In this document: positions 1 to 64,000 of the stretch, piece by piece | How the letters are laid out: every line of letters begins with the position of its first letter | Numbering within the stretch: the first letter of the stretch is position 1 | NCBI GenBank assembly: GCA_947624375.1 | Contig: CANQKD010000014.1 | Location: 1-64,000 of the forward strand | Reading direction: 5' to 3' | Source: an uncultured Clostridia bacterium | GTDB taxonomy: Bacteria; Bacillota; Clostridia; Oscillospirales; Ruminococcaceae | Length of the DNA stretch: 64,000 nucleotides | Made by a program: the position numbers and the translations under genes | The notes under the pieces: generated by a model | The model's input: the letters and a program-made list of their open reading frames with translations, nothing else | Told to the model about the DNA's origin: nothing | Databases searched by the model: none

Positions 1-106
1 ACTTTATTCTATCAGATTTTCGTCTATCTCTCAACTGTTTTTTCTTAATTTTGTCCAATATCTATTGTAGTACTACATCAGGCGGTATGCAAAAATCAAT
101 AACCCC

Positions 107-135
107 TTGACAAATATATTTTCATGGTGTATAAT
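107..135 (+). promoter_or_regulatory. Promoter of antisense RNA, module A
   Basis: TTGACA at 107-112 and TATAAT at 130-135 with a 17-base spacer. The 30 bases upstream (CAGGCGGTATGCAAAAATCA and following) recur before the equivalent promoter of module B at 14663. Confidence 0.8.
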
Positions 136-141
136 ATAAAT

Positions 142-235
142 AGAAAAAGGAGTGCCGGCTATGTACGATAGCGGCTAGCTCCCTAATGTATTGGTTTAGT
201 AACCGCAACGTTTTAGGGGCGTGCGGTTACTTTTT
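142..235 (+). ncRNA. Antisense (antitoxin) RNA of module A
   Basis: Predicted RNA of about 95 bases starting 6-7 bases after its TATAAT box. It begins with a hairpin (GGAG-U-GCCG ... CGGC-UAG-CUCC) whose loop carries the self-complementary GUAC. It ends in a perfect 10-bp terminator stem, AGTAACCGCA (198-207) with TGCGGTTACT (222-231), followed by T5. The RNA overlaps the end of the convergent peptide gene, whose stop codon lies just past the T run. This is inferred from sequence and from conservation with four other copies; there is no transcript evidence. Confidence 0.65.
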
Positions 236-239
236 ATTG

Positions 240-305
240 CTATTGATAATATCTCTGATAAGTATCAATAGCAATAATTACTAATATCAATGTGGTATTA
301 TCCAT
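240..305 (-). CDS. Small hydrophobic peptide, module A (candidate type I toxin, 21 aa)
   Basis: A 21-residue peptide starting MDNTTLILVIIAIDTY and ending RYYQ, with a hydrophobic stretch at about residues 5-13. It is the most divergent of five related peptide genes in the window, but promoter, leader and converging antisense RNA are all kept. The leader carries GCUCCC, which can pair with the GGGGGC forming its ribosome site. In the other copies the pair is CUCCC/GGGAG, so the change looks compensatory. Membrane insertion and toxicity are assumed by analogy with Fst/TxpA-type peptides. The short core and polar C-terminus may mean a weakened or dead copy. Confidence 0.5.
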   Translation of the reverse strand: MDNTTLILVIIAIDTYQRYYQ

Positions 306-391
306 TGATACCGCCCCCTTTCTTCCTCAGACTGAGGGAGAAGTCGGGAGCATAACCGCTTTCCGTTTCGTACCTCACCGGCACCGTATTT

Positions 392-421
392 ATTTTACCA
401 TATTCCGTCATCTTGTGTCAA
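392..421 (-). promoter_or_regulatory. Promoter of peptide mRNA, module A
   Basis: On the minus strand, TTGACA (421-416) and TAAAAT (397-392) with an 18-base spacer, the spacer length found before all five peptide genes. Confidence 0.7.
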
Positions 422-425
422 CCAC

Positions 426-454
426 TTGAAAAACTGTGCGGAATGGTGTATAAT
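426..454 (+). promoter_or_regulatory. Promoter of the lipoprotein gene
   Basis: TTGAAA (426-431), 17-base spacer, TATAAT (449-454). The GGTGTATAAT end matches the antisense-RNA promoters of the toxin modules. Confidence 0.7.
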
Positions 455-486
455 AGTATCAGAAATATACGGAAAGGGTGATAAGA

Positions 487-1566
487 TTGACATTCAGACG
501 ACCTGCCGCTATAGCACTTTGCATTGTGACTGCGCTGTTTTCACTTTCGGCTTGTAAAGGCGGCGGCGATGACAATTCTTCCTCAGTTACTACCACTGCC
601 CCCAGTACGGACGGCGTGCCGCCTGTAGTGCAGGAGCAGGCAACATACGATTTTCCGAAGTTTTTTGTTGACAATAAAGACAACATCTCTCTGTACAGCA
701 ATCTTGTGTATAACAGCTTTGACTCGCAGAAAGCAAACGCAGCGGTAACAAAGCAGCCGTTCACATCGCTTACCTGCGAAACATCGTTTCTTGACGGTCA
801 GTATTACAGCTATATAACAGGCGACAAAAAAGGCATCGCGGGCGCGGACGGCAATATAATGCTGTCGGCGGCGTATACAGAAATATCGCTGGTGAGACCT
901 GATACCTTCCTGCTCGTTACCGATAACGGCAGCGAAAGCTATGCGATAATAGAGGACAGCGGAGTTATCACACCGGTGGCTGAGGGCGAAAAGATATGGT
1001 TCGAGACCGAAACGCCCGTGCAGATAAAAAGCAGCGAGGACAACGACAACGCCACCTATTACCTTGAATCTGCCAGGGGTAAGATCGTTTATAATACCTA
1101 CTGGGACTACCTCGAGCCTATAAGCCTTGATATCGCTTCAACTGCGGCGTTCAGCGCATATTCCGGCGACGAGTACTATTATATAGTGTTCGATAAGTAT
1201 TATAATTATAAGGTGTATGAGGGCTCTTATGCCACCGTGGAAGTGTTCATCGGCGGTCAGTACGGCAACTGCTTTATACTCAGCAGCGAGCACCTCAACC
1301 AGATAAGTACCATGATAGACAGCTTCGGCACGGTGTCGGGCACAGTGTCATCGCCCAGCGACCCTTCGGCTGACTATGTAAAATTCGTCTTCGGCAATAC
1401 AAAATCGGAGGTAACAATTTCTTCAAACGGCTTTTGCTATACCGAAGAGATAAACCCCGAGGACGGCATGAGCCATAAGTATTTCACAATTGTTGATAAA
1501 CTTTGCTTTGCCGATGTTATAGAATGGATAGACAAGGAACTTTCACAAGAATATGTTATAAAATAA
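487..1566 (+). CDS. Hypothetical lipoprotein
   Basis: A 359-residue exported protein of unknown function. The N-terminus is a lipoprotein signal: Arg-Arg, a hydrophobic stretch (IALCIVTALF) and the lipobox LSAC, then a Gly/Asp/Ser/Thr-rich linker. The rest is rich in Tyr, Asp and Ser without a motif I recognise; it could be a WG-repeat or beta-rich surface protein. A GTG at 478 opens the frame, but the ribosome site GGAAAGG runs straight into it. The TTG at 487 is correctly spaced and is preferred. It is monocistronic, with its own promoter and a strong terminator. Confidence 0.7.
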   Translation: MTFRRPAAIALCIVTALFSLSACKGGGDDNSSSVTTTAPSTDGVPPVVQEQATYDFPKFFVDNKDNISLYSNLVYNSFDSQKANAAVTKQPFTSLTCETSFLDGQYYSYITGDKKGIAGADGNIMLSAAYTEISLVRPDTFLLVTDNGSESYAIIEDSGVITPVAEGEKIWFETETPVQIKSSEDNDNATYYLESARGKIVYNTYWDYLEPISLDIASTAAFSAYSGDEYYYIVFDKYYNYKVYEGSYATVEVFIGGQYGNCFILSSEHLNQISTMIDSFGTVSGTVSSPSDPSADYVKFVFGNTKSEVTISSNGFCYTEEINPEDGMSHKYFTIVDKLCFADVIEWIDKELSQEYVIK

Positions 1567-1572
1567 TGAGGA

Positions 1573-1610
1573 ACATCGGAGCGTACACCCTGCGCTTCGA
1601 TGTTTTTTTT
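1573..1610 (+). terminator. Terminator after the lipoprotein gene
   Basis: Stem ACATCGGAGCG / CGCTTCGATGT with one mismatch and a 9-base loop, followed by eight T residues. Confidence 0.85.
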
Positions 1611-1631
1611 CAGAAAATATTTCAAAACCCC

Positions 1632-1660
1632 TTGCTAAATTTTTAAAACCATAGTATAAT
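1632..1660 (+). promoter_or_regulatory. Promoter of the transcarboxylase-like operon
   Basis: TTGCTA (1632-1637), 17-base spacer, TATAAT (1655-1660), leaving a leader of about 60 bases. Confidence 0.7.
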
Positions 1661-1728
1661 AAAATATGTATGGAGCGTTGGCAGAAAGCTGCTGTGCGCT
1701 CAAAAAGACGAATGGAGGATAAGGAAAT

Positions 1729-3051
1729 ATGTCTGATACTGCAAATAAAAGACTGACATATTTGTTTGATAACGGCGAATATACGGAACTTGGCGTGCTT
1801 GCTAAGTCAAGCGGCGTTATCACTGCCTACGGAACTGTTGAAGGCAGCCCCGTGTATGCGTTTTCACAGGACGTAAGCGTAAATTCGGGCGCTGTAGGCA
1901 AGGCGCAGGCAGAAAAAATAGCGAGAGTTTATGAACTTGCGCTGAGAACGGGCGTGCCCGTCGTTGGTATATATGATTCGTGCGGAGCGGATCTCAGCGA
2001 CGGCTTTGCGGCTCTGGAAGCTTACGGCGAACTGCTTGCGAGGGTATCAAACCTTTCGGGCGTTGTGCCGCAGATATCCGTGGCGGCAGGCGTTTGCGCA
2101 GGTTGCAGCGCGATGATGGCGGCAGGCGCCGATATAGTCATTGCCGCTGAAGATGCCGCGATATTTACGACCCCTAACAGCAAGGTAAGCTCTCTTGCAG
2201 AGAATGCCGCAAAAAACGGCGTGGTGTCTATTGTTGCGGAAAACGACGAGCAGGCGATAAAGAAAGCCAGGGAACTTGTGGCAAAGCTTCCGCAGAACAA
2301 CCTCTCTCCGCTGCCTATGTATGAGTATGAGGAGAGCGGCGCACCGTTTGGAAATAATGCTGAGGAACAGGCAAAAGCTATCTGTGATGCCGACAGCGTT
2401 ACCGTGCTTGGCAAAGAATGCGGCAAATGCGCGTTCACAGCGCTTGCATCTGTTGGCGGCTCGACCGTGGGCGTGTGCGGCACAGATATGCAGGAAGGCA
2501 GACTTACCGCCGCCGACTGCGGAAAGATAGCAAGATTTGTAAGGCTCTGTGATGCGTTCGCCATACCCGTTGTCACCCTTGTGAATACCGAAGGCTTTGA
2601 CAGCAGCGAAGAAGCCGAAGAATCGGGCGCGGTGAAGAATATGGCAATGCTCGCTCATTCTTATGCAGAGGCTACTACGGTAAAGATCTCTGTAATTACC
2701 GGAAAAGCATACGGAGCTGCCTTTATAGCTCTTGCAGGCAAAAACGCCAATGCCGATGTTACTTTCGCTCTGCCCGGTGCAGTAATATCTCCCGTAGATC
2801 CGCTTGCGGCTGTTGAGATAATGCAGCATGATGCTCTTAAAGGCGCTGATGATACCGAGGCTAAGAGAAAAGAGCTTGCGGCAGAGTATGCAGAAAAATA
2901 TGCAAGCGCGCAAAAGGCAGCCGAAAACGGCATCGCAGAGCTTGTTGAAGATGCATCGCTGCTGCGTGATGCGCTTATAAACGCACTCGATATGATGTCC
3001 GGCAAGCGCATTTCAACACTGCCTAAAAAGCACAGCAACATACCAATGTAA
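1729..3051 (+). CDS. Carboxyl transferase (12S / methylmalonyl-CoA decarboxylase alpha-like)
   Basis: A 440-residue protein with the tandem crotonase folds of biotin-dependent acyl-CoA carboxyltransferases. The N-half has GVCAGCSAMMAAGADIV (about 120-140); the C-half has KAYGAAFIAL then FALPGAVISPVDPLAAVEIM (about 325-365), both at oxyanion-hole positions. Family members usually have about 510 residues, so this one is short. It should move carboxyl between biotin and an acyl-CoA, probably methylmalonyl- or malonyl-CoA. It is first of three genes, 20 bases before the biotin carrier. Without a neighbouring membrane decarboxylase, a transcarboxylase role is plausible; substrate is inferred. Confidence 0.85.
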   Translation: MSDTANKRLTYLFDNGEYTELGVLAKSSGVITAYGTVEGSPVYAFSQDVSVNSGAVGKAQAEKIARVYELALRTGVPVVGIYDSCGADLSDGFAALEAYGELLARVSNLSGVVPQISVAAGVCAGCSAMMAAGADIVIAAEDAAIFTTPNSKVSSLAENAAKNGVVSIVAENDEQAIKKARELVAKLPQNNLSPLPMYEYEESGAPFGNNAEEQAKAICDADSVTVLGKECGKCAFTALASVGGSTVGVCGTDMQEGRLTAADCGKIARFVRLCDAFAIPVVTLVNTEGFDSSEEAEESGAVKNMAMLAHSYAEATTVKISVITGKAYGAAFIALAGKNANADVTFALPGAVISPVDPLAAVEIMQHDALKGADDTEAKRKELAAEYAEKYASAQKAAENGIAELVEDASLLRDALINALDMMSGKRISTLPKKHSNIPM

Positions 3052-3071
3052 TTGTGATGGAGGAATAAGCA

Positions 3072-3431
3072 ATGAAAAGATATAACATAACAGTAAACGG
3101 AACAGCTTATGACGTTGAAGTAGAAGAAATAACCGACGGCGCGCAGGTCGCAGCAGCACCCGCAGCAGCACCTAAGGCAGCACCCAAGGCAGCGCCCAAA
3201 GCTGCTCCCGTTGCAGATGGCACAAAGATAACCGCACCTATGCCGGGTATGATACTCGATGTAAAAGTAGCGGTGGGCGATACCGTTACAAAGGGTCAGG
3301 CAATGTTTGTGCTTGAAGCTATGAAAATGGAAAACGATGTAAACGCAGTTTGTGACGGCAAGGTGCTCAGCGTGAATATCGCAAAGGGTACTTCTGTTGA
3401 AACAGGCACAGTGCTGGCTGTTATCGGCTGA
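3072..3431 (+). CDS. Biotin carboxyl carrier protein
   Basis: A 119-residue biotinyl carrier. It has a short N-terminal strand region, a flexible Ala/Pro/Lys linker (about 33-55, PKAA repeats), and a C-terminal biotinyl domain with the AMKM motif whose lysine is biotinylated. The size matches the 1.3S subunit of propionibacterial transcarboxylase and the gamma or carrier subunits of Na+-decarboxylases. It sits between the acyl-CoA and oxoacid carboxyltransferases and should carry CO2 between them. Confidence 0.92.
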   Translation: MKRYNITVNGTAYDVEVEEITDGAQVAAAPAAAPKAAPKAAPKAAPVADGTKITAPMPGMILDVKVAVGDTVTKGQAMFVLEAMKMENDVNAVCDGKVLSVNIAKGTSVETGTVLAVIG

Positions 3432-3458
3432 TAAACTTTTCTGAAAGGATCGCTTTAT

Positions 3459-4853
3459 ATGGCTAAACTTAAAATAACCGAAACGGTGCTTCGTGATGCG
3501 CACCAGTCGCTTATTGCAACAAGAATGCCTATCGAGGATATGCTTCCCGTGCTTTCGGCAATGGATAAGATAGGTTTTTACTCTGCGGAAGTGTGGGGCG
3601 GAGCAACGTTTGACTCATGCATAAGATTTTTGGGCGAAGACCCGTGGGAAAGACTGCGCATTATACGCAAAGAGATGCCCAATACCAAGCTGCAAATGCT
3701 CTTCCGCGGTCAGAATATGCTCGGCTACCGCCACTATGCAGATGATCTTGTTGAGTATTTCGTGCAGAAGTCTATCGCTAACGGCATTGATATTATCAGA
3801 ATATTCGATGCGCTCAACGATATAAGAAACCTCGAGACCGCCATAAAGGCTGCCAAAAAGGAGCAGGGTCACGCGCAGGTGGCTATATCTTATACCACGG
3901 GTGAAGTGTTCACCGAGGAATACTATATAAACTATGCAAAGGCTATAGAAAACGCAGGCGCGGATTCTATATGTATAAAAGATATGGCTGCTCTGCTCAC
4001 TCCTTACGAGGCAGGCAGGCTTGTAAAAGCTCTTAAAGAGACCGTTAAAATACCCATACAGCTGCATACACACTTTACCTCTGGTCTTGCGGATATGTGC
4101 ATAATGCAGGCGGTAGAAGCAGGCGTTGACATCGTAGATACCGCAATGTCGCCGCTCGCGCTGGGTACATCTCACGCACCTACAGAGTCTATAGTCGCAG
4201 CGTTCAAGGGTACGGAATATGATACGGGTCTTGACCTTGTTGCCCTGAACGAGCTCAGAGGTTATTTCATGGGGCTTAGAAAGAAATATATAGACAGCGG
4301 TCTGCTTGACCCATCTATGCTCACAACAAATACCAATGCGCTTTTGTATCAGGTGCCCGGCGGTATGCTTTCAAACCTGCTCTCGCAGCTGAAACAGGCA
4401 GGCAAGGAAGATCAGCTTGAAGAAGTTCTTGCAGAAGTTCCAAGAGTGCGTAAAGATTCCGGCTTTCCTCCGCTGGTTACGCCCACTTCGCAGATCGTCG
4501 GCACGCAGGCGGTGTTCAATATAATCACAGGCGAGAGATATAAGACCGTTACCAAAGAGTTCAAGGGTCTTGTAAAAGGCGAGTACGGCAAAACGCCCGT
4601 CGAGATAAGCGAGGAGTTCAAAAAGAAGATCCTCGGCGACGAGGAGGCAATAACCTGCCGCCCTGCCGACCTCTTGCAGCCCGAGTTTGAGAAAATGAAG
4701 CTGGAGTGCGCCGAGTGGTGCCAGCAGGAGGAGGATATACTCACCTATGCCATGTTCCCGAAGGTTGCGCCGAAGTTCTTCGAGCAGAGAAGAAACAAGC
4801 GTTTTGGCATCGACAGCCACGCTGACGTTGCAAATAAGGTAGTGCCGATATAA
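3459..4853 (+). CDS. Pyruvate/oxaloacetate carboxyltransferase (OadA / 5S-like)
   Basis: A 464-residue HMGL-like TIM-barrel carboxyltransferase with a PYC/OADA C-terminal domain. Seen are LRDAHQS at the start (metal-binding Asp), CIKDMAALL with the carbamylated Lys, the metal ligands in LHTHFTSG, and a PGGMLSNL segment. It lacks the fused biotin domain of OadA, which is supplied by the preceding gene, and so resembles the 5S subunit of methylmalonyl-CoA:pyruvate carboxytransferase. It interconverts pyruvate and oxaloacetate through carboxybiotin. It follows the carrier gene by 27 bases, with AAGGA before the ATG. Confidence 0.9.
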   Translation: MAKLKITETVLRDAHQSLIATRMPIEDMLPVLSAMDKIGFYSAEVWGGATFDSCIRFLGEDPWERLRIIRKEMPNTKLQMLFRGQNMLGYRHYADDLVEYFVQKSIANGIDIIRIFDALNDIRNLETAIKAAKKEQGHAQVAISYTTGEVFTEEYYINYAKAIENAGADSICIKDMAALLTPYEAGRLVKALKETVKIPIQLHTHFTSGLADMCIMQAVEAGVDIVDTAMSPLALGTSHAPTESIVAAFKGTEYDTGLDLVALNELRGYFMGLRKKYIDSGLLDPSMLTTNTNALLYQVPGGMLSNLLSQLKQAGKEDQLEEVLAEVPRVRKDSGFPPLVTPTSQIVGTQAVFNIITGERYKTVTKEFKGLVKGEYGKTPVEISEEFKKKILGDEEAITCRPADLLQPEFEKMKLECAEWCQQEEDILTYAMFPKVAPKFFEQRRNKRFGIDSHADVANKVVPI

Positions 4854-4881
4854 TAGAAAATTAGTTTCTTTTTACTTTTGT

Positions 4882-5410
4882 GCGTAATAATGTTGCTGCT
4901 TTCGCAGCGCGCAGGAGCGCACACATTGCCAGACTGTGAACAGTCTGGCAAGTGCCGAAGAACCCTCTTCGAGGCTTCTTCCCTGTTCTTCGGCTTTAGC
5001 CTCCAAGCCAAACCTGACACACATTGATACTTCGTATCAAGTGCAAATTACTTCGGCGACTTTTATTGGGTCGCCGATTTTGCACAGTGCGTTTATTATC
5101 AAAAGCTGTAGACTCTGTCAAGAAAAGAAAAGTTTTCGATTGACCCTTTTTCAAAAGGGTCATAGGGTCGAGGGGCAACGCCCCCGTCGCCGTCCGCAGA
5201 CGGCGAAAGCCCCATACGGTAGGCGCTCCGCAAATGGGTGTAGCGGTCGTAAACGACCGCGGGGGAAGAATTATTTCGCTTTTAGTTTTTTGGGCGAAAT
5301 AATTCTTCAGGCGTTCCCAACGGGAACGCTACGCCCATGCAAGAGAGGGCGTTCCCTAATTGTAGCGCATAGCTATTTTGCCGCGTTCCATTATGGAACG
5401 CCGTGCCATA
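4882..5410. repeat. Intergenic hairpin mosaic
   Basis: About 650 bases without a credible gene but packed with perfect inverted repeats. Examples: GCCAGACTGT/ACAGTCTGGC (4928-4949), GCCGAAGAAC/GTTCTTCGGC (4954-4994), TTGATAC/GTATCAA (5024-5040), CGGCGAC/GTCGCCG (5054-5076) inside GTGCAAA/TTTTGCAC, TGACCC...GGGTCA (5141-5162), GCGGTCG/CGACCGC (5243-5260), a 15-bp stem at 5265-5308, GCGTTCCC/GGGAACGC (5311-5329) and GCGTTCCA/TGGAACGC (5383-5401). Its left part recurs at 18703 and 41443. Confidence 0.7.
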
Positions 5411-5479
5411 TGTGAAGTTCTCGCAGCTCCGCAGGCTTGCGCGACAGCGCAAATTAGATACGCTTTTTATAAGTAAACA

Positions 5480-5519
5480 AAAAAACAATCCCGAAAAAGT
5501 TTTACACTCTTTCGGGATC
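5480..5519 (-). terminator. Terminator of the rluA-family operon
   Basis: Read on the minus strand: GATCCCGAAAGAG, short loop, CTTTTTCGGGATT, then T7. Confidence 0.85.
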
Positions 5520-5520
5520 T

Positions 5521-6351
5521 CTATTTGAACAGCTCTTGTATATCGCATGGCAAGGGAGACGTAAACCTCATCTTTTCGCCGCTTTTGGGGTGTGTCAGCA
5601 TGATCTCTGAGCAGTGGAGCGCCTGCCTCTTTATCTTGTCAACGCTTCCGCCGTACATATCATCGCCCATAAGCGGATGCCCCGTGTGCGAAAAATGCAC
5701 CCTTATCTGGTGCGTTCTGCCCGTTTCAAGGCGTATCTTCAAAAGTGTGCATAAGCTGCTTTGACAAACAGGCTCGTATGCCGTAACAGCGCGCTTGCCG
5801 TCGCTCCTCACGCAGCGTTTTATAATGCTCTCGCGCTCTCTGGCTATCGGCAGGTCAATAACGCCGCCAACTTCAATTCTGCCCTCAACCGCCGCAAAGT
5901 AAGTCTTTTCAATGCAGTGCTGCAAATTCTTCGCCGCCAACGGGTCAAGCGCAACCACGCACAGCCCCGAGGTATCCCTGTCAAGGCGGTTTATCGGTCT
6001 GAAAGTCTTGCAGGGGTAAAGATACGCAAAATAATTTCCCAGCGTGTCGCATCTGTGCTTTGCAGAGGGGTGCACAGGCATACCCGAGGGCTTGTCGAAC
6101 ACCACAAAATATTCATCGCTGTAAACTACAGTGGCATTGTCAAGGGCTTTTGCTTCCAAGCGGTCATTGTCATCATACCGTATCGTGACTTCCTCGCCCT
6201 TTTGCAGTATGTCAACGGTCCGCACCGCCTTGCCGTTTGATGTTATGCCGCCCGAGCGTTTCAGCTTTGTTATAAGTCTGCGCGAAACGCCGTTTTTTCG
6301 CAGTATTTTCTCAACGCTGCCGCCCTCTTCCGCCGTAAAAGTGTACCGCAT
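5521..6351 (-). CDS. RluA family 23S/tRNA pseudouridine synthase
   Basis: A 276-residue RNA pseudouridine synthase. An N-terminal S4-like segment (about 1-60) precedes the catalytic domain with the signature INRLDRDTSGL, whose Asp attacks the target uridine, and RTHQIRVHFSHTGHPLMGDDMYGG near the C-terminus. The start is placed at the ATG one base after the upstream stop (AGGAGAGC lies 4 bases before it), not at an in-frame ATG 51 bases upstream inside the neighbouring gene. A second family member lies at 42569. The exact target base cannot be told. Confidence 0.9.
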   Translation of the reverse strand: MRYTFTAEEGGSVEKILRKNGVSRRLITKLKRSGGITSNGKAVRTVDILQKGEEVTIRYDDNDRLEAKALDNATVVYSDEYFVVFDKPSGMPVHPSAKHRCDTLGNYFAYLYPCKTFRPINRLDRDTSGLCVVALDPLAAKNLQHCIEKTYFAAVEGRIEVGGVIDLPIARERESIIKRCVRSDGKRAVTAYEPVCQSSLCTLLKIRLETGRTHQIRVHFSHTGHPLMGDDMYGGSVDKIKRQALHCSEIMLTHPKSGEKMRFTSPLPCDIQELFK

Positions 6352-6352
6352 A

Positions 6353-7087
6353 TCAGCTCTCCTTGCTGTGAAGATAATCTTCCACAGCGTTTTTTGTAAC
6401 AAGGCTGGAGCACAGAACGCTCACGCTCATGTAGTAGTAGGGGAATATCACAAATATCGGGAACACCAGCAGGCATACCAGAAAGTAGTGCCAGAACGAT
6501 AGCTGAAAAAATACGTATCTTATAATGTTTTTGCGCATCAGCCGCGAGGATAGCGTAAAGCAGTCAAGCATGCCTATTTCGGGGTACAGCACATTTATAA
6601 ACGGCACAAGCCGCATTTTTATGCGAAAGTACAGAAAAACGCACAGCATTATTATCGCCATGAGCAGGCACAGCATGAACATCAGCAGACTCCTCGTCGT
6701 TATGTGCTGGCGGCACAGCTCAATGTAGTATGAAACGCCGAAAGCACAGGCAAAAAGCGGCACGAGCATCGCCGCCTGATAGATAAGCGAAATAGTCTGC
6801 ATGAAGATTATTTTTGCGTAAAAGCGCAGTCCGTAGTGGCGTATCTCCCACTGCGTGCCTATAAAACTTTTGCCGTTAGCAAGGCTTATGTAGGTGCGGC
6901 GCATATTGCTAAGCGCAGGCACGAACAGCAGGTAGTATATCGCAGCACGTATTATCAGAAGTTTCAGAACCGTCTCCGAGCGTATATACTCCGAAAACGT
7001 CTCAAACCCGTCGTATATCATCAGAGTTATCCTGTAAATTATTAGCTCGCCCAGAGCTATCATAGTCATGAATGACAAAAGCGTCAT
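6353..7087 (-). CDS. DUF975-like integral membrane protein
   Basis: A 244-residue multi-pass membrane protein with six or so hydrophobic segments and the layout of the DUF975 family. The first ATG (7087) has no ribosome site and starts inside the first helix. The frame stays open upstream and encodes QIKRLARIRLAGNWGNCIAL, which looks like the usual basic N-terminus of this family. No ATG, GTG or TTG precedes that stretch, but an ATA at 7162-7160 lies six bases after AGGCAGGTGA. The true start may therefore be 7162. Function unknown. It is followed by the pseudouridine synthase with a one-base gap. Confidence 0.75.
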   Translation of the reverse strand: MTLLSFMTMIALGELIIYRITLMIYDGFETFSEYIRSETVLKLLIIRAAIYYLLFVPALSNMRRTYISLANGKSFIGTQWEIRHYGLRFYAKIIFMQTISLIYQAAMLVPLFACAFGVSYYIELCRQHITTRSLLMFMLCLLMAIIMLCVFLYFRIKMRLVPFINVLYPEIGMLDCFTLSSRLMRKNIIRYVFFQLSFWHYFLVCLLVFPIFVIFPYYYMSVSVLCSSLVTKNAVEDYLHSKES

Positions 7088-7199
7088 GCTCAGGGCAATG
7101 CAGTTGCCCCAGTTGCCTGCCAGCCTTATCCTCGCCAGGCGTTTTATCTGCGAATTGTTTATTGCCGTTCACCTGCCTTTTGCATTTTTATACAAAATA

Positions 7200-7820
7200 T
7201 CAGTCTTTCAGATATGGGAACTTTCCGCGTATCTCAAACACATCAGAGCGCTGCCACATATCCGCCGTGACAAGCACCTCATACCCCTCACCGAAGTCGC
7301 ACGGCCACTCCATGGGTCTCGCTTTTGGCAGCCCGAAGCAGCTTAGCATATTCATAATAATACCACCGTGAGTTATAACCGCAGCAGTGTCAACGCCTCG
7401 GCTCATCATGTCGCATATGATAAAATCAGCCGCCCAGTAGCAGCGCTCTACAACGTCTCTCATACTCTCGCCGCCGGGGGGAGGGTTGTCCAGTCCGCCT
7501 TTCATAAATTCTTTGTACTGCGGCGTATTCATGATGTCTACCGCTCGCTTGTTTTCAAACTCGCCGAAATTCATCTCACGCAGCTCGGGCACAAGGCGCA
7601 TAGAGCAGTCGGTGTATAAAAGCTCGGCGGTCTCGCGGCAGCGCTTCAAGGGCGAGGTGTATATCCTCTCCACGTGCGGATATACAAAGCTCTCCTTTTT
7701 CTTTTCAAGCTCTTTTCTGCCCTGCGCGCACAGCCCCTCGTCCGTAATGCCTATGTACCTGCCGTCAAGGTTTCCCTGCGTAATTCCGTGGCGTATAAAT
7801 TGCAGCCTGTATCCTTTCAT
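7200..7820 (-). CDS. Histidine phosphatase family protein
   Basis: A 206-residue phosphoglycerate-mutase-like phosphatase. The catalytic RHG motif (FIRHGITQGN) is at about residue 10, SPLKRCRETAE follows, and the second catalytic His is in VITHGGIIMNML. Residue arrangement resembles alpha-ribazole phosphatase (CobC) and broad-specificity phosphatases, but no cobalamin genes are near, so the substrate is unknown. It heads a minus-strand group with the DUF975-like protein and is divergent from rnfC. Confidence 0.88.
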   Translation of the reverse strand: MKGYRLQFIRHGITQGNLDGRYIGITDEGLCAQGRKELEKKKESFVYPHVERIYTSPLKRCRETAELLYTDCSMRLVPELREMNFGEFENKRAVDIMNTPQYKEFMKGGLDNPPPGGESMRDVVERCYWAADFIICDMMSRGVDTAAVITHGGIIMNMLSCFGLPKARPMEWPCDFGEGYEVLVTADMWQRSDVFEIRGKFPYLKD

Positions 7821-7895
7821 ACAACAACATTCCCTCTGTAAATAAAATTTTTGATAAAATATTGCACAAATAGGTCATTTCCACTAAAAAACATC

Positions 7896-7924
7896 TTTAC
7901 AAATTGAATAAAATCGTTTATAAT
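7896..7924 (+). promoter_or_regulatory. Promoter upstream of rnfC
   Basis: TTTACA (7896-7901), 17-base spacer, TATAAT (7919-7924). An 8-bp hairpin, ACTTTGAG/CTCAAAGT (7927-7954), followed by T6 overlaps the expected start of transcription. It may be a terminator for an unseen upstream transcript or an early attenuator. Confidence 0.6.
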
Positions 7925-8020
7925 ATACTTTGAGATGATGTATTCGCTCAAAGTTTTTTCTATATAAATTATTGTAACATATTTTTCAGATAAATTCAAC
8001 CGTATAGGAGATGATATTAA

Positions 8021-9310
8021 ATGCGCCTTAACGGAATAGCGCTTTCCCACAATAAAAACACCGCCGAGACACCTACCGTTCCCGTGCCGCTGCCCGAGAG
8101 CGTAAAAATACCCATGAGCCAGCATATGGGCGTGCCGTGTCAGCCGCTGGTAAAGGTGGGCGATGAGGTAAAGGTCGGTCAGAAGATAGGCGATACCGAT
8201 GCCGTGATGTCCGCGCCGATACATTCGAGCGTTTCGGGCACTGTTTCGGCTATTGAAGATTTTCTGCTTGCAAACGGCAAGGTGTGCAAAGCCGTTGTTA
8301 TAAAAAGCGATGGAAAGCAGAAGATGTCCGAAGAGATATACAGACCCGTTGTAAACAGTACCGAGAGCTTTATAAACGCCGTAAAAGAGAGCGGCTGCTG
8401 CGGTCTGGGCGGCGCAGGTTTCCCGACGCATATAAAGCTTCGGGTAGATACAAAGGTAACGCCTATTGACAGCCTTGTTATAAACGCCGCCGAGTGCGAA
8501 CCGTATATAACCAGCGACTACCGTGAACTTGTTGAAGCCTCCGAAGATGTTCTTGACGGCATCGACAAGGTTATGAAATACATAGGCATAGCCCACGCGT
8601 ATATATGTATTGAAGACAACAAACCACAGGCTATCGCGGATATGAAGCGGCGAACAGCCTCGCGCGATGACATAACGGTAGTAAAGCTGAAGTCTTCCTA
8701 CCCGCAGGGAGCGGAAAAGGTGGTAGCATATTCGGCTACCGGAAGAATAATAGGCGAGGGCGAACTGCCTGCATATAAAGGCATAATAGTTATGAACGTC
8801 TCCACCGCAGGCTTTATTTCAAGATATCTGAAAACCGGCATACCGCTTGTTGAAAGGCGGCTCACGCTGGACGGCGACGCGTTCAGAACGCCTTGCAACG
8901 TAAAAGCCCCGATAGGCATATCAGTAAGAGAGCTTATAAAGTTTGCAGACGGCAGCCCCGATTCAATAGCAAAATTGCTCTCGGGCGGACCTATGATGGG
9001 TATGTGCCTGTATGACTTTGATACCCCCGTAATGAAAACAAACAACGCGATACTCGGCTTTACAGAAAAAGCAGCCGTGAGGCAAGAGGTAAAAACGCCC
9101 TGCATACGCTGCGGCAGATGTGTGAGAGCCTGCCCCGTAAAGCTTATGCCGACCGAACTTGAAAAGGCATATGATGCCAAAGATGTTGACAGGCTGAAAA
9201 AGCTGAAAGTAAACCTTTGCATGAACTGCGGCAGCTGCTCTTATGTATGCCCTGCAAAGAGAGACCTGGCAGAGAAAAACCAGCTTGCCAAAGAGCTTAT
9301 AAGACCGTAG
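8021..9310 (+). CDS. rnfC: Electron transport complex subunit RnfC
   Basis: A 429-residue peripheral subunit of the Rnf complex, which couples ferredoxin:NAD+ oxidoreduction to ion export. An N-terminal barrel-sandwich domain is followed by the NADH/FMN-binding region with GLGGAGFPTHIK and NAAECEPYI. The C-terminus has two 4Fe-4S motifs, CIRCGRCVRACPVK and CMNCGSCSYVCPAK. First gene of the rnfCDGEA-X-rnfB operon; AGGAG lies 10 bases before the ATG. Confidence 0.96.
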   Translation: MRLNGIALSHNKNTAETPTVPVPLPESVKIPMSQHMGVPCQPLVKVGDEVKVGQKIGDTDAVMSAPIHSSVSGTVSAIEDFLLANGKVCKAVVIKSDGKQKMSEEIYRPVVNSTESFINAVKESGCCGLGGAGFPTHIKLRVDTKVTPIDSLVINAAECEPYITSDYRELVEASEDVLDGIDKVMKYIGIAHAYICIEDNKPQAIADMKRRTASRDDITVVKLKSSYPQGAEKVVAYSATGRIIGEGELPAYKGIIVMNVSTAGFISRYLKTGIPLVERRLTLDGDAFRTPCNVKAPIGISVRELIKFADGSPDSIAKLLSGGPMMGMCLYDFDTPVMKTNNAILGFTEKAAVRQEVKTPCIRCGRCVRACPVKLMPTELEKAYDAKDVDRLKKLKVNLCMNCGSCSYVCPAKRDLAEKNQLAKELIRP

Positions 9311-9327
9311 GAAAGGAGCGCGCCTGA

Positions 9328-10275
9328 ATGGATAAACTTATAGTTTCGCCCTCGCCGCATATAAGGGCTTCGGCGGCAACATCTAAAATAATGGGCAATG
9401 TGCTTGTGGCGCTGCTTCCTGCTGTTATTGCCGCAACGCTGCTTTTCGGCGGCAGAGCGCTGATACTCATCGGCGTGTGTACAGGCACAGCGATAATCTG
9501 GGAAAGACTTTGCAACTTAGTTATGAAACGCCCCGACACCACGGGCGACCTCTCGGCTGCGGTAACGGGCATGATACTTGCTTTAAATCTTCCGCGCAGC
9601 CTGCCTTACTGGATGGCGATACTTGGCACGTTTGTGGCAATAGTTATAGTAAAGCAGCTGTTCGGCGGTTTGGGCAACAACTTTGCCAACCCTGCAATAG
9701 TCGGCAGAATTGTGCTTTTCCTCTCGTTTCCCTCGGCAATGACCGCATGGACAGACCCCATGATACAGCCCGAAGTTTACGATGCTGCTACCATGGCGAC
9801 ACCGCTGGTTTCAAAAACCGCAAGCTATTCAGATTTATTTTTAGGTACAGTGCGCGGCTGCCTCGGTGAGACCTGCGCTTTTGCTCTGCTGCTTGGCGGT
9901 ATGTATCTTATCGCTATGAAGATAATATCTCCTGCAACGCCTGTTGCTTTCATCGGTACGGTGGCGGCGTTTTCGTGGCTTGCAGGAAAAGATCCGCTCT
10001 ATCAGGTGCTTTCGGGCGGTCTTATGCTCGGCGCGCTGTTTATGGCTACCGACTATGTAACAACGCCTGTTACCACGCTTGGCAAAGTAATATTCGGTCT
10101 GGGCTGTGGTCTGATCACCTGTGTTATCAGGTTTTACGGCTCATACCCCGAGGGCGTTTCGTTCTCGATACTTCTGATGAATATAGTTACGCCTTATATT
10201 GATATGCTGACAGGCGCAAGACCCGTTGGCGCGAAGAAGAAAGAGAAAAAGGCGGCAAGGGAGGCGGCAGCATGA
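9328..10275 (+). CDS. rnfD: Electron transport complex subunit RnfD
   Basis: A 315-residue membrane subunit (NqrB/RnfD family) with about eight to ten transmembrane segments. The covalent FMN-threonine region reads YDAATMATPLVS, a variant of the usual SGAT-x-x-TP. The C-terminal tail is a basic KKKEKKAAREAAA. It overlaps rnfG by four bases (ATGA). Confidence 0.95.
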   Translation: MDKLIVSPSPHIRASAATSKIMGNVLVALLPAVIAATLLFGGRALILIGVCTGTAIIWERLCNLVMKRPDTTGDLSAAVTGMILALNLPRSLPYWMAILGTFVAIVIVKQLFGGLGNNFANPAIVGRIVLFLSFPSAMTAWTDPMIQPEVYDAATMATPLVSKTASYSDLFLGTVRGCLGETCAFALLLGGMYLIAMKIISPATPVAFIGTVAAFSWLAGKDPLYQVLSGGLMLGALFMATDYVTTPVTTLGKVIFGLGCGLITCVIRFYGSYPEGVSFSILLMNIVTPYIDMLTGARPVGAKKKEKKAAREAAA

Positions 10276-10826
10276 AATTCTTCAAAGAAAAAATAATGCC
10301 GTCGCTGGTGCTGTGCCTTATATGTTCTCTGGTGTGCCTGCTGCTTGTCGGCGCGTATGAACTTACATATGTTGACAACACAGGCGTTATGACAGACGAG
10401 CTTAAAGCAGGCTGCAAAGAAGTCTTCGGCAGTGATGATTTTGAGATACTCAAAGATGCTGAGGGAAACGTCATAGAATTTGATGGCGTTACAGCCGCGA
10501 TAGTCAACAAAGAAACAAAACAGTGCCTTTTTGAGATATACGAAAACGGCTACAGCAAAGACGGCATACACGTGCTTGTCGGCATGGACGAAAACGGTGC
10601 GGTCGCAGGGGTAACGTTCATCACCTGCGGCGAAACACCCGGTCTTGGCACAAAGGTAAACGACAAGGATTATCTTGCAAAGTTTATAGGAGCAAATAAT
10701 GAAGCTGCTGTAGATTCTGTAGATAAAGTGACCGGTGCATCGTATTCTTCAAAGGGCATAAAAGCCGCAATAACCACCGCGGTGAATACTTACAGCGAGA
10801 ACAGGGAGGCGATCTTCGGTGAGTGA
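10272..10826 (+). CDS. rnfG: Electron transport complex subunit RnfG
   Basis: A 184-residue subunit with one N-terminal membrane anchor (residues about 7-30) and an FMN-binding domain. The flavinylation motif is VTGASYSSKGIK near residue 160, whose Thr/Ser should carry phosphoester-linked FMN. Its end overlaps rnfE by eight bases in a GGTGAGTGA junction. Confidence 0.95.
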   Translation: MKFFKEKIMPSLVLCLICSLVCLLLVGAYELTYVDNTGVMTDELKAGCKEVFGSDDFEILKDAEGNVIEFDGVTAAIVNKETKQCLFEIYENGYSKDGIHVLVGMDENGAVAGVTFITCGETPGLGTKVNDKDYLAKFIGANNEAAVDSVDKVTGASYSSKGIKAAITTAVNTYSENREAIFGE

Positions 10827-11523
10827 TAATACACACGGCGCAATGCATGAATTTGTCAAGGGCATAATCAAAGAAAACCCCGTTCTGGTGGGGCTTCTGG
10901 GTATGTGCCCTACGCTTGCCATAACCACGCAGGCGTTCAATGGCATAGGCATGGGGCTTGCCACAACGTTCGTTCTGGTGTGCTCGAATATCGTCATCTC
11001 AATGCTTAAAAAGGTGATACCCAGCACGGTGCGGCTGCCGTGCTTTATAGTAATAATCGCAGGCTTTGTAACACTTATTGAGTTTCTGATGAAAGGCTAT
11101 CTGCCGGAGATGTATTCAGAGCTCGGCATATTCCTGTCGCTAATTACGGTAAACTGCATAATACTCGGCAGAGCGGAGGCTTTCGCTTCTAAAAATACCG
11201 TAATACATTCCGCGCTTGACGGCTTGGGAATGGGTCTGGGCTTTACGCTCGCGCTGTTCTTTATGGCATCAATTCGTGAAATAGTCGGCTCGGGAACATG
11301 GCTTGCAGGCACAAAGTTTATGATAGAGATACCTTGGGTGCACGATAACCCCACGCTTATATTCATAATGCCCGCAGGAGGATTTTTCGTGCTCGGCTGC
11401 CTGATAGCCGTTATAAACAAGCTCGCAAAGCGCAAGCCGCCGAAAGAGATAAGCTGTGAAAACTGCCCCAATGCAGCCGCCTGCGCAGGCAAGGAAAGCT
11501 GCGAAGCGGCAGCCGCTAAGTAA
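10819..11523 (+). CDS. rnfE: Electron transport complex subunit RnfE
   Basis: A 234-residue NqrD/RnfE membrane subunit with six transmembrane helices. It starts at a GTG inside the end of rnfG. An unusual feature is the hydrophilic C-terminal tail with four cysteines, C213-x2-C216-x5-C222-x5-C228, in ISCENCPNAAACAGKESC. Such a tail could bind a metal or Fe-S centre on the cytoplasmic side; this is inference. Confidence 0.95.
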   Translation: MSDNTHGAMHEFVKGIIKENPVLVGLLGMCPTLAITTQAFNGIGMGLATTFVLVCSNIVISMLKKVIPSTVRLPCFIVIIAGFVTLIEFLMKGYLPEMYSELGIFLSLITVNCIILGRAEAFASKNTVIHSALDGLGMGLGFTLALFFMASIREIVGSGTWLAGTKFMIEIPWVHDNPTLIFIMPAGGFFVLGCLIAVINKLAKRKPPKEISCENCPNAAACAGKESCEAAAAK

Positions 11524-11534
11524 GGAGGGCGCAT

Positions 11535-12104
11535 ATGGGATACATACTTATACTTGTGGGAACAGTGCTTGTAAACAACATAGTGCTTTCGCAGTTTATG
11601 GGAATATGCGCGTTCCTTGGCGTTTCAAAGCAGATGAAAAGCTCGGTGGGAATGGGCGCGGCTGTAATATTCGTAATGGTGTGCGCCGCCGTGATAACCT
11701 ACCCGATATACAAACTGCTGGAGCATTTTGAGATAACATACTTAAAAACCGTGGCGTTCATACTCGTTATAGCAATGTTCGTGCAGATGGTAGAGATGAT
11801 AATAAAAAAGCTCATGCCGCCGCTTTATAAGGCGCTGGGCATATATCTTCCGCTGATAACCACAAACTGCGCCGTCCTCGGCGTTACCATAACAAACGTT
11901 GACGAAAGCTATAATATAGCCCAGTCGGTGGTAAACGCCTTTGGTACGGGCGTGGGCTTTACCCTCGCGCTGCTGCTGTTCTCGGGCGTAAGAAGCAGGA
12001 TAAACGACTCAAAACTGCCCGAAACATTCAAGGGCGTTCCTGCAACGCTTATCGCGGCTTCTATAGTATCGCTGAGCTTCATGGGCTTTTCGGGGCTGAT
12101 ATAA
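11535..12104 (+). CDS. rnfA: Electron transport complex subunit RnfA
   Basis: A 189-residue NqrE/RnfA membrane subunit, homologous to RnfE and packed against it around the intramembrane iron site. Expected features are present: LVNNIVLSQFMGICAFLG near the start and LPLITTNCAVLGV in the middle with the conserved Cys. AAGGAGGG precedes the start. The last base of its TAA stop is the first base of the next gene's ATG. Confidence 0.96.
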   Translation: MGYILILVGTVLVNNIVLSQFMGICAFLGVSKQMKSSVGMGAAVIFVMVCAAVITYPIYKLLEHFEITYLKTVAFILVIAMFVQMVEMIIKKLMPPLYKALGIYLPLITTNCAVLGVTITNVDESYNIAQSVVNAFGTGVGFTLALLLFSGVRSRINDSKLPETFKGVPATLIAASIVSLSFMGFSGLI

Positions 12105-13360
12105 TGAACGGCACACGCCGCACCCCGTATACTATTTTTACAAAGGAAATGAAGAAAACGCATACTGTGCTTATACCTTCAATGCTGGATTTTCACTTTC
12201 CTCTTCTGGTGTATGCTTTCAGAGCAGGCGGATACAAAGCGCAGGTGCTCTCTCACTTTTCGGGAGATGTCATCGCCGCCGGGTGGGAGTATTCAAACAA
12301 CGATATATGCTACCCTGCAAACCTTATTATAGGGCAGTTTGTCACCGCACTCAAAAGCGGCAGATATGATACACATAAGACAGCGCTGTTGCTGCCACAG
12401 ACGGGCGGAGGCTGCCGCGCCTGTAACTATATACATCTGCTGAGAAAGGCTCTTGTAAAAGCAGGCATGGGGTATGTTCCGGTAATATCTTTAAACGTCA
12501 GCGGCGTTGAAAAACACAGCGGCTTTTCTGTAACCCCGAAGATGCTTCTCACTGCCTGCGCCGCAGTAATGTACAGCGATCTTCTCATGCACCTTTATAA
12601 CTGCACCTCGCCGTATGAAAACAGCAGCGGAGAGTGCAAAAGACTTCTTTGCGTGTGGAGAAAGCGGCTGTCAAAAGCCTTTGAAAGCGGCAGACTTATT
12701 CTTCCTTTCAGTATGGGCAAAGTATTTGATCGCATATGCAGCGACTTTTCAAAAGTAAAGAAAGCATACAAAAAATGCCCGAAAATATGCGTTACGGGCG
12801 AATTATATGTAAAATTTTGCTCTATCGGCAACGACGGTCTGGAAGATTTTCTGCGTACCGAGGGCTGCGAAGTTTACATGAGCGGCTTTGCAAATTATAT
12901 GATGTACCTTATGGATAACTGCAAAGCGAACGACAGGCTGTATGATAAAGCTACCGTTTCGGGCGTGCTTTCGCCGCTTGCGGTAAAAGTTGTCGGCAGT
13001 ATGCAGGAGCGCATGAACAAAGCTTTGGCAAAATATTCTCTGCCTCAGATGTCAACATATAAATATCTTAAAGAAAAATGCTCGTGGGCAGGTTCATTCG
13101 GGCAGACAATGGGAGACGGCTGGCTCATATCCGCCGAAGCCGCCGATGGTCTGCAAAACGGCTGTGACGGCTGCATAATTGCTGTGCCGTTTGGCTGCCT
13201 GGTAAGCCATACCGCCGCGAGAGGTGTAATATCAAGGCTGCGCAAAAGGTTTCCCGGTGCCGCCGTTTCAGCGGTAGATCACGATTCGGGGCTTTCAAGG
13301 ATAAACAGGCGCAACCGCATTAAAATGATAATAAGTTTTGCAGATAAGCAGAAAAATTGA
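12104..13360 (+). CDS. 2-hydroxyacyl-CoA dehydratase-like (DUF2229/activase-related) protein inside the rnf operon
   Basis: A 418-residue protein resembling the C-terminal part of large CoA-substrate enzyme activases (DUF2229) and the 2-hydroxyglutaryl-CoA dehydratase subunits. Seen are DICYPANLIIGQ (C69), TGGGCRACNYIHLLR (C104, C107), ICVTGELYVKF near 230, and GCDGCIIAVPFGCL (C354, C357, C365). The last ends in the family's PFGC segment. The cysteines could hold a 4Fe-4S cluster. An ASKHA ATPase half is not present. Position between rnfA and rnfB, with overlapping stop and start, argues for a link to Rnf or to a ferredoxin-dependent radical dehydratase. A second possible start is the ATG at 12149. 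Confidence 0.75.
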   Translation: MNGTRRTPYTIFTKEMKKTHTVLIPSMLDFHFPLLVYAFRAGGYKAQVLSHFSGDVIAAGWEYSNNDICYPANLIIGQFVTALKSGRYDTHKTALLLPQTGGGCRACNYIHLLRKALVKAGMGYVPVISLNVSGVEKHSGFSVTPKMLLTACAAVMYSDLLMHLYNCTSPYENSSGECKRLLCVWRKRLSKAFESGRLILPFSMGKVFDRICSDFSKVKKAYKKCPKICVTGELYVKFCSIGNDGLEDFLRTEGCEVYMSGFANYMMYLMDNCKANDRLYDKATVSGVLSPLAVKVVGSMQERMNKALAKYSLPQMSTYKYLKEKCSWAGSFGQTMGDGWLISAEAADGLQNGCDGCIIAVPFGCLVSHTAARGVISRLRKRFPGAAVSAVDHDSGLSRINRRNRIKMIISFADKQKN

Positions 13361-13375
13361 TCGGAGTGAATGTAT

Positions 13376-14161
13376 ATGCAGTATTTGATACCTGTTTTGC
13401 TGTTTGCGGCGCTGGGCGTGCTCGCAGGCGTGCTGCTGACGGTGTGTTCCAAGGTGTTTGCCGTCAAGGTAGACGAGCGGCTCGAGCAGCTTCAGGAGGC
13501 TTTGCCGCAGATAAATTGCGGCTCTTGCGGATATTCGGGCTGTAACGCCTACGCGGATGCCATACTCAACGAGGGCGCGCCGCTTAATATGTGCAAACCG
13601 GGCGGCGCTGAGTCGGCAGGGAAACTCAGCGAGATAATGGGCGTTGAAACAGAGCACCCCGAGCAGGAAGTGGCGTTTGTGCGATGCTCGGGTAACTGCA
13701 ACGTTACACAGCATAAATATGTGTATGACGGCTCACAGAGCTGCCGCGCCTCTAACAGATACTACAACGGCAGCAAGGTGTGCACAAGCGGCTGCCTCGG
13801 CTACGGCGACTGCGTTGAGGTCTGCCCAAGCGGTGCAATATCTATCGTCGACCGCATAGCCAAGGTGGATAAGAACAAGTGTGTCGGCTGCGGTCTGTGC
13901 GCAAAAGCCTGCCCCAATTCGCTTATTGTTATCCGCAGAAAGAGCCAGAAAGTAGATGTGGGATGCAAATCTACCGCTATAGGCAAAATTACCCACAGCG
14001 TGTGTGAAAACGGCTGTATCGGCTGCCGTATGTGCGAGAAGAAGTGCCCAAACGGCGCGATAAAGGTCGAAAACAACTTTGCGAATATAGATTATTCCAA
14101 GTGCGACGGCTGCGGTCAGTGCGCTCAGGCGTGCCGACTTGGGGTAATAAAGCTGACCTGA
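13376..14161 (+). CDS. rnfB: Electron transport complex subunit RnfB
   Basis: About 261 residues. An N-terminal membrane anchor is followed by the Fe-S domain with CGSCGYSGCNAYADA and a later CKPGG, then several ferredoxin motifs (CLGYGDCVEVCP, CVGCGLCAKACP, CENGCIGCRMCEKKCP, CDGCGQCAQACRLG). It is the ferredoxin-facing electron entry of Rnf. Two ATGs are possible, at 13370 and 13376; GGAGTG is better spaced for the second. Last gene of the operon. Confidence 0.95.
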   Translation: MQYLIPVLLFAALGVLAGVLLTVCSKVFAVKVDERLEQLQEALPQINCGSCGYSGCNAYADAILNEGAPLNMCKPGGAESAGKLSEIMGVETEHPEQEVAFVRCSGNCNVTQHKYVYDGSQSCRASNRYYNGSKVCTSGCLGYGDCVEVCPSGAISIVDRIAKVDKNKCVGCGLCAKACPNSLIVIRRKSQKVDVGCKSTAIGKITHSVCENGCIGCRMCEKKCPNGAIKVENNFANIDYSKCDGCGQCAQACRLGVIKLT

Positions 14162-14203
14162 CAAAGGTTTTGCGGAATATTTTAAAAAATTTCTCCGAAA
14201 CGC

Positions 14204-14232
14204 TTGACTTTTGGTTCGGGATTTGGTATAAT
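14204..14232 (+). promoter_or_regulatory. Promoter of tRNA-Lys
   Basis: TTGACT (14204-14209), 17-base spacer, TATAAT (14227-14232), about 30 bases before the mature 5' end. Confidence 0.75.
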
Positions 14233-14262
14233 ATAAAAGCTGTCGTATAACGGCAGCGGTAT

Positions 14263-14338
14263 GAGTTATTAGCTCAGTTGGCAGAGCACTTGACTTTTAA
14301 TCAAGGTGTCCCGGGTTCGAATCCCGGATAGCTCACCA
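14263..14338 (+). tRNA. tRNA-Lys (anticodon TTT)
   Basis: Full cloverleaf with encoded CCA. The acceptor stem GAGTTAT pairs with ATAGCTC, the anticodon arm is CTTGA-CTTTTAA-TCAAG, and the T arm carries GGTTCGAATCC. A perfect hairpin GCCCTTGAC/GTCAAGGGC follows at 14344-14365, without a T run. Confidence 0.97.
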
Positions 14339-14358
14339 GAAACGCCCTTGACTAACGT

Positions 14359-14463
14359 CAAGGGCTCAGTTAATAGTGAATAATGAATAGATTATAGTTA
14401 ATAGTTGTCCGTAAGGAAGGCGTTTCTGTACTATTCGTTATTCACTTTTCATTATTCACTACA
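14359..14463. repeat. Heptameric repeat block, inverted copy at 19274-19379
   Basis: About 105 bases built from degenerate seven-base units (TATTCGT, TATTCAC, TTTTCAT, TATTCAC) around a core TAGTTGTCCGTAAGGAAGGC. Nearly the same block occurs in the opposite orientation at 19274-19379. No coding potential is seen. The rest of the tract to 14570 has a fragment of the hairpin mosaic (AAGTGCTGAAGAACCC). Confidence 0.7.
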
Positions 14464-14570
14464 CTTGACTTCCTGCTTTGCATTCTTCAAGTGCTGAAGA
14501 ACCCTCTTCTAGGATTCTTCTCATTCATTATTCACTAACTATTATTAACCGCTTTTGCTTTTAACGAGTT

Positions 14571-14596
14571 GAGAGACCCTTTATGGGCTCTTTTTT
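14571..14596 (+). terminator. Terminator hairpin
   Basis: GAGACCC, 5-base loop, GGGCTC (one bulged base), then T6. It may be the original end of the tRNA-Lys transcript, now separated from it by repeats. Confidence 0.6.
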
Positions 14597-14690
14597 ATTG
14601 CGCTTACGCGCGGCGCAGGAGCGCGTTCACCGCCTGCACTCAGACACACCGAATATACTGTCAGGCGGTATGCAAAAATCAATAAACCCC

Positions 14691-14719
14691 TTGACAAATA
14701 GTTTTTCATGGTGTATAAT
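14691..14719 (+). promoter_or_regulatory. Promoter of antisense RNA, module B
   Basis: TTGACA (14691-14696), 17-base spacer, TATAAT (14714-14719). Confidence 0.8.
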
Positions 14720-14725
14720 ATAAAT

Positions 14726-14814
14726 AGAAAAGGAGTGCCGACTTAGACTAAGCGGTTGTCTCCCAAATGAACAGTAAAAATAACCGTCAGATTAGAGGCC
14801 TGCGGTTATTTTTT
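14726..14814 (+). ncRNA. Antisense (antitoxin) RNA of module B
   Basis: Predicted RNA of about 90 bases. The 5' hairpin GGAG-U-GCCG ... CGGU-UGU-CUCC matches the other copies, but its loop is UUAGACUAA instead of a GUAC loop. The convergent peptide mRNA has a matching change (UGGACUA), leaving six of seven possible loop-loop pairs. It ends in the terminator AAATAACCG/CGGTTATTTT (14778-14814), which covers the stop codon of the peptide gene. Confidence 0.65.
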
Positions 14815-14907
14815 GTTAATGTTCTTTATTATCTCGCTTATGATCGCGAAGATCACAGCGAAGACTAATGAAAGAATGATAGCCAGAACTACATAAAGTA
14901 TTTCCAT
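14806..14907 (-). CDS. Small hydrophobic peptide, module B (candidate type I toxin, 33 aa)
   Basis: A 33-residue peptide, MEILYVVLAIILSLVFAVIF followed by a polar, Lys-ending tail IISEIIKNINKK. It has a single membrane helix at residues 3-24 and a charged tail, the layout of Fst, TxpA and BsrG toxins. AAGGAGGG lies 7 bases before the ATG, a strong ribosome site. The leader has CCCUC, which can pair with GAGGG of that site. The promoter (TTGACA-18-TATAAT) and converging antisense RNA match the four other modules, but the peptide is unlike theirs, so the control region appears to have been combined with a different peptide. Confidence 0.6.
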   Translation of the reverse strand: MEILYVVLAIILSLVFAVIFAIISEIIKNINKK

Positions 14908-15039
14908 GCCTATCGCCCTCCTTTCGCGCTTGTATTTCGTCACTACTATGTAGCACGATACTCCAAGTCTAATGCGAACAGAGGGAAACAACCGCCCGTA
15001 TAGTCCAGTTTCGGCACTCGTGCCTATTGGCACAAGTAT

Positions 15040-15069
15040 ATTATAACATATCCTGTCGGTATATGTCAA
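15040..15069 (-). promoter_or_regulatory. Promoter of peptide mRNA, module B
   Basis: Minus strand: TTGACA (15069-15064), 18-base spacer, TATAAT (15045-15040). The transcript begins with a leader of about 125 bases. Confidence 0.75.
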
Positions 15070-15177
15070 GCGGCGCGGCTGTGATGCAGCAAGAAAAAGT
15101 GTGCCACGTGGCACATCTGCACGATATACTTTCCGAAGAAAAAACTGTTGACAAATCATTTTAAGTGGTGTATAATA
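15056..15177. repeat. 122-base direct repeat, first copy
   Basis: This segment recurs 392 bases downstream at 15448-15569 with about eight mismatches by eye. Each copy runs from the -35 box of a minus-strand peptide promoter to the -10 box of the next plus-strand RNA promoter. Each holds a 14-base palindrome (GTGCCACGTGGCAC at 15101-15114, GTGCCACATGGCAC at 15493-15506). This marks a tandem duplication of whole modules; the palindrome could be an operator. Confidence 0.8.
15148..15176 (+). promoter_or_regulatory. Promoter of antisense RNA, module C
   Basis: TTGACA (15148-15153), 17-base spacer, TATAAT (15171-15176). Confidence 0.8.
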
Positions 15178-15182
15178 TAAAT

Positions 15183-15280
15183 AGAAAAAGGAGTGCCGAC
15201 TTAGTACGATAGCGGCTAGCTCCCAAAAGTTTTTGGTTTAAAGTAACCGCAACGTTTTGAGAGATGTGCGGTTACTTTCT
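15183..15280 (+). ncRNA. Antisense (antitoxin) RNA of module C
   Basis: Predicted RNA of about 98 bases with the 5' hairpin GGAG-U-GCCG ... CGGC-UAG-CUCC, GUAC in the loop, and an unpaired CCCAAAA downstream. The terminator stem is AGTAACCGCA/TGCGGTTACT (15242-15276), whose distal arm contains the reverse complement of the peptide stop codon. CUCCC in the RNA is complementary to GGGAG of the peptide ribosome site. Confidence 0.65.
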
Positions 15281-15346
15281 GTTATTCGTTATATTATCAA
15301 TGTAATATAGAATAATGATAATAAGTATCATGGTCAAATAATCCAT
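15272..15346 (-). CDS. Small hydrophobic peptide, module C (candidate type I toxin, 24 aa)
   Basis: A 24-residue peptide, MDYLTMILIIIILYYIDNIT then NNRK. It differs from the module E peptide only at position 6 (Met for Leu). A hydrophobic helix (residues 4-16) is followed by a polar, basic end. GGGAGGTGGG precedes the ATG by five bases and can be masked by CUCCC about 40 bases upstream, with an internal hairpin CCTCTGTCAGAGG between them. Near-identity across copies with many third-position changes suggests selection on the peptide. Confidence 0.62.
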   Translation of the reverse strand: MDYLTMILIIIILYYIDNITNNRK

Positions 15347-15431
15347 AATACCCACCTCCCTTCTGCCTCTGACAGAGGAGAATATGGGAGATAGCCGCTT
15401 TTCCGTTTCGTACCTTACCGGCACCATATAT

Positions 15432-15461
15432 ATTATAGCATATTCCGACGGTATATGTCAA
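15432..15461 (-). promoter_or_regulatory. Promoter of peptide mRNA, module C
   Basis: Minus strand: TTGACA (15461-15456), 18-base spacer, TATAAT (15437-15432). Confidence 0.75.
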
Positions 15462-15569
15462 GCGGTGCGGCTCTGATGCAGCAAGCAAAAATGTGCCACA
15501 TGGCACACCTGCACGGTATACTTTCCGAAGAAAAAACTGTTGACAAATCATTTTAAGTGGTGTATAATA
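15448..15569. repeat. 122-base direct repeat, second copy
   Basis: Second copy of the segment at 15056-15177. It places a further antisense-type promoter at 15540-15568, facing the 3' end of the HipA-like gene. Confidence 0.8.
15540..15568 (+). promoter_or_regulatory. Third antisense-type promoter, facing the HipA-like gene
   Basis: TTGACA (15540-15545), 17-base spacer, TATAAT (15563-15568), identical over more than 40 bases to the module C RNA promoter. The transcribed sequence after it is different. Confidence 0.75.
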
Positions 15570-15574
15570 AAGGC

Positions 15575-15668
15575 AGAAAGAAGCATATCGGTTGCTTACT
15601 TTCTGTGGTTATTTTTTTATGTGTTTGAGAGCAAAGAGATGGTTGTTATTAGTCATCTCTTTGTTTTT
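15575..15668 (+). ncRNA. Candidate antisense RNA converging on the HipA-like gene
   Basis: From this promoter a transcript would first form CAGAAAG-A-AGCA / TGCT-TA-CTTTCTG (15573-15604), with T7 at about 15612-15618. If it reads on, it meets CAAAGAGATG/CATCTCTTTG (15632-15664) with a T5 tail. The second hairpin covers the stop codon of the HipA-like gene, as the terminators of modules A-E cover their peptide stop codons. The RNA is unrelated in sequence to the other antisense RNAs after the -10 box. It may be a regulator of the kinase gene or simply a relic of the duplication. Confidence 0.45.
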
Positions 15669-16861
15669 GATACATTTATTCCGTTGTATAGTTCTGTTCG
15701 CAGAGCATTATCAAGCATCTTTATTCTATCGCCCAGCAGCTCTGCTATTACCTTTACCCTGTCAGCATATCTGTAATTGCTTTTATAAAACATATCAGCT
15801 GCTTCTTCGGGCAGATCGCGCAGCTTTGAAAGCTCATACCTTTGCGGACAAGTTACAAGTTTTATCTGCTCACTGTGCAGCTTTGCAAAAGGCTTTCCGC
15901 ACGGTATGTCGGCTTTTGTATCGATGTAATTTGTATCCTCGTTGTATCTCAGACTTCTGCCGCTGTCAAACAGGGGTGCAAAACCCGTATATTCAAGAGT
16001 ATTTACATCTCGTACCGCGCCGAAATTGTTGTAATGACGATCCTCATTCCCCATAATAAAATCAACGACTATCATATCGTCAATACTTTTTTCATAGCCG
16101 GGAATGTGCAACATCTTGCAGGTGTTCTTGAAAAGCTCATACTTTGACACGCGCTGATCGTTATAATAATACTTATTAAGTATCGCTTTGGCAGGAACAA
16201 GCTCTGTGTTCTCGTCAATAAAACACTTGCACCTGCAATGGCTCTCACCGTTTTTTGTATACGCAAAATACTCGGTATGATCTATGTTCAGACGTCTGCA
16301 TATCATAGAGGCGATCTCTTCGTTGAAAGCCTCCTGCTGATAAGGCGGAGTGCTTGCCTTTATAAGATACCTGTCACCGTTTTCAACTATCCACTTTTTT
16401 GACAAATAACCTGCGGCAGAAATATCCGGCGACATAAGGCTCGGAGTGTCCACTTGTGTTCTGTCGAACATTATTCTGCCAACGTCGAGAGAAAAATCAT
16501 TTGTAAAGTAATTGACGGTGTCCCACGAAAGTCCGCTGCCGCTCTGGCATATCCAGTATTGATCGGAGAGAGACAAAAAATAATTTTGCTTGGCAAGCTG
16601 AGTCACAGAGACCTCATTGCCAACAGACTCTTGCATAACTTCCATGCTCTTTTGAAGATCCTGCCTGCTTGCCGGAATATTTCTGGACGAAAGCCATGCG
16701 GAAAAGCTGTTTATATCAACTACGCCGTCGTCAATTGCCAGTTCAGGGGGCGCATACTCTGAATTAAACACGTCGATAATACGATCCACGGAAAAGCCCG
16801 TGCTTCCGATCGTTTCAAATTCTAACACTTCTGTTCTTTTGTTCATCAGCAAATAACGCAT
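15653..16861 (-). CDS. HipA-like serine/threonine kinase
   Basis: A 402-residue protein whose C-terminal half is a HipA-type kinase. The ATP-site lysine is probably in RYLIKAS, the catalytic loop is DFIMGNEDRHYNNFG, and the metal-binding motif is PLFDSGRSL. The N-terminal half (about 1-130) is poorly conserved. HipA kinases phosphorylate tRNA synthetases or other targets and usually pair with a HipB DNA-binding antitoxin; none is next to this gene. GGGAGGCG precedes the ATG. Its promoter and convergent RNA promoter have the layout of the peptide toxin modules upstream. Confidence 0.85.
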   Translation of the reverse strand: MRYLLMNKRTEVLEFETIGSTGFSVDRIIDVFNSEYAPPELAIDDGVVDINSFSAWLSSRNIPASRQDLQKSMEVMQESVGNEVSVTQLAKQNYFLSLSDQYWICQSGSGLSWDTVNYFTNDFSLDVGRIMFDRTQVDTPSLMSPDISAAGYLSKKWIVENGDRYLIKASTPPYQQEAFNEEIASMICRRLNIDHTEYFAYTKNGESHCRCKCFIDENTELVPAKAILNKYYYNDQRVSKYELFKNTCKMLHIPGYEKSIDDMIVVDFIMGNEDRHYNNFGAVRDVNTLEYTGFAPLFDSGRSLRYNEDTNYIDTKADIPCGKPFAKLHSEQIKLVTCPQRYELSKLRDLPEEAADMFYKSNYRYADRVKVIAELLGDRIKMLDNALRTELYNGINVSKTKR

Positions 16862-16880
16862 CTTTTTCGCCTCCCTGAAT

Positions 16881-16910
16881 ATTGTACCACAATTTATAGG
16901 TATGTGTCAA
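16881..16910 (-). promoter_or_regulatory. Promoter of the HipA-like gene
   Basis: Minus strand: TTGACA (16910-16905), 18-base spacer, TACAAT (16886-16881). Upstream bases (TGTCAAGCGGAGCAGCTG on the plus strand) resemble those upstream of peptide promoters B and C (TGTCAAGCGGCGCGGCTG). Confidence 0.7.
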
Positions 16911-16978
16911 GCGGAGCAGCTGCGAGCAGCAGCGTATATACGCAAAAAATCGCCGCGACCTTAAAGATCACGACGACG

Positions 16979-17054
16979 TGGCTGGGGTGGAAAGATTCGA
17001 ACTTTCGGAATGACGGAGTCAGAGTCCGTTGCCTTACCGCTTGGCGACACCCCA
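16979..17054 (-). tRNA. tRNA-Gln (anticodon CTG)
   Basis: Minus-strand cloverleaf with encoded CCA. Acceptor TGGGGTG pairs with CACCCCA; anticodon arm ACGGA-CTCTGAC-TCCGT. Confidence 0.95.
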
Positions 17055-17088
17055 AAATTGCTATTGCGTGTATACGGCACAGCCGCTC

Positions 17089-17164
17089 TGGTTGGGATAG
17101 ATGGATTCGAACCATCGGAATGACGGAGTCAAAGTCCGTTGCCTTACCGCTTGGCTATATCCCA
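17089..17164 (-). tRNA. tRNA-Gln (anticodon TTG)
   Basis: Minus-strand cloverleaf with encoded CCA. Acceptor TGGGATA pairs with TATCCCA; anticodon arm ACGGA-CTTTGAC-TCCGT. It lies 34 bases upstream of the CTG isoacceptor and is probably cotranscribed. Confidence 0.95.
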
Positions 17165-17303
17165 GTATCTATTCTCAACGTCACTAGATTATTATATCAG
17201 CAATTTGCCCCAAATGCAAGCACGGCGGCACTTTGTTTACAAAAAATTCATAATTGCCATTTTGCAGCCTGTGAAAAAATTTTTGAAAAAGCCTCGAAAA
17301 GTG

Positions 17304-17332
17304 TTGATTTTCAGTAAAATTTCTGATATAGT
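17304..17332 (+). promoter_or_regulatory. Promoter of mscL
   Basis: TTGATT (17304-17309), 17-base spacer, TATAGT (17327-17332). Confidence 0.65.
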
Positions 17333-17366
17333 ATTATTAGAAATATTTTTTGGAGGTATACATACT

Positions 17367-17894
17367 ATGGGTGCAAAATCATTAAAAGAGGGCGGCGCAG
17401 CTGCTCTTAAAAAAACAGGCGGATTTTTCGGCGAATTTAAGGCGTTTATCTCGCGCGGAAACGTCATGGACCTGGCGGTCGGCGTTATCATCGGCGGCGC
17501 GTTTCAGAGCATAGTTACCGCTCTGACAGCAGACTTTATCAATCCGCTGATCGCATCAGTCGGCGGTGCGGAGGTCGCAGGTTCGATCCGTCTGCCGTGG
17601 GTAGACTACACAAACCTTGAAACTCTTGAAGAAGTTCAGAGTATGTCGCTCAACTACGGCGACTTCATCACCGCGGTCATCAATTTTCTCATCATGGCGT
17701 TCATAATCTTCATTCTTATGAAGAGCATAAACAAGCTTATGAGCCTTGGCAAGAAAGAGGAAGAACCCGCTCCCGAAGAACCTGCTCCCAAGCCGGACGA
17801 CGTTGTACTGCTTGAAGAGATCCGCGACCTTCTGAAACAGCAAAACGGCTCCGCCGCAGCGACAGCTGAAACAGTTGCGGCCGCCGAAGAATAG
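17367..17894 (+). CDS. mscL: Large-conductance mechanosensitive channel MscL
   Basis: A 175-residue channel that opens under membrane tension. An N-terminal amphipathic segment (GFFGEFKAFISRGNVMDLAV) leads into TM1 with VGVIIGGAF, a periplasmic loop, TM2 (about 105-130), and a C-terminal helix (LLEEIRDLLKQQ) after an Ala/Pro/Glu linker. It carries a 20-residue N-terminal extension beyond typical MscL. TGGAGG precedes the chosen ATG; the frame is open further upstream but has no other good start. Confidence 0.95.
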   Translation: MGAKSLKEGGAAALKKTGGFFGEFKAFISRGNVMDLAVGVIIGGAFQSIVTALTADFINPLIASVGGAEVAGSIRLPWVDYTNLETLEEVQSMSLNYGDFITAVINFLIMAFIIFILMKSINKLMSLGKKEEEPAPEEPAPKPDDVVLLEEIRDLLKQQNGSAAATAETVAAAEE

Positions 17895-17901
17895 GCATAA
17901 T

Positions 17902-17939
17902 AAAAGCAGCCTGCCGAAAGGTAAGCTGCTTTTGCTTTT
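17902..17939 (+). terminator. Terminator after mscL
   Basis: AAAAGCAGC, 14-base loop, GCTGCTTTT, then a T-rich tail. It may also serve the convergent pilin gene. Confidence 0.8.
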
Positions 17940-17947
17940 ATAATTCT

Positions 17948-18499
17948 TTAGGTAGCTGCATCACTCAAAGTCCAGTTTGGCTCATCTGCAAGATGGGGAT
18001 AGCCTCCAACGTATCTGTCGCCGCTTTCCTTTGCCCAGATCACAGCAGATGGGAAACCGTAGCTGTTTATTCTTACGGAGAAAAACGTTCCTTCAAAATC
18101 AGAGCCTGCGTTGATAGCCATAGCGTTTTTGATGTAAGTTTCAGCCGAAGCCGCCGAAGGAGCGGTCTGCGGAACTTCCGGAGTGCGATTGCCGGGTTCG
18201 CTGCTGTCGGGAAGACCGTCTATCTCAATGTATGTGCCGGAGCTGGGGTAGGTCGTGGCAGGCAGCTTGATTCCCGCATTTATGCATTGCATACAATAAT
18301 TGTTTACCGAATTGTATATTGTTTTGGCGGAGGAATTAGCAGAATCAAGTTTTGACTGAGCCACATATGAGATCATAGCCGGTACTGTTATAGCTGCCAA
18401 AACAGCGATTATCGCCATGACAACAATAAGCTCTATAAGGGTAAAGCCCTTGCTGAGAGCGTTATTGTCGGTCTTTTTATTATTGAACATTTTACGCAT
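17948..18499 (-). CDS. Type IV pilin-like protein (prepilin)
   Basis: A 183-residue protein with a class III prepilin signal: basic leader (KKTDNNALSKG) then FTLIELIVVMAIIAVLAAIT, cut after the Gly and methylated at Phe in known pilins, with Glu at mature position 5. The remainder is a pseudopilin-like globular head. No PilB, PilC or PilD gene is nearby, so it depends on machinery encoded elsewhere. It has a promoter of its own and is monocistronic. Confidence 0.85.
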   Translation of the reverse strand: MRKMFNNKKTDNNALSKGFTLIELIVVMAIIAVLAAITVPAMISYVAQSKLDSANSSAKTIYNSVNNYCMQCINAGIKLPATTYPSSGTYIEIDGLPDSSEPGNRTPEVPQTAPSAASAETYIKNAMAINAGSDFEGTFFSVRINSYGFPSAVIWAKESGDRYVGGYPHLADEPNWTLSDAAT

Positions 18500-18537
18500 G
18501 ACCGCATCTGTCCTTTCAAAAGCATATTTACTATTTT

Positions 18538-18566
18538 ATTATATCTTGAACGGCTCAAAAAGTCAA
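18538..18566 (-). promoter_or_regulatory. Promoter of the pilin gene
   Basis: Minus strand: TTGACT (18566-18561), 17-base spacer, TATAAT (18543-18538). Confidence 0.7.
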
Positions 18567-18702
18567 TACGATTAAGCAAATTTAACATTAAGCCCCGTGA
18601 TTTTTGGTTATACCGCACAAAAAATAAGGCTCTGTTTTGCACACTTTGCGTTCACGGGCAGAGGTCAGAAATGTATTTGCAGTGTTTGCGAATTGTTTTG
18701 TT

Positions 18703-19145
18703 ATTTGCGCTTACGCAGCAGCGCACACTTTGCCAGACTGTAAACAGTCTGGCAAGTGCCGAAAAAATTCCTCGCCGCCATAAACGGTCGGCGGCGCATA
18801 CCTTGTGGTATGACGGAATTTTTTCCTTTGCTATTCACATTTTGCTCGTAAATGCTGTTCACTTTGCCAGACTGTAAACAGTCGGTCAAGTGCAGGAAAA
18901 AATCCCTCGTCGCCCTGCGCAGCTGGCAGAATATTCAGCCATTCGTCGCTGTGGGGGACAGTTAGCGTGTAAATAGAAGTAATTGTTGGGGGCTTTTCTT
19001 GCCTCTTGCCTTTTGTAATCGCAGGTATGAAAAAATATCGCAAAGGTCGTAAAAGCTGTTTCTTACTTCTAACATCTCACCTCTAACCTCTGATATCGTA
19101 TACCTTCGGTGTGGCTGGCTTTTTTCGGCACTTGACACACAAATT
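18703..19145. repeat. Intergenic hairpin mosaic
   Basis: Gene-free tract with two partial copies of a composite repeat. Copy one (18703-18835) has GCGCTTACGCAGCAGCGC, then GCCAGACTGT/ACAGTCTGGC, AAGTGCCGAAAAAATTCC and a GGTCGGCGGCG stretch. Copy two (about 18838-19140) repeats the CCAGACTGT part with a broken arm and ends in TTTTTTCGGCACTTGACAC. Between them, 19065-19095 shows heptamer repeats (CTTCTAACATCTCACCTCTAA). It resembles 4882-5040 and 41443-41590. Confidence 0.65.
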
Positions 19146-19155
19146 TTTTCACGGG

Positions 19156-19203
19156 AACAAAAAAGGGACACATCGCTCTGTGTCCCGGAATTGGGTGCAG
19201 CCT
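19156..19203 (-). terminator. Duplicated terminator hairpin
   Basis: Minus strand: GGGACACAGAGCGATGTGTCCC then T6. It is a second copy of the tRNA-fMet terminator at 19393-19447, including flanking CACCCAATT and TTCCCGTG. Confidence 0.75.
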
Positions 19204-19273
19204 TTATGAGAACCAAAACGAGCCAAACATCACTGTTAAAATGATCAGGTAGTTTGCACCGAGGAGCTATAAT

Positions 19274-19379
19274 ATTTAGTGAATAATGTAAAGTGAATAG
19301 CGAATAACGAATAGTACAGAAACGCCTTTCTTACGGACAACTATTATCTACAAACTATTCACTATTAAATGAGCCCTTG
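19274..19379. repeat. Heptameric repeat block, inverted copy of 14359-14463
   Basis: Reverse-complement of the block after tRNA-Lys, including the GAGCCCTTGAC end and the CGCCTTTCTTACGGACAAC core. It lies between two copies of the tRNA-fMet terminator. Confidence 0.7.
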
Positions 19380-19392
19380 ACACACAAAATTC

Positions 19393-19447
19393 TATTCACG
19401 GGAACAAAAACGGGACACATCGCTCTGTGTCCCGAAATTGGGTGCAG
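19393..19447 (-). terminator. Terminator of tRNA-fMet
   Basis: Minus strand: GGGACACAGAGCGATGTGTCCC followed by GTTTTTG, starting 20 bases after the tRNA CCA end. Confidence 0.85.
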
Positions 19448-19458
19448 CGTCACGCTGC

Positions 19459-19534
<76 letters not shown>

Positions 19535-19694
19535 ATATGCTTTTTTAGGTCAGTAAAACTATTATATCACAATAACATTGCCATGTCAAGCAAATTTTAA
19601 AAAAACTTTCCGACAACTTATACAACTTTTCTCGCTGACACGCACGCTAATTTGTCATAACGTTAAAAATTTAATGTTTATCATTAAAAAATAA

Positions 19695-19723
19695 TTGACA
19701 AAAGATAAATAGCGTGTTACAAT
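19695..19723 (+). promoter_or_regulatory. Promoter of the DUF2975/XRE operon
   Basis: TTGACA (19695-19700), 17-base spacer, TACAAT (19718-19723). Confidence 0.75.
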
Positions 19724-19778
19724 ATAAACATACAAAGCAAGCTTGTACGTTAAACCAAACCTTTTAAGGAGAATTTTT

Positions 19779-20462
19779 ATGGAAACATACGAAAGAAACG
19801 AAAACGTAAGAAAAATCAACACCCTCGGCAAGATCACCAACATCGTCATCAACATTGCAAAAGTCATCATGATAATATGTATAGCGTGCGCAGTTGCGGC
19901 AGGGGTGTTTTGTCAGTTCATGCCCAAAGACTTTATCACGGCAAGCGGCAGCGCGAACGCCGAAATTACCGTGAACAGCTCTGAAAAAGGCACGATATTT
20001 GACATCTTTGCCGAGAACCTGGTTGACGCCGACAGGGTAAGCATAGGGGTAATGGGTCTGAGTTTTGATTTCACGCCCGATAAGATTTCCATGGGCGACG
20101 GCGCTTTCAAATACGTTATAAACGCCTCTGCGGACGGCATTACCACGACCGAAGTAAAGCTCGCCTTAACGCTGGCTATGGCATACGCGGCGCTGGCAGG
20201 TGTGGCGGCACTGATAGCACTTGTGTTCGGCGGAAAGCTTGCAAAAGCCCTGAAAAATTGCGCCTCGCCGTTTGAAGACAGCGTTACCAAGGCAATGAAG
20301 CACTTTGCTATATCTCTTATACCGTTTGCGGCGATCTCAATTTTGCCTGCTACGGGCGTAAACACCGCCGCAGTGCTGATAGTAGTGTGCGTGATACTGT
20401 TCTTTGCGTACCTTTTCAGATACGGCGCACAGCTGCAAAAACAGTCTGACGAAACTCTGTAA
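19779..20462 (+). CDS. DUF2975-like membrane protein
   Basis: A 227-residue protein with four transmembrane segments (about 27-50, 125-150, 172-190, 195-215) and a large extracytoplasmic loop between the first two. The layout and the XRE-type regulator 12 bases downstream match the DUF2975/YozG pair common in Firmicutes. AAGGAG precedes the ATG; an upstream in-frame ATG at 19743 lies in the leader and is not favoured. Function unknown. Confidence 0.8.
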   Translation: METYERNENVRKINTLGKITNIVINIAKVIMIICIACAVAAGVFCQFMPKDFITASGSANAEITVNSSEKGTIFDIFAENLVDADRVSIGVMGLSFDFTPDKISMGDGAFKYVINASADGITTTEVKLALTLAMAYAALAGVAALIALVFGGKLAKALKNCASPFEDSVTKAMKHFAISLIPFAAISILPATGVNTAAVLIVVCVILFFAYLFRYGAQLQKQSDETL

Positions 20463-20473
20463 AGGTGAGAATA

Positions 20474-20683
20474 ATGGCAATAATCCTAAGATTAGACCGA
20501 GTTATGGCTGACAGAAAAATGAGCCTTAACGAGCTCAGCGAAAAAGTCGGCGTGAGCAACGTGAACCTTTCTAAAATAAAAACCGGCAAAATAAGCGCGA
20601 TACGCTTCTCAACTCTGGACGCGATCTGCAAAGCGCTTGACTGCCAGCCAGGCGATATTCTGGAATACGTTCCCGAAAAATAG
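20474..20683 (+). CDS. XRE-family transcriptional regulator (YozG-like)
   Basis: A 69-residue single-domain Cro/C1 protein: IILRLDRVMADRKMSLNEL, then a helix-turn-helix (SEKVGVSNVNLSKIKTGKIS) and DAICKALDCQPGDILEY. AAGGTGA precedes the ATG by 5-6 bases; a GTG at 20465 overlaps that site and is rejected. Probably regulates its own operon with the DUF2975 partner. Confidence 0.92.
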   Translation: MAIILRLDRVMADRKMSLNELSEKVGVSNVNLSKIKTGKISAIRFSTLDAICKALDCQPGDILEYVPEK

Positions 20684-20698
20684 CTGTCGGCGCCTGCC

Positions 20699-20728
20699 TT
20701 GACATTTCTCGACAGGATATGCTATAAT
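20699..20728 (+). promoter_or_regulatory. Promoter of peptide mRNA, module D
   Basis: TTGACA (20699-20704), 18-base spacer, TATAAT (20723-20728). Confidence 0.78.
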
Positions 20729-20770
20729 ATTCTTGTGCCGGTAAGGTACGAAACGGAAAAGCAGGCAACA

Positions 20771-20868
20771 GCGTCTTCTTGCGAAGACGCTTGTAAGTTT
20801 TATTTCGCCGACAAAAGGTCGGCGATTTTTGTGCGACTTCATAGAAGTCGCTTAAAACCATAAAACTT
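20771..20868. repeat. Three-hairpin insert in the leader of module D
   Basis: Absent from the other modules. Holds GCGTCTTC/GAAGACGC (20771-20790), CGCCGAC/GTCGGCG (20806-20824) and GCGACTTC/GAAGTCGC (20833-20851). The last two lie between AAGTTTTAT (20795-20803) and its inverse ATAAAACTT (20860-20868). Confidence 0.75.
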
Positions 20869-20914
20869 CCCCTCCCATTCCCCCTCGGTCAGAGGTAGGA
20901 GGGAGGTGGGTTTA

Positions 20915-20989
20915 ATGGACTATTTGACGTTAATACTCATAATTATTATTCTGTATTACATAGATGATATCACGAATAATAAAAAATAA
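20915..20989 (+). CDS. Small hydrophobic peptide, module D (candidate type I toxin, 24 aa)
   Basis: A 24-residue peptide, MDYLTLILIIIILYYIDDIT then NNKK. It differs from module E at Asn18 to Asp and Arg23 to Lys, while several synonymous positions also differ. GGGAGGTGGG precedes the ATG. The leader is lengthened by the three-hairpin insert but still ends with CCCCTCCC upstream, able to pair with the ribosome site, around the CCTCGGTCAGAGG hairpin. Confidence 0.6.
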   Translation: MDYLTLILIIIILYYIDDITNNKK

Positions 20990-21075
20990 CCGCCAGATCT
21001 CAAACTAAACGGTTATTTTTATAACTTAAAGTCTGGGAGATAGCCGCTATCGTACTAAGCCGACACTCCTTTTCT
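20981..21075 (-). ncRNA. Antisense (antitoxin) RNA of module D
   Basis: Predicted minus-strand RNA of about 95 bases. The 5' hairpin has GUAC in its loop, as in modules A, C and E. The terminator AAAAATAACCG/CGGTTATTTTT (20982-21020) overlaps the peptide stop codon and ends in T6. Confidence 0.62.
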
Positions 21076-21081
21076 ATTTAT

Positions 21082-21110
21082 ATTATACACCATGAAAGAA
21101 TATTTGTCAA
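21082..21110 (-). promoter_or_regulatory. Promoter of antisense RNA, module D
   Basis: Minus strand: TTGACA (21110-21105), 17-base spacer, TATAAT (21087-21082). Confidence 0.8.
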
Positions 21111-21133
21111 GTGGTTTTGGAAAACCGCCTGCC

Positions 21134-21163
21134 TTGACATTTCCCGACGGGATATGTTATAAT
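21134..21163 (+). promoter_or_regulatory. Promoter of peptide mRNA, module E
   Basis: TTGACA (21134-21139), 18-base spacer, TATAAT (21158-21163). Confidence 0.8.
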
Positions 21164-21247
21164 ATACTTGTGCCGGTAAGGTACGAAACGGAAAAGCGGC
21201 TATCTCCCTGATTCTCCTCTGTCAGAGGCAGAAGGGAGGTGGGTATT

Positions 21248-21322
21248 ATGGATTATTTGACCCTAATACTTATTATCATTATTCTGTATTACATTGATAA
21301 TATCACGAATAATAGAAAATAA
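21248..21322 (+). CDS. Small hydrophobic peptide, module E (candidate type I toxin, 24 aa)
   Basis: A 24-residue peptide, MDYLTLILIIIILYYIDNIT then NNRK: a short N-terminus, a 13-residue Leu/Ile helix and a polar, basic tail. The mRNA leader (about 21170-21247) starts GUGCCGGUAAGGUACGAAAC, similar to the start of the antisense RNA, then has CUCCC, the hairpin CCTCTGTCAGAGG and GGGAGGTGGG. CUCCC can pair with GGGAG and hide the ribosome site. This is the cleanest copy and a good reference for the family. Confidence 0.65.
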   Translation: MDYLTLILIIIILYYIDNITNNRK

Positions 21323-21410
21323 CCGCACAGCCTACCAAGATGTCGCGGTTATTTAACTAAAGCGTTTTGGGAGCTAGCCGCTATCGTACTAAGCCGGCAC
21401 TCCTTTTTCT
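21316..21410 (-). ncRNA. Antisense (antitoxin) RNA of module E
   Basis: Predicted minus-strand RNA of about 95 bases with 5' GGAG-U-GCCG ... CGGC-UAG-CUCC and a GUAC loop. The terminator AAATAACCGC/GCGGTTATTT (21317-21354) is shared with the peptide mRNA. Confidence 0.65.
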
Positions 21411-21416
21411 ATTTAT

Positions 21417-21445
21417 ATTATACACCATGAAAAAATATTTGTCAA
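21417..21445 (-). promoter_or_regulatory. Promoter of antisense RNA, module E
   Basis: Minus strand: TTGACA (21445-21440), 17-base spacer, TATAAT (21422-21417). Confidence 0.8.
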
Positions 21446-21481
21446 GCACTTTTTGCGCTGCTTCTTTTTTTGCCTGCGTGG

Positions 21482-21510
21482 TTGACAATCGGGCAAAATT
21501 GAGTTATAAT
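21482..21510 (+). promoter_or_regulatory. Promoter of the HD-GYP regulator
   Basis: TTGACA (21482-21487), 17-base spacer, TATAAT (21505-21510). Confidence 0.75.
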
Positions 21511-21620
21511 ATATATGTATGGTCTTTTCATGTCGTAATATAGAAAAATAGGGCTTTGCAAAAGGCATACGCGGCTTGCATTATTACAGGTCATTACATC
21601 TTTTTTATGGAGGAGATGCT

Positions 21621-23120
21621 ATGTCTGAAAAACATAAAATACTTATAGTTGACGATAACGAAGCGAACAGAGAGCTTCTTATAGATATGCTGGAGGACGA
21701 CTTTGACGTGTATCAGTGCGCCGACGGCAAGGAAGCTATCGCGGTGATATCAAATCAGGGAAGCACATTTTCTCTGGTGCTGCTTGACATATTTATGCCC
21801 GAGGTAGACGGCTTTCAGGTGCTGAAGGTCATGAACAAGCTGAGGATCATCGAGGATCTTCCCGTTATCATGATATCCTCCGAAAGCTCACCAGAGAGCA
21901 TGGAGCACGCCTACAGGCTGGGCGCTACCGACTACATACCGCGCCCGTTCAATATGATGATAGTACGCAGAAGAGTTATAAATACTATCATGCTGTATTC
22001 AAAGCAGAAAAAGCTCATCGAGACCGTTGAAGAACAGGTAGAGGAGAAAGAAAAGAACAGCGAGATGCTGATAAATATCCTCAGCCATATAGTTGAGTTT
22101 CGTAACGGTGAGAGCGGTCTGCACGTTCTGCACGTGCGCAGGATAACAGAAATACTGCTCGACTGCCTTACGCAGAAGACCGACAAATACGCGCTTACAA
22201 AGTCTACAAAAGCTATGATAGCTAACGCCTCGGCGCTGCACGATATAGGCAAGATATCTATACCCGATTCCATTCTTAATAAGCCGGGCAGACTTACCGA
22301 TGAAGAGTACGCCATTATGAAAACGCACTCGGCGGCTGGCGGAGACCTTGTAAATCAGCTTCCTATCTATAAAGACGAACCCCTTGTGCGCTCGGTGTTT
22401 GAGATATGCCGTTGGCACCATGAACGTTTTGACGGCAGGGGATACCCCGACGGTCTTAAAGGCGACGAGATACCAATTTCGGCGCAGGTGGTCGCAGTTG
22501 CGGATGTCTACGATGCGCTTACCAGCGAGAGGTGCTATAAAAAAGCATTCTCGCATGAAAAGGCTGTTGAAATGATACTCAACAATGAGTGCGGCGTGTT
22601 CAACCCACTGCTTATGGAATGTCTGGTAGATTCGGCGGAAATGATAAAGTCTGAGCTCTCTAAGGATATGATAGAGGAGATAGGCAAGTCAGAGTCGCGG
22701 CTTATAGCGCAGGAGATACTTGAAAACAAGAACATCGCACGCAGCGACCTTCTCTCACAAAGCCTTAAATATGAGAGGGAAAAGAACGAGTTTTATAACG
22801 TTTACGGCAGCGACCTTATTTTCGAGTATATAACAAAGACTGATATGCTTATTTTCTCGGATAAGAGCGCGGAGCTTCTGGGCGTTGAGAAAACCATAAT
22901 GTCGCCTGCAAGCAACAGCAAACTCCTCGATGCAATGGGCATTGAAACGCATAAAAAGCTTGAAGACGAGATATTTAAGACCACCGCAGATGCTACCGAC
23001 GGTCAGTGCGATCTTCAAAGCGGCAATAAGTTCTGGAGGATAATCTTCCGTACACTCTGGAGCGACGGTTCATTGACGGGAACGGTTGGTATTATAAGGC
23101 TTATAGATCCGGAAACATAA
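21621..23120 (+). CDS. Response regulator with HD-GYP domain
   Basis: A 499-residue protein. The receiver domain (about 5-125) has VDDNEAN and phosphoacceptor D56 in LLDIFMP; the usual Lys-Pro pair is Arg-Pro (YIPRPFN). The HD-GYP domain (about 145-350) has H207-D208 in ALHDIGKI and HHERFDGRGYPDGL, the signature of c-di-GMP phosphodiesterases. A C-terminal domain of about 120 residues looks PAS-like. GGAGGAG precedes the ATG; an in-frame start at 21576 is not favoured. It likely lowers c-di-GMP on a phosphorelay signal. Confidence 0.9.
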   Translation: MSEKHKILIVDDNEANRELLIDMLEDDFDVYQCADGKEAIAVISNQGSTFSLVLLDIFMPEVDGFQVLKVMNKLRIIEDLPVIMISSESSPESMEHAYRLGATDYIPRPFNMMIVRRRVINTIMLYSKQKKLIETVEEQVEEKEKNSEMLINILSHIVEFRNGESGLHVLHVRRITEILLDCLTQKTDKYALTKSTKAMIANASALHDIGKISIPDSILNKPGRLTDEEYAIMKTHSAAGGDLVNQLPIYKDEPLVRSVFEICRWHHERFDGRGYPDGLKGDEIPISAQVVAVADVYDALTSERCYKKAFSHEKAVEMILNNECGVFNPLLMECLVDSAEMIKSELSKDMIEEIGKSESRLIAQEILENKNIARSDLLSQSLKYEREKNEFYNVYGSDLIFEYITKTDMLIFSDKSAELLGVEKTIMSPASNSKLLDAMGIETHKKLEDEIFKTTADATDGQCDLQSGNKFWRIIFRTLWSDGSLTGTVGIIRLIDPET

Positions 23121-23134
23121 GAAGGAGCAAATTT

Positions 23135-23485
23135 ATGAACATAAAAGAATGTTACGCGCAAATGGGCGCAGACTTTGCCGATGTGCTTGCAAGAATGATG
23201 AAGGAGGAGAGAGTGAAGAAATTTGCCCTTCGCTTTCTTGACGACCCGAGTTTTGAGCTGCTGAAAACATCGCTGGAGGCTAAAAATTATGACGAGGCTT
23301 TCAGAGCGGCGCACACCATAAAGGGCGTAAGCCAGAACCTTAGCTTTACAACGCTTTATCAGTCCTCGCATGAGCTGTGCGAGGCTCTCAGGGGCGGCAA
23401 GGCGCTTGAAGATGTTTCTCTTTATGACAACGTTGTCCGCGACTATGAAATGACCGTCGCAGCGCTTAAAAAGGTCGATGAATAA
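23135..23485 (+). CDS. HPt domain protein
   Basis: A 116-residue histidine phosphotransfer protein of one four-helix HPt domain. The phosphoaccepting His lies in FRAAHTIKGVSQNL (about residue 54). It follows the HD-GYP regulator by 14 bases and presumably exchanges phosphoryl groups with its receiver domain. No histidine kinase lies nearby. Confidence 0.9.
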   Translation: MNIKECYAQMGADFADVLARMMKEERVKKFALRFLDDPSFELLKTSLEAKNYDEAFRAAHTIKGVSQNLSFTTLYQSSHELCEALRGGKALEDVSLYDNVVRDYEMTVAALKKVDE

Positions 23486-23493
23486 TAAAAATT

Positions 23494-23519
23494 GCCGCGG
23501 AATATCCTGCGGCTTTTTT
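23494..23519 (+). terminator. Terminator after the HPt gene
   Basis: GCCGCGG, 6-base loop, CTGCGGC, then T6. Confidence 0.85.
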
Positions 23520-23532
23520 GTGTGGTGATACT

Positions 23533-24087
23533 ATGAAAACTCTTGTGCTTTACGGCTCTCCGCGCAGGGCAGGGGACACGGCTTTTCTTTTGAATATGCT
23601 GCTCGAAAGCCTTGACGGCGAGTATATGACGGTAGACTGCTATCATGAAAACATCTCGCCGTGTATAGACTGCCGTGCCTGCCGCCGGAGCGATAACTGC
23701 GCGATAAACGACGGTATGCAAAAGGTGTATGAATACGCCGAAAAGTGCGATGATCTGGTAATAGCCACGCCGCTGTATTTTTCTCAGCCCACAGGCAGAC
23801 TGCTTGACGTTTGCAGCAGAGCGCAGGTGTATTTCTCACAAAGGCGTTTTCGCGGTATTGCACCGAATTTAAGTATACGCAAAGGCGGCGTGATACTCAC
23901 AGGCGGCAGCGGCGATACTACAGGCGCGCAAAAGGCGTTTGATACGCTTAAAGATGTGTTTCTGATGTTTGGTGTGAAAAATATCGCTCCGCCCGTTTGC
24001 TGCCTCGGCACCGATAAAACATCGGCGGCTGAAAACATATCAGTAATAAGCGAGATACAACTCCTTGCAGAATTTCTTAACGCATAA
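23533..24087 (+). CDS. Flavodoxin family / NADPH-dependent FMN reductase
   Basis: A 184-residue flavoprotein of the multimeric flavodoxin (WrbA/iron-sulfur flavoprotein) group. It starts MKTLVLYGSPRRAGDTAFLL, the FMN-phosphate loop, and contains SPCIDCRACRRSDNCAI, a Cys cluster seen in iron-sulfur flavoproteins and related reductases, then ATPLYFSQPTG. The start is at ATG 23533 after GGTGA; four upstream codons are excluded. Substrate unknown. Confidence 0.85.
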   Translation: MKTLVLYGSPRRAGDTAFLLNMLLESLDGEYMTVDCYHENISPCIDCRACRRSDNCAINDGMQKVYEYAEKCDDLVIATPLYFSQPTGRLLDVCSRAQVYFSQRRFRGIAPNLSIRKGGVILTGGSGDTTGAQKAFDTLKDVFLMFGVKNIAPPVCCLGTDKTSAAENISVISEIQLLAEFLNA

Positions 24088-24090
24088 AAA

Positions 24091-24122
24091 AGCGGCAGTC
24101 ACAGCGGCTGCCGTTTTATTTG
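24091..24122 (+). terminator. Terminator after the flavoprotein gene
   Basis: CGGCAG, 9-base loop, CTGCCG, then TTTTATTT. Convergent with the RadC-like gene and possibly used by both. Confidence 0.7.
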
Positions 24123-24126
24123 TATT

Positions 24127-24843
24127 CTATAGTATCGTGCGCCTGCTTTGCTTTATAAGCTCAAACAGCCCCGTATCGCAAAGCGACAGCGCCGCACCGT
24201 GCCCCACAACGACAACGTGATCTACATAACGGACTTTCATCCTTACCAGCAGATCGTAAAGTTCTTTCATAGCCGAAATTTCTTTGCTGCTCGGCAGGAT
24301 CTCTGTGCCCTCGGTCTTGTGCGCGAGTATTATGCTGCTGCATTCGTTGGCAGCGATCGCTCTGAGTATGTTTGCAGGCTCGGCTATCTCTTTGTAAGGA
24401 TCGCTTCTGCAAATAGTTTCTGTTTCAACAAGGCGCAGCGAAGACGTCAGTAAAAATGCCTTCATGCAGCCGCACGGTTCGTTTTCAAAGCTTTTTCTGA
24501 CTATTTTTGTTACCGTATCAACGTCAGACATAACAGGCCGCAGATCTGCCGCCGTCATGTGTTTTGCCAGCTGCGGAAAATACTTTATGAACGCCGCACT
24601 TTTGCGCGATATGCCCTTTACCTGACAAAGCTCGTCAATGCTTGCCTGCGATACCCCGTAAAGACCGCCGAAACGCGCCGTCAACTCGTGTGCGATCTCG
24701 TTAGTGTTCTTTCGCGGAATGGTGTAGAACAGCAGAAATTCAAGTATCTCATGCTCAGAAAATCCGCGCAGACCCGTTTGCTGAATGCGCGCCCTTACCC
24801 TCTGCCTGTGCCCTGCGTGATAATTTATCTTGCCGTCAGCCAT
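24127..24843 (-). CDS. Divergent RadC-like protein (JAB fold, likely inactive)
   Basis: A 238-residue RadC homologue with an N-terminal helix-hairpin-helix region (about 1-95) and a C-terminal MPN/JAB domain. The usual metal site H-x-H-P-S-G-x8-D is absent: the matching stretch reads LAHKTEGTEILPSSKE, although YVDHVVVVG further on is retained. It is therefore probably not a metallo-isopeptidase. The intact paralogue is at 43673. It overlaps the DUF1893 gene by eight bases, with the start at the internal ATG. Confidence 0.8.
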   Translation of the reverse strand: MADGKINYHAGHRQRVRARIQQTGLRGFSEHEILEFLLFYTIPRKNTNEIAHELTARFGGLYGVSQASIDELCQVKGISRKSAAFIKYFPQLAKHMTAADLRPVMSDVDTVTKIVRKSFENEPCGCMKAFLLTSSLRLVETETICRSDPYKEIAEPANILRAIAANECSSIILAHKTEGTEILPSSKEISAMKELYDLLVRMKVRYVDHVVVVGHGAALSLCDTGLFELIKQSRRTIL

Positions 24844-25273
24844 GTGTTCCACCGCCGCGCATCTCTTGCAGCTTTTTCACAATAGCTTCATATGCATCTT
24901 CCGGCTGAGAGATGTCTTTCACAGCCGTCTCCATAGGGCAAAAGCCGTCGCCTTGGCGATTTTTTATTGCAGGGACAATATTTTCACAGTAAAATTGTAT
25001 GCCGTGCTCGTCAAGCACCCTGGCGGCAAGTTCGCTTATTGTAACGCAGTAGATCTCTTTAACATTCAGAAGAACATACATAAACGCCGCCGCTTTTCCT
25101 ATGACCTTGTCTGCAAAGCTGTAGTGAGAATAGTCTTTTTTGCTTTCATACAGCTGCAAAAGCGGCTTCACACCTCTCTCACGGCTGGTGAATACATCTC
25201 CACCGCAGGCAGCGCAGGTAAGCGTATCATCAGAGAGAAGTATCTCCTTTGCTTTTTTTAGAGCCTCAGTCAT
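24836..25273 (-). CDS. DUF1893 domain protein
   Basis: A 145-residue protein with the DUF1893 (cytidine-deaminase-like fold) pattern: TCAACGGDVFTSRERGVKPLL at 18-38 and GKAAAFMYVLLNVKEIYCVTIS at about 58-80. A YCENIVPAIKNRQGDGFCPME region with two Cys follows. Function unknown. It is translationally coupled with the ECF S gene upstream (eight-base overlap) and the RadC-like gene downstream. Confidence 0.85.
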   Translation of the reverse strand: MTEALKKAKEILLSDDTLTCAACGGDVFTSRERGVKPLLQLYESKKDYSHYSFADKVIGKAAAFMYVLLNVKEIYCVTISELAARVLDEHGIQFYCENIVPAIKNRQGDGFCPMETAVKDISQPEDAYEAIVKKLQEMRGGGTHG

Positions 25274-25817
25274 TTTCTTTGCGCCTTACCGCCCATGTTA
25301 TCAGCGGAATAGAAACAAGCTGCAAAACTATGCCTGCAATGCCCGTAGGTATGCTTTTAAGTATCACGGCAGGTGCAACAGCCTTGCTGCCTACTATGTA
25401 GAATACGAAAAGTATCGCCAGTGCCCTTACAGCCCTGCCTATCACCTGCGCAGAGAAAACAGAAGCAAGCGTGGGCAGCTTTGTTTTGCCGAGCAGTCCT
25501 GCCGAAACGCCGTATGCCGCAAGTTCTATCATCATGAAAGGCAGCATAACTTTCGCAGGCATTCCCGTCATCAAAAAGGAAGCAAGGGGAGCAAGTGCGC
25601 CTGCAATGCCTGCCGCGTAAGGTCCTGCCAGTATTCCGCAAAGAATTATCGGCAGATGCATAGGCAGCAGCACTTCACCTATCGACGTTCCCATGTGCAA
25701 AGCCGCGCCTGCAAGGTGGCATATCTGCGGCAAAACCACAGCCGCTATTATTGTAGCCGCAGCGTATATAAACTGTGCCGTAACAGAAATTCTCTTTTTG
25801 CTTATAGCTGTTGACAT
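25266..25817 (-). CDS. ECF transporter S component
   Basis: A 183-residue membrane protein with about six helices and the MGTSIGEVLLPMHLPIILCG segment of energy-coupling-factor substrate-binding subunits. It would work with a shared EcfAAT module encoded elsewhere. Conserved features fit the pantothenate/thiamine-precursor-like S components, but the vitamin cannot be assigned. GGAGGT is correctly placed for the ATG at 25817, not for the one six bases upstream. Confidence 0.85.
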   Translation of the reverse strand: MSTAISKKRISVTAQFIYAAATIIAAVVLPQICHLAGAALHMGTSIGEVLLPMHLPIILCGILAGPYAAGIAGALAPLASFLMTGMPAKVMLPFMMIELAAYGVSAGLLGKTKLPTLASVFSAQVIGRAVRALAILFVFYIVGSKAVAPAVILKSIPTGIAGIVLQLVSIPLITWAVRRKEND

Positions 25818-25852
25818 ATTCATTACCTCCGTATATATTATTTATGTATATA

Positions 25853-26983
25853 TTACTGCAAACGCTTGGTAAAATCGCTCATAGCCTCTGATATTTTTAT
25901 CTGCTGAGGGCATACCGCCTCACAGCTGCGGCAGCCTATGCAGCTGCTTGGCTGTTTTTCCTGCGGCAGAGCGGAAAGCGCCATAGGTGCGATAAATCCG
26001 CCGCGTGTGAGATAATGCTCATTGTAAAGCGCGAGGAGATTTGGTATATCCAGCTGCTGCGGACAGTGACTTGTGCAGTAGCGGCAGGCAGTGCAGGGGA
26101 GTGCGTTTTCCGCTATCATCTTGTCTGCAATAGACATAAGCGCTGCCATTTCTTTTTCACTCAGCGGCTTTCTTTCAGAGAATGTTTTCAGATTGTCAGC
26201 AACCTGTTCGTCGTTTGACATACCCGAAAGCACAGTCACAATGTTCGGCAGGCTCTGCACGAAGCGGAACGCCCACGCGGCTATGCTCTCATCGGGTCTT
26301 AAAGACTTCAGAAGCGCATTGTCCTCATCTGAAAGCGAAGCCAGTCTGCCGCCCCTTACGGGTTCCATAACCAAAGTCGGTATGCCGTATTCGTTCAGCA
26401 GCTGAACCTTTTTCTCGGCGTCCTGAAACTTCCAGTCAAGGTAATTCAGCTGTATCTGGCAAAACTCCATGTGCTCTCCGTATGCATCTAAAAATCTCTT
26501 CATGGTGTTATAGTTGCCGTGCGCGGAAAAGCCGAGATGACGTATCTTTCCGTTTTTCTTCTGCTCGTAAAGATATTCAAAAATGCCGAACTTCGGGTCA
26601 AGATAGTCGTCAATATTCGATTCGCAAACGTTGTGGAAAAGATAGAAGTCGAAATACTCTACCTGACATTTTTCAAGCTGCTTTTCAAATATCTGCTTCA
26701 CTTTCGGCATATTTGAGTTGTCATACCCCGGGAACTTTGTCGCAAGATAAAAGCTGTCGCGAGGGTAGTTTTTAAGCACCTTTCCCACCACTATCTCCGA
26801 CTGACCGCTGTGGTAGCCCCATGCGGTATCATAATAATTTACGCCGTTTTTCATGGCGGTGTCTATCATCTTCGCAACGCGCTCCTCGTCAATGTGCGCA
26901 TCGTTGCCGTCGGTTGTGGGCAGGCGCATATTTCCCATACCCAGCGCGGAAATTTTCATGCCCTGAAAATCATTGTAGATCAT
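25853..26983 (-). CDS. Aldo/keto reductase with C-terminal 4Fe-4S domain
   Basis: A 376-residue protein. An aldo/keto reductase barrel (about 1-280) has the catalytic Asp/Tyr in NYYDTAWGYHSG, Lys in ATKFPGY and a His in YLFHNV. A ferredoxin-like tail follows with CTACRYCTSHCPQQ and CIGCRSCEAVCPQQ for two 4Fe-4S clusters. This architecture is common in anaerobes and may couple ferredoxin or flavin electrons to carbonyl reduction. AAAGGAG precedes ATG 26983; 13 upstream residues are excluded. Confidence 0.92.
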   Translation of the reverse strand: MIYNDFQGMKISALGMGNMRLPTTDGNDAHIDEERVAKMIDTAMKNGVNYYDTAWGYHSGQSEIVVGKVLKNYPRDSFYLATKFPGYDNSNMPKVKQIFEKQLEKCQVEYFDFYLFHNVCESNIDDYLDPKFGIFEYLYEQKKNGKIRHLGFSAHGNYNTMKRFLDAYGEHMEFCQIQLNYLDWKFQDAEKKVQLLNEYGIPTLVMEPVRGGRLASLSDEDNALLKSLRPDESIAAWAFRFVQSLPNIVTVLSGMSNDEQVADNLKTFSERKPLSEKEMAALMSIADKMIAENALPCTACRYCTSHCPQQLDIPNLLALYNEHYLTRGGFIAPMALSALPQEKQPSSCIGCRSCEAVCPQQIKISEAMSDFTKRLQ

Positions 26984-27038
26984 AGAATTACTCCTTTCAT
27001 TGTGTGCATACATTGCGTACAATACAATAGTTTATTAT

Positions 27039-27067
27039 ATTATAACATCTACCCAAAAATATAGCAA
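27039..27067 (-). promoter_or_regulatory. Promoter of the aldo/keto reductase gene
   Basis: Minus strand: TTGCTA (27067-27062), 17-base spacer, TATAAT (27044-27039). Confidence 0.7.
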
Positions 27068-27086
27068 GTGTTTTTGAAAAAATTTC

Positions 27087-27115
27087 TTGCAATATATTTT
27101 GTAATGTGCTACAAT
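27087..27115 (+). promoter_or_regulatory. Promoter of the cation exchanger gene
   Basis: TTGCAA (27087-27092), 17-base spacer, TACAAT (27110-27115). It is back to back with the reductase promoter. Confidence 0.65.
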
Positions 27116-27170
27116 AAGATTTGATAATAAATTTTCTTTGACAATAAATTTTCGGAGTGACTTAAAAAAT

Positions 27171-28094
27171 ATGGAATACATTTTGCTGATAGTCGGCTTT
27201 GTTCTGCTGATAAAGGGCGCAGACGTTTTTGTTGACGGCTCGGGCAGCGTTGCCAGAATACTTAAAGTGCCGCAGTTTATAATAGGTCTTACAGTGGTGT
27301 CGTTCGGCACGAGCGCACCCGAAGCCGCGGTGAGCATATCCGCAGGCTTTGCAGGCAGCAACGAGATCTGCCTCGGCAACGTAATAGGCTCTAATATGTT
27401 CAACCTGCTCGTGGTGGTGGGCGTGTGCGCCGCAATTTCGGCAATGCCCGTTGAGCGCGATATAAAGCGCTTTGACCTGCCGTTTTCAATATTCATAACC
27501 GCCGTTGTGCTTGCACTGAGTATAGACAAACGCCTCTCACGCATTGACGGTCTGATACTTGTCGCGCTGTTTGCATCGTATCTGTTTCTGACCATACGCA
27601 AGGCAGTGAAAAACAAGACCGCCGAGGAAGACGACAGCAAAAAGCTTTCGGCGGTAAAGAGCATAATTTTTATAGTAATAGGTCTCGCGGCGGTGGTCGT
27701 CGGCGGAGATATGGTGGTCGATAATGCTGTTGTGATAGCCGAAAAACTCGGCATGAGCCAGACGCTCATAAGCCTTACCATAATAGCTATGGGCACATCG
27801 CTGCCAGAGCTCGTGACCTCGATAGTCGCATCTGCAAAAGGTGAGAACGGCTTAGCGCTGGGCAACGTAGTCGGCTCGAATATATTCAATCTGCTGTTCG
27901 TGCTGGCGTTCTCGGTAACGCTCAACCCCGTGCCCGTCAGGCTGTCGTCTGTCATAGACCTCTCGATACTTGCGGCGGTGAGCATAATAATGCTGCTGAT
28001 GCTTTTCAGAAATGACAAATATTCGCGTCCCAAAGGCGTTTTCGCCCTGTTGATGTATGTAGCGTATGCGGTGTATATATTCATACGAAATTGA
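27171..28094 (+). CDS. Calcium/sodium antiporter (CaCA family)
   Basis: A 307-residue exchanger with ten predicted helices in two inverted halves. The alpha-1 repeat has GLTVVSFGTSAPEAAVSISA then GNVIGSNMFNLL; the alpha-2 repeat has SLTIIAMGTSLPELVTSIVA then GNVVGSNIFNLLFVLA. Together these are the ion-binding GTS-PE and GSN motifs. It exchanges Ca2+ for Na+ or K+. It is monocistronic, with a start at the ATG after GGAGTG. Confidence 0.93.
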   Translation: MEYILLIVGFVLLIKGADVFVDGSGSVARILKVPQFIIGLTVVSFGTSAPEAAVSISAGFAGSNEICLGNVIGSNMFNLLVVVGVCAAISAMPVERDIKRFDLPFSIFITAVVLALSIDKRLSRIDGLILVALFASYLFLTIRKAVKNKTAEEDDSKKLSAVKSIIFIVIGLAAVVVGGDMVVDNAVVIAEKLGMSQTLISLTIIAMGTSLPELVTSIVASAKGENGLALGNVVGSNIFNLLFVLAFSVTLNPVPVRLSSVIDLSILAAVSIIMLLMLFRNDKYSRPKGVFALLMYVAYAVYIFIRN

Positions 28095-28149
28095 GAATTG
28101 TAAAGGTTGCTGTCAGAGGCAAGAGGCAAGAAAATGTAACTTCAACTTT

Positions 28150-28870
28150 TGCGCGTAATAATATTGCTGCTTTTGCAGCAAGCCTGCGGAGCTGTTCACC
28201 GCTACACTGTATTTTGGCTTTCTTCTCGTTTTGAGTGTGCCAATACGTTTGCTCAACTCTAATCGAGGGGTAGCGGTCGCAAGCGACCGCGTGAAGAATT
28301 GGGCAACAATATATAAAAGCCCAATTCTTCTGCACTTCGCTTTGCGAAGTGTGCCATAGAGGATATAGGGAGTGTATCTGCAAGGCAGGGCGCGCAAGGC
28401 TCCGCAGCGTTCGTAAACGAATGCGCCAAGTTTCTTGCGAAACTTGCTCCCTTCTTATCTAAAATTTCCCCTCGAGCTCTCTTTAAGCGGTCGCTTGCGA
28501 CCGCTGTACCCGACACCTACGACCACGCGCTGAGCCTTGGTGAAAAGCCGCGACCTCTTCGCTCGGAACTTCGTGCCTTTGTGGTAGAGGCTAAATGGCG
28601 AAATACGCATGGGGTTTGTTTGCAAGGCAACGGAGGTCAGTAGTGCGGGAAAATTGATTTGCAACGTACTGCGAAAAATTCGCAGTACAGATAAGTCCAA
28701 ATTTCTTGCCTCTTGCTTCTAGCTAAACTGCGGAAATGGCAAGCACGCGCTAAAGCCGCAAAACCATTTCTAACCTCTAACATCTAACTTCTTACCTCTA
28801 ATAGCGGCGCGCACGCTGTGTTTTCGGGGGCGCCGCCCCCGTACCCCTGCAAGCCTTTTGAAAAAGGCTT
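28150..28870. repeat. Intergenic hairpin mosaic and heptamer tract
   Basis: Long gene-free stretch with hairpins TTGCTGC/GCAGCAA (28164-28181), GCGGTCGC/GCGACCGC (28273-28290), GAAGAATTGGGC/GCCCAATTCTTC (28293-28330), CACTTCGC/GCGAAGTG (28333-28351), GCGTTCG/CGAATGC (28407-28424), AAGTTTC/GAAACTT (28428-28445), GCGGTCGC/GCGACCGC (28487-28504) and GGGGGC/GCCCCC (28826-28840). Heptamer repeats of the TCTAACA type lie at about 28768-28802. The order of stems resembles 5243-5401. Confidence 0.7.
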
Positions 28871-28922
28871 GACCGAAAACTTTCCTTTTTTGACAAAAGC
28901 CAAAAGTTTTGTGTAAAAACCA

Positions 28923-28956
28923 CCCGTCAGAGAATCTTCTCTCCGACGGGCTTTTC
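28923..28956 (-). terminator. Terminator of the LacI-family gene
   Basis: Minus strand: GCCCGTCGGAGAGAAG, then TTCTCTGACGGGT and GGTTTTT. Nearly symmetrical, so it could act in both directions. Confidence 0.8.
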
Positions 28957-28961
28957 GTTAT

Positions 28962-29957
28962 TCAGTCGCCTGTGGATTCCCTCAGAACCAGGCTGTGTTT
29001 CAGCGTGTATCTGCCCTTGTCGCTTGCGCCCTCGGTGATGTTCGCAATTAGCTTCTGCGCCACCAGCCTGCCCATTTCCTCGCACGGCTGCGCTATGCTT
29101 GATATTGACGGCACAAACCTCTCGCACCATGTAATGCCGTCAAACCCTATCACTGCAAGCTCTTTGCCAACGGCTATGCCCCTTTGCGAGGCGGTCTTTA
29201 TCACCCCTGCCGCCAGATTGTCCGATACCGCGAAAATTGCTGTCGGTCTGTCGGGCAGCGAAAGAAAATACTCAGTTGCCGCCGCGGCGTTTTCATACTC
29301 ATACTCGCCGTGCCAGATGTATTCATCTCTCGGCTCTATGCCGTGGTCTTTCAGCGCCTTTTTGTAGCCCTTTTCACGCAAGCCGGAAGATATAACATCA
29401 CCCTGCACCGATATCATAGCTATCTTTGTGTGACCTTTTTTAATTAGCGCCGTGGTCGCATCATAGCCGCCTGCCTCGTCGTCAACTACCACAGTCAGCA
29501 CATCAGCCCCGTGAACGCTCTCGCAGCAAAGTGCGATGTTAAAATTCTCCGCAATGCTGTTTATCGTGTCCTTGTCAAGAGAAGTGCCCAGCAGCACCGC
29601 GCCGTCAACAGTGCGGTTGTAAAGCATATCCATCTGCCGCTTTTCAGACTCTCTGCTGCCGTTTGATATAGCCGTAACTATGTCAAAGCCCACCTTCTCC
29701 GCTTCGTCGCTCATGCCTGCAATTATCTTTGCATACAGCGAATGATCCGACGACGGCTGAATTACCAGTATCCTGTTGGTAACGCATTTGCGAAGGTTGC
29801 GCCCTAAAAAGTTCGGGCTGTATTTCAGCTCCCTTATCGCATCGTTCACCCTCTGCGTTGATTCTTTTGAAACGCTCGCGCTGCCGTTTAGCACCCTTGA
29901 AACGGTCGCCACCGAAACGTTAGCAGCCTTGGCAACATCTTTTATAGTAACATTCAT
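28962..29957 (-). CDS. LacI-family transcriptional regulator
   Basis: A 331-residue repressor. The N-terminal helix-turn-helix and hinge read IKDVAKAANVSVATVSRVLN with YSPNFLGRNLR, and a periplasmic-binding-like sugar domain fills 60-331. GGTGATC precedes the ATG. It is monocistronic with its own promoter; the neighbouring genes are not sugar genes, so the regulon is not obvious. The GH2/GH26-like/manA group at 51434-57651 is one candidate. Confidence 0.93.
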   Translation of the reverse strand: MNVTIKDVAKAANVSVATVSRVLNGSASVSKESTQRVNDAIRELKYSPNFLGRNLRKCVTNRILVIQPSSDHSLYAKIIAGMSDEAEKVGFDIVTAISNGSRESEKRQMDMLYNRTVDGAVLLGTSLDKDTINSIAENFNIALCCESVHGADVLTVVVDDEAGGYDATTALIKKGHTKIAMISVQGDVISSGLREKGYKKALKDHGIEPRDEYIWHGEYEYENAAAATEYFLSLPDRPTAIFAVSDNLAAGVIKTASQRGIAVGKELAVIGFDGITWCERFVPSISSIAQPCEEMGRLVAQKLIANITEGASDKGRYTLKHSLVLRESTGD

Positions 29958-29988
29958 ATAAGATCACCCTGAAATTAGTAATAATGAT

Positions 29989-30017
29989 ATTATATCATAC
30001 TTTTTTCTGCTTTGCAA
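29989..30017 (-). promoter_or_regulatory. Promoter of the LacI-family gene
   Basis: Minus strand: TTGCAA (30017-30012), 17-base spacer, TATAAT (29994-29989). Confidence 0.65.
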
Positions 30018-30024
30018 TAGGTTT

Positions 30025-32568
30025 TTACTGCTTGGCATCATACCAGCTCTCACCCGTGCCGACCTCAGCAGGGATAGGTACATCTAAAGTGACAGCCTTT
30101 TTCATCTCTTCATAAAGCACCTGCGCCGCCTTGTCGGCATCTTCTTTTGAAGACTCAACTATAAGCTCATCGTGTACTTGCAGAATAAGTTTAGCGTTCA
30201 GCTTTTCCTCTTTAAGGCGTTTATATACCCTTACCATGGCTATTTTTATGATGTCCGCCGCCGCGCCCTGGATAGGTGCGTTCATTGCCGCGCGCTTGCC
30301 GAACGCCTGCACGTTTTTGTTAGATGACATAAGCTCGGGAATGTATCTTCTCCTGCCGAAGACCGTCGTAACATAGCCTTGCTTCTGCGCATCTTCCACC
30401 ACCTTGTCCATATACTTTGACACATTCGGGAAGTTATTCAGATAATCTTGTATATATCTTTTAGCCTGCGCCACCGTAACGCCTATGTCTTTTGAGAGCG
30501 AGAAAGGCCCTATGCCGTATATTATGCCGAAGTTTACCGCCTTTGCGGCACGCCTCATCTCTGGGGTCACAAAATCTTCGGGCATATCAAACACCTGCGC
30601 CGCGGTAGAAGTGTGTATGTCGCCGCCGCTTAAAAAGATCTTCTTCATGTTCTCATCACCGCAAACAGCCGCCAGCACGCGCAGTTCTATCTGGCTGTAG
30701 TCGGCATCGAGCAGCAGATCTCCGTCTTCCGCAACAAAGAATTTTCGCATATTCCTGCCTATTTCTTTACGCACGGGAATGTTCTGCATATTCGGCTCTG
30801 TTGAAGATATCCTGCCAGTGCGTGTTTCTGTCTGCTTGAAGACAGAGTGCACCCTGCCGTCAGCGCGTATCTCTTTCAACAGCCCGTCAACGTAGGTAGA
30901 GCTCAGTTTAGTAAGCGTGCGGTATTCCAGTATTTTCGGTATGATAGGCGAGCGGTCGGCTATCTCTTCAAGCACCTCGGCGTTGGTAGAGTAGCCCGAC
31001 TTCGTTTTCTTTTTGCACGGCAGATGCAGCTCTTCAAAAAGCACAACACCCAGCTGCTTTGGCGATGATATGTTGAACTCATGCCCTGCAATATCGTATA
31101 TTTCCTGCTCCAGCTGCGTTATATCGCCTTTGAGCCCCTCACCGAACGAGCGCACGCCGTCAGCATTGACCTTAACGCCTGCAAGCTCCATCGAGGCAAG
31201 CACCTCGCACAAGGGCAGCTCGATATCGTAAAACAGGCTGTCCATTCCGCTGCCGCTTATCTGCGCTTTCAGATGACTGCACAGCCCGTCAAGCGACGAA
31301 ATATTTTCATATCCTGCCATGTCGGAGCGGTACATCACCTTGTATTTCAAGCACATATTTTCAACGGTGTATTCTGTAGAAAGCGAGTTCAAAAGATACC
31401 CTGCCAGATCGCACGCAAAGGTAAGCCTGCGCACTTCCTTGCCGTGAGAGAGCGCGAATTTGTGCGCCGCCTTGCCCTCAAAGCAGTATTTTTCGCAGTC
31501 GCTTTCCAAAAAAGCAAGCACAGTTTTCTCGTCACTAGTCTCGTATATAACACCCTCAGAAAACACCTGCAAATTGCCATCCGTAAAGATAAAGCATACA
31601 GGCTTTGCGGCGTTTTTCAGCTTTTCAAGCGCACCGCCGTCCAAAGGTTTTACCTCATATTTTGGCGCATCGGCTATCTTTACGCGCTCTTCCGCAGCGG
31701 TGTCACCCTGAGCACCAGTGGAAAAACGCTCGCGCATCTTAAACATCTCAAGCTCGCCGAAAATATCACACAGAGCGGCATTGTCCTGTGGCTTTTTGGC
31801 GTATTCGTCTAAGTTTTGCGGTATAGGCGCATCTTTGACTATAGTACCCAGCCAGCGGCTCTCATATGCGCTTTCTTTGCCGTTTGTAAGCTTTGCCTTT
31901 ACAGATGCCGTCAGCGCGCTGCCCTCCAGTTTTTCATAAAGACCGTCAACACTGCCAAACTGCTGTATCAGCGAAAGAGCCGTTTTTTCGCCTATACCTG
32001 CAACGCCTGATATGTTGTCAGAGCTGTCCCCCTGCAAAGCCTTGACTTCAATAAGCTGCAAAGGCTCTAAACCGTATACCTCTTTTACTTTCGCAGGGTC
32101 GTATATCACAGTGCCTTTGTTTGTCGCCAGACGAACGGTAGTATTTTCGCTTACAAGCTGCAAACTGTCGCGGTCGCCGGTGACGATATAACACTCGCTG
32201 CCGTTTTCTGTGCATATGCGAGATAGCGTGCCTAAAATGTCATCAGCCTCAAAGCCCTCGCACTCTATTATCTTTATGCCCATCGCGGTCAGTATCTGCT
32301 TTATTATCGGCAGCTGCATGGCAAGTTCGGGCGGCATACCTTTGCGGTTCGCCTTGTATGCCGCAGATTTTTTGTGCCTGAATGTCGGGGCAGGCAGGTC
32401 AAACGTCACCGCCGCACAGTCGGGCGATACCTCCGAAAGCTCTTTCAGAAAAATATTGAGAAATCCCGTTATCGCGTTGGTGAACATACCCTTCGAGTTT
32501 GAAAGCATTCTTATCCCGTAAAATGCCCTGTTAAGTATGCTGTTGCCGTCTATTGCAAGTAGTTTCAT
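30025..32568 (-). CDS. polA: DNA polymerase I
   Basis: An 847-residue family A polymerase. The N-terminal 5'-nuclease domain (about 1-290) has FEADDILGTL and GDSSDNISGVAGIGEKTAL. The middle domain lacks the D-x-E motif of the 3'-5' exonuclease, so proofreading is probably absent. The polymerase domain has motif A DADYSQIELRVLA, motif B RRAAKAVNFGIIYG and motif C QVHDELIVE. Its ATG overlaps the stop of the methyltransferase gene by four bases. Confidence 0.97.
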   Translation of the reverse strand: MKLLAIDGNSILNRAFYGIRMLSNSKGMFTNAITGFLNIFLKELSEVSPDCAAVTFDLPAPTFRHKKSAAYKANRKGMPPELAMQLPIIKQILTAMGIKIIECEGFEADDILGTLSRICTENGSECYIVTGDRDSLQLVSENTTVRLATNKGTVIYDPAKVKEVYGLEPLQLIEVKALQGDSSDNISGVAGIGEKTALSLIQQFGSVDGLYEKLEGSALTASVKAKLTNGKESAYESRWLGTIVKDAPIPQNLDEYAKKPQDNAALCDIFGELEMFKMRERFSTGAQGDTAAEERVKIADAPKYEVKPLDGGALEKLKNAAKPVCFIFTDGNLQVFSEGVIYETSDEKTVLAFLESDCEKYCFEGKAAHKFALSHGKEVRRLTFACDLAGYLLNSLSTEYTVENMCLKYKVMYRSDMAGYENISSLDGLCSHLKAQISGSGMDSLFYDIELPLCEVLASMELAGVKVNADGVRSFGEGLKGDITQLEQEIYDIAGHEFNISSPKQLGVVLFEELHLPCKKKTKSGYSTNAEVLEEIADRSPIIPKILEYRTLTKLSSTYVDGLLKEIRADGRVHSVFKQTETRTGRISSTEPNMQNIPVRKEIGRNMRKFFVAEDGDLLLDADYSQIELRVLAAVCGDENMKKIFLSGGDIHTSTAAQVFDMPEDFVTPEMRRAAKAVNFGIIYGIGPFSLSKDIGVTVAQAKRYIQDYLNNFPNVSKYMDKVVEDAQKQGYVTTVFGRRRYIPELMSSNKNVQAFGKRAAMNAPIQGAAADIIKIAMVRVYKRLKEEKLNAKLILQVHDELIVESSKEDADKAAQVLYEEMKKAVTLDVPIPAEVGTGESWYDAKQ

Positions 32569-33401
32569 ATCATGCCCTCCAGACCGTATTTATCCAGTTT
32601 GTATATTCTTTTCATCTCTGCCGAATATCCGCCGTTCCCGTCAGATGTGTATAGCGGCGGCTCTATCGTCATAAACGGCTTGCCGCCCTTGCACCCCTCT
32701 ACCAGTATAAGCCACGGCGGTGTTTGCGGCGTTTTCTGTACCGTTCGCAAACGTTTGGGTTCAATGCCGTTTTGCCTCATCGCGTATAAAACATCGCATA
32801 AACGCTCGGGTCTGTTGCAAAGGCACAGCCTGCCGCCGAATTTTAAATTTCTTGCCGCGCTTTTGCATACGTCGTCAATGGTGCACATAATCTCATGCCG
32901 CGCCACCGCAGCCGCATCACTGCTGTTTTTAATGCCCGTGTTATTTATTTTGTACGGAGGATTGCAGGTTATCACATCAAGCTCCTTTTCGCTCTTGTAT
33001 TCTTTAAGATCGCCCTCGATTATGTCAATGTGCAAACTGCTTTTCCTGTCGTATGAAATATTCATCTGCTCCACCGCCTGATGCTGTATCTCTAAAGCGG
33101 CAACGTATCTGGGCTGAAAATCGCGTATCATCAGAAAAGCCACAATGCCGCACCCTGCGCAGTAGTCGCAGACATAGTCTTTGTGACGAGGGGCAGCAAA
33201 ATCCGCAAGCAAAAAAGCATCTGTTCCAAAGCGGTGCTCGGGAGATATGCAAACGTCAATGTCGTCGCACAGCTTTTCAAAGCTCCAGCCGCGCTTTGCC
33301 GCCTGACTGCCAGTGCGCTCTTTGCGTATCTCTGCGCGCGCCTCATCTACCATGCGGCATACCTCTTCTTCGGTAAACTCTGCGTTTATAAAGTCCTCCA
33401 T
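32565..33401 (-). CDS. tRNA1(Val) A37 N6-methyltransferase-like protein
   Basis: A 278-residue class I SAM-dependent methyltransferase of the TrmN6/YfiC group. SAM motif I is DYCAGCGIVAFLM at about 90, and the adenine-N6 motif NPPY lies in ITCNPPYKINNTG at about 165. An extra 45 residues at the N-terminus (acidic/basic helix) precede the usual domain start near DIDVCISPEHRFGTDAFLLA. It is first of a two-gene operon with polA. Confidence 0.88.
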   Translation of the reverse strand: MEDFINAEFTEEEVCRMVDEARAEIRKERTGSQAAKRGWSFEKLCDDIDVCISPEHRFGTDAFLLADFAAPRHKDYVCDYCAGCGIVAFLMIRDFQPRYVAALEIQHQAVEQMNISYDRKSSLHIDIIEGDLKEYKSEKELDVITCNPPYKINNTGIKNSSDAAAVARHEIMCTIDDVCKSAARNLKFGGRLCLCNRPERLCDVLYAMRQNGIEPKRLRTVQKTPQTPPWLILVEGCKGGKPFMTIEPPLYTSDGNGGYSAEMKRIYKLDKYGLEGMI

Positions 33402-33429
33402 TTACTCACTTCCATACATATTTTATATA

Positions 33430-33458
33430 ATTATATCATACTTTTTAATTTTTATCAA
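33430..33458 (-). promoter_or_regulatory. Promoter of the trmN6-polA operon
   Basis: Minus strand: TTGATA (33458-33453), 17-base spacer, TATAAT (33435-33430). Confidence 0.7.
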
Positions 33459-33521
33459 TACGCTAAGGCACGGCTTTTTGGGCGTCAAGAAAAAGTCTTT
33501 GAAAAAAGTTGTCAAAAGCCC

Positions 33522-33550
33522 TTGAAAAAGACGTGAAAATAATATATAAT
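33522..33550 (+). promoter_or_regulatory. Promoter of the IscU-like/GGGtGRT operon
   Basis: TTGAAA (33522-33527), 17-base spacer, TATAAT (33545-33550). Confidence 0.7.
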
Positions 33551-33607
33551 ATATATGTATTGCGGAAACCTATCCGCAGCATATATCAGAAGGGAGTTTT
33601 TATCAGT

Positions 33608-34300
33608 ATGACTTACACAAGCGAAGTTGAAAGAATGTGTCCCGTAGCGCAGGGCGCAGCTCACGGCGCTGCTCCGATACCGGAGGAAGCAAAATGGGTA
33701 AAGGCTAAACAGATCACCGATATATCGGGATTTACCCACGGTATCGGTTGGTGCGCTCCCGAGCAGGGTACCTGCAAGCTCACGCTCAACGTAAAAGAGG
33801 GCGTGATACAGGAGTGCCTCGTTGAAACGATAGGCTGCTCAGGCATGACCCACTCGGCGGCAATGGCGGCAGAGATACTTCCCGGCAGAACTATCCTCGA
33901 GGCTCTTAATACAGACCTCGTGTGCGATGCTATCAATACCGCTATGAGAGAGCTGTTTTTGCAGATAGTTTACGGCCGTTCGCAGAGCGCATTTTCAGAG
34001 GGCGGACTTACCATTGGCGCAGGACTTGAAGACCTCGGAAAGGGTCTGCGTTCTCAGGTAGGTACTATGTACGGCACTTTGGCAAAAGGACCACGCTACC
34101 TCGAAATGACCGACGGTTACGTTACCAAGATAGCCCTCAACGAGGACGACGAGATAATAGGCTATAAGTTCGTGAACTTCGGAAAGATGATGGACTTCAT
34201 CAAAGCAGGCGACGACGCAAATACAGCATTTGAAAAAGCTCAGGGTCAGTACGGCAGAGTTGCAGATGCAGCTAAGCTCATAGACCCGAGAAAAGAATAA
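33608..34300 (+). CDS. IscU-like iron-sulfur scaffold family protein
   Basis: A 230-residue protein with a SufE/IscU-like (NifU N) fold. It has GFTHGIGWCAPEQGTCKLTL, VETIGCSGMTHSAAMAAEIL and a C-terminal half unique to this subgroup. The Cys in WCAPEQGTC and IGCSG are candidate cluster or zinc ligands. It is known to travel with the GGGtGRT protein, here 13 bases downstream. The frame is open from 33509, but the promoter lies inside that part, so the ATG at 33608 is used. Precise role unknown. Confidence 0.82.
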   Translation: MTYTSEVERMCPVAQGAAHGAAPIPEEAKWVKAKQITDISGFTHGIGWCAPEQGTCKLTLNVKEGVIQECLVETIGCSGMTHSAAMAAEILPGRTILEALNTDLVCDAINTAMRELFLQIVYGRSQSAFSEGGLTIGAGLEDLGKGLRSQVGTMYGTLAKGPRYLEMTDGYVTKIALNEDDEIIGYKFVNFGKMMDFIKAGDDANTAFEKAQGQYGRVADAAKLIDPRKE

Positions 34301-34313
34301 GGAGGAACGAACA

Positions 34314-35315
34314 ATGGCTTTATTTGAATCTTACGAGAGAAGAGAAAAGCAGATACTTGCCGTTTTAGAGCAGTACGGTATCAAGTCTATAGAGGAATGT
34401 GCCGACATCTGTAAAGAAAAAGGCTTCGACCCCTATACCATAGTTCAGGGCATTCAGCCTATCTGCTTTGAAAATGCTAAGTGGGCTTACACAGTAGGCT
34501 GCGCTATCGCAATAAAGAAAGGCTGCACCAAGGCAGCAGATGCCGCAGCAGCTATAGGAGAGGGACTTCAGTCTTTCTGCATACCCGGTTCTGTTGCTGA
34601 CCAGAGAAAAGTTGGTCTCGGCCACGGCAACCTCGGCAAAATGCTGCTCGAGGAGGAGACAGAGTGCTTCGCGTTCCTCGCAGGACATGAGTCTTTCGCG
34701 GCAGCTGAGGGCGCTATCGGTATTGCAGAAAAGGCTAACAAAGTTCGCCAGAAGCCGCTGAGAGTTATACTTAACGGTCTGGGTAAAGATGCAGCACAGA
34801 TAATAGCAAGAATAAACGGCTTTACATATGTTGAGACCGAGATGGATTACTACACCGGCGAGGTAAAGGAAGTTTTCCGCAAGGCTTATTCAGAGGGCCT
34901 GCGCTCCAAGGTAAACTGCTACGGCGCTAACGACGTTACCGAGGGCGTTGCTATCATGTGGAAAGAGAACGTTGACGTTTCTATAACCGGCAACTCCACC
35001 AATCCCACAAGATTCCAGCACCCCGTTGCAGGTACTTATAAGAAGGAAAGACTCGAGGCAGGCAAGAAGTATTTCTCGGTTGCTTCGGGCGGCGGCACGG
35101 GCAGAACTCTCCACCCCGATAATATGGCGGCAGGTCCTGCTTCATATGGCATGACCGATACCATGGGCAGAATGCACTCCGACGCGCAGTTCGCAGGTTC
35201 ATCGTCTGTTCCCGCCCACGTTGAAATGATGGGCCTTATCGGCATGGGCAACAACCCGATGGTCGGCGCTACCGTTGCCTGCGCAGTTGCAGTCGAAGAG
35301 GCTATGAAAGGCTAA
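34314..35315 (+). CDS. GGGtGRT protein
   Basis: A 333-residue protein of the GGGtGRT family, named for the motif in SVASGGGTGRTLHPDNMAAG (about 255-275). Other conserved stretches are GLGHGNLGKMLLEEETECFAF and a C-terminal GMGNNPMVGATVACAVAVEEAM. The family is highly conserved in anaerobes, lacks a known activity and sits beside the IscU-like gene. Gly-rich, oxidoreductase-like loops suggest nucleotide or cofactor binding, which is inference. Confidence 0.88.
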   Translation: MALFESYERREKQILAVLEQYGIKSIEECADICKEKGFDPYTIVQGIQPICFENAKWAYTVGCAIAIKKGCTKAADAAAAIGEGLQSFCIPGSVADQRKVGLGHGNLGKMLLEEETECFAFLAGHESFAAAEGAIGIAEKANKVRQKPLRVILNGLGKDAAQIIARINGFTYVETEMDYYTGEVKEVFRKAYSEGLRSKVNCYGANDVTEGVAIMWKENVDVSITGNSTNPTRFQHPVAGTYKKERLEAGKKYFSVASGGGTGRTLHPDNMAAGPASYGMTDTMGRMHSDAQFAGSSSVPAHVEMMGLIGMGNNPMVGATVACAVAVEEAMKG

Positions 35316-35353
35316 GATACAGCATCTTCATTCAGCAAAAGTGATAAATAAAA

Positions 35354-35391
35354 ACTGCCGTTCGAATTAGTTTCGGGCGGCAGTGATTTTT
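35354..35391 (+). terminator. Terminator after the GGGtGRT gene
   Basis: CTGCCGTTCGAA, short loop, TTTCGGGCGGCAG, then GATTTTT. Confidence 0.8.
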
Positions 35392-35522
35392 ATAGGCAGA
35401 TCGTCATGTAAGGCGGTATGCAGATGATGCTCAAAAAGTCAAGCAGTTAGTCTTTTTGCATATAAGAAAGCGCGGCGAAAACTGCAATCTGTACAAAAGT
35501 TGTTACAGTTATTATTTGTCTC

Positions 35523-35551
35523 TTGACTTTCATCCTGATATGTGTTACAAT
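35523..35551 (+). promoter_or_regulatory. Promoter of the 58-residue protein gene
   Basis: TTGACT (35523-35528), 17-base spacer, TACAAT (35546-35551). Confidence 0.7.
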
Positions 35552-35574
35552 ATATATAACGGAGGTGAGCAGTT

Positions 35575-35751
35575 ATGCCGATAATATTTTTAGTTGCTGC
35601 TCTTGCGGTTTACGGAGCTGCAAATGTACACGATACGACCACCAAGAATAAACAGCCTTTCACGAGCAATGAACTGGACGATATGCTCGGCGAGATGATA
35701 GGCAAATCTAAAAGAGAGTGCAGAAAAATTCTGCGCAAGTACAGAAAGTGA
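35575..35751 (+). CDS. Small hypothetical protein (58 aa)
   Basis: A 58-residue protein with a hydrophobic N-terminus (MPIIFLVAALAVYGAANV) that could be a membrane anchor, then a polar linker and a basic helix with ELDDMLGEMIGKSKRECRKI ending in RKYRK. GGAGGTGAG precedes the ATG by five bases, and a promoter lies in range. The S-box-like leader begins 20-30 bases after its stop. No family recognised. Confidence 0.65.
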   Translation: MPIIFLVAALAVYGAANVHDTTTKNKQPFTSNELDDMLGEMIGKSKRECRKILRKYRK

Positions 35752-35770
35752 ACACTTAACAACCCGATAT

Positions 35771-35872
35771 AATTTTATACCTATAAAGAGTGCGCGAGGG
35801 ACAAGCCCTGTGACCGCACAGCAACCTGCGTTTGCAAGGTGCTAAAGCTTGTACGATGGGGAATAAGCAAAT
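35771..35872 (+). ncRNA. S-box (SAM-I)-like riboswitch aptamer
   Basis: The core matches SAM-I: P2 GTGCG (35790-35794) with CGCAC (35815-35819) enclosing GAGGGACAAGCCC, then GCAACC, P3 CCTGC/GCAAGG and the invariant AAGGTGCTAA, ending in GAATAAG as the 3' arm of P1. The P4 region is unusually short. A terminator follows directly, so an OFF switch on ligand binding is likely. The gene it controls is not a known SAM or methionine gene. Confidence 0.65.
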
Positions 35873-35874
35873 AT

Positions 35875-35904
35875 GATTCCTGTCGTAATGACGGGAATTT
35901 TTTT
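35875..35904 (+). terminator. Regulatory terminator of the S-box-like leader
   Basis: ATTCCTGTC, loop GTAAT, GACGGGAAT followed by a run of T residues. Flanking AATAAGCAAA and TTTGCTTAT can extend the stem and compete with P1 of the aptamer. Confidence 0.8.
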
Positions 35905-35935
35905 GCTTATCAATAAAATTTCAGGAGGAATATAT

Positions 35936-36280
35936 ATGACAGAAAAAAGAACTATCAAAGGCTTGAGGGCAAAATTTGAGGGCAAGATATTTGTATACCT
36001 TGCCGACGAAAACACGCGCAGAGAATTTGCCGAAGATGCCGCCGCCGAGGGCTTCACCATAGGCGGCAAGAGCCCCACACAGCGCGGCGTGGACGAGTTA
36101 ATGTCGCTGCACGAAGATACCCTTGCGTTTGTGGGCGGCATAGGCAGAATGGAATTTATGGCAAACGGCGGCAGTCGCGCAAAGGGAAAATTTCACAGAG
36201 TAGACTACGCCAAATACAAAAGCGGCGAAAAAGACTATATAATAAAAAAATTAAGTTATCAAAAGAAAGATGAAGAATAA
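35936..36280 (+). CDS. Hypothetical protein (114 aa) under the S-box-like leader
   Basis: A 114-residue soluble protein, basic at its C-terminus (KSGEKDYIIKKL and following). The N-terminal part reads TIKGLRAKFEGKIFVYLADE and the middle FVGGIGRMEFMANGG. I do not recognise a family and see no membrane segment or catalytic motif. AGGAGG precedes the ATG. It is a single gene between the riboswitch-like leader and a strong terminator. Confidence 0.8.
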   Translation: MTEKRTIKGLRAKFEGKIFVYLADENTRREFAEDAAAEGFTIGGKSPTQRGVDELMSLHEDTLAFVGGIGRMEFMANGGSRAKGKFHRVDYAKYKSGEKDYIIKKLSYQKKDEE

Positions 36281-36288
36281 CAAGATGA

Positions 36289-36330
36289 AACAACATCGGT
36301 TGCGACTTTTGCCGCAGCCGATGTTGTTTG
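36289..36330. terminator. Bidirectional terminator
   Basis: ACAACATCGG-T-TGCG, 8-base loop, CGCA-G-CCGATGTTGT. The long stem lies between the convergent 114-aa gene and the lipoprotein reductase gene. Confidence 0.8.
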
Positions 36331-36339
36331 TCAGTATCA

Positions 36340-37329
36340 TCAGTACCAGTCATGCTTTTCGTTTCGGTCAAGAGAGCTTATGCGCTGCATTTCTTCGTCT
36401 GTAAGCTCAAAACCGAAAATATCAAGATTTTCTTTGATGTGATCGGGATCGCTTGAGCCGGGAATTACGACTACGCCTCTTTGCAAATTCCAGCGAAGTA
36501 TGACCTGTGCCGTTGTAACTCCGTGAGCAGCTGCAATTTCGTTAAGAGTTTCATCGCCCAGCATTTCCGAGGTGTGACCTCTGCCGCCGAAAGGATACCA
36601 TCCCTGCACCACAATGCCGAGCGACTGAATGTACGGCACGACCTCTTGCTCCTGATAGTACGGGTGAATTTCATTTTGCACAAGCGCAGGCATTATATCT
36701 ATCTGCGGGAGAAATTCTTCAAGTTCTTCAATATAAAAATTCGACAAGCCGAGCGAGTGAATTTTCCCGTCTGCGACGAATTTCTCCATCGCAAGATAGG
36801 CTTTAACGTCATTTTCGCCGGGGTGGTGCAATAACATCATATCAATATAGCCGATGTCCAGTTTGTCGAGCGCATCTTGTATCGCCTTTTCGGGGTCTTT
36901 GTACTGCTCGCCGGGGTATATTTTTGTTATTACGAAAATTTCTTCCCTCGGCACATCGCTGTCCCTTATAGCACGACCTACAGCTGCCTCGTTGCCGTAC
37001 ATATACGCCGTGTCGATAAGCCTGCCGCCGCTTTCTAGCAGAGCCGTTACCGAATTATAACATTCCTCGTCCGAAAGACTGTAAGTGCCAAGCCCCATTA
37101 TAGGCATTTCATAGCCGCTGCTGAGCATAACGGTTTTTGTTTCCATGTCAAATACACCTGCTTTTGCAGTGTCCTCAGTACTGTTTACATTTTGTGAACT
37201 ATTGCCTGCGCTGCCCGTACTGTCCTTGCTTTCTGCGCCGCTTTGCCGTAAAGCATCGCTTTTTTCGCCGCAGGAGCAAAGCGGCAGCGAGAGCATCACG
37301 CACAGCAAAAATAGTATGATGCGTTTCAT
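36340..37329 (-). CDS. Aldo/keto reductase with lipoprotein signal
   Basis: A 329-residue protein. A signal peptide with lipobox LCSC (Cys at about residue 20) and a Ser/Asn/Gly-rich linker (about 20-60) precede a complete aldo/keto reductase domain. The catalytic Asp and Tyr are in RLIDTAYMYGNE, Lys in FVITKIYPG and His in MLLHHPGEND; VVIPGSSDPDHIKENL matches the nucleotide-phosphate loop. Reductases of this family use cytosolic NAD(P)H, so a surface-anchored one is odd. It may have lost activity, use another electron donor, or be kept inside. Upstream of it lies an alpha/beta hydrolase gene. Confidence 0.85.
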   Translation of the reverse strand: MKRIILFLLCVMLSLPLCSCGEKSDALRQSGAESKDSTGSAGNSSQNVNSTEDTAKAGVFDMETKTVMLSSGYEMPIMGLGTYSLSDEECYNSVTALLESGGRLIDTAYMYGNEAAVGRAIRDSDVPREEIFVITKIYPGEQYKDPEKAIQDALDKLDIGYIDMMLLHHPGENDVKAYLAMEKFVADGKIHSLGLSNFYIEELEEFLPQIDIMPALVQNEIHPYYQEQEVVPYIQSLGIVVQGWYPFGGRGHTSEMLGDETLNEIAAAHGVTTAQVILRWNLQRGVVVIPGSSDPDHIKENLDIFGFELTDEEMQRISSLDRNEKHDWY

Positions 37330-37345
37330 AAAAACACCTGTTTAT

Positions 37346-38341
37346 TTACGCCTCAAATGCCTTGTTCATAAAGTTTGCTATCTTGTCAAACGGTATAATA
37401 TCAAGTCTGTCGTAAAGATCGGTGTGAACGGCGCCGGGAATGATCATAAGCTCCTTGTTGCCGGCGTACTTGCTGTCTTTTGTCATCGCCGCGTATGCGT
37501 CTTTAGAAAAATAGCATGAGTGCGCCTTTTCGCCGTGTATTATCAGCACCGCGCTGCGTATTTCGTTAATATAGCAGTTTATCGGCTGATTTATGAACGA
37601 CATACAGCCTGTTTTGTTCCAGCCGCCGTTTGAGTTGAGCGACCGTGCGTGATAGCCGCGCGGCGTTTTGTAGTAATCGTAATAGTCTTTTACAAAGAAC
37701 GGCGCATCATCGGGCAGTGGGTCTACCACGCCGCCGCCAAGCTCGTAGAAATTTGACTTATAGTCAGCTATTCTCTGCTCGCAAAGCGACTTTTTCATCT
37801 CATAGCGTGCCTGCTCACTGTCCGCGCTGTCAAAATATCCGTTCGCGTTCACACGGCTCATGTCGTACATAGTTGAAGCCACCGTCGCTTTTATGCGAGT
37901 ATCAAGAGCCGCAGTGTTCAAAGCCATGCCGCCCCAGCCGCATATGCCCAGTATGCCTATCTTTTCGCTGTCAATGTTCTCCTGAAGCGAAAGAAAGTCA
38001 ACGGCTGCCATAAAGTCCTCGGTGTTTATGTCGGGGGATGCCATATACCTCGGCTCTCCACCGCTTTCTCCCGTGAAAGAGGGGTCAAACGCCATTGCAA
38101 TAAAGCCGCGCTTTGCAAGCTCCTGCGCGTACAGACCGCTAGACTGCTCTTTTACAGCGCCGAAAGGTCCGCACACCGCAATTGCAGCGCTTTTGCCTAT
38201 AGTATTTTTCGGCGTGTACATATCGGCGGCAAGCGTTATGCCGTAGCGGTTGTAAAATGTTACCTTCTTGTGCGTTGCATCATCGCTCTTCGGGAAAGTC
38301 TTGTCCCATTCCTGCACCAGGTCAAGTGTTTGTTCTTTCAT
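37346..38341 (-). CDS. Alpha/beta hydrolase (YcjY / dienelactone hydrolase-like)
   Basis: A 331-residue hydrolase. The nucleophile elbow is GICGWGG, with Cys in place of Ser; the acid is probably the Asp of FDPSFTGES or a later one, and the His is in IPGAVHTDLYDR. Similar proteins annotated as YcjY-like hydrolases also have this Cys. No signal peptide. It lies between the lipoprotein reductase and a 78-residue protein and likely shares their transcript under the divergent LysR regulator. Confidence 0.85.
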   Translation of the reverse strand: MKEQTLDLVQEWDKTFPKSDDATHKKVTFYNRYGITLAADMYTPKNTIGKSAAIAVCGPFGAVKEQSSGLYAQELAKRGFIAMAFDPSFTGESGGEPRYMASPDINTEDFMAAVDFLSLQENIDSEKIGILGICGWGGMALNTAALDTRIKATVASTMYDMSRVNANGYFDSADSEQARYEMKKSLCEQRIADYKSNFYELGGGVVDPLPDDAPFFVKDYYDYYKTPRGYHARSLNSNGGWNKTGCMSFINQPINCYINEIRSAVLIIHGEKAHSCYFSKDAYAAMTKDSKYAGNKELMIIPGAVHTDLYDRLDIIPFDKIANFMNKAFEA

Positions 38342-38342
38342 G

Positions 38343-38579
38343 TCAGTGTACCTCCGTTTTTCTTAGTTTGTAGACGAGATAGTCAAGGCAGTCAAGCTGT
38401 TTTGTGCTTTCGTGAACGCTGTCAAGCAGCTCTTTACGATGCCATGCTAAAAGTCTGTACAGCTCATCGTAATTTTTGCGCGAGAGCATCTCCATGCATC
38501 TGCGAGTGTTATCTGCATCAAAGCCTGCATCTTTAAGGTTTTCTTCAATGACCGCCTGAGTGTCAGCAGCGTTTGGCAT
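38343..38579 (-). CDS. Hypothetical protein (78 aa)
   Basis: A 78-residue, mostly helical, charged protein (VIEENLKDAGFDADNTRRCM, then DYLVYKLRKTEVH). The stop is followed after one base by the hydrolase ATG, so the two are coupled. Similar short proteins lie next to hydrolase and reductase operons in Clostridia, but no function is known to me. Confidence 0.75.
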   Translation of the reverse strand: MPNAADTQAVIEENLKDAGFDADNTRRCMEMLSRKNYDELYRLLAWHRKELLDSVHESTKQLDCLDYLVYKLRKTEVH

Positions 38580-38666
38580 TATCTCATCTCCGTTTTGTTT
38601 TCTTGTATATAGTATACCACCAAATATTTATTATGTAAAATACTTATAATTCATAGCGAATCATTC

Positions 38667-38695
38667 TTGACAGGAATATCAAAATATATTATAAT
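38667..38695 (+). promoter_or_regulatory. Promoter of the LysR-family gene
   Basis: TTGACA (38667-38672), 17-base spacer, TATAAT (38690-38695), in the 149-base region shared with the divergent three-gene operon. Confidence 0.75.
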
Positions 38696-38728
38696 TATAG
38701 CAGATGATAATATGGAGTGTGTGATTAT

Positions 38729-39610
38729 ATGGAAATCAGGGTACTCAGATATTTTCTTGCCATAGCGCGAGAGGAAAACATGACAAGAGCCGCCGCTCAG
38801 CTGCACGTTTCTCAGCCGTCGCTTTCTAAAGAGATGAAAAAGCTTGAAGAAGAACTCGGCTGCGAGCTGTTTGTGCGAAGCAATAAAAATATGCGCCTGA
38901 GCGATGAGGGTATGCTGCTGCGCAAAAGGGCAGAGGATATACTCTCAATGGTGGATAAAACGGCGGAGGAATTCAGCCAGCTGGACAACATAACCGGCGG
39001 AGAGATACGCATAGGCTGCGCCGAGAGCCACCTTATAAAGTACCTCGCGCAGAGTATAAAAGCTTTCAAGGAAACCTATCCGGGGTTTGTTTTTCATGTT
39101 TTCAGCGGCGATACTCAGCCCGTGGCAGAACGGCTCGACAGGGGTCTGCTGGACCTTGCCGTGATAGTTGAGCCGCCTAATCTTTCAAAGTATAACTATC
39201 TTATGATACCCGAAAGCAACAAGTGGGGGCTTGTGGTGCGGCGTGACAGCGCGCTGGCGAAGAAAACCGCCCTCACGCTTGAAGACCTTTACGGCGTGCC
39301 GCTGTTTTGCTCCGAGCAGTCGATAAAGGCAGATTTTCCCCGTTGGTGCGGCGAGAACATGGATAAACTCCATTTCGCGGGAACTTTCAACCTTGCCTAT
39401 AACGGCTCGGTGTTCGTGAAAGAGGGGCTGGGCTGCCTGCTGACTTTTGAACATCTTATAGATACCGGCGAGGAGAGCGGCCTTTGTTTCAGACCGATAG
39501 TGCCGGTATTAGAGACGAATATGTATATCATCTGGAAAAAGTATCAGATATTCTCGCCCATAGCTGAGCTGTTCTTGAAAAAGCTGAAAGAAGACTACTC
39601 ATCATACTGA
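38729..39610 (+). CDS. LysR-family transcriptional regulator
   Basis: A 293-residue regulator. The N-terminal winged helix reads MEIRVLRYFLAIAREENMTR with AAAQLHVSQPSLSKEMKKLE, and the C-terminal part is the periplasmic-binding-like effector domain. GGAGTG precedes the ATG at 38729 rather than that at 38717. Its position suggests control of the divergent hydrolase/reductase operon. Confidence 0.93.
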   Translation: MEIRVLRYFLAIAREENMTRAAAQLHVSQPSLSKEMKKLEEELGCELFVRSNKNMRLSDEGMLLRKRAEDILSMVDKTAEEFSQLDNITGGEIRIGCAESHLIKYLAQSIKAFKETYPGFVFHVFSGDTQPVAERLDRGLLDLAVIVEPPNLSKYNYLMIPESNKWGLVVRRDSALAKKTALTLEDLYGVPLFCSEQSIKADFPRWCGENMDKLHFAGTFNLAYNGSVFVKEGLGCLLTFEHLIDTGEESGLCFRPIVPVLETNMYIIWKKYQIFSPIAELFLKKLKEDYSSY

Positions 39611-39615
39611 ATATC

Positions 39616-39646
39616 AAGCCGTACAGAAAATGTGCGGCTGTTTTTT
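39616..39646 (+). terminator. Terminator after the LysR-family gene
   Basis: AGCCGTACA, short loop, TGTGCGGCT, then G and T6. Confidence 0.85.
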
Positions 39647-39674
39647 AATATACTTAAATACATAAAATTCCCTC

Positions 39675-39704
39675 TTGACAAACATATGTTCTTTGTGGTA
39701 TGAT
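39675..39704 (+). promoter_or_regulatory. dinB: Promoter of dinB
   Basis: TTGACA (39675-39680), 18-base spacer, TATGAT (39699-39704). The spacer holds AAACATATGTTC (39680-39691), one base off a LexA box. Confidence 0.75.
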
Positions 39705-39712
39705 AGTAGATA

Positions 39713-39724
39713 GAACAAATGTTC
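39713..39724 (+). promoter_or_regulatory. LexA (SOS) box of dinB
   Basis: GAACAAATGTTC, a perfect match to the Gram-positive GAAC-N4-GTTC operator, just after the -10 box. With the near-match in the spacer it would give tight repression. Confidence 0.85.
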
Positions 39725-39743
39725 TTTTGAGAGGTGCTTTAGT

Positions 39744-40994
39744 ATGGAAAGAAAAATACTTCATGTTGACATCAACAATTGTTACGCATCTATTGAGTGC
39801 GCGAGGGATCATTCTCTGCGCGGCAAGCCCGTTGCTGTGGCAGGCGACCCCGAGCAGCGGCACGGCATAATCCTTGCAAAAAATCAAGCGGCGAAAGAGT
39901 ACGGAATAAAAACCGGCGAGGCGCTGTGGCAGGCGTTTGATAAGTGCCCAAAGCTTGTGGTGCTGAAACCTGATTTTCCGCTGTATCTTGAGTATTCGCG
40001 AAAGGCGCGTGCAATTTACGAAAGCTATGCCGACAGGGTAGAGCCGTTCGGCATTGACGAGTGCTGGATAGATGTTTCGGGCTACCGCGGCAGCGCTGCC
40101 GACCTTGCCAACGAGATACGCGAGCGCATAAAACGCGAACTTGATATAACCGTGTCGGTCGGCGTGAGCTTTAACAAAATATTCGCAAAACTCGGCTCGG
40201 ATATGAAAAAGCCCGATGCCGTAACGGTCATCGGGAAAGACGATTTCAGAGAGAAAGTATGGGGTCTGCCTGCCGCCGACCTGTTGTTTGTGGGCAGAGC
40301 AACCGAGCAAAAGCTCGATAAGTACGGCATACACACCATAGGGCAGCTGGCTCAGACGCGCCTCGAGTTTCTGGAGCGGTGGCTGGGGAAAAACGGCATA
40401 ATGCTGTGGCGGTTCGCAAACGGGCAGGATATATCCCCCGTGAGGTATGCAGGCGAGTGCCGCGAGGTAAAGTCAATAGGCAACTCTACCACCGCATATC
40501 GCGATCTGGTAAACAATACAGACGTAAAACTGTTGATATTCACCCTTGCAGAAAGCGTTGCCATGCGGCTGCGCCGCGCAGGTCTGAAAGCCATGGGCGT
40601 TAGCATCTGGGTGCGCGATAAGTACCTTTTTTCGTTAACAAGGCAGTGCAAAGTGCAAATAGCAACGTCCGACGCCGCGTGCATAGCAAAGGCGGCGTAT
40701 GAGCTGTTTTTGAAAAACTACTCGTTTGCAAACGGGCAGCCGCCGATACGCTCGCTGGGTATCGCAGGGTTTGACGTGCAGCCCGAAAACGCCGCCTGCC
40801 AGCTTGATATGTTTCAGAGCATTGAAAAGCAGCAGCGGCTTGATAGGCTGAACAAAAGCGTCGATAAGCTCCGCGCGCGGTACGGGTATACCTGCATACG
40901 CCGCGCCACCGTCATGGCGGATAAGAATTTTTCGGCGTTCGATACCGCCATGCAAAATGAGATACACCCGGTTGGGTATACGCAAAGGGATTAA
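39744..40994 (+). CDS. dinB: DNA polymerase IV (Y family)
   Basis: A 416-residue translesion polymerase. The catalytic carboxylates lie in HVDINNCYASIE (N-terminus) and FGIDECWIDVSG (about 105-115). A helix-hairpin-helix region follows at about 175-200, and the little-finger domain carries KSIGNSTTAYRDL. It lacks an obvious C-terminal sliding-clamp motif. Transcription is under LexA-type boxes, so induction by DNA damage is expected. Confidence 0.93.
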   Translation: MERKILHVDINNCYASIECARDHSLRGKPVAVAGDPEQRHGIILAKNQAAKEYGIKTGEALWQAFDKCPKLVVLKPDFPLYLEYSRKARAIYESYADRVEPFGIDECWIDVSGYRGSAADLANEIRERIKRELDITVSVGVSFNKIFAKLGSDMKKPDAVTVIGKDDFREKVWGLPAADLLFVGRATEQKLDKYGIHTIGQLAQTRLEFLERWLGKNGIMLWRFANGQDISPVRYAGECREVKSIGNSTTAYRDLVNNTDVKLLIFTLAESVAMRLRRAGLKAMGVSIWVRDKYLFSLTRQCKVQIATSDAACIAKAAYELFLKNYSFANGQPPIRSLGIAGFDVQPENAACQLDMFQSIEKQQRLDRLNKSVDKLRARYGYTCIRRATVMADKNFSAFDTAMQNEIHPVGYTQRD

Positions 40995-41070
40995 ATCTTG
41001 TCAAGAAACTAAAAGTTTTCGGTCAAGCTCTTTTTTACAGTAGCTTCGCGACTGCCAAGGCTTGCAGGGT

Positions 41071-41590
41071 GTGGGGTGAAACCCCACAATTACAACGTGC
41101 GCGCCGCTATTAGAGGTAAGAAGTGAGAGGTTAGAAATGCTTTTTAAAACTTTGCGCAGACTTTTCAAAATGCTCGTCTTGCCTCTTGCTTCTTGGTAGA
41201 CCGCAGGCATGGTGATTTAATGCTATGTGGAGAAAAATATTTCTAACTTCTAACATCTAATCTCTAACTTCTAATAGGGCAAGAAGCAAGAAATTGCTTT
41301 TTATAGTTTAGTACAGTCTTTTCAAGCCCATTTCTCTTGCCTCTTGCTTCTAGTCATCTTGCTTCTAGCAGCTGAGCCTCTCCTATGATAAGATCCGACT
41401 ATTGTTCCTGCACGCGCTTGCGTGCGCAATAGCTATTTAAAAGTTTGCGCTTACGCGCAAGCCTGCGGAGCTCACACATTGAAAGCCTGCAAGCAGTCGG
41501 TCAAGTGTCGAAAAAATCCCTCGCCGTCATAAACGGTCGGCGGTGCACACCTTACGGTGTGACGGGCTTTTTTCGGTCACCGCCCCACAG
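41071..41590. repeat. Intergenic hairpin mosaic and heptamer tract
   Basis: Gene-free stretch after dinB. GTGGGGT/ACCCCAC hairpin at 41071-41087; heptamer tracts at 41106-41142, 41175-41200 (CTTGCCTCTTGCTTCTTG) and 41245-41290 (TCTAACATCTAATCTCTAAC). A copy of the composite repeat runs from 41443 to 41590: GCGCTTACGCGC, GAAAGCCTGCAAGCAGTCGG, AAGTGTCGAAAAAATCCC, CACACCTTACGGTGTG and GGCTTTTTTCGG. Confidence 0.7.
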
Positions 41591-41662
41591 CACACAAAAC
41601 TTTTCCTTTCTTAACATGATTTTAAAGTTAGTCTGAAAGTTGAAATTACATCTTCTTGCCTA

Positions 41663-42319
41663 TTAAATTCCTGCCTCCAGCATCTCCCTCACCTCTACCA
41701 GCGAGGGCAGCGTGCGGTATGCCAGTGCGTTCGTTTCCTCGGTCGGCGGCAAAAGGTCGGGCACCATTATGCAGCGTATGCCGGCATTTGCTGCCGCCTT
41801 TACACCGTTGTGAGAATCCTCTATTATCAGCGCTTCTTCCTTCTCCGCGCCCAGCAGAGAAAGGCAATGCAGAAATATGTCGGGCTCGGGCTTTGAGCGC
41901 TTAACACAGTCGCCGCCCACAATAACGTCAAAATATCCGTCAAGAGCAGCATCTTTCAGCTCTGCGCGCACACGCACTGCTGCGGTAGACGATGCCACAC
42001 CCGTTTTTATGCCGCGCCCTTTCAGATATGTAAGCAGCTGCGTGACTCCCTTTTTCTTCGGGAAACCGCCGTTTTTGCCTGCCTTGTTGAAAATCACAGC
42101 CGCATCAGCGCGGAAAGAATCATAGTCAAAGCCCTCGCCGTAGCGCGCGCGGAAAAGTTCCCTCGTCACCCACTCGGCAGAGCCTATGCACAAAGGGAAC
42201 ACCTCGTCTATGTCGCTGATACCGTATTTTGCGGCGGTCGCTCTCCAGCTGTCGCGGCAAAGCCTCTCGGTGTCGAAGATAACGCCGTCCATGTCGAATA
42301 TCACGGCAGAAAGCGCCAT
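41663..42319 (-). CDS. HAD-superfamily hydrolase (beta-phosphoglucomutase-like)
   Basis: A 218-residue HAD phosphatase or mutase. Motif I is FDMDGVIFDTE, with the nucleophile and acid Asp; motif II is VASSTA; the Lys is in RSKPEPDIF; motif III is IIEDSHNGVKAA. The helical cap at about 15-85 is of the phosphoglucomutase/phosphonatase type. Substrate unknown. Translation follows the TSCPD gene after one base. Confidence 0.9.
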   Translation of the reverse strand: MALSAVIFDMDGVIFDTERLCRDSWRATAAKYGISDIDEVFPLCIGSAEWVTRELFRARYGEGFDYDSFRADAAVIFNKAGKNGGFPKKKGVTQLLTYLKGRGIKTGVASSTAAVRVRAELKDAALDGYFDVIVGGDCVKRSKPEPDIFLHCLSLLGAEKEEALIIEDSHNGVKAAANAGIRCIMVPDLLPPTEETNALAYRTLPSLVEVREMLEAGI

Positions 42320-42320
42320 T

Positions 42321-42572
42321 TTACGCCTCCTGCAACGCCGCTTTAAGCGCGTTTGCCAGCTGATCGGGGCATGAGGTCTGTTTGAAACCGCACTTTGTGC
42401 CCTCCAGCTTTTTTATGACGTCTTCGGCTTTCATGCCCTCAACAAGAGAGGAAATGCCCTTCAGGTTGCCGTTGCAGCCGCCTGTGAACTGCACGTTTTT
42501 CAGTATGCCGTCCTCCAGCTCAAAGTCTATCCTCGATGAGCAGGTTCCCATTGTCCTGTAAGAATACTTCAT
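42321..42572 (-). CDS. TSCPD domain protein (TIGR03905 family)
   Basis: An 83-residue domain named for its TSCPDQLA motif. It also has MGTCSSRIDFELEDG and FTGGCNGNLKGISSLVEG. The same domain ends some class II ribonucleotide reductases; the free-standing form has no known role. It overlaps the upstream pseudouridine synthase stop by four bases. Confidence 0.9.
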   Translation of the reverse strand: MKYSYRTMGTCSSRIDFELEDGILKNVQFTGGCNGNLKGISSLVEGMKAEDVIKKLEGTKCGFKQTSCPDQLANALKAALQEA

Positions 42573-43537
42573 AAAATTACCTCCGTGTTTTTGAAATATT
42601 TATCTGCAAACCACGGCCTGGGAGCGCAAAACTCCCTGCCGCTGAGATATTCAAGTATGCCGCTGTCAGTGCGAAAATCAAACACCAGTCTGTGCGATTG
42701 CAGCGCCTGCGTTTTTACGCCGTATTTTCTGTTTGTCTCGTTCCTGCCGTATTTGCCGTCACCCAGCAATGGGCAGCCTATGTGCGCCATGTGCACCCTT
42801 ATCTGATGCGTGCGCCCCGTTATCAGCTGCACCTCGCACAGTGCAAGCTCGCCGCTTTGGGCAAGCACTTTGTATTTCGTGACCGCGGTGCGCGATCGCG
42901 GCGTTTTTTGCCTGACAACTCGCACGACCTTTGTCTTCTCATCTTTTTCAAGATATGTAGTTATCATGCCCTCGCTCGGCTCAGGTATGCCAAGGCACAC
43001 ACACAGATAGCTCTTTTTTACCTCGCGGTCTTTTATCTTCTGATCTAAAATGCGCAGGCTTTCGGCGTTTTTTGCGCATATCACAAGCCCCGTGGTGTTG
43101 CGGTCAATGCGGTTGCACAGCGCAGGCGCGAACGAAAGCTCGCCATCCGGGTCGTATTCGCCCTTGTTGTAAAGATAGTGCTGTATCCTGTCAATAAGCG
43201 TGTCACAGTCGCCGCTGTCGTCAGCGTGCACCGCCAGACCGCTTTTTTTGTTCGCTATAAGAATGTTCCCGTCCTCGTATATTATTTCGGGTCGCGCAGG
43301 AGCGCGCAGGAAAGGGCGGTCAGACTTGCTTTCAAAAAATTCGTCGTTGATATAAAGTTCGATAACATCTCCGACCTGTATTTTCTGCGATATCTCGCAC
43401 CGCCTGCCGTTTATTTTAATGCGCTTTTGGCGGATATATCTGTACATAAGATCTTTGGGCAGCAGCGGCACAGCCTTTGAAAGAAATTTGTCCGCGCGCT
43501 GACCTGCATCATTCTGCCCTGCCGTAAAGCTTTTCAT
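42569..43537 (-). CDS. RluA/RluD-family pseudouridine synthase
   Basis: A 322-residue pseudouridine synthase. An S4 RNA-binding domain (about 10-70, RYIRQKRIKINGRRCEISQK) precedes the catalytic domain with CNRIDRNTTGLVICAK (catalytic Asp) and RTHQIRVHMAHIGCPLLGDG. AAAGGAGG precedes the ATG at 43537; the longer frame to 43579 has no good start. It is first of a three-gene operon with TSCPD and HAD genes. Confidence 0.92.
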   Translation of the reverse strand: MKSFTAGQNDAGQRADKFLSKAVPLLPKDLMYRYIRQKRIKINGRRCEISQKIQVGDVIELYINDEFFESKSDRPFLRAPARPEIIYEDGNILIANKKSGLAVHADDSGDCDTLIDRIQHYLYNKGEYDPDGELSFAPALCNRIDRNTTGLVICAKNAESLRILDQKIKDREVKKSYLCVCLGIPEPSEGMITTYLEKDEKTKVVRVVRQKTPRSRTAVTKYKVLAQSGELALCEVQLITGRTHQIRVHMAHIGCPLLGDGKYGRNETNRKYGVKTQALQSHRLVFDFRTDSGILEYLSGREFCAPRPWFADKYFKNTEVIL

Positions 43538-43672
43538 ATAGTCGCCTCCTTTGCTCTCTACTGCTTTAGTATACCACATTTTTATTAAGACTTCAAGTGC
43601 TGCTACTTGAAGTTTTCGATTTGTTGTGATATACTATAATGCGGATATTATGAATGAAAGGCGTGAACGGAT

Positions 43673-44350
43673 ATGCACAGGCGCGAAGAGATCATAAACG
43701 ATCTTGCAGAAAACGGCTATGAGGGCAAAGACTGCCGCAGCGTGCTGTCTGCGCTTATCTGCTGCTGTATGCCGTACTCTGATGCAGACAAGCTTGCAGA
43801 CAAGCTGTGCGCCGACAACAAAAGCCTTTCAAATATAGTTGATATACCAAAAGAACAGCTTGTGGAAAAGTACGGGCTGGACGATGCGGCGGCGATACTG
43901 ATAAACAATATACCCGACATTGTTTTTGCCTACCGCAGGCAGAACATCGGGCAGGTGATACAAAACATAAGCAGCGCGCGTGAGTATTTCAAAGAAGTGC
44001 TCGCCTTTGCGCGTGTGGAAACGCTGGTGATGTGCTTTCTTGATGATGACCTGCGCGTTGTAAGCTGCGATGTAATAAATTACGGCAATGTGGATTCAGT
44101 AGGCGCAGACCCTGTGAATATCATAAAGGCGGCAGACAGAGCAGGCTGCAAACTGGCGTTCATAGCGCACAATCACCCCGTAAGCGGCGCTGTTCCCAGC
44201 AATGAGGATATACTGGTGACAAATTCGGTAAAGCTGATACTTTCGCGGATAGGCATACGCCTGCTTGACCATATAATAGTTTCGGGCAGCGGAGAAACAT
44301 ATTCCATGAAAACGAGAGGGCATATCCCGCTTGTGGATACGTTAAGCTAA
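43673..44350 (+). CDS. radC: RadC family JAB-domain protein
   Basis: A 225-residue RadC protein with an N-terminal helical region and an MPN+/JAB domain. The metal motif is intact: FIAHNHPVSGAVPSNEDI, with the later LLDHIIVSG. It is close to the damage-response genes dinB and uvrB, but no LexA box is seen before it. A 9-bp hairpin ACTTCAAGT/ACTTGAAGT with T4 lies upstream (43590-43617). Compare the degenerate paralogue at 24127. Confidence 0.9.
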   Translation: MHRREEIINDLAENGYEGKDCRSVLSALICCCMPYSDADKLADKLCADNKSLSNIVDIPKEQLVEKYGLDDAAAILINNIPDIVFAYRRQNIGQVIQNISSAREYFKEVLAFARVETLVMCFLDDDLRVVSCDVINYGNVDSVGADPVNIIKAADRAGCKLAFIAHNHPVSGAVPSNEDILVTNSVKLILSRIGIRLLDHIIVSGSGETYSMKTRGHIPLVDTLS

Positions 44351-44361
44351 AACAAATGTTC
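44350..44361 (+). promoter_or_regulatory. LexA-like box 1 of uvrB
   Basis: AAACAAATGTTC, one base off GAAC-N4-GTTC, ending at the -35 box. Confidence 0.65.
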
Positions 44362-44390
44362 TTGACAAACGCGAATATATATGTTATTAT
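44362..44390 (+). promoter_or_regulatory. Promoter of uvrB-ridA-uvrA
   Basis: TTGACA (44362-44367), 17-base spacer, TATTAT (44385-44390), bracketed by two LexA-like boxes. Confidence 0.8.
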
Positions 44391-44392
44391 AG

Positions 44393-44404
44393 AAACAGAT
44401 GTTC
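44393..44404 (+). promoter_or_regulatory. LexA-like box 2 of uvrB
   Basis: AAACAGATGTTC, one base off the consensus, at the expected transcription start. Confidence 0.65.
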
Positions 44405-44428
44405 TTTATCAGGCGGTGAGACTTTAGT

Positions 44429-46396
44429 ATGGATCATTTTGAACTTGTTTCTGAATATAGACCCACGGGCGACCAGCCGCAGGCGATAGACAAGCTTGTG
44501 CAGGGCGTGAAAGACGGTCTGCGCGAACAGATACTGCTGGGCGTTACGGGCAGCGGCAAAACTTTTACTATGGCAAACGTTATCGCAAAAGTGAACAAGC
44601 CGACCTTGGTGCTTGCCCACAACAAGATACTTGCGGCGCAGCTGTGCTCTGAGTTCAAAGAGCTTTTCCCGAACAACGCCGTTGAGTATTTCGTTTCGTA
44701 CTACGACTATTACCAGCCCGAGGCGTATATCCCGGGCAAGGACGTTTATATAGAAAAAGACAGCTCGGTAAACGATGAGATAGACAAGCTGCGGCACTCT
44801 GCCACCACCGCCATTGCCGAGAGAAATGATGTTATAGTCGTTGCTTCGGTTTCGTGCATATATTCGCTGGGCGACCCCGAGGAGTATAAAAGCATGGTGG
44901 TCTCTATCCGTCAGGGTATGCAGATGGACAGATCGGAGCTTGCCGCAAAGCTTGTTGGCATACAGTATGAGCGCAACGATATGGCGTTTGAAAGAAACAA
45001 ATTCCGTATGCGCGGTGACGTGGTAGAGATATACCCTGCAAACTCCGACGGCGATGCGATAAGGGTCGAGTTTTTCGGCGATGAGGTAGACAGGATATGC
45101 CAGATAAACGCGCTGACGGGTGAGGTAGTTGCTAAGCTTTCCCACGCCGCAATATTCCCTGCAAGCCACTATATTGTGGGCAAAGAGAAGATGAAAGCCG
45201 CTATTGAAGACATCAGGCAGGAAATGCGCGAGAGAGTTGAGTTTTTCAAGCAGAGAGATATGCTGATAGAGGCGCAGCGAATTGAGCAGCGCACCACTTA
45301 CGATATGGAAATGCTTGAAGAAGTTGGCTTTTGCAGCGGCATTGAAAACTATTCAAGAGTGCTGGAGAGGCGCGCGCCGGGCAGTCAGCCGTATACGCTG
45401 CTGGATCATTTTCCCGATGATTTTCTTTTGCTGATAGATGAATCGCACGTGAGTGTGCCGCAGGTGAGGGCAATGTATGCAGGCGACAGGGCAAGAAAAA
45501 CAGCGCTTATAGATTACGGCTTCCGCCTGCCCTCGGCTTACGACAACCGACCGCTGAATTTTGACGAGTTTTACAAGCACATAAAGCACGTTATATTCAC
45601 ATCTGCAACGCCCGGCCCTTTTGAAAGGGAAAGAGCGCAGCAGGTGGCAGAGCAGGTGATACGCCCTACCGGTCTGCTTGACCCGGAAGTTGAAGTAAAG
45701 CCCGTTGAGGGGCAGATTGAAGACCTGCTTTCTGAGATAAATATCAGGGTGGAGAAAGATCAGCGAGTGCTGGTGACTACCCTTACCAAGAAAATGGCTG
45801 AAGACCTGACGGACTACCTGAAAGGCTTCGGCGTAAAGGTGCGCTATATGCACCACGATATCGACACCATAGAGCGTATGGAGATAATACGCGATCTGCG
45901 GCTCGGCGAGTTTGACGTGCTTGTTGGTATAAATCTTCTGCGTGAGGGACTTGACCTGCCCGAGGTCTCGCTCGTTGCGATACTTGACGCCGACAAAGAG
46001 GGCTTTCTGCGCTCCGAGAGCTCGCTCATACAGACGATAGGCAGAGCGGCTAGAAACGCCGAGGGCAAGGTAATTATGTATGCCGATGAGCTTACCGGCT
46101 CTATGGAAAGGGCTATAACAGAGACAGAGCGCAGACGTGCCTTGCAGCAGGAGTATAACGAAAAGCACGGCATCATACCGAAGACGATAGTTAAAGATAT
46201 ACGCGATGTTATCGAAATATCTACCAAAGAAGAAGTGGAGTATTCGGCGCGGCAGAGAAGCAAGCTTTCAAAGGCTGAAACAGCCAAGCTTATCGATAAG
46301 CTTACAAAGCAGATGAAAGAAGCTGCCAAAATGCTTGAATTTGAGCACGCGGCGTTTCTGCGTGATAAGATCGCAGAGCTTAAGGGAGAGAAGTAA
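44429..46396 (+). CDS. uvrB: Excinuclease ABC subunit B
   Basis: A 655-residue UvrB, the damage-verifying helicase of nucleotide excision repair. Walker A is [12 protein letters not shown], the beta-hairpin region is [12 protein letters not shown], the DEAD-like motif is LLIDESHV, and helicase motif VI is [19 protein letters not shown]. The C-terminal UVR motif ([20 protein letters not shown]) binds UvrC. First gene of the repair operon. Confidence 0.98.
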
Positions 46397-46401
46397 TAAA
46401 T

Positions 46402-46773
46402 ATGAATGAAAGTATAGAAAGATTTGATATTTGCGAAGAATGGGCTCATTCGGGGATAATAAGAGCCGGCGGATTTTGTTTTCTGAATTACTGCGTTGGA
46501 AATGTTGGCGGCAGTGTTGAAGAACAGATAAACGGCGCTTTTGATGAAATGGAGAAAAGATTGGCAATGTGCGGTCTTACCTTTGAAAACGTGGTCAAAA
46601 TGGACTGCCTTTTCAGAGATATATGGAATATACCCATAATGGAAAAGGTGATAAAAGAGCGGTTCAAAGGAAAGTACCCTGCGCGGAAATCCATTCAGAC
46701 CGAATTTGCCCACAATGGCGGCGAAAAAGGTCTGCAATTTCAGGTAGATGCAATAGCATACTGCGGTAAATGA
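46402..46773 (+). CDS. RidA-family (YjgF) protein between uvrB and uvrA
   Basis: A 123-residue Rid-family protein: GGSVEEQINGAFDEMEKRLA, then FENVVKMDCLFRDI and KSIQTEFAHN. RidA enzymes hydrolyse reactive enamine/imine intermediates through an Arg near residue 105. In this protein that position is not clearly an Arg, so it may belong to a different Rid subgroup. It starts six bases after uvrB and ends 15 bases before uvrA, so it is cotranscribed with excision repair genes. Confidence 0.85.
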   Translation: MNESIERFDICEEWAHSGIIRAGGFCFLNYCVGNVGGSVEEQINGAFDEMEKRLAMCGLTFENVVKMDCLFRDIWNIPIMEKVIKERFKGKYPARKSIQTEFAHNGGEKGLQFQVDAIAYCGK

Positions 46774-46788
46774 AAGGAACATACGGTC

Positions 46789-49617
46789 ATGTCAAAAGAT
46801 AAGATAGTTATAAAAGGCGCGAGGGAGCATAATCTTAAAAATATAAACATAGAACTGCCGAGAGACAGACTGATAGTAATGACGGGTCTTTCGGGCAGCG
46901 GTAAATCTTCTCTTGCGTTTGATACGATATATGCCGACGGTCAGCGAAGATATGTAGAATCGCTGTCGTCGTATGCGAGAATGTTTTTAGGGCAGATGGA
47001 CAAGCCCGAGGTGGACAGCATAGAGGGGCTCTCGCCTGCAATTTCTATAGACCAGAAGACCACCTCGCGCAATCCGCGTTCAACGGTGGGCACGGTGACT
47101 GAGATATATGACTATCTGCGACTTTTGTATGCAAGGATAGGCATACCCCATTGCCCCGTATGCGGCAGAGAGATACTTCATCAGACGGTAGACCAGATAG
47201 TTGACAAGATATGCGAGCTTGAAGAGGGCACGCGCATACAGCTTTTAGCACCTATTGCAAAGGGCAGAAAAGGCGAGTATCAGAAAGAGATAGAGCAGGC
47301 GCGAAAGTCGGGCTATGTAAGGGTGCGCATAGACGGCATAACATACGACCTCTCAGACCCCATAAAGCTTGAAAAGAACAAGAAGCACAACTTTGATATA
47401 ATAGTTGACAGGCTTGTTATAAAAGAGGGCATAAAGTCACGCCTTACCGACAGCATTGAAGTTATATCAAAGCTTACGGGCGGCATAGTCAGCGTTGACG
47501 TTATAGGCGGCAAAGAGATGATGTTCTCTCAAAACTACGCCTGCCCCGAGCATAATATCTCTATAGATGAACTTGAGCCGAGAATGTTCTCGTTCAACAA
47601 CCCGTTCGGCGCCTGCCCCAAGTGCACGGGTCTGGGCGTGTATAAAAAGATAGACCCCGAGCTTATAATTCCTAACAAGAATCTGTCTATAATGGAGGGC
47701 GCTATCAAAGCCAACGGCTGGAACAACCTCGATGACGGCTCGGTGGCTATGATGTATTTTCAGGGTATCTCTAAAAAATACGGCGTTGACCTGAATATGC
47801 CTGTGAAAGACATCTCGCAGGATAAAATAGATATTTTTCTGTACGGCACAAACGGCGAGAAGCTGAAACTGGAGCGCAAAACAGGCTTTGGCACCAGCAG
47901 ATATGAAGCGGAGTTTGAGGGCATTATACCCAACCTTGAAAGAAGATATGCAGAATCGGCAAGCGACTATTCAAGAGCGGATATAGAGACCTGCATGAGC
48001 GAGGAAAACTGCTCTGCCTGCCACGGCAAAAGACTGCGCCCCGAAAGCCTTTCGGTAACGGTGGGCGGCGTGAATATCGCGCAGCTTACAGATATGTCGG
48101 TGGTAGATGCCGACAGGTTCTTTGAGGAGCTGAAGCTCAACGAAAAAGAAACGATAATAGGCGAGAGGATTATAAAAGAGATACGCTCGCGCCTTGGCTT
48201 TTTAAAAAGCGTGGGTCTTGAATATCTCACATTGTCGCGCTCGGCAGGCACGCTTTCGGGCGGCGAGAGCCAGCGCATACGCCTTGCAACGCAGATAGGT
48301 TCATCGCTGGTGGGCGTGCTGTATATACTTGATGAGCCGTCGATAGGTCTGCACCAGAGGGATAATGACAAACTTATTGCAACGCTCAAACGCCTGCGCG
48401 ATATAGGCAACACCCTGATAGTCGTAGAGCACGATGAAGACACCATGCGCAGCGCCGATTTTATTGTAGATATAGGTCCGGGACCGGGCGTTCACGGCGG
48501 CAATGTGGTAGCAAGCGGCACGGTTGAAGATATAATAAAATGTCCCGAGTCGATAACGGGCAAGTACCTCAGCGGCGAGATAAAAATACCCGTTCCCAAA
48601 GAGAGAAGAAAGGGCAGCGGCGAGATCCTCACCGTTAAGGGAGCGCGGCAGAACAATCTAAAAAATATCACGGTAGATATACCGCTTGGCACGTTCACGG
48701 CGGTAACGGGCGTTTCGGGCAGCGGAAAATCAAGCCTTGTGAATGAGATAATCTATAAAGAGCTTGCAGGCAGGCTCAACCGTTCGCGCATACGCTCTGG
48801 CGATTTTGACGATATAGAGGGCATTGAACATCTTGACAAGGTCATTTGCATAGACCAGTCGCCAATAGGCAGAACGCCGCGCTCAAACCCTGCAACGTAT
48901 ACGGGCGTATTCAATGATATACGAGATCTTTACGCCAACACCGCAGATGCAAAAATGCGCGGTTATGGGCCGGGCAGGTTCTCTTTCAACGTGCGCGGCG
49001 GCAGGTGCGAGGCTTGCCAGGGAGACGGCATAATAAAGATAGAGATGCACTTTCTGCCCGATGTGTATGTTCCCTGCGATGTATGCCACGGCAAACGCTT
49101 CAACCGCGAAACGCTGGAGGTGCGCTTCAAAGGCAAGAACATTTATGATGTTCTGGAAATGACCGTTGAGGAGGGCATGGAATTTTTCAGCAGCCATGAG
49201 AAGATATACCACAGGCTGAAAACGCTGTATGATGTAGGTCTGGGGTATATTAAAATAGGTCAGCCTGCCACAACACTTTCGGGCGGTGAGGCGCAGAGGG
49301 TAAAGCTTGCCACAGAGCTTTCAAAGCGGCAGACGGGCAGAACGTTTTATATCCTTGACGAGCCGACAACGGGGCTTCACTCTGCCGATGTGCACAAGCT
49401 TATTGATGTTCTGCAAAGGCTGTGCGACGGCGGCAATACCATTCTTGTTATAGAGCACAACCTTGACGTTATAAAGACCGCGGACTATATCATAGATATG
49501 GGTCCCGAGGGCGGCGACAAAGGCGGCACGGTGGTAGCCACAGGCACGCCCGAGAAGATAGCAAGGTGCAAAAAGTCGTATACGGGTATGTATCTTAAAA
49601 AATATTTGCAGAAGTAA
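46789..49617 (+). CDS. uvrA: Excinuclease ABC subunit A
   Basis: A 942-residue UvrA, the damage-sensing ATPase. Two ABC halves have Walker [13 protein letters not shown] (about 32-43) and [12 protein letters not shown] (about 640), and signatures [12 protein letters not shown] and [12 protein letters not shown]. Zinc motifs are [20 protein letters not shown] and [12 protein letters not shown] with [12 protein letters not shown]. Full length. Terminator follows. Confidence 0.98.
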
Positions 49618-49625
49618 AATGTGCC

Positions 49626-49672
49626 AAAAAGCTGTTTCAGCGCCCCAAAACGGGTGCTTGGACGGCTTTTTT
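49626..49672 (+). terminator. Terminator after uvrA
   Basis: Imperfect stem: AAAAGC and GCGCCC pair with GGGTGC and GGCTTTT, ending in T6. Confidence 0.7.
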
Positions 49673-49718
49673 CGTGCTTTTAGCTAAGTTGGGGCTGCTT
49701 ATTTTGTTAAAATGCGTA

Positions 49719-49747
49719 TAGACAAACGGCAAAAAATGTATTATAAT
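49719..49747 (+). promoter_or_regulatory. Promoter of rsmD-coaD
   Basis: TAGACA (49719-49724), 17-base spacer, TATAAT (49742-49747). Confidence 0.7.
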
Positions 49748-49787
49748 ATTTTTATATGGACTTTTTTGAAAGGAACTTCCCAAATTT

Positions 49788-50351
49788 ATGAGAGTTATTA
49801 CGGGAGAGGCGAGGGGCAAGAAACTTTGCGCGCTCAGCGGTGAGGATATTACACGCCCTACCACCGATATGGTGAAAGAAGCGATATTTTCTATAATACA
49901 GTTTGAAGTAGCAGGAGCAAATGTGCTCGATCTGTTCGCAGGGAGCGGTCAGATGGGCATTGAAGCTGTAAGCCGCGGCGCGAAAGGCTGCGTTTTTGTT
50001 GACAGCAGCAGAGAGGCAGTGGAGATAGTCAGGAAGAATATCTCGGCTTGCGGTTTTCAAGATCGCTGTAAGGTAATAAACGGCGATGCGTTCTCTTTTG
50101 TAAACACCGCGGTGGAGAGGTTCGATATCGCACTGCTTGACCCGCCCTATCACCATGGCACGCTTGAAAAAGTTCTGCCGCTGCTTGATGGGCATATAAA
50201 CGATGGCGGCACGGTGGTCTGCGAGCATGAAAAAGGCTTGCAGCTTGCAGAGGAGTACGGAAACTTAAAAAAGTACAGAACATATAAATACGGAAAAATT
50301 GCTTTGACAGTATATAAAACTGCGGCAAGCGACGGAGGCGGAAGTGAATGA
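49788..50351 (+). CDS. rsmD: 16S rRNA (guanine966-N2)-methyltransferase RsmD
   Basis: A 187-residue class I methyltransferase. It begins MRVITGEARGKKL and has SAM motif VLDLFAGSGQMGIEAVSRG and the catalytic DPPY in IALLDPPYHHG. It methylates G966 of 16S rRNA. It overlaps coaD by four bases (ATGA), the usual pairing in Firmicutes. Confidence 0.95.
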   Translation: MRVITGEARGKKLCALSGEDITRPTTDMVKEAIFSIIQFEVAGANVLDLFAGSGQMGIEAVSRGAKGCVFVDSSREAVEIVRKNISACGFQDRCKVINGDAFSFVNTAVERFDIALLDPPYHHGTLEKVLPLLDGHINDGGTVVCEHEKGLQLAEEYGNLKKYRTYKYGKIALTVYKTAASDGGGSE

Positions 50352-50833
50352 GGAAGATAGCGGTATGCCCGGGCAGCTTTGACCCGATAACCTACGGACA
50401 CCTTGATATAATTGAAAGAGCGTCTATGCTTTTTGATAAGGTGATAGTGCTTGTTTCGTTCAATTCGCAGAAAAAGCCGTCGTTCACCATTGACGAAAGA
50501 CTTGATATGATACACGCGGTGGTAAAGTGCTGGGACAACGTTGTTGCCGACTGCTGGGACGGACTGCTGGCGGACTATTTAAAAGAGCGGCAGGCAACGG
50601 CAATAGTCAAGGGTCTTCGTGCCGTTACCGACTTTGAGTATGAGTTTTCAATGGCGCTGGCAAATAAAAAGCTCTACCCAGATGCCGAAACGGTGTTCCT
50701 CACCACAAGTCAGGAGAATATGTATATGAGCTCCAGCCTTGTTAAAGAGATAGCGCGCCTCGGCGGCGACATAAGCACGTTCGTTCCGCCGCAGATACAC
50801 GACATGATAAAGTCGCGCCTGAGAAAGATCTGA
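50348..50833 (+). CDS. coaD: Phosphopantetheine adenylyltransferase
   Basis: A 161-residue nucleotidyltransferase for the fourth step of CoA synthesis (4'-phosphopantetheine plus ATP to dephospho-CoA). Signature GSFDPITYGHLDIIERA near the start; the second ATP motif is in YMSSSLVKEIARLGGD. Full length for the family. Confidence 0.97.
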   Translation: MRKIAVCPGSFDPITYGHLDIIERASMLFDKVIVLVSFNSQKKPSFTIDERLDMIHAVVKCWDNVVADCWDGLLADYLKERQATAIVKGLRAVTDFEYEFSMALANKKLYPDAETVFLTTSQENMYMSSSLVKEIARLGGDISTFVPPQIHDMIKSRLRKI

Positions 50834-50905
50834 ACATTCATGTTCCTTGCGGACATTTTATATAGATAGAAAAAACGGACATCACACTTTAAGGAGAAGA
50901 TGGAT

Positions 50906-51376
50906 ATGAAGATCGATGAGATACTTGACCTTATGGAAGATATGCTAGATAACGCCCCCGCTGTGCCTTTTTCAAGCAAGAAAGCTATGATAGAGGTCGA
51001 CAAGATGCGCGAATTTATCGACAATCTGAGGTACAATATACCTACCGAAGTAAAAAGGGCAAAGGAAACACTTGCGGACCGCTCTAAGATAATCGCCGAT
51101 GCCAACAAGAAAGCCGAGGATATTATAGCCGCTGCCGAGAACAGGGCTAAAATACTTGTTGCCAACGATGCTATAACCAAGCAGGCAAGAGAGCAGGCTA
51201 ATGACATTCTTGCAAAGGCGCGCAATATGGATAAAGAGATAAAAGCCGCAATGGCTGATAATATTGCATATACTTTAGATGCCGCTGAAAGATCGCTTGT
51301 AAAGAGCCTTAACGAGATAAGAGAGCAAAAGCAGGCGGTAAGAAATGCAGGCAAAAACAGACCCAAAGATGAATAA
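50906..51376 (+). CDS. Coiled-coil protein (ATP synthase b-subunit-like)
   Basis: A 156-residue, Ala/Lys/Glu-rich protein that is helical through most of its length. KKAEDIIAAAENRAKILVAN and the following stretch resemble the b-subunit stalk of F-type ATPases, but no membrane anchor is present. Similar proteins follow coaD in many Clostridia and are of unknown function. AAGGAG is correctly spaced for ATG 50906, less so for 50900. A GCCCACTT/AAGTGGGC hairpin (51385-51408) separates it from the GH2 gene. Confidence 0.8.
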   Translation: MKIDEILDLMEDMLDNAPAVPFSSKKAMIEVDKMREFIDNLRYNIPTEVKRAKETLADRSKIIADANKKAEDIIAAAENRAKILVANDAITKQAREQANDILAKARNMDKEIKAAMADNIAYTLDAAERSLVKSLNEIREQKQAVRNAGKNRPKDE

Positions 51377-51433
51377 GTGTTTCTGCCCACTTTGAATGTG
51401 AAGTGGGCAAATTCATAACGGAGGAGACAAAGC

Positions 51434-54178
51434 ATGGCAAGTGCAAGAAAAGTGTATTCGCTGGATAAAGGCTGGTCGTTTCGGCTGGGCGGCAAAGATG
51501 AGGGCATAGACTCAGCCCACTGCGATATTTACAACAGAGCAAAAGCAGGTTCGGCTCGCGGCGCTGCCGAAAGCGCGTTCAATTCCACCGACTGGGAAAA
51601 AGTAGACCTGCCGCATGACTGGTCGGTAAAACTGCCTTTTGATGAACACGGCGTGGGCTCGTGGGGCTTTAAGCCAAAGGGCAGCGCGTGGTACAGACGG
51701 GTGTTCTATCTTGATGAGAGTTTTGACAAAAAGCAGCTGCTGATAACATTCGAGGGAATAGCAAAAGATGCCACGGTGTATTTCAACGGCTCTGTCCTTG
51801 GCAGGAATTATACCGCATATGCCCCCTTTACTATAGACATAACCGACAGGGCACACTTTGGAAAAGAGCCGAATATTCTTGCGGTTTTTGTAGATGCGAA
51901 CAGCTGGGAGGGCTGGTGGTATGAGGGCGCAGGCATATACCGCCATGTTGACCTTACCGTTAAAGACAAGAGCCACATCGCGCAGTATGGGGTGTTTGTA
52001 AAGACCGAAAAAACGAGCGATACCGATTGGAACGTGAATATCCATACAGATGCCCGGAACACGGGCTATACAGATGAAGAAGTTACCGTTGAAGCGGTGG
52101 TGACGGACAAAAACGGCTCACCTGTGATGGCGGCAGAAAAAAACTTGTCATTAAAAGCGTATTCTAGCAATAGCATTGTATTGAGCGGCACTTGCGCCGA
52201 CCCGTTTGTGTGGGATATAGATACGCCGGATATGTATAAATGCACCGTGAAGATACTTAAAAACGGCGAAGAGTTTGATCGCGAAGAAGTGGATTTCGGC
52301 TTCAGAACTATTGCTATAGATGCCGACAAGGGCTTTTTCTTGAATGGCAGACACGTTGAACTTTTTGGTACCTGCAATCATCAAGACCACGGCGGCGTGG
52401 GCGTTGCGGTGCCTGACAGCCTGCACGAATACCGCATAAAAAAGCTTAAAGAAATGGGCAGCAATGCCTACAGGTGCGCTCACGGTATGCCTTCAAAAGA
52501 ACTGCTGGACGAGTGCGACAGGCAGGGTATGCTTGTAATGGACGAAAACCGCAACTTTGAAACTGGCGAAGACCAGCTTGAGCAGCTCAGAAAAATGGTT
52601 CTGCGCGACAGAAACCACCCGAGCGTTGTGATGTATTCTATCTTTAATGAAGAGCCGCTGCAATATACCTATGAGGGGCAGCGAATGGCAAAGCGTATGC
52701 GTGAAGAGGTTCGCAAGCTTGACGATACGCGCTTTGTAACGGCTGCCATGAACGGCGGCATACTTGAAGACAGCGGCGCAGGTGCATCGCTTGATATTGT
52801 GGGTATAAACTATCAGAGCTGGGCGTTTGACGATTTCAGAAACAAGTACCCCGACAAGCCCGTGGTGTGCAGCGAAACTACTTCTTATTTTACCGTAAGA
52901 GGCTGCACGGAAACAGACCTTGATAAAAATCTCATTGCCGACTATGACGAAAATTCTTCCGACTGGGGCAATACCGTAAGAGATACATGGAAAGAGATAC
53001 TAAAGCGTGAGTACCTTATGGGCGGCTTTATGTGGACGGGCTTTGACTATTTAGGCGAGCCTACCCCGTGCCCGTGGCCTGCGGTATCGAGCTACTTTGG
53101 CATGATGGATATATGCGGCAACCCCAAGTCGGGCTACTGGCTCAGCAGGGCTATATTCAAAGATGAAAAGGTCTGCAAGGCTCTGCCGCACTGGAGCTTT
53201 GATGTTAAAGAGGGCGAAACTGTTCGCGTTATGTCATGCACCAACTGCGACTATGCCGAAGTTTTTGTAAACGGCAGATCTTTTGGCAGAAAGGCTGTAA
53301 ACAAGACTGAGCAGGCGATCTGGGAGATACCTTTTGAAAAAGGCACGCTTAAAATGGTTGGCTGCGATAAAGACGGCAGAGAGATAGTAAGCGATACTTT
53401 AATTACCGCAGGCGCGCCGAAAACTATAAAGACAGTGCCGTATAAAAATACCGTTCCGCGCGGCGAGGCTATACCTGTTGATTTTATAGTGCTTGACGAA
53501 AACGGCATAGAAGTGCCGACTGCCTGCTTTGAGACGGAAATTTCCTGCATGGGCGGAAAGATACTTGGTACTTCAAACGGCGACCCCAACTGCCACGAAG
53601 CCTTTGACAGCGGCAAAAGAAGCGTGTTCAACGGCAGGTGCCAATCTATTGTCAGCTGCGATACGGTTGGTAAAGTAAAGGTTTCCTGCGCAGGCAAAAA
53701 CGGCGTCAGCGGCGAGTGCGAGATAGACTGCACCGCGGCAGATGAAAAACCGCAGATAGAAAGCGTTAGTGAAATATACGTAAGCGGCTGGAGAATGTCG
53801 GCACAGCTTAGCGACACAAAACCCGATCCGCACATGGTGATAACGGAAACGGATATGAACAGCTTTGAACCCGTGGGCGTTACCGAAGCGCCGCAGAAAT
53901 TTTATAAAAACGAGGGCAAATGGGCTTTATACCGCACCACCGCCGAAATACCCGAAACACTTAATGGCAAAGCCCCCACGCTTATTTTCTACGGTCTGTG
54001 GGGCGACTGCGAGGTGTATATAGGCGGCAAACTTGTGAAAACATCAAAAGATGTGTGGGCAGCCAAAGCAGAGATACCCATAACAAAAGAACTTTGCGGC
54101 AAGCAGGAGATAACCGTGACTGTGGGCTGCATAAATAAGTCGGGCGCAGGCATATGCGGCGGCGTTGTTATAAGATGA
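51434..54178 (+). CDS. Glycoside hydrolase family 2 protein
   Basis: A 914-residue cytoplasmic hydrolase without a signal peptide. The GH2 sugar-binding domain (about 1-195) has LPHDWSVKLPF and WYRRVFYL. An Ig-like domain (about 200-300) and the TIM barrel (300-590) follow, with acid/base E406 in IFNEEPL and nucleophile E481 in VCSETTSYF. DUF4982-like and Ig-like C-terminal domains complete it. This architecture covers beta-galactosidases, glucuronidases and mannosidases. The partner GH26-like gene 15 bases downstream and the nearby manA point to beta-mannoside, but the sugar is not proven. Confidence 0.92.
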   Translation: MASARKVYSLDKGWSFRLGGKDEGIDSAHCDIYNRAKAGSARGAAESAFNSTDWEKVDLPHDWSVKLPFDEHGVGSWGFKPKGSAWYRRVFYLDESFDKKQLLITFEGIAKDATVYFNGSVLGRNYTAYAPFTIDITDRAHFGKEPNILAVFVDANSWEGWWYEGAGIYRHVDLTVKDKSHIAQYGVFVKTEKTSDTDWNVNIHTDARNTGYTDEEVTVEAVVTDKNGSPVMAAEKNLSLKAYSSNSIVLSGTCADPFVWDIDTPDMYKCTVKILKNGEEFDREEVDFGFRTIAIDADKGFFLNGRHVELFGTCNHQDHGGVGVAVPDSLHEYRIKKLKEMGSNAYRCAHGMPSKELLDECDRQGMLVMDENRNFETGEDQLEQLRKMVLRDRNHPSVVMYSIFNEEPLQYTYEGQRMAKRMREEVRKLDDTRFVTAAMNGGILEDSGAGASLDIVGINYQSWAFDDFRNKYPDKPVVCSETTSYFTVRGCTETDLDKNLIADYDENSSDWGNTVRDTWKEILKREYLMGGFMWTGFDYLGEPTPCPWPAVSSYFGMMDICGNPKSGYWLSRAIFKDEKVCKALPHWSFDVKEGETVRVMSCTNCDYAEVFVNGRSFGRKAVNKTEQAIWEIPFEKGTLKMVGCDKDGREIVSDTLITAGAPKTIKTVPYKNTVPRGEAIPVDFIVLDENGIEVPTACFETEISCMGGKILGTSNGDPNCHEAFDSGKRSVFNGRCQSIVSCDTVGKVKVSCAGKNGVSGECEIDCTAADEKPQIESVSEIYVSGWRMSAQLSDTKPDPHMVITETDMNSFEPVGVTEAPQKFYKNEGKWALYRTTAEIPETLNGKAPTLIFYGLWGDCEVYIGGKLVKTSKDVWAAKAEIPITKELCGKQEITVTVGCINKSGAGICGGVVIR

Positions 54179-54193
54179 CAGGAGGTAGATCAA

Positions 54194-55630
54194 ATGGACA
54201 ATATCAAGACTTACTCAGTAAAAATGGGCGCGGCTAAATGCGCTGTAGACCTCGGCGACGGCTCTGAAAGAGGGGAGTATGTAGGTCAGGACTATATACT
54301 TAATAAAATGGGCAGACCCCACCGCTCTATCAGCCTTATGTACTGCTATTACCCCTATGACGAGCAGTGGCCTGCAAGAATATCTCAGGCTATGAAAGAT
54401 GCAGATATATCCTTCCAGTGGGATTACCCTTATGACGACTATTTCACATACAAAGGCGGCATAGGCGGCGACCTCAGCGACGAGCCGTTTTGCTATATGA
54501 GAGAGGTTCGGCGGCACGGTCAGGACGTCACCCTTACCCTTACAATGGATCCCAAGCTTGACGATGAGTATATTATAGCTGTCGCGAAAGACCTGCGCAC
54601 CTTTGGCAGACTGTTTTTAAGGGTGAACCACGAGGCTACGGGCAACTGGTTCTCATTCAACAAAAGGGCGAGCTATCAACAGGTAGCGGACTTTTACTGC
54701 AAGGTAACTAAGATCATGCACGAGTATGCGCCGAATGTAAAAATGATACTCTGTATTGACGGCGCTAAAAATAAAAACGATGAGCATATTGAAATGGAAA
54801 AAGAGTTCGCGCAGGCTGTAAGAGAGACGGATATTTTCTCGGTCGACAAGTATATGGCGCTGCACTGGGGCTGGCCTTTCGATGTTGCTGAAAAAGGCGG
54901 CAACAGCCATTCAAGAAGCGTTGTAGCCGATGTTTATGATGCCACAAAGCGTTCGGCACAGCTTTTTGCGAAGATATGCGACGGCAAGCAAAAGCCTATG
55001 GTGATGAGTGAATTCAATGCTGACGGCGACGTTACAGGACCATATGATCAGTGCGAAATGGTGAAAGAATTTACCATGCGCCTTAAAGAGGAAAACGCCG
55101 ACTGGTTCAACGGTTTTACGTTTTATCAGTTCCGCGACAGGGGCAGACTTGGCCTGGAGATACAGGACGTGAACGACCCCGATGTGGGCATCGAGCAGCC
55201 TGTCATGAAGACATATAAAGAGATAATTCACGATGAGTATTTCATGCCGTCTATGGCAGTGGGAGATGAGATCTCTCTGCCGTGCACACTGCGCTGGGGC
55301 AGCAGCGAGGACGCCGAGGGTATAGCGATACCGCTGCACTTTGAGGGCGACCCGCACTTCTGCGAGCTGTATTTTGAAGATGACAGCAATCTTATGATAG
55401 AGATAAACGGCAGATGGTTCTATAAGTCGCCGCAGACAAAGTTTGTTGACCTTATGCCTGCGTTCTTTGAAAACCGCCTTGACGGCGCAAAAGACATTAC
55501 TATGAAAATATTCGCTCCCCCTGCAAGCGGAGAGAATGATCTGTCGGCTGAGGACGGAATGTTCAACTGCTATGCGCGTATAGAAAAGCTGCCGAAGATA
55601 AGAATATTGTATACGCCGGTAGCCGAGTAG
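54194..55630 (+). CDS. Putative clan GH-A (GH26-like) glycoside hydrolase
   Basis: A 478-residue soluble protein. The barrel has LFLRVNHEATGNWFSFNK, matching the acid/base segment of GH26 mannanases (E147), and KPMVMSEFNADGD with a probable nucleophile E273. A second domain of about 120 residues with beta-sandwich character follows from about 360. There is no signal peptide, so it would act on imported oligosaccharides. Overall similarity to GH26 appears weak; it may belong to an unassigned family. AGGAGG precedes the ATG. Confidence 0.7.
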   Translation: MDNIKTYSVKMGAAKCAVDLGDGSERGEYVGQDYILNKMGRPHRSISLMYCYYPYDEQWPARISQAMKDADISFQWDYPYDDYFTYKGGIGGDLSDEPFCYMREVRRHGQDVTLTLTMDPKLDDEYIIAVAKDLRTFGRLFLRVNHEATGNWFSFNKRASYQQVADFYCKVTKIMHEYAPNVKMILCIDGAKNKNDEHIEMEKEFAQAVRETDIFSVDKYMALHWGWPFDVAEKGGNSHSRSVVADVYDATKRSAQLFAKICDGKQKPMVMSEFNADGDVTGPYDQCEMVKEFTMRLKEENADWFNGFTFYQFRDRGRLGLEIQDVNDPDVGIEQPVMKTYKEIIHDEYFMPSMAVGDEISLPCTLRWGSSEDAEGIAIPLHFEGDPHFCELYFEDDSNLMIEINGRWFYKSPQTKFVDLMPAFFENRLDGAKDITMKIFAPPASGENDLSAEDGMFNCYARIEKLPKIRILYTPVAE

Positions 55631-55644
55631 TGAGAGCTTGCTTG

Positions 55645-55674
55645 TTGACACAGGGGCGCAAAGTGTGTTATAAT
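55645..55674 (+). promoter_or_regulatory. Promoter of manA
   Basis: TTGACA (55645-55650), 18-base spacer, TATAAT (55669-55674), so manA can be expressed apart from the hydrolases. Confidence 0.75.
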
Positions 55675-55714
55675 ATACTCATAAATATGTATATATTTTT
55701 CGGAGGTAGATAAA

Positions 55715-56668
55715 ATGGCGGTCTATAAATTAAAGCCTGCCTTTAAAGACTATATATGGGGCGGCACGAGGCTCAGAGACGACTTCGGCAAGCAGTGCGA
55801 TTTAGAGAAAATTGCCGAGAGCTGGGAGCTTTCCTGCCATAAAGACGGCGAAAGCACTATAGTCGGCGGCGAGGCAGACGGGCTTACGCTGACGCAGCTT
55901 ATTGAAAAGCAGGGCAAAGGCATTCTTGGCAGCGATTGCGAGAAGTTTGAGGATTTTCCTATACTTATAAAGCTTATAGATGCTAAAGATAATCTTTCCG
56001 TGCAGGTACATCCCGACAACGAGTATGCACAGAGGGTCGAGGGCGAATACGGCAAGACGGAGATGTGGTATATAGTAGACTGCGATGAGGGCGCAACGCT
56101 TCTTTACGGCTTTAAGAAAGAGATAAGCAAAGATGAGTTCGCGCGGCGCATTGAAGATAACACTCTGCTTGAAGTTACCAATGCAGTGCCCGTCAAAAAA
56201 GGTGATGTCTTCTTTATAAGAGCGGGCACGCTGCACGCAATAGGCAAGGGCATACTTATTGCTGAGATACAGCAAAATTCTAACACTACATACCGTATTT
56301 ACGATTATGGCAGAGTAGGCAACGACGGCAAGCCGAGGCAGCTGCATATTGAAAAAGCAAAAGATGTTACCGCTTTGAGACCTGCGCAGCCTTATCCCGA
56401 AACGCCCACCGAGCAAATGAGCGGCTATAAGCAAAAGCTGCTTTCAAAGTGCGAGTATTTTACGACTTATGCCCTTGATATAGACAGCAGGGCAGATCTG
56501 GAAGCGGACAAAAAAAGCTTTGTGAATATTCTCGTGCTTGAGGGCGAGGGCAATATCATCGCCGATAAGACAGAGAGCTTTAAAAAAGGCGACAGCTTCT
56601 TTATAACGGCAGGCACAGGCAGGTTTGCCGTTGAGGGCAAGTGCAGGGCTATTCTTACAAAAGTATAG
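55715..56668 (+). CDS. manA: Mannose-6-phosphate isomerase, class I
   Basis: A 317-residue zinc-dependent cupin isomerase converting mannose-6-phosphate and fructose-6-phosphate. Zinc ligands are in LSVQVHPDNEYA and the Glu of KTEMWYIV, and the active-site stretch is IRAGTLHAIGKGILIAEIQQ. Start KPAFKDYIWGGTRLRDDFGK fits short bacterial type I enzymes. It lies between the glycoside hydrolases and a sugar kinase. Confidence 0.93.
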   Translation: MAVYKLKPAFKDYIWGGTRLRDDFGKQCDLEKIAESWELSCHKDGESTIVGGEADGLTLTQLIEKQGKGILGSDCEKFEDFPILIKLIDAKDNLSVQVHPDNEYAQRVEGEYGKTEMWYIVDCDEGATLLYGFKKEISKDEFARRIEDNTLLEVTNAVPVKKGDVFFIRAGTLHAIGKGILIAEIQQNSNTTYRIYDYGRVGNDGKPRQLHIEKAKDVTALRPAQPYPETPTEQMSGYKQKLLSKCEYFTTYALDIDSRADLEADKKSFVNILVLEGEGNIIADKTESFKKGDSFFITAGTGRFAVEGKCRAILTKV

Positions 56669-56691
56669 ATAAATCGAAAGGAATGTGAAAT

Positions 56692-57651
56692 ATGAAGTAT
56701 TACATAGGTATTGACCTCGGCGGCACCAACATAAAAGCAGGCGTTGTTGACGAGGATTTCAACATTGTTGCAAAGGCAAATTGCAAAACTAATCTTCCGC
56801 GCCCTGCCGAGGATATATGCGAGGATATGGCAAAGGTAGCGCTGGAGGCGGTCAAAAACGCAGGCGTATCGCTGGAGAATGTTGAGTCGGTAGGCATAGG
56901 CACGCCCGGCACGGCAAATTCGGAAACCGGTATTATTGAGTATTCAAACAACCTGGGCTTTCTGAATTTCCCCGTTGTAAAGCTTATGCAGACACATATC
57001 GACAAGCCGTGTTTTGTTGAGAACGATGCAAACGCCGCGGCTTACGGAGAGTTTGTGGCAGGCGCGGCAAAGGGCGCAAACGATGCCGTGTGCATAACTC
57101 TCGGCACGGGCGTTGGCGGCGGTATCATCATCAACGGCAGAATTTATTCCGGTTTTAACTTTGCAGGCGCAGAGATTGGTCACACGGTGATAGACCCCAA
57201 CGGTCCCGAGTGTACCTGCGGCAGAAAAGGCTGCTTTGAGGTGTTCTCGTCCGCAACGGGCTTAGTGCGAATGACGAGAGAAGCAATGCTGGAGCACAAA
57301 GACTCAATAATGTGGAAGATGAACGAGGAAGACGGCAAGGTTTCCGCCAGGACGGCTTTCAACGCTATGCGCGCAGGCGACAAGGCAGGCAAAGAGGTAG
57401 TTGATAAGTACATAAAGTACCTCGCTTGCGGTATCACGAATACTATAAACATCTTCCAGCCCGATATACTCTGTATCGGCGGCGGTGTGTGCAACGAGGG
57501 CGATCCGCTTCTTTTGCCGCTCAAAGAGCTTGTCGCGAAAGAGATATACACTAAAAATTCCGAAAAGAACACCGAGATAGTTATTGCAAAGCTCGGCAAC
57601 GATGCAGGCATAATAGGCGCGGCGTTCCTCGGAAGAAATAAAGAGAAGTAA
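56692..57651 (+). CDS. ROK-family sugar kinase (glucokinase-like)
   Basis: A 319-residue ROK kinase. The ATP site is YYIGIDLGGTNIKAG, the catalytic Asp is in VENDANAAAYGE, the phosphate-2 loop is TLGTGVGGGII, and the ROK zinc motif is CTCGRKGCFEVFSS. It follows manA by 23 bases. Glucose is the usual substrate of such enzymes; mannose or another hexose is possible here given the neighbours. Confidence 0.92.
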   Translation: MKYYIGIDLGGTNIKAGVVDEDFNIVAKANCKTNLPRPAEDICEDMAKVALEAVKNAGVSLENVESVGIGTPGTANSETGIIEYSNNLGFLNFPVVKLMQTHIDKPCFVENDANAAAYGEFVAGAAKGANDAVCITLGTGVGGGIIINGRIYSGFNFAGAEIGHTVIDPNGPECTCGRKGCFEVFSSATGLVRMTREAMLEHKDSIMWKMNEEDGKVSARTAFNAMRAGDKAGKEVVDKYIKYLACGITNTINIFQPDILCIGGGVCNEGDPLLLPLKELVAKEIYTKNSEKNTEIVIAKLGNDAGIIGAAFLGRNKEK

Positions 57652-57683
57652 ATTTTTTAAAGTTAGAAAGGCTGGTATACATC

Positions 57684-58259
57684 ATGGGATTCAAGATCAA
57701 AAAGACACCTAAGCAAAGAATTGTGGGAACTATTCTTTTACTGTTGTTTCTGTTCATAGCGTTCTGCATAATCTATTTTCTGACGTTCTTCTTTACGCTG
57801 GCTTCAAACTCGCACGAGGGTCAGAAGCTTATCGAGAGCGACTGGAAGGTGGTTATCACCGACGGCTACGGTTACAACGCGCCGCAGGGAGTAACGTTCA
57901 CATTCAAAGACAACGGCCGTTTTACAATCAAGTATGACGACGGCGAAAAGATAGCGAGCGGCTTTTTCAAGATAGACGTTGAAGAGGGCGACAAAATGAC
58001 GCCTTCCAGCGGCAAGATAAAACTGCTTATGCTGCCTTTCATGCAGAATTTCCCGGCAGAATGGGATATGAGCGAGCTTCGCAGCGATATTGATTTCAAG
58101 TATGTCTACACTCAGGAAGACAGAGAAGGCAATATAGTGTATCGTGACAATGACAACAATGTTATGAGCGATACTCTGGAATTTCAGACCACGGGCAGCA
58201 TATTCAAGCTTGTGCGCGAAGGCTCTGAAGAAGCCGAAGAAGCCGTAACATCTAAGTAA
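57684..58259 (+). CDS. Hypothetical membrane-anchored protein
   Basis: A 191-residue protein with a short basic cytoplasmic end (KIKKTPKQR), one membrane segment (about 13-38) and an outside beta-rich domain (SDWKVVITDGYGYNAPQG onward) ending in an acidic tail. No family recognised. It lies between the sugar kinase and pyrC, 14 bases before the latter. Confidence 0.78.
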   Translation: MGFKIKKTPKQRIVGTILLLLFLFIAFCIIYFLTFFFTLASNSHEGQKLIESDWKVVITDGYGYNAPQGVTFTFKDNGRFTIKYDDGEKIASGFFKIDVEEGDKMTPSSGKIKLLMLPFMQNFPAEWDMSELRSDIDFKYVYTQEDREGNIVYRDNDNNVMSDTLEFQTTGSIFKLVREGSEEAEEAVTSK

Positions 58260-58272
58260 GAATATTAAGATC

Positions 58273-59550
58273 ATGAAAATTCTTTTAAAGAATATGCGCA
58301 TTGCAGACCCCCTGCTGCACCTTGGCGGCGTGTATGACATACTGATACAAGACGGCAGGATACAGAGCGTTTTGCAGGCAGGGGGAAGCGAAATTTCAGC
58401 AGATAAAGTGATAGACGGCGAGGGCAGACTTGTTGCCTGCGCAGGGCTTGTTGATATGCACGTGCACCTGCGCGACCCCGGGCTTACCTATAAAGAAGAT
58501 ATCATAACCGGCACTAACGCGGCAAAAGCAGGCGGCGTTACAGCGGTGTGCTGTATGCCAAACACAAAGCCTGTGACAGACAGCCGCGAAACGGTCGAGT
58601 ATATTTTGCAAAAGGCAAAGGGCACGGGCGTTAAGGTCTACCCCGTGGCGGCAATTACAAAAGGTCTTTCTGGCAAAGAGCTTTGCGACTATGACGATCT
58701 GAAAAAGTGCGGCGTTATCGCCATTTCAGACGACGGCAGACCCGTTGAGAACGCCGAACTTATGCGGCAGGCTCTTGAAAAGTCGGTAGACAACGGTCTG
58801 TGCGTTATCTCGCATTGCGAAGATCTGAACATCATAAACGGCGGTATCATAAACAAAGGCAAAGTGTCACAGCAGCTCGGCGTAAAGGGCATGGACAGAG
58901 CTTCGGAAGATTACATCACCGCCCGTGAGATCGCCTTAGCGGCGGCCTGCGGAGCGCATATACACATAGCGCACGTTTCAACCAAGGGCTCGGTAAATAT
59001 AATTCGTGCCGCGAAAAAAGACGGCGTGAACGTTACCTGTGAGACCTGCCCCCACTACTTTGCGTATACCGAAGAAAAGCTGCTGAAGCGTGATGCAGAC
59101 TACCGGATGAGTCCTCCGCTTCGTGAAGAGGCTGACAGAGCGGCAGTTGAGCAGGCAGTCGCGGACGGCACTATAGACTGCATTGTGACCGACCATGCGC
59201 CCCATTCAAAAGAGGACAAGGCGGACTTTCTTACCGCTCCCAACGGCGTTGTGGGTCTGGAAACCTCGCTTGCCGCAGCGCTTACTTTTCTGTACCATAC
59301 AGGCAAAATGCCGCTTGAAGATATAGTTATGAGAATGTCGGTAAAGCCGCGTGAAGTTTTAGGTCTTGAAAGAATTTGCTTTGAAAGCGGCGCGACTGCC
59401 GATATAACTGTGTTCGACCCCGATGAGGAGTGGACAGTCGAGCCTGAAAAGCTGCATTCAAAATCTAAAAACTCTGTATTTAAAGGCGAGCATTTCAAGG
59501 GCAGAGCAAAGGTAACCATAACCGACGGCAGCATTATTTTTGAAAGATAA
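58273..59550 (+). CDS. pyrC: Dihydroorotase
   Basis: A 425-residue type I dihydroorotase of pyrimidine synthesis. Zinc ligands are in MHVHLRDPG, the middle histidines in VISHCEDL and IHIAHVST, and the catalytic Asp in VTDHAPHSKEDK. First of the pyrC-F-K-D group. No pyrR-type leader or pyrB is seen here. Confidence 0.95.
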   Translation: MKILLKNMRIADPLLHLGGVYDILIQDGRIQSVLQAGGSEISADKVIDGEGRLVACAGLVDMHVHLRDPGLTYKEDIITGTNAAKAGGVTAVCCMPNTKPVTDSRETVEYILQKAKGTGVKVYPVAAITKGLSGKELCDYDDLKKCGVIAISDDGRPVENAELMRQALEKSVDNGLCVISHCEDLNIINGGIINKGKVSQQLGVKGMDRASEDYITAREIALAAACGAHIHIAHVSTKGSVNIIRAAKKDGVNVTCETCPHYFAYTEEKLLKRDADYRMSPPLREEADRAAVEQAVADGTIDCIVTDHAPHSKEDKADFLTAPNGVVGLETSLAAALTFLYHTGKMPLEDIVMRMSVKPREVLGLERICFESGATADITVFDPDEEWTVEPEKLHSKSKNSVFKGEHFKGRAKVTITDGSIIFER

Positions 59551-59577
59551 CGTATATTACGAAAGGGAGAAAACACC

Positions 59578-60516
59578 ATGTCATTTGACAGACTTATCGA
59601 AAAGATAGTTAAAATGCAAAACCCCACGGTCGTAGGTCTTGACCCCAAGCTGGAGTACGTTCCCGAATATATCCGCAAAAAGGCGATCGCAAAATACGGC
59701 AAGAGCTTCAAGGGCGCGGCAAAGGCTATACTTACATACAACAAGGGTATTATAGACGAAGTTTACGACATCGTTCCTGCAATAAAGCCGCAGGCAGCCT
59801 ACTATGAAATGTACGGCTGGGAGGGCGTTAAGTGCCTTGCAAAAACAATTGCATACGCCAAAGAAAAGGGCATGTATGTCATAACCGACGGCAAGCGAAA
59901 CGACATCGGCGCGACGATGACTGCCTATACGGCGGCGCACTTGGGCTTTACAGATATCGAGGGCGATATGCTGCAGGCTTTCGGCGCTGATGCGCTAACG
60001 GTAAACGGCTACCTCGGCACTGACGGCATTTCACCGCTTTTAGAGGTCTGCCGCGAGAATGACAAGGGTATTTTCGTGCTCGTAAAAACCTCAAACCCCT
60101 CCAGCGGAGAAATGCAGGACAGACTACTTGACAGCGGCGAGAGCGTTTATGCCGCTATGGGAGCAATGTGCGAAAAATGGGGCGCAGAGGCTATGGGCAA
60201 GCTGGGATATTCATCGGTCGGCGCGGTAGTCGGCGCTACATATCCCGAGCAGCTTGAGCAGATGAGAAAAGCTCTGCCGAATACGTTTTTCTTAGTACCC
60301 GGCTACGGCGCACAGGGCGGCGGCGCGCAGGGCGTTGCAAAGGCGTTTGACGAAAACGGTCTGGGCGCGATAGTAAACTCTTCAAGAGCGGTAATGCTTG
60401 CATACAAAAAAGAAGAGGGCTGCGACGAGCACGACTACGCAAAAGCCGCACGCAGGGAAGTAATAAGAATGAAAGAGGATATAGTTTCGTATCTGCCGAA
60501 AATATCTCTTGAATAA
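59578..60516 (+). CDS. pyrF: Orotidine-5'-phosphate decarboxylase, type 2
   Basis: A 312-residue enzyme of the longer bacterial subfamily making UMP from OMP. The catalytic Lys/Asp array is in VITDGKRNDIGATM, with the start VVGLDPKLEYVP. It follows pyrC by 27 bases. A GGGCG/CGCCC hairpin (60528-60548) separates it from pyrK. Confidence 0.95.
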   Translation: MSFDRLIEKIVKMQNPTVVGLDPKLEYVPEYIRKKAIAKYGKSFKGAAKAILTYNKGIIDEVYDIVPAIKPQAAYYEMYGWEGVKCLAKTIAYAKEKGMYVITDGKRNDIGATMTAYTAAHLGFTDIEGDMLQAFGADALTVNGYLGTDGISPLLEVCRENDKGIFVLVKTSNPSSGEMQDRLLDSGESVYAAMGAMCEKWGAEAMGKLGYSSVGAVVGATYPEQLEQMRKALPNTFFLVPGYGAQGGGAQGVAKAFDENGLGAIVNSSRAVMLAYKKEEGCDEHDYAKAARREVIRMKEDIVSYLPKISLE

Positions 60517-60572
60517 ACGTTCATCACGGGCGGGGCATTGTCTCGCCCTTTGTTATAAAAAGGAATGATAAA

Positions 60573-61343
60573 ATGTACAGACAGGGTAAATATCAGATAG
60601 TAAGCAAAAGAGCGCTTGCAAAGGGCATTTTCGATGTTGAAGTCCTTTGCCCCGATATAGCCGCCGAAGCGCAGGCAGGGCAGTTTGCCCAGATAGCCGC
60701 AGAGGGCTTTTTTCTGCGCAGACCTATCTCTATATGCGAGATAATCGGTGATAGAGGTACTATTCGCTTTGTGTTTGAAGTAAGGGGCGGCGGTACGGAA
60801 AAGCTGTCGCAGTTAAATACAGGCGATCTTATCGACATCATCGCGCCGCTCGGCAACGGTTTTAAGTATGCAGACGGCGGCAAAGCGGTATGCGTGGGCG
60901 GCGGTATAGGTGTGCCGCCGATGCTCGGCATTGCGCAGCTTTACGGCAAAAACGCGACTTCTATCTGCGGCTTCAGAAATGCATCTGCCGCCATTTTGCA
61001 GGAGGACTTTGAGAAAGCAGGCTGTAAAACGGTGCTTTGTACCGATGACGGCTCGGCAGGCATAAAAGGCTTTGTTACCGATGCTTTGAAGCAAGAGATA
61101 CAAAGCGAAAAGCCCGATATAATTTACGCCTGCGGCCCTATGCCTATGCTGAAAGCGGTCGCGAATATCGCCGAAGAAAACGGCATAGAATGCCAGGTAT
61201 CGCTGGAGCAGCGAATGGCGTGCGGCGTGGGTGCGTGCCTTGTGTGCGCCTGCCTTACCGTGAAAGACGGCAAGCAGATACATTCGCACGTGTGCAAAGA
61301 CGGTCCTGTGTTTGACAGCAAGGAGGTGGTTTTCGGTGAGTGA
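60573..61343 (+). CDS. pyrK: Dihydroorotate dehydrogenase electron transfer subunit
   Basis: A 256-residue FAD and 2Fe-2S subunit that passes electrons from PyrD to NAD+. FAD-binding RRPISICEI near 50, NAD-binding CVGGGIGVPPMLG near 110, and a 2Fe-2S motif CGVGACLVCAC with a distal Cys (HVCKDG) are visible. Its end overlaps pyrD by eight bases. Confidence 0.95.
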   Translation: MYRQGKYQIVSKRALAKGIFDVEVLCPDIAAEAQAGQFAQIAAEGFFLRRPISICEIIGDRGTIRFVFEVRGGGTEKLSQLNTGDLIDIIAPLGNGFKYADGGKAVCVGGGIGVPPMLGIAQLYGKNATSICGFRNASAAILQEDFEKAGCKTVLCTDDGSAGIKGFVTDALKQEIQSEKPDIIYACGPMPMLKAVANIAEENGIECQVSLEQRMACGVGACLVCACLTVKDGKQIHSHVCKDGPVFDSKEVVFGE

Positions 61344-62247
61344 TCTGAGAGTAACTGTGGCAGGGGTGCAGTTCAAAAACCCCGTGATACCTGCAAGCGG
61401 CACTTTCGGCTACGGCAGAGAGTACGAGCAGTTTTATCCGCTTTCAAAACTCGGCGGAATATCTGTAAAAGGCACTACCTTAGAGCGGCGTGAGGGCAAC
61501 CCGGCGCCGAGAGTAGCTGAAACACCTTCGGGAATGCTAAATTCAGTGGGTCTGCAAAACGGCGGCGCAGATAAGTTCATAAACTATGAGCTGCCTAATT
61601 TGTCAACCAAAAATACCCGAATAATCGCAAATATCGCAGGTGCGACCATTGAAGACTGCGCCACACTTGCCTCTATGCTCAGCGGCACTGCCGTTGATAT
61701 GATAGAGCTGAATATTTCCTGCCCCAACGTAAAGCACGGCGGTGCGGCGTTCGGCACTTGCTGTGATACCGCGGCGCAGATAACGCAGCAGGTCAAGAAA
61801 GCTACAGATAAACCGCTTATGGTAAAGCTTTCGCCCAACGTTACCGATATAGCAGAAATAGCAAAGGCAGTTGAAGCGGCAGGCGCTGATGCCCTCTCGC
61901 TGATAAACACGGTGCTGGGTATGCGTATTGACATAAAAACACGCCGGCCCGTGCTTAAAAACAACGTCGGCGGTCTGTCGGGCCCTGCGGTCTTCCCGAT
62001 AGCCGTAAGAATGGTGTGGCAGGTGTATAACGCGGTAAAAATACCCATTATAGGCATGGGCGGCATAGCGAGTGCGGAAGATGCGATAGAAATGATGATG
62101 GCAGGCGCATCGGCAGTGCAGGTGGGCGCGGCAATCTTCGCTGACCCCTTTGCACCGCTGAAGATAATAGACGGCATGTATAAGTGGTGCGACGAAAACG
62201 GTGTCAAGAGCATTTCCGAGATAGTCGGCACTGTAAAACCGTGGTAA
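61336..62247 (+). CDS. pyrD: Dihydroorotate dehydrogenase, class 1B catalytic subunit
   Basis: A 303-residue FMN enzyme oxidising dihydroorotate to orotate. The active-site Cys is in ELNISCPNVKHGG, the start is FKNPVIPASGTFGYG, and the FMN-phosphate site includes GMGGIASAEDAIEMMMAGAS. The start is the GTG at 61336, after AGGAGGTG in the end of pyrK. Works as a heterotetramer with PyrK. Confidence 0.95.
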   Translation: MSDLRVTVAGVQFKNPVIPASGTFGYGREYEQFYPLSKLGGISVKGTTLERREGNPAPRVAETPSGMLNSVGLQNGGADKFINYELPNLSTKNTRIIANIAGATIEDCATLASMLSGTAVDMIELNISCPNVKHGGAAFGTCCDTAAQITQQVKKATDKPLMVKLSPNVTDIAEIAKAVEAAGADALSLINTVLGMRIDIKTRRPVLKNNVGGLSGPAVFPIAVRMVWQVYNAVKIPIIGMGGIASAEDAIEMMMAGASAVQVGAAIFADPFAPLKIIDGMYKWCDENGVKSISEIVGTVKPW

Positions 62248-62260
62248 AGGAGCGGCATAT

Positions 62261-62695
62261 ATGAAGATAATGGCTGTTGATTACGGCGACGCGCGAACAG
62301 GTGTGGCGGTCTGCGACAGAACGGAGTTTTTAGCTTCGCCCGTCGGCACGGTGGAGGAGAAAGACCCTGCTATCCTTGCAATGAAGATAGCCCACCTTGC
62401 AAACGAATACGAGGTCGGCGAGATAGTTATAGGCTACCCCGTGAATATGAACGGCACGGTAGGCCCTAGGGCAGAAAAGTGCAAGGCGTTCGCTTCGCTT
62501 GTAGAGTCGGTGACAGAGTTGCCCGTCAGAATGTGGGACGAGCGTTCCACGACAGTAGAGGCGCACGGGTATTTAAATGCCACGAATGTACGCGGCAAAA
62601 AGCGCAAAGCGGTGGTAGATACCGTTGCCGCAACGATAATTTTAGAAAGCTATCTTGAATACAGAAACAAGAAAAAGCAGGGTGACAACCAATGA
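62261..62695 (+). CDS. ruvX: Holliday junction resolvase-like RuvX (YqgF)
   Basis: A 144-residue RNase H-fold nuclease: MAVDYGDARTGVAVCD at the start, IVIGYPVNMNGTVG, and MWDERSTTVEA, with the catalytic acids in the first and third. In E. coli the homologue processes pre-16S rRNA. It overlaps the next gene by four bases. Confidence 0.92.
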   Translation: MKIMAVDYGDARTGVAVCDRTEFLASPVGTVEEKDPAILAMKIAHLANEYEVGEIVIGYPVNMNGTVGPRAEKCKAFASLVESVTELPVRMWDERSTTVEAHGYLNATNVRGKKRKAVVDTVAATIILESYLEYRNKKKQGDNQ

Positions 62696-62865
62696 GCCGC
62701 TGTGAGTATTGTTCAAATTATGTCTACGATGAGGACAGCGACTGCTATGTCTGCATGGTGAATTTAGACGAAGACGAAATGTACAGATATTTAAGTACGC
62801 CCAATTACGACTGCCCGTATTTCTCGCTTGACGATGAGTACGGCATTGTAAAGCACCAGAATTAG
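62692..62865 (+). CDS. DUF6472-like Cys-rich small protein (57 aa)
   Basis: A 57-residue acidic protein: MSRCEYCSNYVYDEDSDCYV, then CMVNLDEDEMYRYL and DCPYFSLDDEYG. Five Cys (C-x2-C, C-x2-C, C-P-Y-F) suggest a small zinc or Fe-S knuckle. It resembles DUF6472 proteins found next to ruvX in Clostridia. Start and stop ATGA overlap with ruvX supports translation. Confidence 0.82.
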   Translation: MSRCEYCSNYVYDEDSDCYVCMVNLDEDEMYRYLSTPNYDCPYFSLDDEYGIVKHQN

Positions 62866-62879
62866 CGAGGTGAGTTTGT

Positions 62880-64000
62880 ATGACTAAGAAATTTTGCGCG
62901 GTGTTTCTTGCTTTTTTGATTGCGCTGAGCGCTTCCGCCTGCTCGAACAGTGACAGTTCTTCTACTTTAGCAAGCAGGACGGAGGTAACAACTTTGCCTG
63001 AAGATCAAAGTGAAGAAAGCACGGATAATACTGAAAGTGCGCCAGAAGAAGATGCAGGCTATAAACGTGAGCCTGTGACCCTTACAGACCTTTCACATAC
63101 CGAGAACGGCGAGTATTCGCAGCAAAGCGAGGTGTATACACAGCCGGAGCAGAGCGGCATATTCTCGGCTGCCAGCGGAGTTTACGAAAAAGAATTTGAG
63201 CTTACCCTTTCGGGCGAGGGCGAAATATACTACACCACCGACGGCAGCGACCCCGCAAACAGCGATACTGCCATAAAGTATACATCGCCTATAAAAATAA
63301 CAGACCGCAAGAATGACAAAAATGTCGTTTCTGCGGTCGACCCTTTGCTTATAGATGCGGCGCATAATAATGTCAATTCCTCGCGTGACGGCTTTGTAAG
63401 CACAGTTTCAGCGCCTACAGATGATGCAGTCGACAAATGCACAGTTGTAAGAGCGGCGGTAAAAAATTCCGACGGCACGTTCTCTCAAACGCAGACGGAA
63501 ACCTATTTTGTCGGCAGTATGTATGAGCATATAAAAGGCGTGGGGGAGAGCAGCCACGCGGCAGGAAATACTCTTGCGGTCATATCAATAAGTGCAAATT
63601 TTGACGACTTTTTTGACAGCACGACCGGCATATACGTCAAGGGCAATATTTTTGACAGCGCGCTTGAAGATTTTCTGAAAACCAATACGCCCTCCTCGGG
63701 CGAAGATGCACGCAGCCTTGATGCCAACTACAAACAGCGCGGCAGAGAGTGGGAAAGACCCATATCCATCAACTTTTTTGAGACCGACGGCGCGAACACC
63801 CAGTGCGTTTTGTCGCAAAACTGCGGCGTGCGCGTGCAGGGCAACTACTCACGCAGCGACCTGCAAAAGGGTCTTAGGCTGTATGCAAGAAAAGATTACG
63901 GCGATAACAACTTTAATTACGAGGTGTTCAAAGGTCTTAAAGACGACAGCGGCGAAACGCTCGATAAGTTCAAAACGCTTACGCTGCGTGCAGGCGGCAA
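62880..64000 (+). CDS. CotH-like lipoprotein (truncated by window end)
   Basis: At least 373 residues, open at the window edge. A lipoprotein signal (basic start, FLIALSASAC) and a long Ser/Thr/Glu-rich linker are followed by a chitobiase/FN3-associated domain (YYTTDGSDPANSDTAIKYTS). A region typical of CotH-type surface kinases comes next (RPISINFFETDG, then GVRVQGNYSRSD and KTLTLRAGG). In Ruminococcus-like bacteria such proteins are surface-exposed and sometimes tied to spore or cell-wall functions. GAGGTGAG precedes the ATG. Confidence 0.8.
   Translation, partial: MTKKFCAVFLAFLIALSASACSNSDSSSTLASRTEVTTLPEDQSEESTDNTESAPEEDAGYKREPVTLTDLSHTENGEYSQQSEVYTQPEQSGIFSAASGVYEKEFELTLSGEGEIYYTTDGSDPANSDTAIKYTSPIKITDRKNDKNVVSAVDPLLIDAAHNNVNSSRDGFVSTVSAPTDDAVDKCTVVRAAVKNSDGTFSQTQTETYFVGSMYEHIKGVGESSHAAGNTLAVISISANFDDFFDSTTGIYVKGNIFDSALEDFLKTNTPSSGEDARSLDANYKQRGREWERPISINFFETDGANTQCVLSQNCGVRVQGNYSRSDLQKGLRLYARKDYGDNNFNYEVFKGLKDDSGETLDKFKTLTLRAGG

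Follow-up and report, generated by a model that had tools for sequence, protein, structure and literature searches.

The window, i.e., the entire 64,000-nucleotide stretch of contig CANQKD010000014.1 analyzed here, carries five diverged copies (A to E; 58 to 87% pairwise identity) of a compact module, in each of which two promoters face each other and converge on a common hairpin that is predicted from the sequence to resemble a terminator. One promoter would yield a short antisense RNA and the other an mRNA for a hydrophobic peptide of 21 to 33 residues, with proline absent from all five peptides. Module A spans exactly positions 107-421, and the features of the five modules are as follows:

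107..135, + strand: module A antisense promoter, TTGACA-17-TATAAT (consensus promoter match)
142..236, + strand: module A antisense RNA, a 5' hairpin and then the terminator common to the peptide mRNA (predicted ends)
240..305, - strand: module A peptide MDNTTLILVIIAIDTYQRYYQ (ORF)
392..421, - strand: module A peptide promoter, TTGACA-18-TAAAAT with TGn, spacer end TATGG (promoter match)
14691..14719, + strand: module B antisense promoter, 17-base spacer (promoter match)
14806..14907, - strand: module B peptide MEILYVVLAIILSLVFAVIFAIISEIIKNINKK (ORF)
15040..15069, - strand: module B peptide promoter, 18-base spacer ending in TATGT (promoter match)
15148..15176, + strand: module C antisense promoter, 17-base spacer (promoter match)
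15272..15346, - strand: module C peptide MDYLTMILIIIILYYIDNITNNRK (ORF)
15432..15461, - strand: module C peptide promoter, 18-base spacer ending in TATGC (promoter match)
20699..20728, + strand: module D peptide promoter, 18-base spacer ending in TATGC (promoter match)
20915..20989, + strand: module D peptide MDYLTLILIIIILYYIDDITNNKK (ORF)
21082..21110, - strand: module D antisense promoter, 17-base spacer (promoter match)
21134..21163, + strand: module E peptide promoter, 18-base spacer ending in TATGT (promoter match)
21248..21322, + strand: module E peptide MDYLTLILIIIILYYIDNITNNRK (ORF)
21417..21445, - strand: module E antisense promoter, 17-base spacer (promoter match)

In the minimum-energy folds predicted for modules A, C, and E, the GGGAGG region is base-paired with the mRNA leader. 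The leader of module D additionally harbors an insert of about 100 bases between promoter and peptide (20765-20875), which contains three hairpins as well as a GC stem and T run that together resemble a terminator; inserts of this type recur in 17 of 114 modules of the genus at nearly the same leader position, and could stop or attenuate the peptide mRNA. Two further promoters lie beside the modules, namely an orphan copy of the module C antisense promoter with the same spacer and no antisense RNA after it (15540-15568), and the promoter of a neighboring gene (426-454), which is divergent from the module A peptide promoter and whose 17-base spacer ends in ATGGTG, thus sharing GGTG with the antisense spacers described below.

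Searches of Pfam, NCBIfam, and Rfam recovered no family above its cut-off for the modules or peptides of the window, and Rfam gave no relevant match at either gathering or permissive thresholds. The closest known systems are the par/Fst loci of pAD1 and relatives (PMC7472228), which share with the modules convergent promoters, a common two-way terminator, a small hydrophobic peptide, and possibly, as the above folds would predict, a leader that hides the ribosome site. In contrast to par/Fst, the window peptides lack the PXXXG motif, the modules have no Rfam match, and their 5' repeats match in the same sense, whereas those of par are complementary direct repeats. As described in PMC6563280, type I modules in Clostridioides difficile are comparable in being multi-copy, with small hydrophobic peptides, antisense RNAs, and sigma-A promoters, to which many of them add sigma-B promoters; there the toxin mRNA is stable and the antitoxin RNA unstable. 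Hol_Tox (PF16935) weakly matched the peptides of two relatives from outside the genus (L196, 19.8 bits; L174, 12.2 bits), both below its 23.3-bit cut-off, and did not match the window peptides. Plasmids contained no module match and phages a single one, covering 42 bases of the promoter end. The exact leader was not found in viral contigs; it occurs in 13 stretches of named genomes, nine of them from rabbit-gut Clostridia assemblies, and we took the four Streptomyces stretches to be chance matches because no promoter is present there.

All promoters of the five modules fit the full consensus or deviate from it at one position. The spacer rule reported by the first-pass annotation is borne out in the window: the antisense promoters are TTGACA-17-TATAAT in five of five modules (+107, +14691, +15148, -21110, and -21445), and the peptide promoters have an 18-base spacer in five of five (-421, with TAAAAT, -15069, -15461, +20699, and +21134). 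That annotation overlooked a TG at -15/-14, i.e., an extended -10 element (TRTGn), in all five peptide promoters; the antisense spacers end in GGTG in all five modules, which is not TGn. GGTG ahead of the -10 box is also seen in other promoters of this genome, among the matches listed. The peptide promoters are thus akin to extended -10 sigma-A promoters (PMC2613000; PMC8695583), in which TGn precedes the -10 box and the spacer has 18 bases, but depart from typical TGn promoters, where the motif mainly accompanies a weak or absent -35 box (PMC8695583), in joining TGn to consensus -35 and -10 boxes.

The annotation had further argued that, 17 bases being optimal, the antisense RNA should always be in excess. 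A 17-base spacer is indeed stronger than an otherwise identical one of 16 or 18 bases, and TGn promoters are likelier to have spacers of at least 18 (PMC2613000); however, 18 is described as a close second to 17, and a TG within consensus 17-base promoters can reduce output (PMC8695583). Given the extended -10 element on the peptide promoters, the members of a pair cannot be ranked by spacer length alone, and a constant excess does not follow. Nor can a promoter ranking be assumed from the par loci, as some of these have a large antitoxin excess, which would fit such a design, and others have roughly equal RNA levels, which would not (PMC7472228).

Genome-wide, TTGACA-N14-20-TATAAT occurs 226 times as against four for the reversed pattern, indicating that the promoter pattern is more than chance. 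We took as background the 100 matches listed out of these 226, leaving out 26 in modules and removing three more; among the resulting 71 non-module promoters the spacer is 17 bases in 62, 16 in four, 18 in four, and 20 in one. Hence, among the matches listed, 17 is the default spacer of this genome and 18 is rare. The RNase P RNA promoter likewise has 17 bases in nine of nine genus genomes despite unrelated promoter sequences (in L290 a chance 18-base match scored first and the 17-base match second), whereas tmRNA was of no use as a promoter control, as the eight examined had no consensus promoter and one weak 14-base match. A link between 18-base spacers and TGn in the other promoters of the genome was not established among the matches listed (3/4 vs 18/62, Fisher P 0.09), the 18-base cases being too few. 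That the 17/18 pairs are a coincidence among unrelated promoters might be entertained given that 17 and 18 are both common bacterial spacers (PMC2613000), but the rarity of 18 among the listed non-module promoters speaks against it, and the homology of the modules already refutes it, leaving this a negligible prospect.

To survey the genus, modules were collected with the leader and then with R1, a covariance model built for the antisense RNA, without demanding any spacer length. The source genome has 36 R1 matches below 1e-6 in 2.35 Mb, and matches were found in six of ten genus genomes, at 10 to 37 per genome. Many of these 36 copies form tandem arrays and several lie at contig ends (see L117, L116, L119, and L133). 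The four genomes without a module match (G001-G004) also differ in the RNase P promoter sequence in the three cases where it was found, which suggests two subclades within the genus. After discarding five weak opposite-strand matches, 127 of 132 were retained, and the antisense promoter is TTGACA-17-TATAAT in 126 of these, the last being lost to a register slip of the model. A peptide promoter and reading frame could be called in 114 of the 127, supporting the convergent layout; of the other 13, seven have no candidate at all and lie near contig ends. The 114 calls include three doubtful spacers (13, 19, and 22) and one ORF that looks wrong (L127:1069), and two pairs of antisense matches use one peptide promoter each (L125:519/664 and L162:701/837).

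Apart from the three doubtful calls, the genus peptide promoters comprise 97 of the form TTGACA-18, one TTGAAA-18, and others with spacers of 17 (eight), 16 (four), and 15 bases (one). TGn is present in 96 of the 97 TTGACA-18 promoters and in none of the 126 antisense promoters, and it is retained in all 13 peptide promoters with 15 (1), 16 (4), or 17 (8) bases; as these keep TGn and lose the 18-base length, TGn varies less than does the spacer length. All eight 17-base peptide promoters have a weakened -35 box (seven TTGCAA and one TTGAAT), as if the combination of a consensus -35 box, 17 bases, and TGn were avoided; the sole TTGACA-17 exception, in L152, has no readable peptide. Distinct spacers differ on average at 0.38 of sites in pairwise comparison, and the preservation of length through such sequence divergence points to some constraint on it. 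Thus, one part of the earlier claim that spacer conservation reflects selection stands, namely that length is constrained to some degree, but its proposed target, relative promoter strength, is not supported.

The copies within an array are not independent witnesses on this matter. Two peptide-promoter spacers of one array are 3.9 bases apart, whereas shuffling the array labels inside each genome puts this figure at 6.9 (0/500 shuffles as low), and pairs from one array are as alike when they encode different peptide classes (3.5 differences) as when they encode a single class (4.1). One array has seven modules with a single identical peptide-promoter spacer and six different peptides; hence, promoters follow the array and not the encoded peptide. 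In L117, identical promoters drive different peptides within an array, indicating that peptide and promoter parts reassort.

Across the wider taxonomic family, R1 matches are found in 44 of 148 sampled genomes and 36 of 123 genera. Outside the genus we kept 122 of 127 matches, from 34 other genera, dropping five that were weak, reverse, or cut; at one mismatch or less, 106 antisense and 52 peptide promoters are readable. The 50 confident pairs, from 20 genera, have antisense/peptide spacers of 17/17 in 35 cases, 16/17 in eight, 16/18 in three, 17/18 in three, and 17/14 in one, the last being a tie with 17. Looser promoter calls (74 modules; 49 at 17/17 and nine at 17/18) hold unreliable rows and were kept out of this count. 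The 17/18 arrangement is therefore not universal among homologs: 17/17 dominates outside the genus, many such pairs having perfect boxes on both sides, and inspection reveals reversals, viz., genus g63, where antisense spacers have 18 bases and the peptide promoters are TTGCGC-17, and one g12 module with an antisense spacer of 18 over a peptide spacer of 17. These findings go much of the way toward the outcome that the first-pass annotation had itself named as refuting its claim. In 14 of the 50 pairs the peptide promoter has the longer spacer and in one the shorter, a faint trend in the direction of the first-pass annotation, with seven of the 14 coming from one genus.

These comparisons bear on whether selection has set the spacers such that the antisense promoter is in every case the stronger of the two and supplies a constant excess of its RNA. 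The perfect antisense promoters in all but one of the genus modules and the weak -35 box wherever a called genus peptide spacer has 17 bases would be expected under such selection, but TGn on every window peptide promoter, the 17/17 pairs with perfect boxes, and the 18-base antisense promoters of g63 and g12 would not. We also considered and rejected the idea that antisense promoters are generally nearer to consensus: across the family their -35 box is closer than that of the peptide promoter in six cases, further in six, and equal in 52, and an apparent lead when both boxes are scored (30 closer, seven further, and 27 equal) carries a bias, since the model itself starts at the -10 box. With 17 the default among the listed promoters of the genome, 17/17 prevalent outside the genus, copies non-independent, and -35 quality equal, we regard selection on relative strength as unlikely. 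An alternative is that the two promoter types serve regulation and not basal strength, with the extended -10/18-base type having a response of its own to supercoiling, growth phase, or the supply of polymerase. The sharp separation of the two types in the genus is compatible with this, as is the finding that 18-base spacers show the sharpest fall under novobiocin; however, most of that effect is tied to promoter strength (PMC8695583) and other genera make do with 17/17, so that a regulatory role, too, appears improbable.

Instead, we read the observed sequences, spacers, motif, and distribution, with good though not complete confidence, as a multi-copy family of par-like, type I toxin-antitoxin-like modules whose two promoter types are ordinary sigma-A ones that descent has fixed, and in which the 17/18 pair is lineage-specific and not a universal strength setting. 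We infer that both RNAs are made, that the antisense RNA silences the mRNA, and that the peptide is toxic. Under this proposal, the antisense RNA, from a promoter that has just the -35 and -10 boxes and the usual spacer of 17 bases, and the mRNA for the small membrane peptide, from an extended -10 (TRTGn) promoter with an 18-base spacer, would be transcribed toward each other into the common two-way terminator, through which the former likely pairs with the mRNA and blocks or destroys it. In the genus, both promoter designs would go back to an ancestral module, would have multiplied as modules were copied inside arrays, and would persist because promoters seldom tolerate insertions or deletions. 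Three observations count against this explanation: the length held despite 0.38 differences per site makes pure descent without constraint insufficient, the weak -35 box in all 17-base peptide promoters looks as if a consensus -35 box were avoided together with 17 bases and TGn, and the peptide spacer is more often the longer one in the pairs outside the genus.

A separate feature of the modules lies in how their two RNAs begin. In module A the antisense RNA (142-236, + strand) and the mRNA (385-330, - strand) carry matched elements in the same sense, and B to E are alike. With one module from each of 21 genera, the first 60 bases of the antisense RNA score a mean of 15.2 in same-sense local comparison with the start of their own mRNA and 9.9 with the mRNA starts of other genera (0/5000 permutations), the own mRNA being best in 13 of 21. 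Within the genus the match likewise exceeds permutations within genomes and within arrays (0/2000 each; 111 modules). A variable triplet of the element is identical between antisense RNA and mRNA in 74 of 90 readable modules (of the 111), against an expectation of 31.7 and a permutation maximum of 46 (0/5000), and with one module per locus in 35.0 of 45 against 14.3 expected. The 5' elements of both RNAs therefore change in step across genera and among paralogs. A par-like complementary 5' repeat between leader and antisense 5' end was rejected: the complementary score shows no own-versus-other signal in the 21 genera (855/5000), duplex energy no own-module advantage (1858/5000), and leader duplexes do not surpass those of shuffled sequences (at or below 3 of 60 in 7 of 97 modules).

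Antisense control would lead one to expect complementary change, whereas same-sense change is seen. Either the two 5' ends have been repeatedly copied from each other or their matching is needed for function; the shortness of the common stretch argues mildly against recombination. It is possible, at slightly less than even odds in our view, that the 5' arm of the antisense RNA is a copy of that of the mRNA, either serving to displace the latter from a partner inside the mRNA or arising because one protein handles both RNAs. The opening parts of abstracts retrieved in a literature search held no account of a same-sense 5' match, which is not proof of novelty; if true, this mechanism would add a layer of recognition that the consulted passages of PMC7472228 do not report for par.

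The local nature of the 17/18 pair makes it unfit as a signature of such modules; of more use is the covariance model, with which the modules were detected in 36 of the 123 sampled genera of one bacterial family and at 36 copies in a single genome. The natural 17/18, 17/17, 16/17, and 18/17 pairs permit a direct test of promoter balance in type I modules, and the same-sense match of the RNA starts is testable by arm swaps.

Follow-up and report, generated by a model that had tools for sequence, protein, structure and literature searches.

Positions 20699-21445 of the window (the whole analysed stretch of 64,000 nucleotides from an uncultured Clostridia bacterium) contain two adjoining modules, D and E. 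In each of them a hydrophobic peptide gene is opposed by an antisense RNA gene, which is the generic layout of a type I toxin-antitoxin system. On comparative sequence evidence, these modules probably belong to a large, apparently undescribed type I toxin-antitoxin family, which is unusually expanded and has an architecture akin to Fst/RNAII and TxpA/RatA. A literature search, made largely in papers accessible without subscription, returned no description of the module family. The first-pass annotation of the window had already suggested a system like type I toxin-antitoxin modules, and this reading gains support from the comparative data on selection, on the asymmetry between orphan antisense genes and orphan toxins, on the terminator loops, on the predicted SD pairing in cis and on relatives with Hol_Tox- and PepG1-like peptides.

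Layout of the modules in the window

Modules D and E are each bounded by inward-facing perfect TTGACA/TATAAT promoters of the sigma-70 type, one on each side. Such promoter-like sites were observed 16 times, compared with 2.6 expected. Both ORFs consist of 24 codons and are preceded by a strong SD. The stem of D (AAAAATAACCG/CGGTTATTTTT) is perfect, encloses the stop codon and is flanked by T-runs on both strands; the stem-loop of E likewise spans the stop codon, with a T-run on either strand. The features of the two modules are as follows.

20699..20728, plus strand: toxin (sense) promoter of D, TTGACA-N18-TATAAT, 12/12 match
20735..20914, plus strand: sense leader of D with 5' shared segment, 108-nt insert and predicted SD-sequestering hairpin
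20764..20872, plus strand: 108-nt leader insert of D, with an intrinsic terminator inside (20805-20825)
20915..20989, plus strand: peptide of D, MDYLTLILIIIILYYIDDITNNKK
20982..21020, unstranded: bidirectional terminator of D, perfect 11-bp stem with the TAA stop inside (stem, T-runs, covariation)
20982..21076, minus strand: antisense RNA of D, predicted antitoxin (covariance model, 86.6 bits)
21031..21066, plus strand: 5' shared segment of D in inverted form; in the long mRNA, predicted 3' arm of the fold-back (5' arm 20735-20766)
21082..21110, minus strand: antisense promoter of D, TTGACA-N17-TATAAT
21134..21163, plus strand: toxin promoter of E
21170..21208, plus strand: 5' shared segment of E, predicted 5' arm of the fold-back (28 bp with 21369-21400)
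21248..21322, plus strand: peptide of E, MDYLTLILIIIILYYIDNITNNRK
21317..21354, unstranded: bidirectional terminator of E (stem, T-runs, covariation)
21316..21410, minus strand: antisense RNA of E (covariance model, 91.4 bits)
21369..21409, plus strand: 3' arm of E, reverse complement of the antisense RNA start, with a T-run behind it; candidate second terminator of the sense RNA
21417..21445, minus strand: antisense promoter of E

The 108-nt insert in the leader of D, with its own intrinsic terminator, had not been recorded in the first-pass annotation. It is present in 8 copies in the genome, which are 85-98% identical and all located in module leaders (the other seven in C13, in C5 four times and in C6 twice), and it carries hairpins and the intrinsic terminator 5' of the toxin ORF. 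Possibly, this leader cassette acts as an attenuator. In another genus (L110), leaders contain cassettes of similar frame (AGTTTTGT...ACAAAACT).

Three further modules, A, B and C, are located elsewhere in the window.

142..234, plus strand: antisense RNA of A, intact (covariance model, 90.3 bits)
240..305, minus strand: frameshifted toxin remnant of A (MDNTTLILVIIAIDTYQRYYQ)
14726..14813, plus strand: antisense RNA of B, RNA type II (covariance model)
14806..14907, minus strand: peptide of B, MEILYVVLAIILSLVFAVIFAIISEIIKNINKK
15040..15069, minus strand: toxin promoter of B
15183..15279, plus strand: antisense RNA of C (covariance model, 99.1 bits)
15272..15346, minus strand: peptide of C, MDYLTMILIIIILYYIDNITNNRK
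15432..15461, minus strand: toxin promoter of C

Modules B and C follow the design of D and E on the opposite strand. The peptides of C, D and E are nearly identical and their genes differ at synonymous sites, as had been noted before. All five modules had been described as one design, with a peptide gene of 21-33 residues facing an antisense RNA of about 95 bases and a terminator stem covering the peptide stop codon. This description holds for the intact modules B to E and fails for A, whose 21-residue ORF is the frameshifted rest of a MDNITLIL...DDIINKNNKK toxin. The tail LILIRDIINSNKK is encoded in a different frame, and the terminator stem does not include the stop codon. Module A is a relic and no working member of the family. 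Around module C, a stretch that includes the antisense promoter of this module is duplicated in tandem (15070-15180 and 15464-15570), and the second duplicate (TTGACA...TATAATAAAGG) now precedes unrelated sequence. Beside modules B and C, a 402-aa protein is encoded at 15656-16861 on the minus strand, which shows a sub-threshold match to HipA_C (E 3.3e-5, below the cut-off). The window also contains an ordinary SAM riboswitch (Rfam RF00162) at 35778-35862 on the plus strand.

Copy number, peptide selection and distribution of the family

The family had been taken to comprise five copies. In the 2.35-Mb genome, dozens of partial copies were first seen by DNA similarity, and a motif search then revealed 36 antisense genes, 35 of which were aligned to build the covariance model R1. 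The search of the own genome with R1 gave 36 places, a number which may be an undercount because several of the clusters reach contig ends; tandem clusters of modules are present. With a peptide profile, 33 intact ORFs were identified, each adjoining one of the 36 antisense genes. Thus, no orphan toxin ORF was found, but three antisense genes have no intact toxin (A, C23:8674 and C7:49061). This is the pattern that addiction would predict, three cases being few. At L016 3985-5770 (G000:C23), the end of a large serine recombinase-like gene adjoins a module whose toxin retains only its last residues (DLINEIIKNMKK), possibly owing to the insertion of an element into the toxin gene at this place.

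The peptides of the family are hydrophobic and comprise 20-33 residues. For eight peptide groups from modules across the genus, pN/pS values of 0.037-0.232 were obtained, with pS reaching up to 0.46. By this comparison of sequences, the peptide is translated and under strong purifying selection. The statement that the window peptides match no named family was confirmed, as they gave nothing above the Pfam and NCBIfam cut-offs and the window RNAs had no Rfam match at the gathering score. A comparison with solved structures returned no match to the window peptides either. Against Hol_Tox (PF16935), the own peptides stayed below the Pfam gathering score (best E 0.087). A comparison of 66 mixed peptides, most of them from relatives, gave 13 Hol_Tox matches at E<=0.1 (best 1.3e-5), 4 matches to ComI and 2 to PepG1. 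The window peptides align with a short MEYIALILIIVLYTIVEIKK-like set from other genera (hhalign 95%, E 3e-8); their homology to the Hol_Tox-like set was rejected at an hhalign probability of 19%. In relatives, one antisense scaffold faces several kinds of peptide. In the own genome, MDIATAV peptides occur on RNA types I and II, so that scaffolds exchange their toxins.

Within the genus, R1 modules were found in 7 of 10 genomes, six of which contain 11-36 copies. Their presence is patchy, and the genus genomes G002, G003 and G004 have no copy at E<=0.01. The first-pass annotation had suggested a covariance-model search of related genomes, and this search, run with the antisense RNAs, revealed relatives in 49 of the 126 sampled genera of the family (111/397 genomes, E<=1e-3) and in 39 of the 168 sampled genera of the order (63/394 genomes, E<=1e-4), where the R1 E-values are rough because the calibration was short. 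In a sample of the phylum, 10 of 398 genomes gave an R1 match, some of them outside the order. Among the matches in other genera, 83 of 102 face an SD-led ORF with a hydrophobic core and a basic (K/R) tail which ends at the terminator, whereas the same ORF test at random positions of the same loci was positive in 4.4%. At one locus of another genus (L070 1365-1584), tandem antisense-like genes are present, one of which has no opposing toxin ORF that was found; these genes are possible orphan antitoxins. The DNA pattern of the RNA type I antisense gene matches only rabbit-gut ("Lapin") assemblies of uncultured Clostridia in the named collection searched. Plasmid and phage collections contained no match to a window module or to the B peptide, and no viral contig carried the window types. 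Five virus-classed contigs carry relatives with other peptide types.

Terminator loops, shared 5' ends and the predicted fold-back mRNA

The sense and antisense RNAs overlap at the terminator stem-loop only, and the structure of the antisense RNA is conserved. The loops of these terminators are highly variable, with 29 distinct loops among 31. In the antisense RNA, the loop contains the YUNR motif in 28 of 29 cases (21.4 in shuffles) and in 78 of 82 cases (58.8 in shuffles), respectively. The loop duplex energy is -27.6 kcal/mol for cognate and -7.8 kcal/mol for non-cognate pairs, although cognate complementarity is trivial because both RNAs share the same DNA. The informative part is the loop variability between paralogs. 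In addition, the SD is predicted to be sequestered in cis by the 5' stem-loop of the leader. Over the family as a whole, this pairing shows cognate specificity (z -5.9), with the contrast being absent within the own genome, probably because all leaders are alike there. Pairing of the antisense 5' domain with the SD in trans is weakly cognate-specific (z about -2). Several other contacts were considered and rejected: direct pairing between the sense and antisense 5' domains shows no cognate preference (-24.8 vs -24.1), stem-swap pairing between a sense arm and an antisense arm is not cognate-specific, and kissing via a GUAC loop palindrome does not agree with the type II RNAs, in which the palindrome is lost.

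At their 5' ends, both RNAs of one module carry the same sequence in identical orientation, which the first-pass annotation had not described. Over 72 modules, the alignment score of the two 5' ends is 19.4 compared with 13.1 (permutation p<0.001), and as reverse complement it is barely over chance (12.2 vs 11.4); shared ancestry inflates every permutation test. Within the own genome, both 5' ends of a module agree in RNA type in all 32 of 32 modules and in a variable dinucleotide in 28 of 32 (10.4 expected). On the sense strand, these two copies flank the whole gene as an inverted repeat, and therefore a toxin mRNA produced by read-through would close end to end. Assuming read-through to the antisense start, a closure of at least 10 bp is predicted for 82 of 87 long mRNAs. 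The mean helix comprises 24 bp, compared with 14.5 bp when the 3' ends are swapped, in which case the mRNAs still close. Double changes that keep the pairing are overrepresented (362 vs 200+-16). For G-U polarity, significance was reached in pairwise alignments but not in a multiple alignment (164 vs 139), which is noisy and from which systematic columns were removed. An A-tract is found at the antisense start only (85% A compared with 36% at the sense start). On the sense strand, it forms a T-run after a hairpin and is a possible second terminator. The U-tract of the shared terminator is stronger in the antisense direction (89:0 and 26:1) and weaker in the sense direction, where it should be considered that the antisense U-tracts partly reflect the Lys codons of the toxin.

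From these data we tentatively propose a long toxin mRNA folded back at its ends, to which we give somewhat less than an even chance. A type I system without any fold-back, in which the 5' likeness results from gene conversion, inverted duplication or the need of both RNAs for a protective 5' hairpin, is a real possibility, with a probability below one half. It agrees with the observation that the dinucleotide variants track the genomic cluster, being common to the modules of one cluster, and that the arms of the antisense 5' hairpin co-vary within the antisense RNA itself (z -3.3). However, the likeness ends at the transcript start, the sense and antisense promoters have different spacers, and positions which are unpaired in the hairpin match as well. 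Moreover, the T-run is present on the sense side only, and 95 of 105 modules have a more stable helix on the sense strand than on the opposite one, compared with 73% in non-cognates (-39.1 vs -34.0 kcal/mol). Part of the fold-back signal is nevertheless shared ancestry or local homogenisation.

Two other explanations concern the nature of the modules as a whole. The peptide could be a non-toxic regulatory membrane micropeptide whose level is tuned by the antisense RNA, and its strong conservation would equally fit a beneficial peptide. We consider this unlikely in view of the high copy number, the hypervariable loops, the existence of orphan antisense genes but not of orphan peptides, the three genus genomes that live without modules and the resemblance of the relatives to Hol_Tox and PepG1 toxins. 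The inverted repeats at both ends, the many copies and the tandem clusters are also reminiscent of MITE-like mobile elements, in which the ends would be terminal inverted repeats and the ORF and promoters passengers. This explanation is highly improbable, as the repeats start at the transcript starts and not at the outer ends, the ORF is under purifying selection and the co-variation is module-specific with no common terminal inverted repeat.

Proposed mechanism and comparison with known systems

For the type I toxin-antitoxin reading, the following mechanism can be proposed. The strong sense promoter would drive an mRNA that encodes a small membrane peptide with a hydrophobic stretch and a Lys/Asn tail, and the convergent promoter an antisense RNA of about 95 nt ending at the same stem-loop. 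The first contact would take place between the module-specific terminator loops, which are perfectly complementary, with the YUNR motif forming a U-turn in the antisense RNA, and the subsequent pairing would block translation and/or expose the duplex to RNase III, so that each antitoxin would silence its own toxin. With less confidence, we assume that the sense terminator is leaky and that some mRNAs reach the second T-run at the antisense start. Having complementary ends, these read-through mRNAs might adopt an inert conformation in which the 5' and 3' ends are closed, like those of hok and AapA1. After loss of a module or its antitoxin, the peptide would be made and damage the membrane, and we propose that the copies are therefore maintained as modules of addiction or abortive defence. 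The antisense gene might thereby have a double duty, encoding the antitoxin RNA while its complement provides the toxin mRNA with the 3' locking arm and a second terminator. The modules would then form an order-wide superfamily with a short mRNA and a self-closed inert long mRNA, a hybrid of the par and hok/AapA types with interchangeable toxins; we regard this complete model as nearly as probable as its contrary. Such a fold-back mRNA lock would be new for modules of this kind.

Type I systems are hard to detect by homology. R1 provides a searchable RNA model of a family which extends through an order of gut bacteria and reaches 36 copies in a single genome, and by this model cross-talk, copy-number burden and toxin swapping become testable questions. 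In addition, the family suggests one explicit new control mechanism.

The RNAs of TxpA/RatA and BsrG/SR4 of Bacillus subtilis are convergent and overlap at their 3' ends, as do the RNAs described here, where the overlap is restricted to the terminator stem-loop. The peptides BsrG and TxpA are Hol_Tox-like, whereas the window peptides stay under the Hol_Tox cut-off. Among the Clostridia, type I modules validated by experiment are those of Clostridioides difficile alone according to a review (PMC6563280). These CD-RCd modules consist of a hydrophobic toxin of 50-53 aa and a convergent antisense RNA with a long overlap (PMC6563280). The modules here are likewise convergent, encode a small hydrophobic predicted toxin and occur in Clostridia; the CD-RCd toxins and their overlap are longer.

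In hok and AapA1, a 5'-3' helix locks the full-length mRNA, which is activated by 3' trimming (PMC6733600). A long-distance 5'-3' closure of the toxin mRNA like that of hok/Sok and AapA1/IsoA1 is predicted for our modules in the case of read-through; no relation between the peptides was found. In our modules, the 5' end of the antisense gene would supply the closing 3' arm through its complement, at a place past the bidirectional terminator.

The par system (Fst/RNAII) of pAD1 has convergent promoters, a bidirectional terminator, a U-turn-type contact, a 5' stem-loop that hides the SD and a small membrane peptide (PMC7472228). Membership of our modules in the Fst family was rejected, since the PxxxG motif occurs in no peptide of the window or the own genome and since the second contact of par involves direct repeats, which give complementary RNAs, whereas the repeats here are inverted and give identical 5' sequences. 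Furthermore, the U-turn is found in the toxin RNA of par but is predicted in the antisense RNA here, and Fst/RNAII belongs to an Enterococcus plasmid, compared with up to 36 chromosomal copies in the present family. Both systems are alike in their convergent promoters and bidirectional terminator, which were found here, and in the sequestration of the SD by the 5' stem-loop of the toxin RNA, which is predicted for our modules.

Follow-up and report, generated by a model that had tools for sequence, protein, structure and literature searches.

Why a leader with the core of an S-box riboswitch should precede a gene outside the usual range of targets is the question raised by a short segment of the window (the whole stretch of DNA analysed here, 64,000 nucleotides from an uncultured bacterium of the Clostridia). 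While SAM-I riboswitches (Rfam RF00162, clan CL00012) usually govern met, cys or SAM genes, the target in this case is a gene without a known family, phage-borne too, which encodes a 114-aa protein (35936-36280, + strand; an ORF with the Shine-Dalgarno AGGAGG 5′ of its start), the founder of what we call family A. The explanation that we propose, with a probability of about 0.78 for the whole, is that of a low-SAM-induced OFF switch of the SAM-I type that lacks helix P4 and is placed on a mobile single-gene cassette. The aptamer with its covarying pseudoknot, the alternative pairings, the close link with family A, the presence in phages and the patchy distribution are computed results, from which SAM as ligand, the OFF logic, mobility and function are deduced. 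The SAM-I class itself is known; what is new is that an S-box lacking P4 precedes an unusual, uncharacterised target family, which phages carry as well. A minimal P4-less SAM aptamer is thus found tied to conserved orphan proteins and to phages with methyltransferases and a MetK of their own, and its ligand provides a direct handle on when such orphan genes are used, making their function testable.

The aptamer and its probable ligand

The first-pass annotation had read a SAM-I core and a following terminator from the leader, and both readings hold. The RF00162 search that it had recommended gives a covariance-model match at 35778-35862 (+ strand) with 59.9 bits (E 2.3e-11 for the whole window; gathering cutoff, 44.4 bits), and the terminator lies at 35875-35904. 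The same segment scores 99.1 bits with R1, a covariance model of the P4-less aptamer, and is further supported by pair counts. The genome as a whole (G000, 2.35 Mb) has two SAM-I matches, namely this element and the metK leader. The computed structure shares with SAM-I the helices P1 (35779-35784/35856-35861), P2a (35790-35794/35815-35819), P2b (35798-35800/35806-35808) and P3 (35821-35830/35833-35842), the L2/J3-4 pseudoknot, the GCAACC and GGUGC core, and a P1 3′ strand that feeds an antiterminator/terminator switch. The 5′ strand of the pseudoknot, CAAG in loop L2 (35802-35805), pairs with CUUG (35848-35851), and 4 nt further on come A87 and the 3′ strand of P1, all on the + strand. Unlike in SAM-I, P4 is missing.

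An alignment of 29 leaders ahead of homologues of the 114-aa protein, including that of the window, keeps P1, P2a, P2b, P3 and the L2-J3/4 pseudoknot, with two-sided changes in 13 of the 26 base pairs; its covariation score and percentage paired were reached by none of 500 shuffles. All four pairs of the pseudoknot show two-sided changes and 98.3% of their cells are paired, the variants including CAAG/CUUG, UGUC/GGCA (L026) and CAGA/UCUG (L036), with a partly broken version in L009. The pseudoknot strand and A87 are separated by 4 nt in 26 leaders and by 5 nt in the other three. Because this spacing leaves no space for a helix in any of the 29, P4 is absent, and the aptamer is therefore termed P4-less, a variant within the SAM-I clan that departs from canonical SAM-I. 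The earlier description of P4 as unusually short understates this departure. The S-box ahead of metK in this genome does have a short P4, by eye. That the loss of P4 is specific to family A was considered and rejected, as P4-less leaders also precede metK at six loci (L059, L060, L064, L065, L067 and L096, by eye). The SAM-I core is thus able to retain its pseudoknot without P4. According to passages of PMC6890682, SAM-IV also lacks P4, retains PK-1 and binds SAM, and the same combination of core and PK-1 without P4 is found in the window leader and its relatives. RF00162, however, wins the clan competition in the Rfam scans. The P5/PK-2 subdomain of SAM-IV is not in evidence here, where the 3′ flank is a terminator region that varies among relatives.

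To consider the ligand, alignment columns were mapped onto what we take to be the equivalent positions of the T. tengcongensis numbering. The SAM-contact positions checked were 14, a list drawn from passages of PMC6890682 with U88 added. Nine of them (A6, U7, G11, A12, C44, C47, G58, A87 and U88) are invariant in all 29 leaders, and the window aptamer retains every listed contact but C8, which is here an A. Among the GCAACC contacts, A45 is changed to G in L011-L013, which are three close relatives, and A46 to G in L020, and U57 is a C in L009. Since most contact positions do not vary, SAM is the likely ligand of the P4-less aptamer; it is from this conserved core and from S-box precedent that we infer both the ligand and the OFF logic described below. 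The first-pass annotation had also considered an aptamer for a different ligand, a proposal that sits badly with nine unchanged contacts and a single departure in the window. A variant specific for SAH or a SAM analogue would be in keeping with the missing P4 and with the altered A45, A46 or U57 at a few loci, but the invariance of the remaining contacts, the binding of SAM by the equally P4-less SAM-IV (PMC6890682, in part) and the occurrence of P4-less aptamers matching the same model ahead of metK genes make it very improbable.

Promoter, terminator and Shine-Dalgarno sequence

A -10 promoter element, TATAAT, can be read directly 5′ of the aptamer (35768-35773, + strand), and transcription should therefore start at the aptamer itself. 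By eye the -35 element of the window is weak; the pattern TTGNNN/TTTNNN-15..19-TANNNT stands ahead of 26 of 34 family-A leaders and 16 of 20 leaders of other genes that were parsed (L018 and L043 were unparsed). Downstream, the 3′ strand of P1 forms the 5′ half of a predicted antiterminator (35854-35862, + strand), making nine contiguous pairs with 35877-35885. This last segment is the 5′ arm of an intrinsic terminator hairpin with a U tract (35875-35904, + strand; recognised from sequence and computed pairing), which can pair with the P1 3′ strand instead of forming the terminator. An antiterminator and a terminator arranged in this way are therefore read as an OFF switch. In the mechanism that we propose, a constitutive promoter would produce a one-gene transcript beginning with the aptamer. 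Bound SAM would hold P1 closed, allowing the terminator hairpin (35875-35904) to form and keeping the gene silent; under SAM shortage, the 3′ strand of P1 would instead pair with UUCCUGUCG, the terminator would be lost and the 114-aa protein would be made. A second hairpin followed by a T run, read by eye and unscored, lies at about 36290-36330 (+ strand) and is a probable terminator after the gene; the unit is therefore probably monocistronic. Across relatives, terminators were located with a crude finder that in some rows (e.g., L037, L016 and L029) settled on a poor stem or on the hairpin over the Shine-Dalgarno sequence, and its totals are no more than indicative.

The Shine-Dalgarno sequence of the window gene (AGGAGG, 35923-35928, + strand) is not sequestered (predicted pairing, 0.07), unlike that of most relatives. 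A mean pairing above 0.5 is predicted in family A for 33 of 35 leaders and in the other cassettes for 20 of 21; among control genes of these loci the figure is 76 of 164. Near-identical rows (L037, L038 and L071) are retained in these counts. Left out are L014, which has no S-box, L015 and L031, for which an intact start or frame was not found, the duplicates among the viral loci, and the viral loci added by later protein searches. As family A has two exceptions and the window leader is among them, a lock on the Shine-Dalgarno sequence characterises the group but not the window locus. Such a lock, together with the terminator, could be taken as a double barrier that tightly silences a harmful, growth-inhibiting effector until SAM collapses, and the fact that one sensor precedes several unrelated small proteins (see below) also fits this idea. 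The window copy lacks the hairpin, however, PADLOC does not recognise the 114-aa protein and no toxin-like fold was found with Foldseek or VIA-align, so that a silenced effector seems unlikely.

Occurrence of the cassette in Clostridia and in phages

The locus had previously been treated as a single oddity, a description that no longer applies, as the cassette is widespread and carried by phages. The first-pass annotation had suggested looking for homologues of the protein behind other S-boxes, and the answer came from protein-first searches run without reference to the RNA. An S-box was found upstream at 39 of the 40 other testable homologue loci, one of the 39 being below cutoff and some of the viral rows being near-identical. 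The pairing of family A with the S-box is not accidental. Apart from the window's own genome, homologues occur in 4 of 296 genomes of its GTDB family, in 10 of 393 of the order sample and in 3 of 390 of the class sample (5 of 297, 11 of 394 and 4 of 391 when it is counted). Of 13 loci from named genome contigs, four of which are identical with loci of the GTDB-family search, 12 have SAM-I immediately 5′ of the gene. SAM-I scores above cutoff at 10 of the 11 order-sample places, with 30.1 bits at the eleventh (L026), and is present at all three class-sample places and in the one phage record that covers the query. Among 13 viral contigs found by protein-first scans (one from an earlier viral search), R1 detects the S-box in 12 of the 12 that reach far enough, the thirteenth (L130) being cut off.

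The lone homologue without an S-box is that of L014 (identical to L004). At about 480-600 of L014 (oriented) there is a different upstream stretch that resembles a structured leader and has no Rfam match. A 58-aa ORF lies upstream of the S-box in the window (35575-35751), and a similar small ORF is found beside the L014/L004 homologue, which, like the window region, adjoins a GGGtGRT gene.

In the protein tree, the GTDB family of the window requires at least four label changes, and phage rows intermix with bacterial ones. Family A is patchy across the Clostridia and is also present in phages. Among the bacterial copies inspected, no shared gene neighbours were found, and no met, cys or transport genes were recognised by eye beside them. 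The window copy has no recognisable prophage around it, and plasmids gave no protein matches and two partial blastn matches to the leader. In five congeners the similarity stops after the GGGtGRT gene, leaving the cassette outside the matched stretch; a clean empty insertion site was rejected, given that similarity ends at this point in each of them. At 33509-35315 of the window, a NifU-like protein (weak match) adjoins the GGGtGRT protein (PF14057), and the region just after varies among congeners. Leader and gene would together form an accessory cassette that moves horizontally among Clostridia and the phages of these bacteria, outside any fixed met operon.

Ruminococcus phage NatCom_28274 (PV036439) carries a complete unit of leader and gene on the + strand, with its 3′ end facing that of a gene for a C5 cytosine methyltransferase; the neighbours are mostly on the - strand. 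A scan of IMG/VR with an aptamer pattern returned 14 stretches, of which, by reading, 11 precede family A, one (L072) a second family and one (L075) a 150-aa protein; L082 has no clear small gene downstream. The 12 viral loci given to Rfam, including L129 from the protein-first scan, are all above cutoff. A first viral scan with the window protein gave none among 34 candidate stretches, and one with the L023 protein none among four. An Erwinia phage (one phage under two accessions) matched less than half of the query with E 0.1 and was taken as a chance similarity. In the literature searched (open-licence PMC papers), no earlier account of the leader-protein pairing or of a phage SAM-I riboswitch was found.

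The phage copies occupy several settings. In L076 the family-A gene lies within about 5 kb of MetK, a ParB-N6/N4 methyltransferase and a C5 methyltransferase (Pfam), and its MetK has all three Pfam domains; L074 shows the same gene order with the MetK N-domain alone. Amidoligase genes adjoin in both contigs and a terminase is near in L076. In L069 the gene lies between tail and baseplate genes, and in L073 it is elsewhere. The MetK of L076 (7851-8885, - strand) has three SAM-synthetase Pfam domains, yet its PHROGs family, phrog_1569, is listed there as of unknown function.

The tail-to-tail arrangement raises a different interpretation, in which low-SAM read-through would mainly silence the convergent, SAM-consuming cytosine methyltransferase by antisense. 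Control of this kind has been proposed for the antisense S-box of C. acetobutylicum (PMC2258182), and the annotated genes overlap by 11 bases in L037 (8287-8297), with comparable 3′ overlaps in L038 and L074. Bacterial copies, including that of the window, mostly have no such neighbour, however, and conservation is at the protein level, which leaves little room for antisense control.

Phage morons are lone genes with their own promoter, gated by a repressor. The cassette resembles them as a lone gene with its own promoter on the strand opposite to its phage neighbours, but differs in being gated by a metabolite riboswitch and in being common outside phages too. The cyanophage manA and wcaG motif RNAs, as described in part of PMC2864571, are also phage-borne structured regulatory RNAs ahead of accessory genes, although the RNA, the ligand class and the hosts are others. 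The cassette adds a further case of a host-type metabolite riboswitch used by phages.

Family A and other genes behind the leader

The view of the 114-aa protein as unrecognised stands, as searches of Pfam, NCBIfam and PHROGs return no family even with E allowed to reach 1, and PADLOC returns nothing; a PDB sequence profile search gave no match at E up to 10. Members of A2 show isolated weak profile matches at most, and weak matches to RraB and other Pfam families, each seen in a single member, were set aside. The reading frame is supported by purifying selection, since over 108 codons the window gene and its 84%-identical relative L008 differ at 10, 7 and 37 first, second and third positions, respectively. 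Family members are mostly 86-131 aa long and 32-83% identical to the window protein. L010 (4001-4510, + strand) encodes a member of 170 aa with about 65 extra C-terminal residues. AlphaFold predicts a small alpha/beta fold, with a pLDDT of 82.1 (window protein) or 92.9 (phage homologue of L074). Against the PDB, Foldseek gave nothing below E 0.27 for the L074 model, with a top VIA-align Z of 2.2, and the window model had no convincing match in the PDB and BFVD (Foldseek) or by VIA-align.

What the protein might do under low SAM can be approached through its surroundings. Because several phage copies sit in a module with DNA methyltransferases (and MetK), we tentatively favour a low-SAM response protein in a phage or host DNA-methylation conflict, at clearly less than even odds, since the surroundings with methyltransferases and MetK could be the insertion site of a single phage lineage and not a functional link, given that L069 has the gene among tail genes, L073 elsewhere, and the bacterial copies share no neighbours. 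Nearly as likely is a plain role in metabolism, with the protein as a small, horizontally spread accessory of methionine or SAM metabolism, e.g., one that modulates MetK or a methyltransferase, and no part in conflict. Its class of regulation is shared with metK, the only other SAM-I target in the genome, phage copies lie near MetK in L076 and L074, and closely similar P4-less leaders precede metK in L059, L060, L064 and L096. Against such an accessory, itself a possibility of limited strength, speak the lack of recognised met, cys or transport genes beside the bacterial copies inspected by eye, the very patchy presence and the other orphan proteins behind similar leaders, which have no recognisable common metabolic theme. 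The suggestion in the first-pass annotation of a role in sulfur or methyl metabolism is supported in its link to SAM and methyl groups, through the near-invariant SAM-I pairing and the phage copies beside DNA methyltransferases, with MetK in two contigs.

R1 was run on 394 genomes of the order and 291 of the class. With a threshold of 75 bits, 28 places remain in the order sample, which precede family A (11), metK (2), other genes (12) or genes left unread (3); the gene downstream of L086 in the class sample is likewise unread. The other genes include a 140-aa family (L039, L043 and L057), a 79-83-aa family (L052 and L055) and the gene of L049, whose protein weakly matches MORN repeats; the class sample adds a 111-aa family (L090 and L091). 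That all cassette proteins form one family was rejected, as hhalign probabilities are 6.6 for A5 against A6 and 0.4 against A8; for A5 against A7 (111-aa proteins) the value is an equivocal 58.7. That unrelated small proteins share a leader agrees with a swapping of coding sequences behind a single sensor and, just as well, with recruitment on several occasions.

A bolder version of this exchange, which we consider improbable, is a riboswitch-gated alarm cassette in which Clostridia and phages would swap a SAM-sensing leader with interchangeable small effectors that fire on SAM collapse, e.g., where a rival phage evades restriction by degrading or consuming SAM. Phages encode SAM-degrading enzymes, as reported in part of PMC7877911, and SAM collapse during infection is therefore a real event. 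If true, the RNA itself would directly read a trigger of immunity or counter-immunity.

Some further genes behind P4-less S-boxes have recognisable domains. In the order sample, the protein encoded by L062 (907-1431, - strand) carries the C-terminal domain of the RNA polymerase alpha subunit (PF03118), and that of L063 seems related to it by eye. An N-formylglutamate amidohydrolase is found in L089 of the class sample (Pfam) and, by eye, in L092 and L095. Genome G438 has three P4-less S-box places, one of which (L055) precedes a 79-aa protein.
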